Positions 1 through 36,636 of a DNA stretch of 36,636 nucleotides are shown in pieces. How positions within the stretch are numbered: the first letter of the stretch is position 1; every line of letters begins with the position of its first letter. The notes beneath the pieces were generated by a model. The model worked only from the letters and a program-made list of their open reading frames with translations, did not search any database and was not told the origin of the DNA. The position numbers and the translations under genes were made by a program. The stretch lies in contig CAIKHO010000075.1 in the NCBI GenBank assembly GCA_903827245.1, positions 1 through 36,636 of the forward strand, given 5' to 3'. Source of the stretch: an uncultured Opitutia bacterium. GTDB taxonomy: Bacteria; Verrucomicrobiota; Verrucomicrobiia; Opitutales; Opitutaceae.

Positions 1-134
1 CCGACATTAGCGAATGAATCAGAGCGATGGCCAGTTCGGCCCCTGCGCATCTTCGAGGTTCAACCCCCCGGGAAATTTTCACAAACGGGGCACCAAAAAA
101 CCGGGGAGCCCGGCAACGCTGCCTGCCACCCGGC

Positions 135-164
135 AAAAAAAAGGGCGGGTCACAAGACCCGCCC
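135..164 (-). terminator. Intrinsic terminator of the PL22-like gene
   Basis: A 9-bp perfect stem (GGGCGGGTC / GACCCGCCC, loop of 4) is followed on the minus strand by eight T residues. It lies 27 bp beyond the stop codon of the minus-strand gene ending at 191, the classic layout of a rho-independent terminator. Confidence 0.85.
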
Positions 165-190
165 CGAGATGAAACGTTGGACCGTCCCGC

Positions 191-1735
191 TCAGAAGGTC
201 GCAGGATATTTCCGGTCGAGCCACGCCTGGGGCACGGGGACGACGACGATATGCAGGGACCGACCGTCCTTCGAACCCATGGCGGACTCGATCTCGACCT
301 TCGTGCTGTCGGCGTTGAAGGTCGGGTGGATGTGATCCTGGGCGCTGGTCACGTGGCCCACATCGGCGAGCAGCTTCATTTCGCCGGAATGGCGGTCAAT
401 GATCCAGAGACGGTACTGGAAGTCGTCCGCCACGGCCCAGCGGCCGTCCGGGGATCCGTTGACGTGCCAGATGGAGCGGCCGGGGTCGCCGAGCGGGACC
501 TGGCCGACGATCCGCATCTCACGGGTGCGAAGGTTGACGATGCCAACACCCGTCGCATGACCGTCGGTTCCGGTCTGGTCCAGGATCGCTGCCTGCTCGG
601 GCGTGGGCGGCGGGGCGGCAGCCCTCTGTCCGGCGCCTTTCTGCGCGGCAGCTCCACCCTTCTGGGCAGCGGCGCCGCCCTGCCGGTTGCCGCCGCCACC
701 ACTGCGGGCGCCGAGCGGTGTGCGCAGGTAAAGAATGGCAACCGCGACCTCATCCTTGGTGATGACAGCCTCGTGGGTGACCCAGTCATACGCCGGCTCG
801 GGATAGAGCGGGCGCAGGCCGGAACCATCGGACATCACGGTCCAGGTGCGCTGCGGCGCCTTGCCGCCGGTTTCCCAGCAGAAGACGATTTCGCCCGGCA
901 TCCAGGGATTGGTCTGGACGTGCCCCATCTGGAAAGGGACGGAGACGATGTCTTTGATCTCACCGTTGTGAAGGTTGACGCTGATGAGCCCGCTCGGGCC
1001 GGCACCCATGCCGCGCGGTCCAAAGATCGGCTCCAGCTTGGTGTCCGGCGCGATGTGCTTGAGGGCGTAATCGCGGCCCGTGCGCACGTAGGCGTAGTCC
1101 TCGGTGGGATCGAGCGCCATGTCGCCGGCAGCCACTTCGGGCGGGATGGTACCGCACACATGCTCGTACTCGGTGGAGGCCTTCAAGGTGCCGGCCGCGC
1201 TGTCGGCAAACAATTTGGCCAGGTCAACCGAGATGACCTCGGTGGGCCCGCGGGGGCCAAAACCGCGACCGCCGCGGCCTCCCGGGCCCGCTGGCGCTCC
1301 ATCCGCCGGGGGCGGCGTGGGCGGAGGGGGAGGCGCCACGTCGCCATCGGCACCGGGCACCCTTACCGAGCGCAGGAAATAAAGATGCATCGAGTGATCG
1401 GCCACGCACAGCATCCCCATGAAGCCTGATTCACTCACCTGCACGATCTCGCCGGTCTCCTCATTCACGGCCATGGCCTGGCCGCCGGGGACGCGACTGG
1501 AACGGAAGATCAGCCACTTGCCGTCAGCCGTCCATTGATGATGGGTCTGATAGATCTTCGAATCACCCACGCCCTCGGCGGTGGTGAGGACCTCGAGCGG
1601 CACGCCAGTGACGGGGTCCGGTACGATTTTCTTTTCGGACGGAAAGCGGGCGCCGATCCCGGCGGAGGCGGGTGAGATCAGCAGCAGCGAGGCACACAGG
1701 GCCAACGCGAGGTTCAGCGGAGTTTGTTTTTTCAT
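191..1735 (-). CDS. PL22-like (oligogalacturonate lyase family) beta-propeller protein, exported
   Basis: About 514 residues from the ATG at 1735, which puts a clear signal peptide (MKKQTPLNLALALCASLLL, ending near ASA) at the N terminus. An in-frame ATG at 1747 and GTG at 1759 also exist. The body reads as a TolB/oligogalacturonate-lyase-type propeller: blades with HHQWTADGKWLIFRSSR, GHVQTNPWMPGEIVFCWE, DGSGLRPLYP, a WVTHE segment and a C-terminal DHIHPTFNADSTK. The H-x-H pair and the THE histidine resemble the metal-binding histidines of PL22 lyases (family knowledge), but the Gln-His spacing differs from what I remember, so catalysis on pectin fragments is not certain. Two low-complexity insertions interrupt the fold: a Pro/Gly/Arg-rich loop and a Gly/Ala/Gln/Lys loop with a short GGAAAQK repeat. 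It appears monocistronic, with its own terminator. Confidence 0.7.
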   Translation of the reverse strand: MKKQTPLNLALALCASLLLISPASAGIGARFPSEKKIVPDPVTGVPLEVLTTAEGVGDSKIYQTHHQWTADGKWLIFRSSRVPGGQAMAVNEETGEIVQVSESGFMGMLCVADHSMHLYFLRSVRVPGADGDVAPPPPPTPPPADGAPAGPGGRGGRGFGPRGPTEVISVDLAKLFADSAAGTLKASTEYEHVCGTIPPEVAAGDMALDPTEDYAYVRTGRDYALKHIAPDTKLEPIFGPRGMGAGPSGLISVNLHNGEIKDIVSVPFQMGHVQTNPWMPGEIVFCWETGGKAPQRTWTVMSDGSGLRPLYPEPAYDWVTHEAVITKDEVAVAILYLRTPLGARSGGGGNRQGGAAAQKGGAAAQKGAGQRAAAPPPTPEQAAILDQTGTDGHATGVGIVNLRTREMRIVGQVPLGDPGRSIWHVNGSPDGRWAVADDFQYRLWIIDRHSGEMKLLADVGHVTSAQDHIHPTFNADSTKVEIESAMGSKDGRSLHIVVVPVPQAWLDRKYPATF

Positions 1736-1808
1736 GGCAGAGGGCATTTTCAGCGACACAAAAACCGTCGCTCGATTCCTAGGTGCAAGACAGTTGGGGG
1801 GAGGGGCA

Positions 1809-1838
1809 GGGTCGGACAGATGGTAAAATCCGCCCTAC
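1809..1838 (-). repeat. REP-like hairpin with 5' GTAG
   Basis: On the minus strand GTAG (1838-1835) is followed by GGGCGGA ... TCCG-A-CCC, in which the last G of GTAG can join the stem; the stem has a single-base bulge. It matches the REP layout (GTAG foot plus bulged hairpin) seen at other sites in this window. The rest of the 311-bp gap 1760-2070 holds only the terminator at 2011-2042. Confidence 0.45.
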
Positions 1839-2010
1839 CAGCGGTTGAAGGGGAACGGAGGAATTGACGGCTGGCCAAGGCGTTCGTGACAGGAATGGCT
1901 TATTTTTTACCTATGCCGGCCTCAGTCGGGACCGCGACCAACGCAGAGACCGGGCGGCCGGAGTCGCGCAAAGTAAAGGACCGTCGTGCGCCGGCCCATG
2001 CGGTACCGGC

Positions 2011-2042
2011 AAATAAAAACGCCACCGGAAACCCGGTGGCGT
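2011..2042 (-). terminator. Intrinsic terminator of the cytochrome b562-like gene
   Basis: A 10-bp stem (ACGCCACCGG / CCGGTGGCGT) with an AAAC loop. On the minus strand it runs into TTTTTATTT. It sits 29 bp past the stop of the minus-strand gene at 2071-2511. Confidence 0.85.
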
Positions 2043-2070
2043 CGTGAAAAATGCGGAGACCGCGGAAGAC

Positions 2071-2511
2071 TTATTGCTTCTTCTTGCGGAACTCGGCGTG
2101 GCCATCCTTCTGGATCTGGCCCATCTGCTGGTAGATCTTCTGGGCGTCGTCGTTCTTGCCGGCCTTGAGCGCAGCCTCGAGCTGGTTGATGGAGTCGAGC
2201 AGCTTGTTCATCTCGGCCTGGTAGTCGGCGACGAACTTCGCCTGGTCGGCCGCGGGCACGTCCGCCAGCTTGGCGGGCTTGAGCTTCAGCGCGGCGGTGG
2301 CGTTTTCCTTGATGATGGCGACCTGGGCGAGCGAGTCATCGTTCTTGGTGGCATCGGGCAGAGCGCCCCGCAGCTTGCGGAAGGCGCCGCTGATCTTTTC
2401 CATTTTGGCGCCGAGTTCGGTCTGGTCGTCCTTCTTGGCGTCCTGGGCGCGGAGGCCGGGAGCGACCGTGAGGCCCAATGTGAGTAAGCAAAACAGAATG
2501 CGGATTTTCAT
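2071..2511 (-). CDS. Cytochrome b562-like periplasmic protein
   Basis: 146 residues. The signal peptide is MKIRILFCLLTLGLTVAPG with a likely cut after LRA (residue 22). The mature part is highly charged and helical, as expected for the four-helix cytochrome b562 family (Cytochrom_B562). The two haem ligands of that family have counterparts here: Met37 in the AKMEKI segment of helix 1 and His138 in KDGHAEFRKK at the end of helix 4. The length fits the family (about 106 mature residues in E. coli, slightly longer here). The protein probably works in the periplasm in electron transfer or as a helical-bundle scaffold; haem binding is inferred from the two ligands. It has its own terminator and is divergent from the dienelactone hydrolase gene. 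Confidence 0.7.
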   Translation of the reverse strand: MKIRILFCLLTLGLTVAPGLRAQDAKKDDQTELGAKMEKISGAFRKLRGALPDATKNDDSLAQVAIIKENATAALKLKPAKLADVPAADQAKFVADYQAEMNKLLDSINQLEAALKAGKNDDAQKIYQQMGQIQKDGHAEFRKKKQ

Positions 2512-2676
2512 GTGCTAAGGGATGGAGGTATTCGATAGTTGGCGGAATTGCCGGGGGCGCAAAAACAACAATCCCAACAGCGGAGGGCAATCGGAATCTT
2601 TTCGCACACCATGGCGGAAAGACGCAATCCGGCCCCAAAGGAGACCGGAAAAGGCAGCCCGCTGCCGGCCGCACCC

Positions 2677-2802
2677 GATTTTTCGCTACAAAAAGGCACG
2701 AAATGACACGAAAAAGACCCAAGGTGGGTGCGGTGTCCAAATCCTTCACCCCTTCCGAACGGTTTTCTTGGTGTGATTTCGCGCCTTTTTGCAGCGAAAA
2801 TC
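2677..2802. repeat. Long inverted repeat, family A (copy 1)
   Basis: Arms 2677-2716 and 2764-2802 are imperfect inverted copies; both read roughly TTTTCGCTRCAAAAAGGC then ACGAAATGACAC-like sequence when oriented inward. The spacer includes GTGTCCAAA, TTCCGAACGGTT. The whole element is homologous, spacer included, to 16819-16939. It occupies the 443-bp gap 2512-2954 between divergent genes; I see no gene and no confident promoter in the rest of that gap. Confidence 0.75.
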
Positions 2803-2954
2803 TAGGTTTGGTTGCAGCAGTGCCACTGCCACGTTCCACTCATTTCGAGGAATAAATCCTTGGCCAGACCGGCAGGACTCAACAGAGTCCAGTTCCATTC
2901 CCGGATACCTCAGGGCCGATCCGCCCAATCCTCCCAAAGATCAAACTGCTCCTT

Positions 2955-3761
2955 ATGAAAACCCGACTGATGATGCTCGCGACAGTTGCACTCCTGGCCG
3001 CCCTGCCCGCCCGCGCCCAGGACTGGGCCAAGGCCCGCCTCGATGGCAAATCCCCGCGCCACCAGGAATGGGTCAAGGTCATGAACGGGAAGCGCGAGGT
3101 CCAGTCGTTCATCACCTACCCCGAGGTGAAGGACAAGGCCACCGCGGTGATCGTGATTCACGAGATTTTCGGCTTGTCCGACTGGGCCCGCAGCGTGACC
3201 GACGAGCTGGCTGAGGCCGGCTACATCGCCATCGCCCCGGACCTGCTTTCCGGCGTGGGCCCGAACGGCGGCGGCTCGAGCGCCATTTCGGCCGCAGACA
3301 TGGGAAAAGCCATTCAGGGCCTGCCCGTCGACCAGGTGAACGCCGACCTTCAGGCCGTCGCGGACTACGCGGCGAAGCTGCCGGCTTGTAACGGCAAGGT
3401 CGTGGTCGCCGGTTTCTGCTGGGGCGGCGGCAAGACCCTGCTCTTCGCCAACACCGGCAAGGGCATCAAGGCGGCGTTCTCGTTCTACGGCCCGCAGTCC
3501 GACAAGGCCGCGGACTTCGCGAACATCAACTGCCCGGTCTACGGCTTTTACGCCGGCAACGACGCGCGCGTCGACGCCACCATTCCCCGGACCACCGACT
3601 TCATGAAGGCCGCCGGCAAAACCTACGAGCCCGTCATCTACGATGGCGCCGGCCATGGTTTCATGCGCGCCGGTGAGGATCCCACCAACAAAGTTGAGGC
3701 CAATAAAAAGGGCCGCGACGATGCCTGGCAGCGCTGGATGGCTCTGTTGAAAAAGGTCTGA
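2955..3761 (+). CDS. Dienelactone hydrolase family protein, exported
   Basis: 268 residues with a signal peptide (MKTRLMMLATVALLAALPARA). It has an alpha/beta-hydrolase fold of the dienelactone hydrolase type. The nucleophile is Cys155 in GFCWGG (family motif G-x-C-x-G-G), the acid Asp203 in AGNDARVD and the base His234 in GAGHGF. Glu70 in VIHEIFG corresponds to the glutamate that poises the cysteine in DLH enzymes. These proteins hydrolyse lactones or esters; the natural substrate cannot be told from sequence. An exported form argues against a role in the classical cytoplasmic chlorocatechol pathway. The gene stands alone; no Shine-Dalgarno precedes the ATG. Confidence 0.85.
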   Translation: MKTRLMMLATVALLAALPARAQDWAKARLDGKSPRHQEWVKVMNGKREVQSFITYPEVKDKATAVIVIHEIFGLSDWARSVTDELAEAGYIAIAPDLLSGVGPNGGGSSAISAADMGKAIQGLPVDQVNADLQAVADYAAKLPACNGKVVVAGFCWGGGKTLLFANTGKGIKAAFSFYGPQSDKAADFANINCPVYGFYAGNDARVDATIPRTTDFMKAAGKTYEPVIYDGAGHGFMRAGEDPTNKVEANKKGRDDAWQRWMALLKKV

Positions 3762-3843
3762 TTTTCACCTCCACGGCGCCTCACGCCGGCGAGGCGTCGG
3801 GATTGCCCGATTGCCATTCCAAGCCAGAAAAATGCAGCCAGTC

Positions 3844-3910
3844 GTGGCAGCCGTGAGGAGGCTGGTTCGAGGTGATTCCACAAACCCGGCCTTGTTACCT
3901 CGGCCGCTAC
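3844..3910. repeat. BIME-like pair of REP hairpins, family 1 (copy 1)
   Basis: Left unit (+): GTGG, then CAGCC-(7 nt)-GGCTG at 3844-3864. Right unit (-): GTAG at 3910-3907, then CGGCC-(10 nt)-GGCCG down to 3887. The two units face each other, as in BIMEs. It is homologous to 5826-5892. It lies in the gap 3762-4042, which holds no gene. Confidence 0.75.
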
Positions 3911-4042
3911 ATCGATCACTGCAGTTCAACGGTCTGGTTCCGGCTTAGCGACGTGAAGAATGACCGGCGAAGTTTGAAGCCATTCCTCCAACCCCCGGGA
4001 TGCACGGGTACGGCCTGTCCTCCCCATTCCCCGTTTCCTCTT

Positions 4043-5128
4043 ATGCCCTCATTCTCCCCATCCCGGTGGTTGGTCGCCGCCGCCCTCGCCTTGTCGTTGT
4101 TCTCCGTGCGCGCCGCCACCCTCCGCACCTTCGCCGGCAACGGCACCAAGGGTAGCTCCGGTGATGGCGCAGCCGCCACCGCCGCTCAACTCGCGGATCC
4201 CGGCGGCATCGCCCGCGGCCCCGATGGTGCGCTCTACATCTGCGACACCGCCAATCACCGCATCCGCAAGGTCACGCCCGACGGCAAAATCACCACGGTC
4301 GCCGGCACCGGCGAGGGCGGCTGGAGCGGCGACGGCGGTCCCGCCACCGCGGCGAAGCTGCACGAGCCCTACGAGGTCCGCTTCGATCGCGCGGGCAATA
4401 TCTTCTGGGTCGAGCGCCTCAGTTACAGCGTGCGCCGGCTCGATCCCAAGACCGGCATCATCACCACCATCGCGGGCAACGGCACCCCGGGCTTCTCCGG
4501 CGATGGCGGCCCCGCCACTGCCGCGCAGTTCAACGATCCGCACAGCATCGGCTTCGACCGCGCCGGAGATCTCTACGTTTGCGACGTGAAAAATCTCCGC
4601 ATCCGCAAGGTCGCGATGAAGACCGGCGTCATCACCACCCTTGCCGGCACCGGCAAGGCCGCGCCCACGCCCGATGGCACGCCGTTCGCCGGCGCCTCGC
4701 TCGCCGGTCCGCGCGCGCTCGATTTCGACCGCGACGGCAACCTCTGGGTCGCGCTCCGCGAGGGCAATACGGTCCTCAAGCTCGACCTCGCCGCCGGCAC
4801 CGTTCACCACATCGCCGGCACCGGCCAGAAAGGCTTCACCGGCGATGGCGGCCCGGCCATGACCGCCACGCTCAACGGCCCCAAGGGGCTTTCCGTCGGA
4901 CCCGACGGGAGGGTCTTCATCGCCGACACCGAGAACCACGTCATCCGCGTGATCGACCCAAGACAGGGAACCATCGCGCTCGTCGCCGGCACCGGGAAGC
5001 CCGGCGACGGCCCCGAGGGCGACCCGCTCGCGTGCGCCCTCAAGCGCCCCCACGGCATCTTTGTCGATGCCGACGGCGCCATCTATATCGGCGACACCGA
5101 GACCTATCGCGTGCGCGTGATTCGCTAG
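4043..5128 (+). CDS. NHL-repeat six-bladed beta-propeller protein, exported
   Basis: 361 residues from the ATG at 4043, chosen because it starts a signal peptide (MPSFSPSRWLVAAALALSLF, cut near VRA); the open frame extends upstream to 3872 but that part overlaps a palindromic repeat. Six repeats follow with an almost exact 57-residue period, marked by AGNG/AGTG at residues 31, 87, 144, 201, 258 and 315. Several carry GFSGDGGPATAAQ-like loops and IRKV-type strands. This predicts a complete six-bladed NHL propeller. Such propellers bind ligands or act as lactonase-like or scaffold proteins; no enzymatic residues stand out. Location is probably periplasmic or extracellular. Confidence 0.85.
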   Translation: MPSFSPSRWLVAAALALSLFSVRAATLRTFAGNGTKGSSGDGAAATAAQLADPGGIARGPDGALYICDTANHRIRKVTPDGKITTVAGTGEGGWSGDGGPATAAKLHEPYEVRFDRAGNIFWVERLSYSVRRLDPKTGIITTIAGNGTPGFSGDGGPATAAQFNDPHSIGFDRAGDLYVCDVKNLRIRKVAMKTGVITTLAGTGKAAPTPDGTPFAGASLAGPRALDFDRDGNLWVALREGNTVLKLDLAAGTVHHIAGTGQKGFTGDGGPAMTATLNGPKGLSVGPDGRVFIADTENHVIRVIDPRQGTIALVAGTGKPGDGPEGDPLACALKRPHGIFVDADGAIYIGDTETYRVRVIR

Positions 5129-5172
5129 CTTCGGCGAAGGCAAGCCTTCCGATTTCGAAACACGCCTGCGTG

Positions 5173-5286
5173 GTAGGGCGCGGGTTCCACTCCGCGCCGG
5201 GCACAGGGACGGGCCCTTTCCGCCAATGAGCGACCCCGTCCGGGCTCCAAGGACATTCCCGGCGCGGAACGGAGTCCGCGCCCTAC
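5173..5286. repeat. BIME-like pair of REP hairpins, family 2
   Basis: Left unit (+): GTAG-GGCGCGG-(8 nt)-CCGCGCC at 5173-5198, a perfect 7-bp stem. Right unit (-): GTAG at 5286-5283, then an 8-bp perfect stem GGCGCGGA-(6 nt)-TCCGCGCC over 5282-5261. The two units are about 85% identical and face each other across 62 bp. Confidence 0.85.
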
Positions 5287-5369
5287 CGGGCCGGCATTTT
5301 TTGAATTAGCGCGGTCCGCCCCTAACGGCAGCTTTACGCCAGCGCGGAAATGCGCACATTATCACTGTC

Positions 5370-5816
5370 ATGGCCGACGACCCCGATCCGCCGCGCAAAT
5401 TCTACGAGTTCAAACCCAATGAATTCGAGCCGGTGAACCCGCTGGTTAACGCGCCCCAGCCGACCCCGCCGATCGACGTGCACAATCTGCTGCGGCAGGC
5501 CAACTCCGCCAAGCCCGGCGGCGTCGCCCTGCCCAGCCCTTCCGCCCAAACCAACGAGGTTCACGCCCTCCTGCGGCTGAACGAGGTCCGGGCCAAAATC
5601 GCCGGCCTGAATGAACTCAAGCCGATGGAGCAGCGCCCCTCGCGCCGAAAACGCGATTTCTGGTTTCTCGTCATCTCGGGGAATTTCCTGCTCGTACTCA
5701 TCGCCGTCCAGGCGGGTATAACCAATCCCATCGTTTTCGCGCCGGCCATGGCCGGCATCGGCATGCTCACTATCTCACTCTACTGGGTGATGTATCACAT
5801 CATGGAAGACTACTGA
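5370..5816 (+). CDS. Small hypothetical two-TM membrane protein
   Basis: 148 residues, family not recognised. The N-terminal 95 residues are soluble and Pro/Asn-rich, with DVHNLLRQAN and EVHALLRLNEVRAKI as two related VH-LLR segments. After a basic patch (RPSRRKRD) come two hydrophobic helices, about residues 97-117 (FWFLVISGNFLLVLIAV) and 121-143. The positive patch before the first helix predicts a cytoplasmic N terminus. Codon use matches the neighbours. It is convergent with the SpoU methyltransferase gene and has no close partner on its strand. Confidence 0.65.
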   Translation: MADDPDPPRKFYEFKPNEFEPVNPLVNAPQPTPPIDVHNLLRQANSAKPGGVALPSPSAQTNEVHALLRLNEVRAKIAGLNELKPMEQRPSRRKRDFWFLVISGNFLLVLIAVQAGITNPIVFAPAMAGIGMLTISLYWVMYHIMEDY

Positions 5817-5825
5817 GTGTCTGCC

Positions 5826-5892
5826 GTAGCAGCTGACGTGAGGAGCTGGCTCGAGGAATTTACCAACCCGGCCTCGTTACCTCGGCCGCTAC
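5826..5892. repeat. BIME-like pair of REP hairpins, family 1 (copy 2)
   Basis: Left unit (+): GTAG-CAGCT-(9 nt)-AGCTG at 5826-5848. Right unit (-): GTAG at 5892-5889, then CGGCC-(10 nt)-GGCCG down to 5869. Same layout and length (67 bp) as 3844-3910. Confidence 0.75.
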
Positions 5893-5943
5893 ATCGTCCA
5901 CCGTGATTCGACTGCATCGGTCCAGCTCAGGGCTCCCGCCATT

Positions 5944-6018
5944 TTCACGCATTACGTGAAACACCTCGCGATGGCTTCTCCCGGATATCCGGAGATCTTT
6001 TCACGTATTACGTGAAAA
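5944..6018. repeat. Paired 17-bp dyads plus central palindrome; possible terminator
   Basis: TTCACGCATTACGTGAA (5944-5960) and TTCACGTATTACGTGAA (6000-6016) flank a perfect 12-bp palindrome CCGGATATCCGG (5981-5992). The second dyad extends to a perfect 9-bp stem (TTTTCACGT / ACGTGAAAA, 5998-6018) followed on the plus strand by five T residues, so it could terminate transcription from 5370-5816. It lies between convergent genes, which makes an operator role unlikely. Confidence 0.6.
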
Positions 6019-6022
6019 TTTT

Positions 6023-7003
6023 TCAGCGCTGACCCGGCGCGCGCACCAACAGCTCCCACATGAGCACCGCCGCGGCCACGGAAACATTGAGCGACTCGAT
6101 CTTGCCGTTGCCGGGGATCGTCACCAGCCGGGAGCAGGCCTCCGCCACCTCGGAGGCGAGCCCGTGCTCCTCGTTGCCGAGCAGGAGCGCGAGCGGCTTC
6201 CGGCCGGCCGGGCGCGGGGTGTCGGGCCGGCCGCCGCGCGTGGCGGCGCCGACCACGTCATAACCCGCGGCCGTGAGTTCGCGCGCGAAGGTGGCGAGGC
6301 TCTTCACCTGCCATACCTCAAGATGCTCAAATCCGCCCTCGGCCACGCGGTGCGCCGCATCCGTCGGCCGCGCCGCGGCCGCGTCCTCCGGCAGCACGAG
6401 GCGCGGCACACCGAAAAACGCCGCCGTGCGCGCGATCGCCCCGAGGTTGTGTGCGTTGCCAATCCGGTCGAGCACCAGCACCGCCTCGCCCCGCTTCGCC
6501 CACTGGCGGATGTCGCCGGCCTCAGCCACGCGCAACGCCGGCGGCGCCACCACCGCCACGATGCCGCCGTGATGGATCGAGCCCGCAATCTTCTCGAGCT
6601 CGGCGGGTTCGACACAGCGGTAAACCTTCTTCGCCTGCGCCAGCACCTTGCAGATCACGCCGATCTGGCGGCCCGTCGCGTAGTCGAAAAACAGGCGCTG
6701 GATCGAGCTTGGGTCGCGCGCAAACCGCGCCCGCACCGCCGCCAGGCCGCAGAGTTTCAGCTCATCCCGCGCCGGCCCGCTGCGCGAGCCCTTCGGCTCG
6801 GACGCGGGGAGGTTGCCCGAGCCCGCGAGGGGCCGCTGAGCCGTCAACGTCGGCGCGACCGGCACCGGCGGCTTCGCCCCGCCATAACCCGAGGCACCCC
6901 GCGGCCGCGGCGGCCCGGCCGGTGCGACAAACTCGCCGGCAGCCGGATCGGGACGCGAAGACGCCGGAAGTGAACCTGGCCCGGGCTTGGAAAAATGAGG
7001 CAT
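6023..7003 (-). CDS. SpoU/TrmH-family RNA 2'-O-methyltransferase (YfiF-like)
   Basis: 326 residues from the ATG at 7003; upstream in-frame sequence is low-complexity and lacks family similarity. Residues 1-80 are a Pro/Gly/Ser-rich basic linker. Residues 81-155 form the substrate-binding domain (LKLCGLAAVRARF ... KKVYRCVEPAELEKI ... HHGGIVAVV), as in E. coli YfiF/TrmG. The SPOUT domain has all three motifs: NAHNLGAIARTAAFFG (residues 183-198), LALLLGNEEHGL (271-282) and LVTIPGNGKIESLNVSVAAAVL (293-314). It methylates a ribose in tRNA or rRNA; the exact nucleotide cannot be read from sequence. The next gene upstream on this strand is the RlmM-like gene at 7132-8148. Confidence 0.88.
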   Translation of the reverse strand: MPHFSKPGPGSLPASSRPDPAAGEFVAPAGPPRPRGASGYGGAKPPVPVAPTLTAQRPLAGSGNLPASEPKGSRSGPARDELKLCGLAAVRARFARDPSSIQRLFFDYATGRQIGVICKVLAQAKKVYRCVEPAELEKIAGSIHHGGIVAVVAPPALRVAEAGDIRQWAKRGEAVLVLDRIGNAHNLGAIARTAAFFGVPRLVLPEDAAAARPTDAAHRVAEGGFEHLEVWQVKSLATFARELTAAGYDVVGAATRGGRPDTPRPAGRKPLALLLGNEEHGLASEVAEACSRLVTIPGNGKIESLNVSVAAAVLMWELLVRAPGQR

Positions 7004-7131
7004 AGCGCACAGTGAGACGACCCGGACCCGAAACCAAACAAAACCGAAGGAGCAACGCTTGTCGGAGCCGCGACCTACCGGTCGCCGTCGGACGCGACGG
7101 GGACGTCGCGTCTCCAAGAAATCCAGCGGAC

Positions 7132-8148
7132 TCAGCTCACTTCGCCCACGAGGGTGAATTCCTCGCGATCGTGATAAAGCTGCCGGATGCGCGTGCCCGG
7201 GGCGTGCTTGGCTAGCGGCGAATCCGGGGCGCGCAGCTCGTTCACGAAGGCCAGCGGGTCCACCCGGCCGAACTTCAGGTTGACCACGAAACGGCGGCAC
7301 CAGCGGTGTCCCAGCCACGGCTCGATGATATTGCGGAGGACGTTGTGCGGCTCCTCCACCATGTCGCAGAAGAGCCAGTCATAGGTCACGCCCGCCGGAG
7401 GGGCGAATTTGAACGCATCCTCCAGCCGGTGCTCGATCAGCGGGTGATTCAGCGCGCCGCCCTTGAGCGGGCCGTTGTCGATCGCGATCACCCGCGCCCC
7501 GCGTTTCGCCGCGCTGTAACTCCAGCCGCCGGGCGCCGCGCCCAGGTCGACCACGGTCTCGCCGGCCTGCGGCTCACGACCGAGTACAATGTAGGCCTCC
7601 TCGATTTTCAGATAGGACCGCGAGGGCGCGAGGTCATCGTCCGCCATCCGGCGCTGCCCGTGCGCCAACCCGGCGCGCGCCACGAAGGCGCGGCCAAAGT
7701 CCGTGAAATAAACCAGCAGCCCGCGCGCCGGCCCGGCACCCCGTGGCAGTTCAAACGCGGCCAGCTTTGCGATGCGCGCGAGTTTCTTCTTCAGGATCTC
7801 GCCAAAGGCCGCCTCCACGCTGCTGATGCGCCGGCCGAGCCCGACGATTTCCGCCGGCCCCTGCCAGATGCACGGCCAGGCCGCCTCGATGCGTTCGCCG
7901 CGCAGGCTCGCCAGGAAAAAATCCGCCACCTTCTGGGCGAGGGCGTTGACGGAATCGCCCTTCACCTCGACCGGGTCGATCAGGGTGAGATGGGCGAAGA
8001 CGGACTCCAATGGCCGCGCCCCACCCGCCAGTACCCAGCCCGGGCCCTGCTCGGTGACGCTGCCGCCGGCTTCCGTAATTTCGCGCGCCAGCAACGCTTC
8101 ATAACCGGCCTGGCAGAGCAGCAAGTTCGTCTGATTCTCAGTGGGCAC
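7132..8148 (-). CDS. rlmM: RlmM-like 23S rRNA 2'-O-ribose methyltransferase
   Basis: 338 residues (E. coli RlmM about 366). The start is a GTG at 8148; no better start lies downstream of it before the conserved N terminus. The N-terminal half is THUMP-like; the C-terminal half is an RrmJ/FtsJ-type fold with SAM motif DLGAAPGGWS (201-210). The RlmM signatures SYLKIEEA, IDNGPLKG, CDMVEEP, WCRRFVVNLK and RQLYHDREE are all present, giving the catalytic K-D-K-E set Lys181, Asp262, Lys292, Glu330. In E. coli RlmM methylates C2498 of 23S rRNA. The SpoU gene follows 128 bp downstream on the same strand, so a small RNA-modification operon is plausible. Confidence 0.85.
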   Translation of the reverse strand: MPTENQTNLLLCQAGYEALLAREITEAGGSVTEQGPGWVLAGGARPLESVFAHLTLIDPVEVKGDSVNALAQKVADFFLASLRGERIEAAWPCIWQGPAEIVGLGRRISSVEAAFGEILKKKLARIAKLAAFELPRGAGPARGLLVYFTDFGRAFVARAGLAHGQRRMADDDLAPSRSYLKIEEAYIVLGREPQAGETVVDLGAAPGGWSYSAAKRGARVIAIDNGPLKGGALNHPLIEHRLEDAFKFAPPAGVTYDWLFCDMVEEPHNVLRNIIEPWLGHRWCRRFVVNLKFGRVDPLAFVNELRAPDSPLAKHAPGTRIRQLYHDREEFTLVGEVS

Positions 8149-8156
8149 ACCTCACC

Positions 8157-8178
8157 GTAGCGGGCCTGCACGGCGCCG
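8157..8178 (+). repeat. Single REP-like hairpin with 5' GTAG
   Basis: GTAG followed by CGGGCC-(5 nt)-GGC-G-CCG: a 6-bp stem with one bulged base, the E. coli-like REP shape. It lies directly upstream of the GTG of the rlmM-like gene. Confidence 0.6.
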
Positions 8179-8216
8179 CGCAATGCCACAGGCGGCAGGG
8201 CGGATTCGACCTGTAA

Positions 8217-8296
8217 TTTTTAGCCACAGATTGCACGGATGGACTCAGATGGTCGCATGCGTTATCCGTGCCCATCCGTGCAATCTGTGGCCAAAA
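8217..8296. repeat. Long inverted repeat, family B (copy 1)
   Basis: A perfect 20-bp inverted repeat: 8223-8242 reads gccacagattgcacggatgg and 8272-8291 is its exact complement; similarity extends 5 bp further out. The family also occurs at 33734-33829. It fills the gap between the SDR stop and the rlmM-like start. Confidence 0.85.
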
Positions 8297-8345
8297 CCTG
8301 CCGGGATCGGACACCCTTCCCTCTGCATTCGTGGCCTTTCGTCCC

Positions 8346-9137
8346 TCACAGCCGGTGCAGGTGAAAGCCGCCGTCGACGTCGAAAACCGCGCCGGTTGAG
8401 AACGGAAACCGGTCCTCGGCAATCGCGCGCACGGCCCGGCCGATGTCCTCGGGCTTGCCCCAGCGGCGGATCGGCGTGATGCCGCGCTCGTCGTGGAGGA
8501 TGAGCTTGTCGTACTTTTCCTTCACGCCGCCTGTCATATCGGTGGCGATGACGCCGGGACGGATCTCGTAGACGTTGATCCCGTCGTTTGCCAGGCGGTC
8601 GGCAAAGAGCTTCGTCATCATCGCGAGTCCGGCCTTCACCACGCAGTAGTCGCCGCGGTTGATCGACGCGGTGTAGACCGAGATCGAGGTGATGTTGACG
8701 ATGCGTCCGCGGAAACCCTCGGCGTCGGGCGCCTGGCCGAGCATCTGTTTCGCGACGAGCTGCGTGAGAAAAAACGGGCCCTTCAGATTGATGGCGTAGA
8801 GCCGGTCGAAGCTCTCCTCGCCCGCGTCGAGCAGGTCCGCCCTCATGTTTGGCGCGACGCCCGCATTATTCACCAGCAGGTCGATGCGGCCGAATTTCGC
8901 CACCGTTTCCGCCACCATGCGCTGGCGGTCGGCGGCTACGGCCACATCGCCCTGGACGGTGAACCCGTCGCCACCCGCCTGCTTCACCAGCGCCAGCGCT
9001 TCCGCCGCCGCCGCGGCATTGCCGGCATAGTTGATCGCGACGCGGCAACCGGCACGGGCCAGCTCGAGGGCGATCCCGCGGCCGATGCCGCGGGATGCGC
9101 CGGTGACCAGGGCGGTAAGGGCGGTTTTCTGGGCCAT
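8346..9137 (-). CDS. Short-chain dehydrogenase/reductase (FabG-like, 3-ketoacyl-ACP reductase type)
   Basis: 263 residues from the ATG at 9137; the open frame upstream to 9269 lacks family similarity. It has a classical SDR Rossmann fold: cofactor motif TGASRGIG (12-19), D64 in QGDV, NNAG (90-93), Asn117, catalytic Ser151 and Tyr164-x3-Lys168 (GDYCVVK), and a C-terminal DVDGGFHL typical of the FabG-like subgroup. It is an NAD(P)H-dependent oxidoreductase of a hydroxyl or keto group. The isolated location, away from fatty-acid genes, argues for a sugar or secondary-metabolite substrate rather than fatty-acid synthesis. It is divergent from the BON-domain gene at 9275. Confidence 0.85.
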
Positions 9138-9274
9138 AGGCCCGCGAGCGAAATGCAACGCGGGCCGCCGGGCAATGTTTTCTGCCAGGAGCCGGTCCCG
9201 CCATAAATCTTCGATCGGACCAGAACCACAGCCCGGTATCGGGGTCAGTCGCGGCCTAACCCAACTCAATCCAC

Positions 9275-9763
9275 ATGAAAAAAATCATCATTATCACCGC
9301 GCTACTCGGCCTCATTGGCGCCGGCTGCAGCAAGAAGGACGACTCCACGACCATGGTGCAAAAGACCGAGAACGCCGTCAGCACCGCCGCCGACAAAACC
9401 AAGGATGCGGCCGTCGACGTGAAGAACGCGGTCTCCGACAAGCTCACCGAGTGGAAGCTCACGCCTACTGACATCAAGGCCGACCTGGAGAAATCCGGGC
9501 GCGTCGTCCGCGACAAGACCGTGGCCGTCGGCGAGAAGGTGGGCGGGGTCGTGGACAACGCCCGCATTGTCACCGTCATCAACGCCAAATACGTCGCGAA
9601 TTCCGACCTCTCGGCCCTGAAGATCAATGTCGATGCGGACAACGGCGTCGTCACGCTCAACGGCACCGTCAAGTCCGCCGCCTTCATCGGCACGGCCATT
9701 GAGCTGGCGCTCGACACCGACGGTGTGCACCAGGTGGTCTCGCTCCTGAAAGTGGAGATGTAA
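9275..9763 (+). CDS. BON-domain lipoprotein
   Basis: 162 residues. A lipoprotein signal ([18 protein letters not shown]) has the lipobox LIGAGC, with Cys18 as the lipidated residue. A charged, Ala/Lys/Asp-rich helical region (20-60, [19 protein letters not shown]) leads to a [21 protein letters not shown] block and then a BON domain (about 95-162: [10 protein letters not shown] ... [16 protein letters not shown] ... [11 protein letters not shown]). BON domains bind phospholipid membranes and occur in osmotic-stress proteins such as OsmY. It is probably anchored in the outer membrane. It is followed by a paralogue at 9823, a tandem duplication. Confidence 0.85.
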
Positions 9764-9774
9764 CAAGGATGCGG

Positions 9775-9809
9775 CGGGAGGCGTCAGGATATTCGCGCCT
9801 CCCCGCTAC
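9775..9809 (-). repeat. REP-like hairpin between the BON genes
   Basis: On the minus strand GTAG (9809-9806) is followed by CGGGGAGGCG ... CGCCTCCCG, a 9-10 bp stem with one bulged G and a 12-nt loop. It lies in the 59-bp gap between the two BON genes and could also act as a processing or termination hairpin between them. Confidence 0.65.
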
Positions 9810-9822
9810 CCATGGCGCCCCG

Positions 9823-10308
9823 ATGAAAACCGCCTTCATCTTCTTCCTGCTCGGCGCCATTGCCGGTGCCTTCGCCCTGAATGCCTACAACCAGCGCGAA
9901 GCCGGCCGTTCGTCCCCGACGGCCGAGCCGGCGACTTCGCTGGCGGACAAGGCAAAGAACGGCGCCACGCAGGCCCGGGATGCCATCGCCGACAAACTCG
10001 TGGAATGGCACCTCACGTCCGATGACATCAGGCAGGACCTCGCCCGGACCGGCCAGGTTGTCCGCTCGAAGGCCGCGATCGCCGGCGAGAAGATCGCCGA
10101 TGCGCGCATCGTCACCGTGATCAAATCCAAATATGTGCTCGATCGCGACCTCTCCGCCATCGACATCAATGTCGACTGCAAGGACGGCGAGGTGACCCTC
10201 CGCGGCACGGTCGCATCCGCGGGACTCATCGGTCGCGCGATTGGCCTGGCGCTCGATACCCATGGGGTCAGCAACGTCACCTCGAAATTGACGGTGGTGG
10301 AGAAATAA
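9823..10308 (+). CDS. BON-domain protein, membrane-anchored paralogue
   Basis: 161 residues from the ATG at 9823, which opens a hydrophobic segment (MKTAFIFFLLGAIAGAFAL). It has no lipobox cysteine, unlike its neighbour, so it is more likely held by an uncleaved helix or secreted. The rest parallels the upstream gene: Lys/Ala-rich linker, DKLVEWHLTSDDIRQDLARTG block (58-77) and BON domain (95-161, VTVIKSKYVLDRDLSAIDINVD ... VTLRGTVASAGLIGRAI). The two are clear tandem paralogues that have diverged in membrane attachment. A role in envelope or osmotic stress is likely from the family. Confidence 0.82.
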   Translation: MKTAFIFFLLGAIAGAFALNAYNQREAGRSSPTAEPATSLADKAKNGATQARDAIADKLVEWHLTSDDIRQDLARTGQVVRSKAAIAGEKIADARIVTVIKSKYVLDRDLSAIDINVDCKDGEVTLRGTVASAGLIGRAIGLALDTHGVSNVTSKLTVVEK

Positions 10309-10379
10309 TACCAACGTCCGCTGGATTTTGCCCCCTGCCTGCCGGCCAATGCATGCGAGAGGGCACAGGTTGCCGCCGA

Positions 10380-10475
10380 TCTCCGGACGGCGGTGTGAAA
10401 TTCCCCGCCGACAAACCCTGCGACTACGCGTATGCCTTGAAAATCACCGGTCTGAAACTCCGGCCCGCACCCTGA
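10380..10475 (+). pseudogene. Remnant of a C-terminal gene tail (possibly GH29 alpha-L-fucosidase)
   Basis: The plus frame here reads SPDGGVKFPADKPCDYAYALK then ITGLKLRPAP and stop (10473-10475), with no start or domain upstream. The KPxxxAYALKI ending resembles my memory of GH29 alpha-L-fucosidase C termini, which is a weak assignment. A second, similar tail follows at 10489-10557. The pattern suggests relics of two related genes after deletion. Confidence 0.45.
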
Positions 10476-10488
10476 ACCTCCGGTTGCC

Positions 10489-10557
10489 TCGTCCAAAATC
10501 TTCCAGCCATGTGAGTTTGCCTACGTCCTCAAGATCACCGGCCTGAAGTTAAAATAG
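10489..10557 (+). pseudogene. Second remnant of the same C-terminal tail
   Basis: The plus frame reads ...KIFQPCEFAYVLKITGLKLK and stops at 10555-10557. It matches the tail at 10380-10475 in the core PC(D/E)(Y/F)AY(A/V)LKITGLKL. No start codon, promoter or domain is linked to it. Together with the first remnant it explains part of the 508-bp gene-free gap 10309-10816. Confidence 0.45.
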
Positions 10558-10588
10558 ACATTTCACCTCCCGATCGCGGTTCTTTTCC

Positions 10589-10663
10589 GACCTCGGCTCC
10601 CCCTCGGGTCGACTCCTGTATAATTCCGAATTCGATCCGTTGCACAGGAGGCAAACCGAGGTC
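10589..10663. repeat. Nested inverted repeat
   Basis: Outer arms GACCTCGG (10589-10596) / CCGAGGTC (10656-10663) enclose inner arms ACTCCTGT / ACAGGAG (10612-10619 and 10644-10650). It has no GTAG foot, so it differs from the REP class next to it. Confidence 0.5.
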
Positions 10664-10705
10664 GATACGAGTCCGGGATGTGACGGTCGTTGGAGGTGTC
10701 GAAAC

Positions 10706-10765
10706 GTAGGGGCGTCGCTTGACGACGCCCGGCTCGGATGGAACGTCACCAAGCGACGTCCCTAC
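10706..10765. repeat. BIME-like pair of REP hairpins, family 3
   Basis: Left unit (+): GTAG-GGGCGTCG-(5 nt)-CGACGCCC at 10706-10730, a perfect 8-bp stem. Right unit (-): GTAG at 10765-10762, followed by GGACGTCG-CTTGG-TGACGTTCC with a bulge, down to 10740. The units share the words GTAGGG and CGTCGCTTG and face each other 9 bp apart. It lies about 50 bp upstream of the glycerate kinase start. Confidence 0.85.
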
Positions 10766-10816
10766 ACTTCGTTTTTCGCCTTTTAACCCTCGTGCGCCCG
10801 CGACACGTTCTCGGTG

Positions 10817-12058
10817 ATGCGTGTCTTGCTCGCCTTCGACAAGTTCAAGGACTCCCTCACGGCTCTTGAAGCATGCAAGCTCACCGCGGCCGTCCTGCGC
10901 AGCCGCCATGGCGACTGGTCGCTGGACCTCTGCCCGCTCGCCGACGGCGGCGAAGGTTTCGCCGAAATCCTGACCCACGCCGCGGGCGGAACCATGACGC
11001 GGCTCTCCGTCACCGGCCCGCGCGGCAATCCGATCGAGGCCGCTTTCGGCCTCGTCTCCCTCGGTCGCATCCCGCCCGCGGCCCGCAGTCTGCTCGCCCT
11101 CGATTTCCCCGTTCCCCCGCGCGTCACGCCCGGTCCCTCGTCCCCCGTCCCCAGTCCCCCGCAATCCGCCCCTCGCCCCTCGCCCCTCGGCGGCGACGCC
11201 GCCGTAGCGGTCATCGAGATGGCCTCTGCCAGCGGCCTGGCTCTGCTTGCGGCAGAACTCCGCGACCCGTGGCAGACCACCACGCAGGGTACCGGCCAGC
11301 TCATCCGCGCCGCCGCGGAGGCGGGCGCAGCCGGCGTGCTGCTCGGCGTGGGTGGCAGCGCGACCAACGATCTCGGGCTCGGCGCACTCGACGCCCTCGG
11401 GCTCGAATTCCGCACCGGCACGGACGAAAAAAAATCCCCGCCGTTCCCCGCCGATTGGGCCGGCATCACCCGGATCGCCGGCGCTGTCACCGGCACGATC
11501 CCACCGATCCGCATCGCATGCGACGTCACCAATCCCCTCCTCGGCCCGAACGGCGCCGCGGCCATCTACGGACCGCAAAAAGGACTGAAGCCCGGCGACC
11601 TGCGCCGGATCGAGCACGAGGCCGCCCGCCTCGCGCTCATGCTGTGCTCCCATTGCCGACAGCCCGATACCCTCATGGACGCACCCGGCGCCGGTGCGGC
11701 CGGCGGGCTGCCCTTCGGCCTGATGACCGCCGCCCGCGCCAAGTTGTTGCCGGGCTTCGACCTGGTCTCCGCGTGGCTCGATCTCGAGGCCAAGATCGCC
11801 GCGGCCGACCTCGTGATCACCGGTGAGGGCCGCTTCGACGAAAGCTCACTCAGCGGCAAAGGCCCCGGTGCCGTCGCCGCGCGCGCCCGCGCGCTGGGCA
11901 AACCCGTCCACGTCTTCGCGGGCCAGGTCACCGCCGCGGCCCGCGACGGCCTGAAGCTTCACCCCATCACGCCCGCGGGCACACCGCTACCCGAGGCCTT
12001 GCGTGACGCCGGCGTGAATCTCACCGCCGCGGTGCAGGCGGCAATTGGCAATTTGTAG
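10817..12058 (+). CDS. Glycerate 2-kinase (GlxK/GarK family)
   Basis: 413 residues from the ATG at 10817 (a GTG one codon upstream is also possible). Family signatures are clear: MRVLLAFDKFKDSLTA at the N terminus, LADGGEGFAEIL (41-52), LLGVGGSATNDLGLGAL (175-191), ACDVTNPLLGPNGAAAIYGPQKG and the C-terminal ITGEGRFDESSLSGKGP. The enzyme phosphorylates D-glycerate to 2-phosphoglycerate, feeding glyoxylate or sugar-acid catabolism into glycolysis. It is longer than usual (about 380): residues about 84-126 are an extra Pro/Ser/Arg-rich stretch encoded by repetitive C-rich DNA. The 3' end runs into an intergenic repeat that supplies the last residues (AIGNL) and the stop. Confidence 0.9.
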   Translation: MRVLLAFDKFKDSLTALEACKLTAAVLRSRHGDWSLDLCPLADGGEGFAEILTHAAGGTMTRLSVTGPRGNPIEAAFGLVSLGRIPPAARSLLALDFPVPPRVTPGPSSPVPSPPQSAPRPSPLGGDAAVAVIEMASASGLALLAAELRDPWQTTTQGTGQLIRAAAEAGAAGVLLGVGGSATNDLGLGALDALGLEFRTGTDEKKSPPFPADWAGITRIAGAVTGTIPPIRIACDVTNPLLGPNGAAAIYGPQKGLKPGDLRRIEHEAARLALMLCSHCRQPDTLMDAPGAGAAGGLPFGLMTAARAKLLPGFDLVSAWLDLEAKIAAADLVITGEGRFDESSLSGKGPGAVAARARALGKPVHVFAGQVTAAARDGLKLHPITPAGTPLPEALRDAGVNLTAAVQAAIGNL

Positions 12059-12192
12059 TTGGTAGTTGGGAATTGGGAGTTTGTAATCGGGACTTGGCAA
12101 TTGGCAGTTGGTAATTTGGCACGGAGCTTCGGCGCCGCTTACGGGTTTCGCAGCAACGACAAATTCCCAACTACAAACGACCAACTACGAAT
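12050..12192. repeat. Word-like inverted repeat (TTGGTAGTTGG type)
   Basis: The left arm (12050-12119) is a degenerate array of 7-10 bp words such as GTAGTTG, GGAATTGG, GGCAATTGG. The right arm (12157-12192) is the inverse (AATTCCCAACTACAAACG, CCAACTAC). It overlaps the 3' end of the glycerate kinase gene by 9 bp and ends 14 bp before the NamZ start. Confidence 0.75.
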
Positions 12193-12206
12193 CTCCTCCC
12201 CTGCAC

Positions 12207-13565
12207 ATGCCCGTCCTCCCGCGTAATTTCCCGAACGGCCTGTCCCTCTTTTTCGCGCTGCTGGGCCTGTTCGGCTGTAGCGCCAGCACTCCGGCCCCGC
12301 GGCCCGTTCAGCAAGCGGTGCTTCCGACGATCAATATTCCCCCTCCTCCGACGCCCGCGGTCGCGCCGGAGCCATTCCCCGTGATGCTCGGCATCGACGT
12401 GCTCGAGTCCCAGGGGTTCGCCGCCCTCCAGGGCAAGCGCATCGGCCTCCTCACCCATCCTGCCGGCGTGAACCGCCGGGGCGTCAGCACCATCGACGTG
12501 CTGCGCCGCGCCCCCGGCGTGAAGCTGGTCGCCCTTTTCGGCCCCGAGCACGGCATCTACGGCGATATCCCGGCGAGCGAGAACATTCCCGACCGCACCG
12601 ATCCCCGCACCGGCTTGCCGGCCTACTCGCTCTTCGGCAGCCGACGTGAGCCATCGAAGGCGCAGCTCAAGGGCATCGACGTGTTTGTGATCGACCTGCA
12701 GGACATTGGCGTCCGGTCGTACTCCTTCACGGTCTGCATGAAATACGCCATCGAGGGCTGTTTCAAAAATGGCGTCGAGGTCATGGTGCTCGACCGGCCC
12801 AATCCACTCGGAGGCCTCAAAGTCGACGGCCCGCTCCTCGACGAAAACCTGAAAAGTGGTGTTGGTGGCTATCGGGTGCCTTATGTGCACGGCCTCACCA
12901 TCGGCGAGATTGCCCGCATGGCCGCGGAGGCCCCCGGCGTGCTGGATGTCCCCGAGGCAGTCCGGGCGCGCGGAAAACTGACCGTGATCCCGATGCGAGG
13001 CTGGAAGCGATCCATGCGCTGGCCCGACACCGGCCTCGTCTTCAAGGCCACCTCGCCCCGGATCCAGGACTATCCCGCGGTCATCGGCTACGCGATGGTC
13101 GGGCTGGGCACCAGCTGGCCATTCTCCGGGTTCACCTCCGGCATCGGCACGGAATATCCATTCCGCGGCATCGCCTACAAAGGGAAGACGACCGACGCGT
13201 TGCTGAAGGAACTGGAGCTGCTGAAAGTTCCTGGCCTCTCCTTCCGCAAGGTCACGGTTCCGGCCAAGGCCGGCCCGCCCGCCATCGGAATTTATGTCGA
13301 TGTCGCCGACTGGGAGGCGTGGCGGCCCACCGAGCTGAGCTTCGAACTCATGCGGTTGAACTGCAAACTCGGCGGGACGAATCCCTTCGCCAAGGTCAGC
13401 GCCCCTGACGCCCTGCTCTTCAACAAGCACACCGGCTCGATGGAGTGGTGGATTGCGCTGAAGCGCGACGGCGCCAAGGTCGACGTGGAAGGCTTCGTCA
13501 AAACCTGGCAGTCCCGCACCGCGATCTATCAGCAGCAAACCCGGAAATACTGGCTGTACAACTAA
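12207..13565 (+). CDS. NamZ-like exo-beta-N-acetylmuramidase lipoprotein (DUF1343, GH171)
   Basis: 452 residues from the ATG at 12207; the upstream frame to 12108 is repeat DNA. The signal peptide has a lipobox-like LLGLFGC with Cys24. A Pro-rich linker (27-57) precedes the DUF1343 domain: GIDVLESQGFAALQGKRIGL, LLTHPAGVNRRG, FGPEHGIYGD with Glu114, DLQDIGVRSYSF (163-174), DRPNPLGG (196-203) and PYVHGLTIGE. The FGPEHG glutamate matches the catalytic residue described for NamZ. NamZ releases terminal N-acetylmuramic acid from peptidoglycan fragments, a step in wall turnover and recycling. A lipid anchor would place it facing the periplasm or surface. No other MurNAc recycling gene is visible nearby. 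Confidence 0.85.
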   Translation: MPVLPRNFPNGLSLFFALLGLFGCSASTPAPRPVQQAVLPTINIPPPPTPAVAPEPFPVMLGIDVLESQGFAALQGKRIGLLTHPAGVNRRGVSTIDVLRRAPGVKLVALFGPEHGIYGDIPASENIPDRTDPRTGLPAYSLFGSRREPSKAQLKGIDVFVIDLQDIGVRSYSFTVCMKYAIEGCFKNGVEVMVLDRPNPLGGLKVDGPLLDENLKSGVGGYRVPYVHGLTIGEIARMAAEAPGVLDVPEAVRARGKLTVIPMRGWKRSMRWPDTGLVFKATSPRIQDYPAVIGYAMVGLGTSWPFSGFTSGIGTEYPFRGIAYKGKTTDALLKELELLKVPGLSFRKVTVPAKAGPPAIGIYVDVADWEAWRPTELSFELMRLNCKLGGTNPFAKVSAPDALLFNKHTGSMEWWIALKRDGAKVDVEGFVKTWQSRTAIYQQQTRKYWLYN

Positions 13566-13583
13566 ACCGAGTGAGGCCGAAGC

Positions 13584-13608
13584 CGGCTTGATTTTCCCTT
13601 GCCGCTAC
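13584..13608 (-). repeat. REP-like hairpin with 5' GTAG
   Basis: On the minus strand GTAG (13608-13605), then CGGC-(13 nt)-GCCG at 13604-13584. Together with 13689-13704 it forms a diverging pair in the gap downstream of the NamZ-like gene. Confidence 0.45.
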
Positions 13609-13688
13609 CCCGCCGTATAGCGAAAACCACCGTCACCTTCGGCTAACCGTTCCCCCGTCACTCGTCCTCCCCCACCTGCCTGCCCTCC

Positions 13689-13704
13689 GTAGCCTTGGCG
13701 AAGG
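13689..13704 (+). repeat. REP-like hairpin with 5' GTAG
   Basis: GTAG-CCTT-GGCG-AAGG, flanked further out by CCTCC / GGAGG (13684-13688 and 13703-13707). The flanks are C-rich words (ctcgtcctccccc, ccctcgtccctccc) like the sequence inserted in the glycerate kinase gene. Confidence 0.5.
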
Positions 13705-13737
13705 AGGGTCCCCTCGCCCTCGTCCCTCCCCCGCCCC

Positions 13738-14781
13738 ATGCCCAGACCCGTTACCCTCTTCACCGGCCAGTGGGCCGACCTGCCGTTGGAAAAGCTCGCC
13801 CCGCTCGTCCGCAAGATGGGCTACGATGGCGTCGAGCTTGCCTGCTGGGGCGATCACTTCGACGTCGACCAGGCTGTCGGCTCCAAAAAATACGTCCACG
13901 AGAAGTGGGACCTGCTCAAGGCCCACGGCCTGACTTGCTACTCCGTCTCGAGCCATCTGGTCGGCCAGGCCATCTGCGACCTCATCGACGAGCGCCACAA
14001 GGCAATCCTGCCGCCCGATGTCTGGGGCGACGGAGATCCCGAGGGCGTCCGCAAGCGCGCCGCCCGGAAGATGATCGCCACCGCCAAGGCCGCTCGGGCG
14101 TTCTTCGACGCCAAGCCCGGCCGCAAGGGCGGCGACGATTTCCCGGCCGTCGTCAACGGGTTCACCGGTTCCTCGATCTGGCACTCCATCTATGGCTTTC
14201 CGCCGACCTCGCAGGAATTCTGGGAAAAAGGCTTCCAGGATTTCGCCCGGCGTTTCGGCCCGATCCTCGAGGCCTTCGACAAGGCCAACGTGAACTTCGG
14301 CCTCGAGGTGCACCCGACCGAGATCGCGTTCGACACCGCCAGCGCGCAACGCGCGGTCGCCGCGGTAAAGGGCCACCGGCGCTTCGGATTCAACTACGAT
14401 CCCTCGCACCTCGGCTACCAGGGCGTCGACTACGTGAAGTTCATCCGCGCCCTCGGCGACCGGATCTACCACGTGCACATGAAGGACGCGTGGTGGGGTC
14501 ATGGCGACGGCACGGTCGGTGTCTTCGGCGGCCACACGAATTTCGGCGATGCGCGCCGATTCTGGGACTTCCGCTCGCTCGGCCACGGCGACGTCAAGTT
14601 CGAGGATATCATCGTCGCCTTGAACGACGTGGGCTACCGCGGCCCGCTGTCCGTCGAGTGGGAGGACATCCGCATGGACCGCGTGCATGGCGCCACCGAG
14701 GCCGCCGCATTTGTCCGCAAGGTCGATTTCCCCCCGAGCGCCCTCGCCTTCGACGCGGCCTTCGACAAGAAAAACCGGTAG
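13738..14781 (+). CDS. Sugar phosphate isomerase/epimerase-like TIM barrel (xylose isomerase-like)
   Basis: 347 residues. AP-endonuclease-2/xylose isomerase-like TIM barrel: N-terminal [37 protein letters not shown], then candidate metal ligands Glu190 (FGLEVHPTE), Asp221 (NYDPSH), His247 (YHVHMKD) and Glu307 (SVEWED). These are the usual positions of the divalent-metal site. The reaction is probably isomerisation or epimerisation of a sugar or cyclitol. The oxidoreductase at 14857 follows 75 bp downstream on the same strand. This pairing is frequent in sugar and inositol catabolism (family knowledge), so a joint pathway is likely; the substrate is unknown. Confidence 0.82.
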
Positions 14782-14850
14782 ACAGGAGACAGTTGTCAGG
14801 AGACAGGAAAACTTCCAAACCTCACCCGTCTCCAGTCACCTGTCCCCGAC
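14778..14850. repeat. Word-like inverted repeat (GGAGACAGG type)
   Basis: The left arm (14778-14807) has GACAGGAGACAG and TCAGGAGACAGG; the right arm (14825-14850) is an imperfect inverse (GTCTCCAGTCACCTGTCCCC). It overlaps the stop codon of the isomerase gene and ends 6 bp before the ATG of the oxidoreductase, so it forms the whole intergenic region. Confidence 0.7.
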
Positions 14851-14856
14851 CCTCCC

Positions 14857-16014
14857 ATGAATCGCAAACTTCGTTTTGGCATGATCGGCGGCGGGCGCGG
14901 CGCCTTCATCGGCGCGGTCCACCGCATTGCCGCCGTCATGGACGGCCAGGCCGAGCTGGTGGCCGGCGCGTTCTCGTCCGACCCCACCCGCTCCCGGGCC
15001 TCGGGCGCGGATCTTTTCCTCGATCCGTCGCGGGTCTACGGCAGCTACCAGGAGATGGCCCGCGTCGAGGCGAAGCTGCCGGCCGACCGCCGTCTCGACT
15101 TCGTCGTCATCGTCACGCCGAACCACCAGCATTTCCCGCCCGCGAAGCTGTTCCTCGAGAGCGGCTTCAATGTGGTCTGCGACAAGCCGGCGACCTTCAA
15201 CCTCGCCGAGGCCAGGCAGCTCCGCGCCGTCGTCCGGAAGACAAAGAAGATCTTCGTCCTCACCCACAACTATACCGGCAACGCGATGGTGAAGCAGGCC
15301 CGCGACCTGGTGCGCAGCGGCGCGCTGGGCGACATCCGCAAGGTCGTCGCCGAGTACCCGCAGGGCTGGCTCAGCACGCTGCTGGAGAAAACCGGGCAGA
15401 AGCAGGCCGGCTGGCGCACCGACCCGAAGCGCAGCGGCGCCGCCGGCTGCATCGGCGACATTGGCACGCATGCCGAGAGCCTCGCCCGCTACATCACCGG
15501 GCTGCATATCGACTCGCTTTGCGCCGACCTCACAACCTTCGTGAAGGGCCGCAAGCTCGACGACGACGGTAACATCCTCGTTCGCTTCAAGGGCGGCGCG
15601 AAAGGGATCATCCACGCGTCGCAGATCAGCGTGGGCGACGAGAACAACCTCAACATCCGCGTCTACGGCACGAAGGCCTCCATCGAGTGGCACCAGGAGC
15701 ATCCCAACGAGCTCATCGTGAAATTCCCTGACCAGCCGCGGCAGATCTGGCGCCGGGGCAACGGCTACGTCGGCGCGAATGCGGCGCGCTTCACGCGCAT
15801 CCCCGCCGGCCATCCCGAGGCCTACCTCGAGGCCTTCGGCAACATCTACCGCGAGGCGTTCCGCGCGATCACGGCCGAGGTTCACGGTCGGCGCGCCCCC
15901 AAGCCCCTCGATTTCCCCACGATCGACGACGGCGTCGAGGGCATGGCCTTCATCGAGACGGCCGTGAAGTCCTCGAAGCTCGGGGCGAAGTGGGTGAAGT
16001 TCCCTAAACTGTAG
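14857..16014 (+). CDS. Gfo/Idh/MocA family NAD(P)-dependent oxidoreductase
   Basis: 385 residues. The N-terminal Rossmann domain begins [23 protein letters not shown] (GxGGGxGxxxG, residues 8-19). The family E/D-K-P motif appears as CDKPATF (Asp109, Lys110, Pro111), and the catalytic-site motif as [10 protein letters not shown] (Asp201, His205). The C-terminal alpha/beta domain includes [20 protein letters not shown]. These enzymes oxidise or reduce sugars, inositols or their derivatives. The ending WVKFPKL follows [17 protein letters not shown], typical of dehydrogenases of this family. Probably co-transcribed with the upstream isomerase-like gene. Confidence 0.88.
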
Positions 16015-16112
16015 GTTTCGCGCCGAGACGCTAAGCCGCAGAGAGGGATCGTTTCAGGGTGCCGGATCCAATTCACGGTCTTCTCCGTGACTCGGCGCCT
16101 CGGCGCGAAACC
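16014..16112. repeat. Inverted repeat between convergent genes (TTTCGCGCCGAGACGC type)
   Basis: Left arm ggtttcgcgccgagacgc (16014-16031); right arm 16089-16112 is its near-complement (GCCTCGGCGCGAAACC). It starts in the stop codon region of the oxidoreductase and ends 12 bp before the stop of the minus-strand msrB. It could serve as a bidirectional terminator hairpin. Confidence 0.75.
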
Positions 16113-16124
16113 GGGTCGGAATTC

Positions 16125-16724
16125 TTACTTCCCTCCCTGGTTCTTCGCCACCCACGCTTCATATTCTGCACGTGGCATGAAGCGCAGCGAGGCGCTGTTG
16201 ATGCAGTAGCGCAGGCCGGTCGGCGCCGGGCCGTCGGGAAACACGTGGCCGAGATGGGCGCCATCCACGTTGCTGTGCACTTCCACGCGTCGCATGCCAT
16301 AGCTGCTGTCGACGGTCTCTCCGACAAACGCCTGCTCGATCGGCTTCGTGAAACTCGGCCAGCCGGTGCCGCTGTCGAACTTATCCCGGCTGTCGAACAA
16401 CGGGGTGTCGCTGCACACGGAGAAAAACACGCCGTCGGCATGGCTGTTCCAGAATTCGTTCTGGAACGGCGGCTCGGTCCCCTGCTGGCGCGCCACGCGG
16501 AATTGCATCGGCGTGAGCGATTTTCTCCATTCCGCATCCGTGCGCTGGACGGCGGCCTTGCTCATGTCGATGACGACGTTCGACGGCAGGCCGCAGGCGG
16601 ATTTCTCGCCCGGCTGGCATTGCAGGGCATCCCTGGCGGAGACGGACGGAGTGGTTTTCATGGTGACAAAGACGGCGACCGCGACGGCCAGCGCGAAAAA
16701 AGGGATCAGCAGACGCAATTTCAT
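16125..16724 (-). CDS. msrB: Peptide-methionine (R)-S-oxide reductase MsrB, membrane-anchored or exported
   Basis: 199 residues from the ATG at 16724, which begins a hydrophobic segment (MKLRLLIPFFALAVAVAVFV); the protein is thus periplasmic. MsrB domain about 58-182: LTPMQFRVARQQGTEPPF, DKFDSGTGWPSF, HSNVDGAHLGHVFPDGPAPTGLRYCINSASL. The catalytic Cys174 is present. The position of the usual resolving cysteine (SGCGWPSF) is Thr120. The zinc-binding CxxC pairs are missing except for a single Cys104, so this is a zinc-free MsrB. It reduces methionine-R-sulfoxide in proteins; with no cysteine at the usual resolving position, recycling must use another cysteine (for example Cys104) or act directly through thioredoxin or glutaredoxin. 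Confidence 0.9.
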   Translation of the reverse strand: MKLRLLIPFFALAVAVAVFVTMKTTPSVSARDALQCQPGEKSACGLPSNVVIDMSKAAVQRTDAEWRKSLTPMQFRVARQQGTEPPFQNEFWNSHADGVFFSVCSDTPLFDSRDKFDSGTGWPSFTKPIEQAFVGETVDSSYGMRRVEVHSNVDGAHLGHVFPDGPAPTGLRYCINSASLRFMPRAEYEAWVAKNQGGK

Positions 16725-16818
16725 TCCCGTATTAGAGCAAGCAGGCCGGAGGATTATTCCCTTGCCTCCCTCAATGCCCGTGCCGTGTAGCAGACGACGC
16801 AAGGAGGCTGTTTTAACT

Positions 16819-16939
16819 CGGATTTTTTGGCTACGAAAAGGCACGAAAAGATCCGGATGATTTGGTGTCTGAACCCTCAATCCGTTCCGAATGGTTCCTA
16901 TCGCGTCATTTCGTGCCTTTATCGTGGCCAAAAAATCCG
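16819..16939. repeat. Long inverted repeat, family A (copy 2)
   Basis: Left arm 16819-16856 (CGGATTTTTTGGCTACGAAA, AGGCACGAAAAG) and right arm 16902-16939 are inverse copies. Arms and spacer (GTGTCTGAAC, TTCCGAATGGTT) match the element at 2677-2802. It occupies most of the gap between msrB and xseA. Confidence 0.8.
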
Positions 16940-16958
16940 CCTTCCCTCGCTCTCGCCC

Positions 16959-18245
16959 CTACTCCGCCCGCAGGGGAGCCGTGCCGTCGGCAAACTCGGC
17001 GGTGAGTTTCTGGCCGGTACGCACTCCGGCCCGCCGCGGCACGGGCCGGTTTTTTTCATCGCGGATGATTGCAAAGCCGCGGTTCAGCACCGAGGCGGGA
17101 CTGACAGACTGCAGGCGCTTCCACAGCGCCAGCAGCCGCTGCGACTCGAGCTGCACGCGGGTCTCCGGCGAATGCCGCGCCTGCCGGGCGCGCGCGTCCG
17201 CCAGTTGCTGCCGCCGCAGCTGAAGCGACGCCCGCAAGGCCGACGCGAGCCGGTTGGAAAAATCGTCGAGCCGCAGGTAGCCCTGCTCGATCTGCGCGGT
17301 GGGTGTGAGCAGCCTCAGCCGCGAACGCGCGTGGTCGAGCCGCTCCGCCGCCTGCTGCACCGCCCCTTCCACCGCCAGCTTCATGCCGGCCCGGGCCTGC
17401 ACGGCGCGCTCGAGGCTGGCCACGAAATGGCTCGTGATAAGCTCGGCTGCCGCACTCGGCGTCTCGGCCCGGGCGTCCGCCGCGAAGTCGCACAGCGTGA
17501 AATCGATCTCGTGGCCCACGGCGGAAATCATCGGCACTTTACAGGCCGCGACGGCGCGCACGAGCGCTTCCTCGTTGAAGGCCCACAGGTCCTCCAGGCT
17601 TCCGCCCCCGCGGCCGATGACCAGCAGGTCGAAGATCTCCAGCTCCTGCGCGACGCGCAGCATCTCGGTCATCTCCGCCGCCGCACCCTCGCCCTGCACC
17701 CGGGCGGGCAGCACGACCACCCGGCCGCGCCAGCCCCGGCGCAGGAGGATGCGCAGGAAATCCTGCACCGCCGCCCCGGTGGGCGACGTGATGAATCCCA
17801 CCGTGGCCGGCATCGCCGGGACCGGCCGCTTCCTTTCGGCGTCAAACAGGCCTTCCCCGGCCAGCCGGCGCTTCAGCGCCTCGAACTCGCGCTGCAGCCG
17901 GCCCACGCCGTCCTCAACCACTGCGCGCACGATCAGCTGGTACTGCCCGCGCTGCTCGTAGACCCCGATCTCCCCGTAGAGCAATACCTGGAGCCCGTCG
18001 CGCAGCGTCACGGACTGCCGGGCCGCGTCGCCGCGGAACAACACCGCGCTGAGCTGCGCACCCGCATCCTTCAGCGAGAAATAAACGTGTCCGCTTGCCT
18101 GCGCCCGCAAGTTCGAGACCTCGCCGCGGACCCAGCCCGGCCGCAGGCCGCCCTCGAGCAGCACCTTCACGCGGCGGGTGAACTCGGTGACCGACTCGAT
18201 CCGGTCGGACGCCTCGGCAAAGAGCGTCTCGTCGGAAGATTTCAT
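16959..18245 (-). CDS. xseA: Exodeoxyribonuclease VII large subunit
   Basis: 428 residues from the ATG at 18245. N-terminal OB-fold (about 17-110: VTEFTRRVKVLLEGG, WVRGEVSNLRAQASGHVYFSLKD), catalytic domain with VGFITSPTGAAVQDFLRIL, VIGRGGGSLEDLWAFNEE (209-226) and VGHEIDFTLCDFAADARAETPSAAAE (243-268), then a long coiled coil (about 270-390) and the C-terminal VLNRGFAII segment. This is the full XseA architecture at nearly full length (E. coli 456). It degrades single-stranded DNA together with XseB; no xseB is visible in the window. The start overlaps the stop of the upstream VTT gene by 4 bp (ATGA), so the two are translationally coupled. Confidence 0.93.
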   Translation of the reverse strand: MKSSDETLFAEASDRIESVTEFTRRVKVLLEGGLRPGWVRGEVSNLRAQASGHVYFSLKDAGAQLSAVLFRGDAARQSVTLRDGLQVLLYGEIGVYEQRGQYQLIVRAVVEDGVGRLQREFEALKRRLAGEGLFDAERKRPVPAMPATVGFITSPTGAAVQDFLRILLRRGWRGRVVVLPARVQGEGAAAEMTEMLRVAQELEIFDLLVIGRGGGSLEDLWAFNEEALVRAVAACKVPMISAVGHEIDFTLCDFAADARAETPSAAAELITSHFVASLERAVQARAGMKLAVEGAVQQAAERLDHARSRLRLLTPTAQIEQGYLRLDDFSNRLASALRASLQLRRQQLADARARQARHSPETRVQLESQRLLALWKRLQSVSPASVLNRGFAIIRDEKNRPVPRRAGVRTGQKLTAEFADGTAPLRAE

Positions 18246-18946
18246 GCCACGGCTTTTTTCCGGGCGTAGTGTTTCCGCAGGAGGTGCGTCCCCGCCACAA
18301 TGGCCACGATCAAGCCGCCCGCCATCAGGATCATCTTGCCCTTGCCATGCACCAACGCGTCGCCAAACACCACAAAGGCCGCATTTTGTGGCAGGCAGAA
18401 GAGCAGCGACAGCGCGAGGCACCTCCCAAACGGCACCTCGCCCAAACCCATTAGGTAGTTCTGCACGCAAAAAGGAATGCCGGGGGTAAGCCGGAGGATG
18501 ACAATCAAGTCGGTGGTGTCGCCCGCCTCCACCTTGGGCAGCTCATAACCCAGACGGACGATCAGTTTCTCGAGGAGCGGGCGCAAGGCGCGGCGGGCCA
18601 AGAAATAGGTCAGGATGAAATTCACCATGAGCGCGAGCGAGGTAAACAGGACCACGTTGCCCATACCGAGCCGTTCGCCGAAAGCCGGCCCAGCCGGCAG
18701 GATCAGCGTCAGAGTTGGGACACCGAATGCCGGCAAGACCGCAATGGCGGTGAAAAACGCCACCGGCCCGGCATTACGAATGACCGCCACGGCCCGGTCG
18801 ATCAGGGTGCCGCACTGCGCAATAAGCCCGCGGATGTCACCGCCGCTCACGGCCAGCACTGCCGCAATCAGCAAGACCGCGGCGATCACCGCGAGCTTGA
18901 TGAGGGGAAGTTTTTTCTTCTCGGCTGGAGCCACGGGCGCGGACAT
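18242..18946 (-). CDS. TVP38/TMEM64 family (VTT/DedA-like) membrane protein
   Basis: 234 residues from the ATG at 18946. One helix at 15-33, then the VTT domain: FFTAIAVLPAFGVPTLTLILPAGPAFG (64-90), VVLFTSLALMVNFILTYFLAR (98-118) and the diagnostic re-entrant loop ILRLTPGIPFCVQNYLMGLGEVPFG (150-174), followed by two more helices. Members act as lipid scramblases or in undecaprenyl-phosphate recycling or transport (family knowledge). It is followed, with a 4-bp overlap, by xseA. Confidence 0.85.
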   Translation of the reverse strand: MSAPVAPAEKKKLPLIKLAVIAAVLLIAAVLAVSGGDIRGLIAQCGTLIDRAVAVIRNAGPVAFFTAIAVLPAFGVPTLTLILPAGPAFGERLGMGNVVLFTSLALMVNFILTYFLARRALRPLLEKLIVRLGYELPKVEAGDTTDLIVILRLTPGIPFCVQNYLMGLGEVPFGRCLALSLLFCLPQNAAFVVFGDALVHGKGKMILMAGGLIVAIVAGTHLLRKHYARKKAVA

Positions 18947-19054
18947 GGGACCAGCCTGCGCACCCACGCGCGGCACCGTCAAGAACTCGCAATAGACCGC
19001 CCCTCCTATTTCCAATCGCTGGACCGATCCACAAACCGGGAGTGATGCAATATC

Positions 19055-19221
19055 GCGCAGGGACGCAAAGCCGCAGCGTAGAGGCAAATTTCACCCAGAG
19101 GCACGGAGGACACCGAGTCATTGGCCAATGATCGGACTCCGTGTCCTCCGTGCCTCTGTGTGAAATTCCGTGTTCCGGGTTCAACCTCCTGCCCTACTCC
19201 GCGGCTTTGCACCTCTGCGCG
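19055..19221. repeat. Doubly nested inverted repeat
   Basis: Inner arms of 33 bp (19087-19119 and 19135-19167; AATTTCACCCAGAGGCACGG and its near-inverse) surround a perfect palindrome CATTGGCCAATG (19119-19130). Outer arms of about 31 bp (19055-19085 and 19192-19221; GCAAAGCCGCAGCGTAG-like) belong to a different sequence family. It fills much of the 344-bp gap 18947-19290 between divergent genes. Confidence 0.85.
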
Positions 19222-19290
19222 AAATCGGATTGTTTGTCTCTCCACCCAAGCTTGCCGGGCCCGCGGCGTCCGGTTGGACTGGCCGGGCTC

Positions 19291-21186
19291 ATGACTGTCA
19301 CGCGCTCCCGGCTGCTCGTCCTGTTTGCCGCCCTGGCCTACGGACTGGCGCACCTGAGCTGGTATGCCAACACCCCGCTCGGCCAGGTACCGGTGCTGGA
19401 TGAGCGGGAAAACCTGATGCTGGCGGAACAGATCTCGCATGGCTCGCTCCCGCGCGAACCGTTTTATCGCGCGATGGGTTATCCCCTGCTGCTGGCCGGG
19501 CTGCGCGCCGGCGGGATTTCCGCGCTACAACTGCCGGGCGCCGCGCTGCTGCTCGGTGTCGGGCTGCACGCCATCGGGGCCTGCCTGGCCGCCGTGCTCG
19601 CGCAACGCTGGTTTGCCGACTTCCGCGCCGGCCTGATTGCCGGGCTGCTCTTCGCGCTCAATCCCGTCTTCGTGCACGATGCGACGCAACGGCTCGATAC
19701 CATGCTCGGCCTGGTCCTGTTCCTCGCGGGTTTGCTCTGCCTGAAATTGGAGCGCAACGAGCCCGGCCCGTGGCCACCCATCGGCGCCAGCTTTTTCTGG
19801 GCGCTGGCCGTGCTCACCCGACCGCAATTTCTCCCGGTCTGGCTCATCCTCCCCTTGATCTGGATCTGGCGGCATCGCTCGCGGACCGGTTTCGCCACGG
19901 TCATCGCGGCCATGGCCGTGGGTGGCAGCCTCTTCGCCGCCCAAGGGCTCTGGCAGCAGGCGGTCGACGGCGAGTTCCGCATCCTGCCCTGGCAGGGAGC
20001 CTACAATCTCTGGGCGGCCAACCAGCCGGGGGCGCATGGACGCTATTATTTCCAGACCGTCGACCTCTCCCATCCGGCGCAGAACGACAATCCCGCCAAA
20101 CTCGAATCCCTGGTCCTCTATGAACGGGAGACGGGGAAATCCACGGCCGACATCGACGCGATGAACCGCCACTGGCGCCAGCGATTTGTCACGTATGTCA
20201 CCCAGCATCCCGCCGCCTGGCTCGGCCTGCTGGCGCGCAAGACCTACGCGTTGTTGAACGACTGGGAGCAGTACAACAACAAGACCTATGCCTTCCACAA
20301 GGCGCGCTCGCCCTGGCTCCGCTGGAATCCGCTCGGCTGGGGCGTGCTGCTCGTGCTGGCCGTCGCCGGCGCCTGGCGGCTGCACGCCGGGGCCCCGTCC
20401 GTGGCGGCCGCCGCCGGCGTGGTCGCGGCCGGCTACGCGGCGGGGGTCGTGATGTTTTATGTGAGCGCGCGCTTCCGCCTGCCGCTCGCGGCCATGCTCT
20501 GCGTCCTTGGCGGCGGCGCCCTGGCCCGGCCGTGGTTCTGGCGCGGCCTCGCGCCCGGCCGGCCCCTGCTGCTCGCCGGCACCATGCTCGCCGCGGGGCT
20601 TCTCACGTTCTCCTTCTTCGACGACGTGCGGGACGCCCGACCGTTCGTGCAGGACCACCTGCTGGTCGCCCGCGCCGCGCAGACGGAGGGTGATGACAAC
20701 GAAGTATGGCGGCAGGCCCGGGCCGCCCTGGCGCTCGACGCCAGCCGGCGCGACGCGGACGAATTTGTGGTGACTAGCGGATTCAACCGGCAACTCGCGG
20801 AAGAGCTGCCGGCCATGGATCTTGCAGCCTGGCACGAGAGCGCGCGCCGCTTGCTGGCCGATGGTGGCGTCGCGGGACCGGCGGCCCGGGTGATTGCCGC
20901 GGCGCTCGAGCACGATACCGGCACGCTCGAGCTGCTCGCCGCCGGGAAGGGCTCCGCCGCGGCGGACGCGCTTGGGGCGCTCGTACTGACCGGCGCGGCC
21001 AGCAGCGACGAAGCAGCGCAGCTGCGGGCCGCGTCGTGGGAGGACGGCTCGACCCTCTTCCTTTTCGCCCGGCAGGAACTGGATCCAGCTCGCTTCGCCC
21101 TTTGGGCCCGCGAACATCAACCGCCCGGCTGGAACGAGGCCCTCGCGACCGTACGCGTGCGCCTCTTTCCCGGGCCCGTGAAATGA
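19291..21186 (+). CDS. Polytopic GT-C (GT39/ArnT-like) membrane glycosyltransferase, putative
   Basis: 631 residues from the ATG at 19291 (the frame is open further upstream, but that is repeat DNA). Multiple hydrophobic helices cover about residues 8-460. The first extracytoplasmic loop contains VLDERENLMLAEQISHG, with Asp37-Glu38 as the acidic pair typical of GT39/PMT enzymes, and ALNPVFVHDATQRLDTMLGL follows a later helix. Such enzymes transfer a sugar from a polyprenyl-phosphate donor to an acceptor outside the membrane. The last 150 residues are soluble, rich in Ala/Leu/Asp and helical (VWRQARAALALDASRRDADE), perhaps TPR-like. It overlaps the next gene by 4 bp (ATGA). Confidence 0.7.
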   Translation: MTVTRSRLLVLFAALAYGLAHLSWYANTPLGQVPVLDERENLMLAEQISHGSLPREPFYRAMGYPLLLAGLRAGGISALQLPGAALLLGVGLHAIGACLAAVLAQRWFADFRAGLIAGLLFALNPVFVHDATQRLDTMLGLVLFLAGLLCLKLERNEPGPWPPIGASFFWALAVLTRPQFLPVWLILPLIWIWRHRSRTGFATVIAAMAVGGSLFAAQGLWQQAVDGEFRILPWQGAYNLWAANQPGAHGRYYFQTVDLSHPAQNDNPAKLESLVLYERETGKSTADIDAMNRHWRQRFVTYVTQHPAAWLGLLARKTYALLNDWEQYNNKTYAFHKARSPWLRWNPLGWGVLLVLAVAGAWRLHAGAPSVAAAAGVVAAGYAAGVVMFYVSARFRLPLAAMLCVLGGGALARPWFWRGLAPGRPLLLAGTMLAAGLLTFSFFDDVRDARPFVQDHLLVARAAQTEGDDNEVWRQARAALALDASRRDADEFVVTSGFNRQLAEELPAMDLAAWHESARRLLADGGVAGPAARVIAAALEHDTGTLELLAAGKGSAAADALGALVLTGAASSDEAAQLRAASWEDGSTLFLFARQELDPARFALWAREHQPPGWNEALATVRVRLFPGPVK

Positions 21187-23162
21187 AAGCCTTCTCATCG
21201 CCGGGCCGTCACGGCCTTTCCTGCCTGCTTGGGTGGATGCTTTGTTCGGCCCTCTACCTGTGGACGGCCGATGGGGTCGCGGTCCGCGACTGGGACCGGG
21301 CCAACGCATGGCATCACTATCAGTACCTGGTCGACGGATTTCTCAGCGGGCATACCTACCTGTCCGTCACGCCCGCCAAGGAACTGCTCGCATTGCCGGA
21401 CCCGCGGGATCCGGCGCAAAATCTCCGGTACCGACTGTGGGACGCCAGCCTCTATGAGGGCCGGTATTATCTCTATTATGGCCCCACCCCGGCGCTTCTG
21501 CTGATGCTGCCGTGGAAGGTCATAACCGGGTACCCCCTGCCCCAACGTCTCGCCACCGGTCTTTTTGCCTGCGCCGGTTTCGCAGCATTGTCCCTCCTGC
21601 TGGCCGGCATCCGGCGGCGGTATTTTCCGTCCGCGACCCCGCGCCAGCTCTTTTTCGCCATCCTGCTCGCGGGGCAGGTTTCATGGTTGCCCGTCATTCT
21701 CCGCCGTCCGGCTTTTTGGGAGCTGCCCATCGTCAGCGCCGCGGCTTTGCTATGGGGGGGCCTGTATTTTCTCTGGCGTTATTTCTCCGGCGCCCACCGG
21801 ACACGGTGGGCCGTGGCGGCGGGCTGCGCGCTGGCTTTCACGGTGGGCGCACGCCCCACCTATGTATTCACCGCCGGCTTCATTGCCCTGCTGTTTGCCT
21901 GGCCACCGGACCGGGCCCGCACCCTGAGGGGATGGCTGCGGCGCCTGCTGCCCGTGGCCGTTCCCGTGGCTGCCGGCGTAACGGGGCTGCTGGCCTATAA
22001 CTATCTCCGCTTCGGGCATCCCCTCGAATTCGGCCAGCGTTTTTCCCTTTGGGGCATCGATGAGCGGGAGGTCCACCATTTCAGCGTTTCCTACCTGCCC
22101 TTCAACACGTGGATCTATCTGTTTTCGCTGCCGGAAATCAGCCCGTATTTTCCCTTCCTCCGCACGGTCTGGCCGGGAGAACTTCCGGCCGGATACGTCG
22201 CGACCGAGGAAATGCCCGGGCTGCTGTTTGCCCTTCCCGTCCACCTGCTCGGCGCGATCGCCGTTTTCCACGCCTGGCGGCAGCGGCATGAAACCGGCGG
22301 CGAGGCCTTCCGGCTGACCCTGTCGGCCGGGGCGGGGGCCAGTCTGCTGGCTGCGGGCCTCCTGTTCTGCTTCGCCGGGGCCTGCTCGCGTTACATCGCG
22401 GAACTGGTGGCGGGATGGTCCCTCGTGACCGGTGTCGGCTTCCTTGTGGTGCTCTCCTCCGGGACCGGCCTGCGACTTCCGGGATGGTTCCGGCCGCTGG
22501 CCGTGGTCGCGGCCGCCTGGTCGGTGCTCTGCGTGTGGCTGGCCTCGCTTGAATTCCGCAACTTTGCCCGCAACACCCAGCCGGTTTTCTATGGCGCCGT
22601 CGCAGAGACCCTGAACTATCCGAGCTATTGGGCCGCGCAAAAATCCGGGCAGGTTTACGGGCCCGTCAGTCTCGACCTCCGACTGGCCGACGCCCCCTCG
22701 ACCGGCGCGGCCATGCTGATGGCCAGCGGCCGCGAGGGCATGCTGAACCAGTTGCTGATCGAAAGAACCGGCACGGATGGCGTGCGGCTGAAGCTGGTCG
22801 AAAATGACCTGACGATGGTCGAGACCCCGGTGCTGCGGATCAGCGGAACAGCCCTTCATGTCGTCTGCCATGCGCCCTGGCTGTATCCGCCCGTCGCGCA
22901 TCCCTATTGGCGGACCTACGCCGACGCCGATGACCGCCGGCAACGCCAGACCATGTTCGCCATCGAGGTGGGTGGAATTCTGTACGCCCGGCTCTCGCCC
23001 TGGTTTTTTGATTCCACGGCGTTTGAACCGTTTGTGCGCCGCGCCACGTCGCAGCCCCCAGCGTGTGCCTGGGTGGAAAAAATTACCCGGCTGCCGTCGG
23101 CTCCCATGCCGCAGTGGCATCCCCCGCAAGAAAACCCTTCCCCTGTCCCTTCCACGCCGTAG
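21183..23162 (+). CDS. Large polytopic membrane protein, GT-C-like
   Basis: 659 residues from the ATG at 21183, which overlaps the stop of the upstream gene (ATGA). Family not firmly recognised. Around ten hydrophobic helices lie in residues 15-490. After helix 1 comes [20 protein letters not shown] with Asp36 and Asp38, an acidic loop in the place where GT-C enzymes bind the donor phosphate, and then [21 protein letters not shown], a pattern often seen in membrane proteins of this type. The C-terminal 170 residues are soluble (periplasmic). It probably belongs to the same glycan pathway as its neighbours. Alternative: a polymerase or flippase-like membrane protein of unknown function. Confidence 0.6.
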
Positions 23163-23181
23163 CCTGCCACCCAGTCTGCCC

Positions 23182-23892
23182 ATGAAGCTTTCCATCGTCA
23201 TCCCCTGCTACAACGAGGCCAAGACCATCCGGCTGATCGTCGACCGCGTGCGCGCGGCACCGGTGCCGGACAAGGAGATCATCATCGTGGACGACTGCTC
23301 CCGCGATGGCACGCGCGACCTGCTGCGCACGCAGATCGCGCCGCTGGTCGACAAGATCGTCTACCACGAGGTCAACCAGGGCAAGGGTGCCGCCCTGCGG
23401 ACGGGCTTCGCGGCGGCGACGGGGGACATCGTGATCATCCAGGACGCGGACCTGGAGTACGACCCGCAGGAATACCCTCGCCTGCTCCGCCCAATCATCG
23501 AGGGCAAGGCGGACGTGGTCTTCGGCTCGCGCTTCATGGGCGCGGAGGCGCACCGCGTGGTGTATTTCTGGCACATGGTCGGCAACAAGTTCCTGACCCT
23601 CCTCTCGAACATGTTCACCGGCATCAACCTCACGGACATGGAGACCTGCTACAAAGTATTCCGCCGCGACGTGCTGAAAAAGATCACCATCGAGGAGAAT
23701 CGTTTTGGCTTCGAGCCCGAGATCACCGCCAAGGTCGCGAAACTCGAGTGTGTCATCTACGAGGTCGGCATCAGCTACTACGGCCGCACCTACGCGGAGG
23801 GGAAAAAGATCGGCTGGCGCGACGGCTTCCGCGCCATTTTCGCGATCGTGAAATACAACGTCCTGCATCGCGGGACCCGGCCTCAGGGATAG
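23182..23892 (+). CDS. GT2 glycosyltransferase, polyprenyl-phosphate sugar synthase (DPM1-like)
   Basis: 236 residues. GT-A fold of family 2: [25 protein letters not shown] (36-44), [12 protein letters not shown] (65-76) and [11 protein letters not shown] with the DxD-like Asp88-Ala-Asp90, followed by the DPM1-type region VFGSRFMG ... [28 protein letters not shown]. There is no C-terminal transmembrane pair, so it is a soluble or peripheral enzyme like bacterial/archaeal DPM1 short forms. It transfers a hexose from a nucleotide sugar to polyprenyl phosphate on the cytoplasmic face, making donor for the adjacent GT-C enzymes. It lies 19 bp after the upstream membrane protein gene. Confidence 0.88.
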
Positions 23893-24055
23893 TCCGGCCT
23901 CCGCATTTTCCGTGAGTACCGGTTCCACCACGCGGCAGAGGACAGGCAGGACGTGGAAACCGATGCGCTCCCTGACGCCTGGCGGCGGAGCGCCGTCCTG
24001 AATCCGGGTGCATGGCCATTTGCCGCGGAGCACTGTGAACCGGCAACCAGGCACC

Positions 24056-25894
24056 ATGTCGCCCTCGCTGCTTAACTTCCTGCTCACGGGGCTGCTGCTC
24101 GTGAACGGGTTGTTTTTGCCGGGTTATCTGCTCGGGCGCAGCGTTGCCTCGCCCGCCCCTTGGCTGAGCGCATTTCTTGGATCCGCCGTCATTCTCTTCG
24201 GCCTCGTGCTCGGGCTGGACGCACTGCATGTGCCACTCGGCCTCACCGCGCTCTCTGGCGGGCTGACGGTCGTCAACGGCCTGCTGCTGTGCGTCGCGGT
24301 CAAGGCAAAGCACGGAGCGGCAGGCCCGGCCGCGCCCATCGGGGAGATTTGGCCCCGCGGCTGGAACCGGCTCTGGCTGGTTCCGCCCGCCCTGGCCCTG
24401 GCCGCCGTCGCCGTGCGAGCCATCGTCGAGCCGCTCTCCGGCTACGACAATGTTTTCCGCTGGGATTTCCTCGCCCGGCAGATGCTGCAAACCGGCACGC
24501 TGTCCTTCTACCCGCCGGCCTCGGCCGCTGACTTCAACCTTTATGGCTGGTGCGATGGCATTCCCCCTCTGGTCCCCGTCCTCAATCTTTGGAGCTACCT
24601 CAGTGCGGGCCACGCCGCGACCCTGGCCACCACGCCGCGGGTCATGATCGAGGCCAGCTTGATTTTCCATGCGGTCTGGCGCCTTGCCCGCAGCGTGGGC
24701 AGTCCGTCGTCTGGCTGGCCGGCCACCGCCGCGCTGTCGGTCGCACCGCTCACGCTCTGGGGCGTGGCCATGGGCCAGGAGACTGGCCTCACCACGCTCA
24801 GCCTCGTGGCGATGTTTATTTTTATCGGCGAGTCCGATCGCGATGTGGGAAATGCCCGCCTTTTTTGGGCCGGCCTGGCGGCCGGGGCCGGCGCCCTCAG
24901 CCGGGAATACGGCCTTGCCTGGCCGCTCATCGGCCTCGCCACGCTGGCCTGGCAGGGCCGGTTCCGCCGGGACTGGAGGATTTTCGGCGCTACCGCCGCG
25001 CTCGTCGCCGCGCCTTGGTATCTGCGCAACTGGGTCCACACTGGAAACCCGTTTTTCAGTCACAACCTCGCCGGGATTTTCCCCGTGAATGCGGTGCATG
25101 CCGAGCTGATGCAGACGATCTCGGAACTCTACCGTATCGATCACAATCCCGAATTCCTGCCGTTCATCCTGCAGGTGCTCGCGGCCACCGGCGGGCTCAC
25201 CCTTGGTCTGGGCCTGTGGTCCGCCGGTCGGAGCGGCCGGCGGACCGCCCCCTTGCTGGCGGGTGCCCTGGTCGTCGCGGCCCTCTGCCTCTGGTCGGTC
25301 AGCCAGACTGCCGGGGGCTGGGTGTATGCGACACGCGTGCTCACACCCGCCCTCGCCCTCGCCGCGGTCCTGGCCGGGCCTCTGCTCGCCCGGGCGGGAG
25401 CCCGCACCTGGCTGGTGGCGGTTGCCTTCATTCCGTTGTCAGCGGATGCCGCGCTCCGGTCGCTCTATTTGCCCGGCGATCCGCTGGTCAGACCGTGGCA
25501 CCTTTCGCCCACCCGCTGGCACGACCTCGGCACCGTGATCGCCGCCAAGCAGGATCCGCGCTTGTGGTCCGCGCTCACGCGGCTGGTGGATCCGTTCGGC
25601 ATCATCGTGGATGATCCGGCCAGCCATGCGCTCCTCGCGGGCCAGGGTGCCCGGGCCGTGCCGTTCACCAGCCCCGAGGTGGCGGTCATGTTCGAGGCCG
25701 GCCGGCCCTTCGCCGCCACGGCCGCGGCCCTCCGCGCCGAGGGCCTGCGCTTCGTCCTGCTCGCACCGCATAGCTTGCATCTCGCCCGGTTCGCGGCGAA
25801 AAATTCCTTCCTGAGTGAACTGCAAGCGCATCACGATCCGGTCCTGAACCGCGGCGATTTCCTGCTCTACGATTTGCAGCTGATCACGCCGTGA
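24056..25894 (+). CDS. Polytopic GT-C-like membrane protein
   Basis: 612 residues from the ATG at 24056, directly before a strongly hydrophobic N terminus (MSPSLLNFLLTGLLLVNGLF). It has more than ten helices across residues 5-470. The loop after the fourth helix has VEPLSGYDNVFRWDFLARQM, with Asp131 and Asp137, then a DGIPPLVP segment, as in GT39-like or other GT-C enzymes. The C-terminal 120 residues are a soluble domain (GIIVDDPASHALLAGQGARA). The 163-bp gap upstream shows no clear signal. The stop overlaps the GTG start of the next gene. Confidence 0.62.
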   Translation: MSPSLLNFLLTGLLLVNGLFLPGYLLGRSVASPAPWLSAFLGSAVILFGLVLGLDALHVPLGLTALSGGLTVVNGLLLCVAVKAKHGAAGPAAPIGEIWPRGWNRLWLVPPALALAAVAVRAIVEPLSGYDNVFRWDFLARQMLQTGTLSFYPPASAADFNLYGWCDGIPPLVPVLNLWSYLSAGHAATLATTPRVMIEASLIFHAVWRLARSVGSPSSGWPATAALSVAPLTLWGVAMGQETGLTTLSLVAMFIFIGESDRDVGNARLFWAGLAAGAGALSREYGLAWPLIGLATLAWQGRFRRDWRIFGATAALVAAPWYLRNWVHTGNPFFSHNLAGIFPVNAVHAELMQTISELYRIDHNPEFLPFILQVLAATGGLTLGLGLWSAGRSGRRTAPLLAGALVVAALCLWSVSQTAGGWVYATRVLTPALALAAVLAGPLLARAGARTWLVAVAFIPLSADAALRSLYLPGDPLVRPWHLSPTRWHDLGTVIAAKQDPRLWSALTRLVDPFGIIVDDPASHALLAGQGARAVPFTSPEVAVMFEAGRPFAATAAALRAEGLRFVLLAPHSLHLARFAAKNSFLSELQAHHDPVLNRGDFLLYDLQLITP

Positions 25895-27216
25895 GCACTG
25901 TCCAGCCTCCCTCCTTCCGCCCGGCGCCCGTCCCGCTGCTCGCCGGGGCCGCGGCCGCGGCGGCGGCATGGCTTTGGACCTGCGTGTGCCGTTATCCGCT
26001 CCACGACTGGAATGAGCTGCGCCTCGCGCCCAGCCTGATGTGGACCGCCGGCATTAATCCCTATCCCGGCCCGGCCGGGGGTCCGGTGACCACGTGGGTC
26101 TATGGCCCCGTGCCGATCCTGCTGCAACTGCCCGCGGCCCTCGCAACCAGCGCCGTGGCGGCCATGATGATCGCCGCGGTGATCAACCTCCTGGTGGCCC
26201 TCGTGCCGCTCGGGTTCGCCTTGCGGGCGCAAGCCGGAGCCGGGACGGGCGGATCTGCCCGGGCTTGGGCCTTCCTCCTCGCCATTGCCGCCTGGCCGGC
26301 GGTCAACCTGATTTTCTGCCAGGCCGACAACGCCGCGCTCGCATTCGGCCTGGCCTCGATCGCGCTTTTGTCCGGAGCCGGGTCACGCGATTCCCGGCGC
26401 CTGTGGCTGGCCGCGGCCGCCGCGACCCTCGCGCTCTGGTCCAAGCAAACCGAGGTCGGCCCGGTGCTGGGCCAGCTGGCCTACCTCGCGATCCGCCGCG
26501 GCTGGCGCGAGTCAGCCGTGCAACTCGGACGCTGCGCGGCCGCCGGCGGCCTGGCCGGGATTTTTTTCTGCGCGTGCTTCGGTGCGGAGGGGCTGGCCTA
26601 CAACATGTTCGTCCTCCCCGGCGCATTTCCCTGGATCCCGCTCGGCGTGAAGATCGCCGATCCAATTTTCCGCCTGCACGTGCTCGGCTACTTCACCGCC
26701 TACCTGGCCGCGCCCTTGCTGCTGCTGCTCCGCCACCGGCGGGCCGTGTTCCAGCGGGAAAGCGCCGTGCTGCTGCCGGCGCTCGTCTTTCTCTTTTCGG
26801 TGCCCTTCAACCTCACGGGATTCCTCACGATCGGCGGCAACGTCAATTCCTGGCACGCCGCCGTCTACTTGCTGCCGGCCGCCGCGCTCGGTCTGGCGCA
26901 ACGCCCGAACCTGGCGGCGGCCTTCCTCGCCGCCGGGCTTTGCTTCCAGGTCGCCATCGAATGGCCGCTGCGGTGGCGCCCCGCGCTCACCGGGCTGCGC
27001 CAGGGCGAGGCCTTGGCCGCGCAACTGCCCGGCCAGGTCTACTTTCCCTGGAATCCGCTGCCCGCCTTCTTCGCAGACCGGCGCTTCGACCACGCCGAGG
27101 ACGGCTTGCAGACCCGTGCCGCCGCGGGCCGGCCTGTGCCAGCAGCGGTCGTGCGGGCCTACCTGCCGCCGCAGCTTTGCGTGGTGGCCTATCACGGCTC
27201 GGGCGTGGACGGCTAG
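25891..27216 (+). CDS. Polytopic GT-C-like membrane protein, possible premature stop
   Basis: 441 residues. The start is a GTG at 25891 overlapping the previous stop (GTGA). About ten helices are predicted. After the first comes PLHDWNELRLAPSLMWTAG, with Asp39 and Glu42 as the acidic loop, then an NPYP segment and a WVYGPVPILLQLP segment, as in several bacterial GT-C families. It is the shortest of the GT-C set and has little soluble tail. The TAG at 27214-27216 is followed in frame by 26 further sense codons, which read like the natural C terminus (see 27217-27297). The function inferred is sugar transfer from a lipid donor. Confidence 0.62.
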   Translation: MSTVQPPSFRPAPVPLLAGAAAAAAAWLWTCVCRYPLHDWNELRLAPSLMWTAGINPYPGPAGGPVTTWVYGPVPILLQLPAALATSAVAAMMIAAVINLLVALVPLGFALRAQAGAGTGGSARAWAFLLAIAAWPAVNLIFCQADNAALAFGLASIALLSGAGSRDSRRLWLAAAAATLALWSKQTEVGPVLGQLAYLAIRRGWRESAVQLGRCAAAGGLAGIFFCACFGAEGLAYNMFVLPGAFPWIPLGVKIADPIFRLHVLGYFTAYLAAPLLLLLRHRRAVFQRESAVLLPALVFLFSVPFNLTGFLTIGGNVNSWHAAVYLLPAAALGLAQRPNLAAAFLAAGLCFQVAIEWPLRWRPALTGLRQGEALAAQLPGQVYFPWNPLPAFFADRRFDHAEDGLQTRAAAGRPVPAAVVRAYLPPQLCVVAYHGSGVDG

Positions 27217-27297
27217 GTGCGCCGCTTGATACCGCCCTCCGCGCACCGCGACCAGTTCTTCGAATGGACCCTCTGGTCCTGGACACCCGCCAAGTAG
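27217..27297 (+). other. In-frame continuation past the TAG stop of the preceding gene
   Basis: The frame of the preceding gene continues for 26 codons after TAG (27214-27216): VRRLIPPSAHRDQFFEWTLW, then SWTPAK and a TAG at 27295-27297. The aromatic, protein-like composition suggests a former C terminus cut off by a nonsense change, a sequencing error, or rare readthrough. The remaining 27298-27535 shows no gene that I can support. Confidence 0.4.
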
Positions 27298-27535
27298 CAC
27301 AGCGCGGATCATCGGGTTTCGCGCCCCGGCCTGCCGTCCCCGCGCCACCCGTTGGCTGGCCGTCACCAGCCGACAAGCGTCAGCCCCGGATTCCTCCGCG
27401 CGCAACCACCCAAGCCCAGCGTCAACTATTAGCTGACATTTACCCGAGTCCCGCTGCCATTGGTCTGTCCCGCGAAACGCGATAAGCGGCCTCCGGCACG
27501 GCTTTTTGGTTTACCGGCCTCGCCCCGCCGCCATC

Positions 27536-28495
27536 ATGGCGGTGATGCCCTCGGAGCCACTGCCCGCCATCGCCATCGTAATCCCGGTTTTCAATGAGGA
27601 GGCGGTCCTGCCCGAGCTGGTGTCGCGGCTCACCGCGATGTTCGACTCCCGCCGCGACTGCCGCTGGTCGGCCATCCTGGTCAACGACGGCAGCCGCGAC
27701 CGCACCGTGGAAATCCTGCTCGCCACGCACGCCCGCGACCCGCGTTTCAAGCTCATCGAGCTCTCCCGCAATTTCGGGTTCCAAAGCGCGCTCGCCGCCG
27801 GTCTCGTGGCCGCCGCGGGCGCCGACGCGGTCGTCACCATGGATGCCGATTTGCAGGATCCGCCCGAGGTGATTCCGGAACTCGTCGACGCCTGGCGCGG
27901 CGGCGCCGAGGTGGTGCGCGCGGTGCGCCGCAGCCGCAGCGAGACCGGGTTGCGCCGGCTGGCCTTCGATCTGTTTCACAAGCTCTTCAGCGCGCTCAGC
28001 GCCTACCCCGTCGAGCCGAACTCGGGGACGTTCGGCCTGCTGGGACGCGCGGCGCTCGAGGCGTTCAACCGCCTGCCGGAGCGCCATCGTTTCTTCCCGG
28101 GCCTGCGCGCCTGGGTGGGCTTTGCGCGCGCGGACGTGCCCTACGACCGGCAGGAGCGGGCGGCCGGCCAGCCGCAACAGACCCTGCACCGCCTGATCCG
28201 CTACGCGGCCGACGGCATCTTCAGTTTTTCCTACCTGCCGCTGCGTGTCCTCACCGGGTTCGGTGTGTTTGTCGCCTTCATGGGCTTTGCCGCCGCGGTG
28301 TTCTACGCCGCGCGGCGGATCCTGGTCATTGAAACCGCCCCGACGGGTTACACCACCCTCGTCACCCTGCTGCTGTTCATCGGCGGCGTGCAGCTCATCG
28401 GCATCGGCGTGCTCGGGGAATATCTCGGCCGGGTCTACGACGAGGTGAAGCAACGGCCCAACTTCATCGTGAAGAAGAGGACCGGCCTTGATTAA
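27536..28495 (+). CDS. GT2 polyprenyl-phosphate glycosyltransferase with two TM helices (GtrB/ArnC-like)
   Basis: 319 residues from the ATG at 27536 (or 316 from 27545). GT2 motifs: IAIVIPVFNEE (12-22), VNDGSRDRT (49-57), SRNFGFQSALAAGL (77-90), VVTMDADLQDPPE with Asp103-Ala-Asp105, and the TFGLLGR and RHRFFPGLRAWVGF segments typical of the GtrB/ArnC/DPM group. Two C-terminal helices (about 236-256 and 270-292) end in LGEYLGRVYDEVKQRPNFIV, the standard ending of this subgroup. It makes polyprenyl-phosphate hexose (or Ara4N-like sugar) in the inner membrane. The stop overlaps the next start by 8 bp, so it is coupled to the GT-C gene downstream. Confidence 0.92.
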   Translation: MAVMPSEPLPAIAIVIPVFNEEAVLPELVSRLTAMFDSRRDCRWSAILVNDGSRDRTVEILLATHARDPRFKLIELSRNFGFQSALAAGLVAAAGADAVVTMDADLQDPPEVIPELVDAWRGGAEVVRAVRRSRSETGLRRLAFDLFHKLFSALSAYPVEPNSGTFGLLGRAALEAFNRLPERHRFFPGLRAWVGFARADVPYDRQERAAGQPQQTLHRLIRYAADGIFSFSYLPLRVLTGFGVFVAFMGFAAAVFYAARRILVIETAPTGYTTLVTLLLFIGGVQLIGIGVLGEYLGRVYDEVKQRPNFIVKKRTGLD

Positions 28496-30683
28496 GCGTG
28501 CGCTTTCTTGGACCGCCCTCGCCGGGCTGGCGGCCGTCCTGGCCCTCGCCGGATTCTGGCTGCTCTTCAGCACCTTCCTGATTTACGACGACGAAGGCTA
28601 TGTGCTCCTGTCGCTGAAGAATTTTTCGCTCTACGGCCACCTCTACGACCGAGTCTACACCCAGTACGGGCCGTTCGTCTACCTGCTCTACGACGCCCTG
28701 CACCGGGTGTTCGGATTCGGGTTCTCCAACACGGCGGGCCGCTGGATCACCCTCATCAACTGGCTCGGGGCGGCGGCGGTGTGCGCAACCCTCGTGGCGC
28801 GGCAGACGCGCTCCGTGCTCTGGACCGCCTTCACGCTCGCCGGCGTCTTCACCTACCTTTGGGTGATGATCAACGAGCCGGTTCATCCCGGCGGCCTGCT
28901 CGCGCTGCTGGTGGCGCTCGGCGCGTGGGCGGGATCCGAAGCTTGGACCGCCGGACGCTATGAACGGTTCGCCGTCACGGTCGCGTCCATTGGCGCGGCG
29001 CTCACGTTCACCAAGATCAACGTCGGGGTGTTTTTCCTCGGGGCCGCGTTTGTCTGGCTGGCGGTCAACACCACGCCGCCCCGCGCCGCGCGCACCCTGG
29101 CGTGGCTGGCTGCGGCGGGTTGCGCGGCGCTTCCGTTCGGGCTCATGCGCACGCTTTTTGCCGAGCCATGGGTGCGGCTTTTCGCCCTGGTCTTCAGCGG
29201 CGGGGCGCTGGCCGCGCTCCTGGCCGCGCGGGTTGTGGCCCGGCCGGTTGTCACGGCGCGTGTCTGGACCTGGTTCGCGGGCGCACTCCTGGCCGCGTCC
29301 GCGCTGATCGCCGCCGGCACCCTCGCCCGCGGCACCAGCCTGCGCGGGCTCGTCGACGGCGTGGTGTTCGAGCCCATGAAGCATCCGGGGGTTTACTTCT
29401 TCGCGATGAACTGGCGCATCGGCACCGGCCTGCTGGCACTCGCGTCGCTCGCGCTCGCCTCCGGGGCCATGCGCGCCGGCTGGCAAACGGAGGCATGGTT
29501 CCGCCAGTTTGCCGCGGCCGCGCGGCTCGCCGCGGGTGCCGTGTTTCTTTGCACCCCCTTGCAGATCATTCCCACCAGCCTCGCGGCCTGGGGCATGTGC
29601 TATGGCGTGACGCTCGCCTGGCTGTTTGTGGTGCCGTTGCGAGACGACGACCGCCACGCCCCGGTGCGCGCGTGGGTCGCACTCGTGCTGGTCTTTGAGT
29701 TTCTGCACGCCTTCCCGGTTGCAGGCACGCAGGTCAATTGGGGCACTTTTCTCTGGGTGCCGCTGCTGGCCCTCGGGCTGCACGACGCCGCGCCCGTGTG
29801 GCAGGGCTGGCTCGGCCGGTGGAGTCGCTGCGCTTCCATCGCCGGCACGATCTTCATTGTCGCCGTAACGGTCACGATGCCCTGGCAGCTGGGTAAGATC
29901 GGGCGGTCGCACTACACGTCCAATCAGCCGCTCGGTGTGGCGGGCGCCGAGAATATCCGGCCGTCGAACGACATCGTTTATGCCGTCCGGATCATGTGCG
30001 AGAATCTGCGCGCCCACGCCGACCTGCTCTTCAGCTTTCCCGGCCTCTACAGCGCCAACCTCTGGACCGGACTGCCCACGCCGACCCTCGCCAATGCCAC
30101 GCATTGGTTCTCCCTGCTTTCACCCGCGCAGCAGCAGGAGATCATCGGCCGGCTCGCCGAATCGCCGCGCGCGGCGCTGCTGGTCCAGCGCGACGTGCTC
30201 GACTACCTCGCCAAGACGGGCTTCGCCACCACCGGGCCGCTCCACGACTGGCTGATGGCGAATTTCGAAAAGGCCTTCGCCCTGGACGGCTATGAATTGT
30301 GGCTCCAACGCGGCCGCAGGATCGCCGCGTTCTCCACCGCGCGCCGGCTGCCCGCGACTGCCGCCGGCCAGGAATTGGTCGTAACCCTGGCCGCCCCCGA
30401 CCGCCCGATCGCGCGGGTCGAACTCTGCGACTACGACGCCCCCGCTCTGCCTCTCTACAACTTCGCCGCGGAAGATACGGTCATGTCGCTTCAGCCTGTC
30501 ACGCTTGCGGGCGACCCGGTCCAGGTGCCCGGCCCCGTTCAGCTGCCGCTGACCCTCGCGGGCCCGGCGCGATTGACGCTGCACTACCCGTCGGAGGCGG
30601 CGCAGGTGGCGCGCGGCCACGGCTTGATCGTCCTGCGCGATGCGTCGGGCGCCGTGATCGCCGAGGCGCGGGTACTCGACTGA
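28488..30683 (+). CDS. Large polytopic GT-C-like membrane protein
   Basis: 731 residues from a TTG at 28488, inside the end of the GT2 gene. This is one of the few starts here with a Shine-Dalgarno-like sequence (AAGAGGA about 6 nt upstream). Helix 1 (8-30) is followed by IYDDEGYVLLSLKNFSLYGH with Asp34-Asp35-Glu36, then YTQYGPFVYLLYD; this is the GT-C acidic loop. About ten to twelve helices reach residue about 470. The last 250 residues are soluble and periplasmic, with beta-rich segments (VVTLAAPDRPIARVELCDYD). The coupled GT2 enzyme is the natural candidate to provide its lipid-linked sugar. Confidence 0.68.
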   Translation: MIKRALSWTALAGLAAVLALAGFWLLFSTFLIYDDEGYVLLSLKNFSLYGHLYDRVYTQYGPFVYLLYDALHRVFGFGFSNTAGRWITLINWLGAAAVCATLVARQTRSVLWTAFTLAGVFTYLWVMINEPVHPGGLLALLVALGAWAGSEAWTAGRYERFAVTVASIGAALTFTKINVGVFFLGAAFVWLAVNTTPPRAARTLAWLAAAGCAALPFGLMRTLFAEPWVRLFALVFSGGALAALLAARVVARPVVTARVWTWFAGALLAASALIAAGTLARGTSLRGLVDGVVFEPMKHPGVYFFAMNWRIGTGLLALASLALASGAMRAGWQTEAWFRQFAAAARLAAGAVFLCTPLQIIPTSLAAWGMCYGVTLAWLFVVPLRDDDRHAPVRAWVALVLVFEFLHAFPVAGTQVNWGTFLWVPLLALGLHDAAPVWQGWLGRWSRCASIAGTIFIVAVTVTMPWQLGKIGRSHYTSNQPLGVAGAENIRPSNDIVYAVRIMCENLRAHADLLFSFPGLYSANLWTGLPTPTLANATHWFSLLSPAQQQEIIGRLAESPRAALLVQRDVLDYLAKTGFATTGPLHDWLMANFEKAFALDGYELWLQRGRRIAAFSTARRLPATAAGQELVVTLAAPDRPIARVELCDYDAPALPLYNFAAEDTVMSLQPVTLAGDPVQVPGPVQLPLTLAGPARLTLHYPSEAAQVARGHGLIVLRDASGAVIAEARVLD

Positions 30684-30695
30684 ATCGATCGGCTG

Positions 30696-30755
30696 GTAGT
30701 CCGCGAGCTTGCTCGCACCCGGGCGTTCCAAAGCACCTGCAAGCAGGCGGACTGC
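30696..30755. repeat. REP-like inverted pair, family 4
   Basis: Left unit (+): GTAG-TCC-GCGAGC-TT-GCTCGC at 30696-30716. Right unit (-): GCAG-TCCG-CCTGC-TT-GCAGG over 30755-30736. The units share AGTCCG and a TT loop and face each other. They lie between convergent genes (stops at 30683 and 30785) and could also terminate transcription from both sides. Confidence 0.7.
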
Positions 30756-30784
30756 CGATTGCGTCCGAGTAAACCGAAAATGCC

Positions 30785-31537
30785 CTAGCCCCGGCGGCGC
30801 GCGACTAGCAGGAGGCTGACGCCGAAGGGAAACGGCACGCGTACCTTCGCGAGGCCGACAAAGACCGCCTGCAGCAATCCATTCAGCCATGCGGGCGGCA
30901 CCTTGTCCTCCGTGCGGGCCCCTCCCGCGGTCGACGCCACGCCGCGCCGCGCGGTCAGGCGGCGCCACTTTCGGACCAGCCAGACTGCCGGATAAACAAC
31001 CACGTTCGTGTAATTGACGTGCAGGATCTCCCATGGCCCGGCCGGAAAAAGCGCGCGGAGCTGGGCCCGGTCATAACGGCGGTAGTGATGGAGGGCCTCG
31101 TCCCAGTCGCTCCAGAGCGCCATGCTCGCCGGCACGGTGACAACGGCGAGCCCGCCGGGTTTGAGCAGGCGGTGGAATCCGTTCACGACCGCGGCGGCGT
31201 CGGGCACATGCTCGAGGACATCGAGGGCCGTCACGTAGTCGAGCGAGCCATCCGGCAGCGGCACGCGATCACCCGCCAGGCTGAGGATCTGGTCGGCGCG
31301 AAACCGGGTGCGCAGCAGGCGCAGCGCCTCCTCGTGGTCGTCGAGCACGAGGACCCGGCAGTGCGGCTCCATCTCGAGCGCGAAGCGTCCCGTGCCGGCG
31401 CCGCAGTCGAGCAGCACCTGTCCGGCCCGCGGCGGACCGCAGCGCGCCAGCCACCAGCGGACCATCACGCGTTTGCCCGCGTAGTACCAATGCGTGCGCT
31501 CGACGGCGTCGAGGTTGGCGTATTCTTCGGCATCCAT
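30785..31537 (-). CDS. Class I SAM-dependent methyltransferase
   Basis: 250 residues. Methyltransf_11/23-type fold: motif I VLLDCGAGTGRFALEME (41-57), acidic end of strand 2 VLVLDDHEE, motif II region YVTALDVLEHVPDAAAVV (101-118), and LKPGGLAVVTVP (125-136). An N-terminal DAEEYANLDAVERTHWYYAGKR helix and a hydrophobic C-terminal stretch (LNGLLQAVFVGLAKVRVPFPFGVSLLLV) suggest loose membrane association. This architecture is common among methyltransferases in polysaccharide or lipid-linked glycan clusters. It could methylate a sugar or the lipid carrier made by the neighbouring genes (inference). It is divergent from the GT39-like gene at 31601; promoters for both should lie in 31538-31600. Confidence 0.82.
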   Translation of the reverse strand: MDAEEYANLDAVERTHWYYAGKRVMVRWWLARCGPPRAGQVLLDCGAGTGRFALEMEPHCRVLVLDDHEEALRLLRTRFRADQILSLAGDRVPLPDGSLDYVTALDVLEHVPDAAAVVNGFHRLLKPGGLAVVTVPASMALWSDWDEALHHYRRYDRAQLRALFPAGPWEILHVNYTNVVVYPAVWLVRKWRRLTARRGVASTAGGARTEDKVPPAWLNGLLQAVFVGLAKVRVPFPFGVSLLLVARRRG

Positions 31538-31600
31538 GGTCGGGCGGTTCGTCCTTGAGGCGAGGGTCGTTTCCGGGCGATAGTCTGTCCACTTTTATTC

Positions 31601-33619
31601 GTGAACGCCCCTCTGTCCACCGCGCGCAAGCTGCCACCCGCACTGGTGACCGCGCTCGTGACCCTGCTGCTTGCGTTGCAGTGGTGGATGGGGGTTTCGG
31701 CCACGGAGGAGATTTGCTCGACGTCGGACGAACTCGCCCACGTGACCGGCGGCCTGTCCTACTGGAAATTCCAGGACTTCCGCCTTCAGCCCGAGAACGG
31801 CAACCTGCCCCAGCGGATTGCCGCCCTGCCGTGGTTGCTGGCGGGCGCTCGCATGGACACGACCAATGCGAAGCCGTGGGGAACCTCGAACGTGTGGATC
31901 GTCGGTCACCAGCTTTTCTATGAGAGCGGCAACAACACCGACTACCTCCTGCTGCTCTCGCGCGCCACGATCGCGTTGACCGGGGTGGGACTAGGCCTGC
32001 TGATCTTTGCGTGGTCGCGCAGCCTGTGGGGTGACACCGGCGGCATCGTCTCGCTGGGGCTCTATACGTTTTGTCCCAACTTTCTCGCCAATGCCCCGCT
32101 CGCCACGTCGGACGTGACGATGACCCTCGGGCTGCTGGCGTCGTGCTGGGCCTTCTGGCGGCAGACGCGCCGGCTCGACTGGAAGACGGGGCTGGTGAGC
32201 GTGGGCGTTGTCGCCATGACCAGCGCAGCAAAACTCTCGTTCGTCGGACTGCTGCCGATGTTCGGGCTGATGATCGCCGCCCGGCTCTGGTCGGACGAAC
32301 CGTTGATCGTCGCCCTGGGCCGGGTCCGCACGATCACCGCCCGGCGGGGAAAACTCCGGGTCTTCACCCTGGTGGTGCTGGTGCACGCGGTGGCCATGTG
32401 GATCGCGATCTGGGCCTGCTTCGATTTCCGCTACTCGGCAGTCGGGCCCGGCATGCCGGCACAGGTCCAGTTTTTTGCCGCATGGGAGATCGTGATGCCG
32501 GCGCATGGCTTCTGGCATTATTTTTTCACCTTCACCCGGTCAGTCCACCTGCTGCCCGAGGCCTTCCTGCAGGGCTTCGCCTACTTTCTCTACGCCGCGG
32601 CCGAACGTGGCGCCTTTCTCAACGGTGACTATTCGAACACCGGCTGGGTGCAGTTTTTTCCGTATGCGTTCCTGGTCAAGACACCCTGGCCGCAGCTCCT
32701 TGCCTTTGCCCTCGCGGGGGGCACGGCGGCGGCGGCCTGGTGGGCGGCCGCCCGGAAACACGCCTTGTGGACCCGGCTCACCGGCGATCTCCATCGCGTC
32801 GCCCCACTCGTCATTTTGTTTGCGGTTTACTGGGCCTTCTCGCTGACCAGCCATTTGAACATCGGACTGCGCCATATCCTGCCAACTTATCCCGTGCTCT
32901 TCATCGGCGCGGGATTGCTCGCCCGGCCAGCGGCGCGGCGCTGGGTCGCCAGGGTGGCAATCGCGCTGGTGCTTTGGCTCGCCGCCGAGTCCGTCAACAT
33001 CCGGCCGCACTATCTTGCTTACTTCAATCCTCTCGCCGGCGGGCCGGAAAACGGCTGGCGCCACCTCGTGGACAGCTCGCTCGACTGGGGCCAGGATCTG
33101 CCCGGGCTCGCGACCTGGCTGCGGCACGAGCGCCGGCCCGGCGAAGAGGCCTATGTGTCCTATTCCGGCAGCGGCGACTTCGAGTACGAAGGGATCCGGG
33201 CGCGTGAGCTCGCCTTTGTCTACAACTTCGACAAGCCGCGGAAATGGTTCGAACTCGGACCCGGCCTTTACTGCGTCGGCGCCACCATGCTGCAAAGTAC
33301 TTATAACGGCTGGCGCGGCCCCTGGACGCTGGAGAAGGAGCGGAATTACGTCGCCCTGCGCAGGATTCTGTCGACCGCCACTCCGGCCACGGCAACCGTC
33401 AAGGCCCTGCAGGAACGTGCCCAGCAGCTTTACACCCTCGACCAGCTGCGGATGGCGCGCCTGAGCCAATATCTCCGGTTGCGCCGGCCGGATGGAATCG
33501 TGGGCTACAGCATTTTTGTCTACCGCCTGAGCTCCGATGAGGTGCAAGCGGCGGCCTATGGTTCAATGGCGGATCTGGCCGCGGCGATGGAGCAGGCGAT
33601 CGGAAAGCATGGTGATTGA
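31601..33619 (+). CDS. GT39/PMT-like membrane glycosyltransferase
   Basis: 672 residues from a GTG at 31601. The clearest GT39/ArnT-like member here: after helix 1, TSDELAHVTGGLSYWKFQDF has Asp43-Glu44, followed by RLQPENGNLPQRIAALPWL; the ANAPLATSDVTMTLGLLASCWAF segment has the second conserved acidic site. More than ten helices, a lumenal-type loop with FLNGDYSNTGWVQFFPYAFLVKTPWPQLL, and a C-terminal soluble domain with DSSLDWGQDLPGLATWL, which is frequent in this bacterial GT39 group. It transfers a mannose-like sugar from polyprenyl phosphate to protein or glycan outside the membrane (family inference). Confidence 0.82.
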   Translation: MNAPLSTARKLPPALVTALVTLLLALQWWMGVSATEEICSTSDELAHVTGGLSYWKFQDFRLQPENGNLPQRIAALPWLLAGARMDTTNAKPWGTSNVWIVGHQLFYESGNNTDYLLLLSRATIALTGVGLGLLIFAWSRSLWGDTGGIVSLGLYTFCPNFLANAPLATSDVTMTLGLLASCWAFWRQTRRLDWKTGLVSVGVVAMTSAAKLSFVGLLPMFGLMIAARLWSDEPLIVALGRVRTITARRGKLRVFTLVVLVHAVAMWIAIWACFDFRYSAVGPGMPAQVQFFAAWEIVMPAHGFWHYFFTFTRSVHLLPEAFLQGFAYFLYAAAERGAFLNGDYSNTGWVQFFPYAFLVKTPWPQLLAFALAGGTAAAAWWAAARKHALWTRLTGDLHRVAPLVILFAVYWAFSLTSHLNIGLRHILPTYPVLFIGAGLLARPAARRWVARVAIALVLWLAAESVNIRPHYLAYFNPLAGGPENGWRHLVDSSLDWGQDLPGLATWLRHERRPGEEAYVSYSGSGDFEYEGIRARELAFVYNFDKPRKWFELGPGLYCVGATMLQSTYNGWRGPWTLEKERNYVALRRILSTATPATATVKALQERAQQLYTLDQLRMARLSQYLRLRRPDGIVGYSIFVYRLSSDEVQAAAYGSMADLAAAMEQAIGKHGD

Positions 33620-33733
33620 GTCGGAACGATCCCGTTGCCAAATCCGGCTTCGTGCCGTGAAGCTACGTCTGAAGAAATTCTGCTCCGGCGCGCGGGGTTG
33701 GCGCGCGAAACCGGATCGGCTTTGGATTTCCTA

Positions 33734-33829
33734 ATTTTTGGCCACTGATTGTACAAATAATGCCCAAAGGGCAGGAGTTGTCCGCATCCGATCCATTTGT
33801 GCCCATCGGTGTAATCAGTGGCGAAAAAT
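33734..33829. repeat. Long inverted repeat, family B (copy 2)
   Basis: Left arm 33734-33757 (ATTTTTGGCCACTGATTG) and right arm 33795-33829 (ATTTGTGCCCATCGGTGTAA, then TCAGTGGCGAAAAAT) are imperfect inverses. Right-arm words GTGCCCATC and AATCWGTGGC are shared with 8217-8296. It sits in the 397-bp gap 33620-34016 between two convergent GT39-like genes. Confidence 0.75.
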
Positions 33830-33888
33830 CCGGGATCCGAACTTGGTTTTGTGTTCGATCACAACTAATCTTCGTCCGGCCTAATCCC

Positions 33889-33901
33889 GGGGGGGGGGGG
33901 G
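33889..33901 (+). repeat. Homopolymer of 13 G
   Basis: A run of 13 G residues lies in non-coding sequence between convergent genes. No supported reading frame crosses it, so a phase-variation role is not apparent. Homopolymers of this size are also prone to assembly error. Confidence 0.9.
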
Positions 33902-33936
33902 CGACCCGCGCTGCAGTGCCCGCCGCCGTTTTGATC

Positions 33937-33967
33937 CAGCAGGTTGCAGTCAACTGCTGCGCTTTTT
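33937..33967 (+). terminator. Possible intrinsic terminator of the GT39-like gene
   Basis: CAGCAGGTTG-CAGT-CAACTGCTG forms a 9-bp stem with one bulged G and is followed by CGCTTTTT on the plus strand. It lies 318 bp past the stop at 33619, beyond the inverted repeat and the G run, which lowers confidence. Confidence 0.4.
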
Positions 33968-34016
33968 CGCCGGCCACCCTTCGCTACTGAATTCCAACCA
34001 ACGGCATGATGCCGGC

Positions 34017-35876
34017 TCAGGGCAGGAGCTTGAACCACCGGTCGAGCGCCTCGGCCTCGCTCTTCTTGACCGCTGATTTCATGTCGGGCGTAAGGGTCAC
34101 AGCCTTCCCGCGGCGGACCACCCATGCCTTCGCCTTTTCCTCGTCTATTGCCACCACGCGGCTGACACGGATCCGGTAGACGGGCGAGAACGTCCGCTCC
34201 GCGACCGGTTCCAGTTGAAAGCCATCGCCGAGGTCGTCGTCGACCGAGGGAAAATTGGTGCCGTGGTCAAAATCCGAGCCCATGCGCTGCACGACAAAGA
34301 AATGCCGGAACGTGTGATTCCGGAAATGGAAAAGATAGTTGTCCAGCCGGCCCGCCACCACGTCCACCGTGATGCTGGATTTGCGGTGGATGAACCATTG
34401 CAGGCCGGACCCGGTGTCGACCGCGAGGGCGGAATCGTCCCCCAGTGTATCGATGAAATCCGACAGCCAGGCATTGGTCCGGGCTGCAAAATTCTCCTGC
34501 GTATAACGGTGCATCGCGACGCTCGGCACCGTGAAGCCGAGGACAAAAAAGCCGGTGATCGCAATGAGCACGCGCCAGCGCGCCCGATTTCCGATCAGGC
34601 GCGGGTAAACGAACAAAAACGCAAGGACGAGCAGCAGGTGCGAGGGCAGGCTGAGCCGGCGGATGATCGGATCGTCAAATTGCCCCCAGAAATAGCACAG
34701 CATCAATACCGTGTGGACCAGGAGGCCGAGGATGAAGATGCAGAAGACCGCCTGGGCGGGCTGCGCCCGGAAGATGGCGCAATGCTCGCGATAAAGCGTC
34801 AGCACGAAAAATCCCACGCCGGCCACGCCCAGCAGCGTCACCAGGATTGAGTTGGGCTGGGTGCCGTCGGTGCACAGGAAATAATTCATCGCATGGCCGA
34901 CGTTGTCGTAGAAAAAGCGCGGGCTGAACGGCGTGTCCGCCCCGGGCCCGTCCGCCAGCTGCCACGAGGCGGCGGCCAGCTTGAACACGCTGAAATGCAG
35001 CGGCACGATCACGAGCAGCAGCGGCGCCACCATGACCGGCCAGGAGAGGTCGATGGCCCGGCGGCGCCACCACACGTAGAGAATCACGATGCCCACCGGC
35101 AGGATGAAGAGCGCCGACTCGTAACGGGTCTGGGCCAGCAAAATGCCGGACAGAATGAAGGCGCCTCCCCGGTCGGCATCCGGCCGCTCGGCGTAACGCA
35201 TCCCGAGCCACAGGGTGGCCAGGATCATCACGAGGTTGAGCAATTCAAAGCCGCTGCTGGCCACATTCTGGTGCACGAGCGGAATCGAGGCGATCAGCAG
35301 TACCGCGGCCACGCCCGCCGGCCAGCCGCCAAGGCGGCGACCGGTCAGGAAAACCAAGGCCATAAACACCACGGACAGCAGCGCGTTGAGCACAAATGCG
35401 TTGCCCACGCGGTAGCCCGTCAGGTCATGCATCAAGGAAAGCAGGAACGGGAAGAAAAGCGGCCGCTTGTCGACGTAGATGTGCAGCGCGGTGAAATTGC
35501 CCGCGAGGTCGTAGCCGCGGACCATCGCGGCCGCCTCGCGCTCGAAGTGCATGCGCATCGCCGTGTCCTGCAGCACCACCTCGTCCATCACGATTTTGAA
35601 CTCATGGCGCTCATGCACATGCAGGAATGCCGTCACACCCAGCACCAATGCCGCCGGCCAGACCCACACGCGCCAGTTCCGGGCGGCCGCCATGGCATCG
35701 TCCCGCAGGCTGCGCCAGAGACAGACCGCGAACAGGACCACCACCGCAAGGATCTGCCAGTAGCCGTACCTTTGGACCAGACCCACCGCCACCTCCGGGG
35801 CATGGCGAAAGCTGATAAAGCCGAAAACCACCGCCAAGGCGGCGATCAACCCAAAGAGAATGACTTTACGAAGCAT
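34017..35876 (-). CDS. GT39-like membrane glycosyltransferase next to the prepilin gene
   Basis: 619 residues. Two N-terminal helices (3-22, 40-55), a third (70-86), then a lumenal loop VHERHEFKIVMDEVVLQDTA with Asp98-Glu99, the GT39-type acidic pair, and NFTALHIYVDKRPLFFPFLLSLMHD, which is typical of the family. Further helices extend to about residue 470, followed by a soluble domain of about 150 residues. The start codon lies at the very end of the terminator T run that follows the prepilin gene, with no room for a Shine-Dalgarno, so expression may depend on readthrough or on a leaderless transcript. It transfers a lipid-linked sugar outside the membrane; the neighbouring pilin is a possible acceptor (inference). 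Confidence 0.78.
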   Translation of the reverse strand: MLRKVILFGLIAALAVVFGFISFRHAPEVAVGLVQRYGYWQILAVVVLFAVCLWRSLRDDAMAAARNWRVWVWPAALVLGVTAFLHVHERHEFKIVMDEVVLQDTAMRMHFEREAAAMVRGYDLAGNFTALHIYVDKRPLFFPFLLSLMHDLTGYRVGNAFVLNALLSVVFMALVFLTGRRLGGWPAGVAAVLLIASIPLVHQNVASSGFELLNLVMILATLWLGMRYAERPDADRGGAFILSGILLAQTRYESALFILPVGIVILYVWWRRRAIDLSWPVMVAPLLLVIVPLHFSVFKLAAASWQLADGPGADTPFSPRFFYDNVGHAMNYFLCTDGTQPNSILVTLLGVAGVGFFVLTLYREHCAIFRAQPAQAVFCIFILGLLVHTVLMLCYFWGQFDDPIIRRLSLPSHLLLVLAFLFVYPRLIGNRARWRVLIAITGFFVLGFTVPSVAMHRYTQENFAARTNAWLSDFIDTLGDDSALAVDTGSGLQWFIHRKSSITVDVVAGRLDNYLFHFRNHTFRHFFVVQRMGSDFDHGTNFPSVDDDLGDGFQLEPVAERTFSPVYRIRVSRVVAIDEEKAKAWVVRRGKAVTLTPDMKSAVKKSEAEALDRWFKLLP

Positions 35877-35906
35877 AAAAAAACCGCCCGCTTTTCAACG
35901 GGCGGT
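35876..35906 (-). terminator. Intrinsic terminator after the prepilin gene, abutting the next ATG
   Basis: An 8-bp stem (ACCGCCCG / CGGGCGGT, loop of 8) is followed on the minus strand by a run of T. The run ends in the ATG of the GT39-like gene (start at 35876), so terminator and start region share bases. Confidence 0.85.
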
Positions 35907-35927
35907 CCGATTTTGAAAACAAAAAAC

Positions 35928-36281
35928 TTACTGCATGTAGGTGAGCGTGCGGGCACCGGCAATGCCCGAGACGATGACCGGGTTGCCCTGGGTGAAGTTG
36001 AGGGGATAGGCCTCGTTCGCGACCGTGTTCAAGGCTTTCACGTAGGCCGAGGAACCAACCAAGTCCACAATGGCGGCGGTCGAGGTGCCGTTCTCAAGGA
36101 AGTACTGGTCGGCGGCGGCACCGAGCTGGCGCATGTTGTTCAACACAGCCTTGTCCTGGGAGCTCGAGCGCACCTTCTGGAAGGCGGGAATCGCCATCGC
36201 CGCCAGCAGGCCGATGATGACGACGACGATCATGATTTCGACAAGGGTAAACCCCTTGGTGGATTTGTTTATGGATTTCAT
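35928..36281 (-). CDS. Type IV pilin/pseudopilin-like prepilin
   Basis: 117 residues from the ATG at 36281; the open frame upstream to 36395 is AT-rich and lacks pilin features. Class III signal: short basic leader MKSINKSTKG cut after Gly10, then FTLVEIMIVVVIIGLLAAMA with Phe1 and Glu5 of the mature form in place. The rest is about 85 residues (IPAFQKVRSSSQDKAVLNNM, LGAAADQYFLENGTSTAA, then a C-terminal SGIAGARTLTYMQ), shorter than classical PilA and like the small pilin-type proteins common in Verrucomicrobiota. It is assembled in the envelope by T4P or T2SS-type machinery encoded elsewhere. A strong terminator follows; the stretch upstream is AT-rich, with no consensus promoter that I can defend. 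Confidence 0.9.
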   Translation of the reverse strand: MKSINKSTKGFTLVEIMIVVVIIGLLAAMAIPAFQKVRSSSQDKAVLNNMRQLGAAADQYFLENGTSTAAIVDLVGSSAYVKALNTVANEAYPLNFTQGNPVIVSGIAGARTLTYMQ

Positions 36282-36636
36282 GGGACTGATTATTGCTGAC
36301 CGATTATTTATGATATGCGCTGACAGTGACGATGAAGCGAATTGCAAATTTGTGGCAGTTACAAGTCTGGAGTAAGTAAAATTTTGGTTATTCAAAATTT
36401 ATGCGTCAGATTCTATTCCGGCTGCACTCCCATTTTGACGCTGCACGTTGAATTCTGGTACACAGCTGGAGGCCTTTTATGATGAAAATATTTAAGCTAA
36501 TTAAGAATAATCAGTTAAGGTAAGATTTAGGCCGCAGGTAACGGGAATTTATATGTCCGTGAGCTGAGGTGCGACACTATGCTCAAGTAAAAGTGTCATC
36601 GAAGCCTCTTACAACGTTCCTAGTTGGAATAGGTCA
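36282..36636. other. AT-rich segment upstream of the prepilin gene
   Basis: Base composition drops visibly compared with the rest of the window. It contains a GACACT / AGTGTC dyad near 36572-36596 and one short reading frame with a good ribosome-binding site (36479-36523). It probably includes the prepilin promoter. No gene of usual size is visible on either strand up to the window edge. Confidence 0.5.
36479..36523 (+). CDS. Possible 14-residue small ORF or leader peptide
   Basis: GGAGG (36468-36472) lies 6 nt before ATG (36479), and the frame reads MMKIFKLIKNNQLR then TAA. It is a basic, hydrophobic peptide. It is one of the few near-consensus Shine-Dalgarno sites in the window, which is its main support. 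It could be a chance match. Confidence 0.2.
   Translation: MMKIFKLIKNNQLR

Follow-up and report, generated by a model that had tools for sequence, protein, structure and literature searches.

Nested palindromes in an uncultured Opitutia bacterium are probably a decayed MITE-type element with IS1-type ends

The nested palindromes at positions 19038–19255 of the window (the whole stretch of 36,636 nucleotides that we analysed, from an uncultured Opitutia bacterium) are one decayed, gene-less copy of a repeated element. We consider it probable, at about 0.8, that this is a non-autonomous element of the MITE type, about 220 bp long, with IS1-type ends and two hairpins inside, which was moved in trans. 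The family has defined ends and target duplications, it is dispersed in the genome, it is absent from orthologous sites in a congener, an IS1-type transposase with the same ends occurs in the same order of bacteria, and both kinds of hairpin are also found alone.

Anatomy of the window copy

From left to right, the window copy consists of an end repeat, an outer arm, a spacer, an inner arm, a loop, a second inner arm, a second spacer, a second outer arm and an eroded end; the parts are given on the plus strand, except for the two right-hand arms, which are on the minus strand. The left terminal inverted repeat (19038–19054, GGGAGTGATGCAATATC) is degenerate, with 12 of 17 bases agreeing with the consensus GGTCGTGGTACAATTTC, and it runs into the left outer arm (19051–19078), a GCGCAGAG-type hairpin arm that is 5 edits away from the consensus of solo outer hairpins and 11 from the inner consensus. 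A spacer of 8 nt (19079–19086) separates this from the left inner arm (19087–19119), a hairpin arm of the CACAGAG type that differs from the inner consensus by 2 edits and from the outer consensus by 8. Beyond the loop are the right inner arm (19135–19167), a spacer of 29 nt (19168–19196; consensus CCGGGTTCCGAGCCCAACCTCCTGCCTTG), the right outer arm (19197–19224) and the eroded right end (19225–19255, the limit being approximate), where other copies have CCGGCCTGGAAGGATTGATCCCAAACTGTACCACGACC. The best match to a right end in the window copy reaches only 13 of 27 positions and is misplaced; the right end is gone and no target duplication is visible.

An earlier note on this DNA had described two palindrome families, one nested in the other around a perfect palindrome of 12 bp. 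The arms are real: the inner arms, of 33 nt each, are 94% complementary (19087–19119 versus 19135–19167), and the outer arms are 78% complementary in a wider call of 37 nt (19045–19081 versus 19194–19230), their core being set at about 19051–19078 and 19197–19224. They are not concentric, however. The inner hairpin is centred at about 19127 and the outer one at about 19137.5, so that the inner hairpin is off-centre, 8 nt from the outer arm on the left and 29 nt on the right. The central palindrome also exists, but as read from the sequence it is 14 bp long (TCATTGGCCAATGA, 19118–19131, in the inner loop, without a strand) and private to the window copy, being absent from all 25 of the other aligned loops.

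Copies in the same genome

We found at least 69 segments matching a 201-bp stretch of the window in the 3.55-Mb genome to which it belongs (G000; 40 of 97 candidates were scored), and at least 40 separate places hold the unit, whole or partial (38 fetched stretches plus the window copy). Further relatives (L259, L270, L272 and L329) came from patterns of the arms and ends. With up to 3 mismatches allowed, the two arm patterns had 38 and 27 matches and the reversed-pattern controls had 0 and 0; because the matches are repeated in this genome and backward patterns give none, the nested arms are not a product of chance.

The 26 best copies have the same order of parts and a nearly constant layout in the alignment, which indicates that the unit was copied as a whole. 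The right half is the most constant, above all the right spacer and the right outer arm, and many copies lack the left half or have it in rearranged form; by eye, the left outer arm is kept in about 20 of the 26. Read by eye, the left end is joined directly to the inner arm in two copies (L018 and L028) and in one from the congener G002 (L160), all three being without the left outer arm, and the right arm of L046 is a hybrid. These four have the appearance of recombinants between like arms. Many copies are old, since just 116 of the 325 pairs of spacers among the 26 composites are significantly alike at E 1e-3.

The inner loop is oriented one way in 14 of the 26 aligned copies (L001 and L009–L033) and the other way in 8, with 4 being ambiguous or having a variant loop. 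It is possible that the inner arms are the site of recurrent inversion, by recombination or template switching. Loop orientation requires 7 changes on a tree of the copies, in which almost no branch is supported (2 of 36 inner branches are starred), too weak a tree to count inversions or to order insertion against deletion.

Terminal repeats and target duplications

The better-kept copies end in terminal inverted repeats (GGTCGTGGTACARTTT) and are flanked by target duplications of 8 bp. Alignment of the flanks shows the ends, which are GGTCGTGGTACAATTTC on the left and terminate in CAAACTGTACCACGACC on the right. Of 32 copies that we examined, 19 pass the thresholds for both ends, which were chosen after the ends of 32 copies had already been inspected (L329 was added to the thresholded set and L270, with 3 of 8, was dropped), and 17 of these 19 copies span 185–227 bp. 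The 8-mers flanking an element are identical at 7–8 of 8 positions in 8 of the 19 two-ended copies, compared to 0 of 342 cross-copy pairs, and mean identity is 5.3 within copies versus 2.2 across copies (permutation p = 5e-5). Without thresholds, 7 of the 32 copies agree at 7–8 positions. The duplication is exact in four copies (L013, L018, L024 and L041), and 11 of the 19 match at 6 positions or fewer, including L040 (4 of 8); L043 also has 4 of 8. By eye, L012 would have an exact 8-mer too if its end were moved two bases outward, and it is uncounted here.

Orthologous sites in a congener

The window copy is located in a gap between a gene for a VTT-domain membrane protein (18242–18946, minus strand; Pfam PF09335, 1e-10) and an open reading frame of 631 amino acids (19291–21186, plus strand), which has no match in Pfam and whose DNA is 75% conserved in G002. 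A stretch covering most of this gap (18991–19270, without a strand) has no counterpart at the orthologous G002 site, which has 58 bp. We compared 47 loci of the window's genome to fetched stretches of G002, and the window to all of G002. Seven composite-family sites could be aligned on both flanks, and at five of these the element is missing in G002 (the window, L010, L011, L015 and L032). At the L031 site a partial copy is common to the two genomes, and L042 (G000:C87) and L160 (G002:C7:296–430) are at an orthologous site as copies in opposite orientations. Intergenic divergence from G002 is too great for duplications to be read off the empty sites. At two places (L202:12371–12532 and L221:2680–2805) G002 has other hairpins or GTAG-type repeats opposite a composite or solo hairpin of G000. 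Intergenic gaps may be hot spots of fast turnover.

An intergenic position and a consensus that folds into a strong hairpin are also what a structured regulatory RNA or a terminator would have. We consider this extremely improbable, because the element is absent at the orthologous G002 site and scans of the window for Rfam families and tRNAs gave no match. Pairing is only weakly better within than between copies (p = 0.026 for the terminal repeats, 0.46 for the outer arms and 0.08 for the inner arms), and the gap is upstream of both neighbours, provided that the 631-aa frame is a gene, and thus not at a 3' end.

Solo hairpins and the origin of the nesting

Solo hairpins of each arm type are dispersed in both congeners. 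Our G002 sample of 804 kb, with contigs picked partly for containing matches, has 16 outer–outer hairpins, 8 inner–inner hairpins, 1 same-strand inner pair, 4 mixed pairs and 19 single arms, and there is no four-arm unit in it. Three of the mixed pairs are simple hairpins with intermediate arms and one is a partial copy of the unit (L160). The fetched loci of the window's own genome were picked by matches, so counts from them are not frequencies; they comprise 7 four-arm units, 18 three-arm units, 6 mixed pairs, 11 outer–outer hairpins, 3 inner–inner hairpins and 10 single arms. Among the outer–outer hairpins are L040, L043 and L259, together with L029, a composite with inner arms below threshold. 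When the loops of 50 two-arm hairpins were compared (these four included), only 2 of 1225 pairs were alike at E 1e-3, and one of these two pairs comes from an orthologous site. The sequence beyond the arms is hardly common to these hairpins, with no tag and just a weak ACCGG.

At 16014–16112 the window has an outer-type hairpin that stands alone and has a loop of its own, and there are more inverted repeats at 2680–2800, 8218–8296, 12037–12199 and 16819–16939. By eye, those at 2680 and 8218 resemble both arms, with three CAC-type motifs spaced 8–10 nt apart. Palindromes that carry GTAG and are REP-like are present at 5154–5305 and 10700–10771, in a genome without a detected Y1 transposase.

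The earlier note had read the nesting as the insertion of one element exactly at the centre of another, and had suggested that the elements target palindrome centres or each other. It looked to solo outer copies to decide the matter. Such copies exist: apart from the 16 outer–outer hairpins of G002, L040 and L043 are 142-bp outer copies that have the right spacer of the composite and no inner hairpin. The note had named a constant association of outer and inner arms as what would refute its reading, and such an association is not seen. Outer and inner arms are together only within the unit of about 220 bp with its own ends, and to this extent there are two families, as proposed. Repeated insertion of an inner element into outer centres, or mutual targeting, is nevertheless very improbable. 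The inner hairpin is off-centre in a layout that is nearly constant among aligned composites, and the 16 pairs of outer arms that face each other in the G002 sample all have no inner arm between them. Furthermore, spacers are common among composites (116 of 325 pairs) whereas the loops of solo hairpins are not (2 of 1225).

An alignment of the inner and outer consensus arms has 29 columns, 20 of them in agreement, and both hairpins belong to one superfamily. This likeness would suit a history in which they are duplicates of one hairpin, the composite having formed by internal duplication and the uninterrupted forms by deletion. So would the copies whose left outer arm seems to have been removed by recombination of like arms (L018, L028 and L160), the hybrid L046, and the three G002 hairpins with arms intermediate between the types. 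On the other hand, each arm type has dispersed hairpins of its own in both congeners, and the window arms are near their own consensus (1–2 edits for inner arms, 3–5 for outer arms) and far from the other (8 and 10–11 edits, respectively). We therefore regard internal duplication as unlikely, though credible.

Other copies bear on what the ends enclose. L259 has full ends and outer arms but a different loop of 106 nt, and in L329 the ends and a right outer arm enclose a REP-like pair. Together with L040 and L043, these differing interiors indicate that the contents of the shell vary. The hairpins were most likely acquired by an IS1-type shell, and an IS1-type transposase then spread the composite. 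Within the unit, the inner hairpin is next to the left outer arm. This arrangement probably has a single origin that predates the divergence from G002, later copying having multiplied the whole unit, as suggested by the layout common to the copies and by two partial copies in G002.

A candidate transposase

A genome from another family of the same order (G119) has a 2906-bp element with two such ends (L363:3791–6696). Its ends are GGTAGTGGTACAGTTTA and CAAACTGTACCACTACC, with an exact 8-bp duplication, TGTTCTTG, on both sides. The element codes for a 275-aa protein that matches Pfam DDE_Tnp_IS1 with 26.8 bits (cut-off 24.1) and the NCBIfam IS1 model with an E-value of 7e-17, but in the latter case with a score of 61.9, below the cut-off of 100. 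There are also weaker matches to IS6/IS240 models, and no solved structure matches the protein by sequence. Its passengers are an HTH/HigA-like frame, one or more unknown frames and a small lysine/glycine-rich protein.

The L363 protein matched 22 plasmid records, the best four with 54–59% identity over nearly the whole length, and three of these four are annotated as IS1 family transposase. Similar ends are located beside three of the four: the Methylocapsa record has a pair 3125 bp apart, without an 8-bp duplication, and the Mesorhizobium and Acidiphilium genes have one each. No such end was found beside the gene of the Hoeflea relative. Within the window's own family, 39 residues of a transposase C-terminus (59% identity) adjoin such an end in G014. 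Because the ends of the window's element match those of L363, which encodes an IS1-type transposase, we infer that a transposase of this type moved the shell in trans. The autonomous relative with matching ends was located solely in G119, and no IS1-type transposase was seen in the window's own genome in a search that covered the fetched loci only. We rejected an IS1595 transposase (PF12762) as the mobiliser: it is present in 4 of 20 genomes (G000, G002, G003 and G119) with no paired matching end there, and the G002 element has other ends (GGCGATAATATACTTGAC).

Many relatives have genes for Y1 transposases (43 of 57 genomes searched) and GTAG REPs are present in the window's own genome, as might be expected if the element were of the REP or REPIN type and owed its mobility to a RAYT (Y1) transposase. 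However, no Y1 transposase was found in this genome, there are no inner or outer arms near the best 30 Y1 loci of relatives, and two of the three Y1 loci in congeners have no arms nearby. The family also has terminal inverted repeats and 8-bp duplications, which Y1 enzymes are not known to make. Mobilisation by a RAYT is thus quite improbable.

Shells of the same type in other genomes

When as many as 2 mismatches are tolerated, 26 of 57 genomes have the end pattern, and it is clearly above the backward control in only three of them (G000, G003 and G025). Of 372 genomes of the order, 9 have a degenerate pattern without mismatches, in three cases within a coding frame. Among the exact matches in other families, those in L340 (inside a frame of 930 aa) and in L341 and L342 (inside one gene, which we take to be elongation factor Tu) look like chance.

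We scanned for short shells in loci picked for the end pattern and in stretches of G003, G055, G353 and G025. The scan gave 30 rows, corresponding to 29 distinct shells (two overlap), in nine genomes (G000, G002, G003, G017, G025, G031, G033, G055 and G353) from seven genera. Duplications at 7–8 of 8 positions are seen in 19 rows, from G000, G003, G025, G055 and G353. The interiors of 20 of the 29 fold with z below −2 (60 shuffles each). By reading, the interiors in six genera have REP-like pairs, mostly tagged with GTAG, whose sequences differ from the window hairpins; among them, G353 has a TCATTGCGAG-type hairpin inside. L304 (G033) and L294 (G002) have no clear hairpin and no duplication.

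Some of the enclosed repeats, of types found in G000 and G003, also occur outside shells. One type in G000 was seen 9 times in the G000 loci, twice within a shell, and 14 times in the G002 sample, always outside shells; of another type, 4 of the 7 copies in the G000 loci are enclosed by a shell, and the G002 sample has no copy. A type enclosed in G003 has 12 matches in 400 kb, of which 2 are within a pair of ends, 5 have one end and 5 have none, the five end-less copies forming one cluster in L392. G055 and G353 yielded few copies of the enclosed repeats, only one of which was outside a full shell, and 100 kb of G025 yielded none. Two further scans covered other contigs: the composite spacer pattern had one match, in an Acidobacteria MAG and without arms, which we took as chance, and one exact inner-arm sequence had no match in viral contigs.

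Shells probably acquired hairpin repeats more than once, since in other genera different hairpin repeats are found inside such shells. We tentatively suggest that in six genera of this family IS1-type shells with 17-bp ends may have taken up REP-like hairpins of differing sequence and served as their carriers, in which case their transposase may have dispersed hairpins that otherwise depend on RAYTs or on other means. The spread of intergenic palindromic repeats is only partly understood; RAYTs have been proposed for GTAG REPs, and not for hairpin families that have no partner. IS1-type ends and target duplications around REP-like hairpins in several genera make a second vehicle visible, with a concrete pair of transposase and ends, and offer a reason why unrelated palindromes appear nested. 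If this is true, carrier shells would let hairpin repeats spread in RAYT-less genomes such as the window's.

Comparison with known systems

Text searches of the literature for the arm and end strings returned no title on bacterial repeats, and searches on Opitutus palindromes, nested MITEs, MITE/IS1/REP and ISMhu11 returned nothing relevant besides one paper (PMC6382973). The element resembles REPs, REPINs and RAYTs flanked by terminal inverted repeats, as described in PMC3733652, in being made of palindromic intergenic repeats, and other shells with the window's end type enclose GTAG-type pairs of REPs. It differs from REPs and REPINs in that the window hairpins have no GTAG tag next to the palindrome, there is no association with a Y1 transposase (none was detected in its own genome), and the ends are IS1-type.

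The family also resembles MITEs. In PMC6382973, MITEs such as MITEAba12 are short, gene-less and dispersed, share terminal inverted repeats with an autonomous IS and have target duplications; MITEAba12 itself is 111–114 bp long with 9-bp duplications, and its partner is ISAba12. The window's family has terminal inverted repeats in 19 of 32 copies (in the window copy the left one alone, and degenerate) and target duplications in 8 of 19 (invisible in the window copy), and it is short, multicopy and dispersed over at least 40 places. Unlike MITEAba12 as presented there, the window element has an interior of hairpin repeats that also occur alone.

Some of the larger members of IS1 that have passengers have ends like those of this family: ends of the GGTAGTGG..CAGTTTG type are present as pairs in L363 and the Methylocapsa record and singly beside the Mesorhizobium and Acidiphilium genes, and L363 combines them with an 8-bp duplication and an IS1-type transposase. 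The window element is gene-less and about 220 bp long, whereas L363 has HTH/HigA-like and other passengers. The DDE transposase that characterises IS1 is found in L363 (above the cut-off in Pfam and below it in NCBIfam) and not in the window element. Duplications of 8–9 bp and ends starting with GGT, which are also IS1 characters, are both present, and an IS1 member with the end GGTGGTG and 8-bp duplications is described in PMC6382973.
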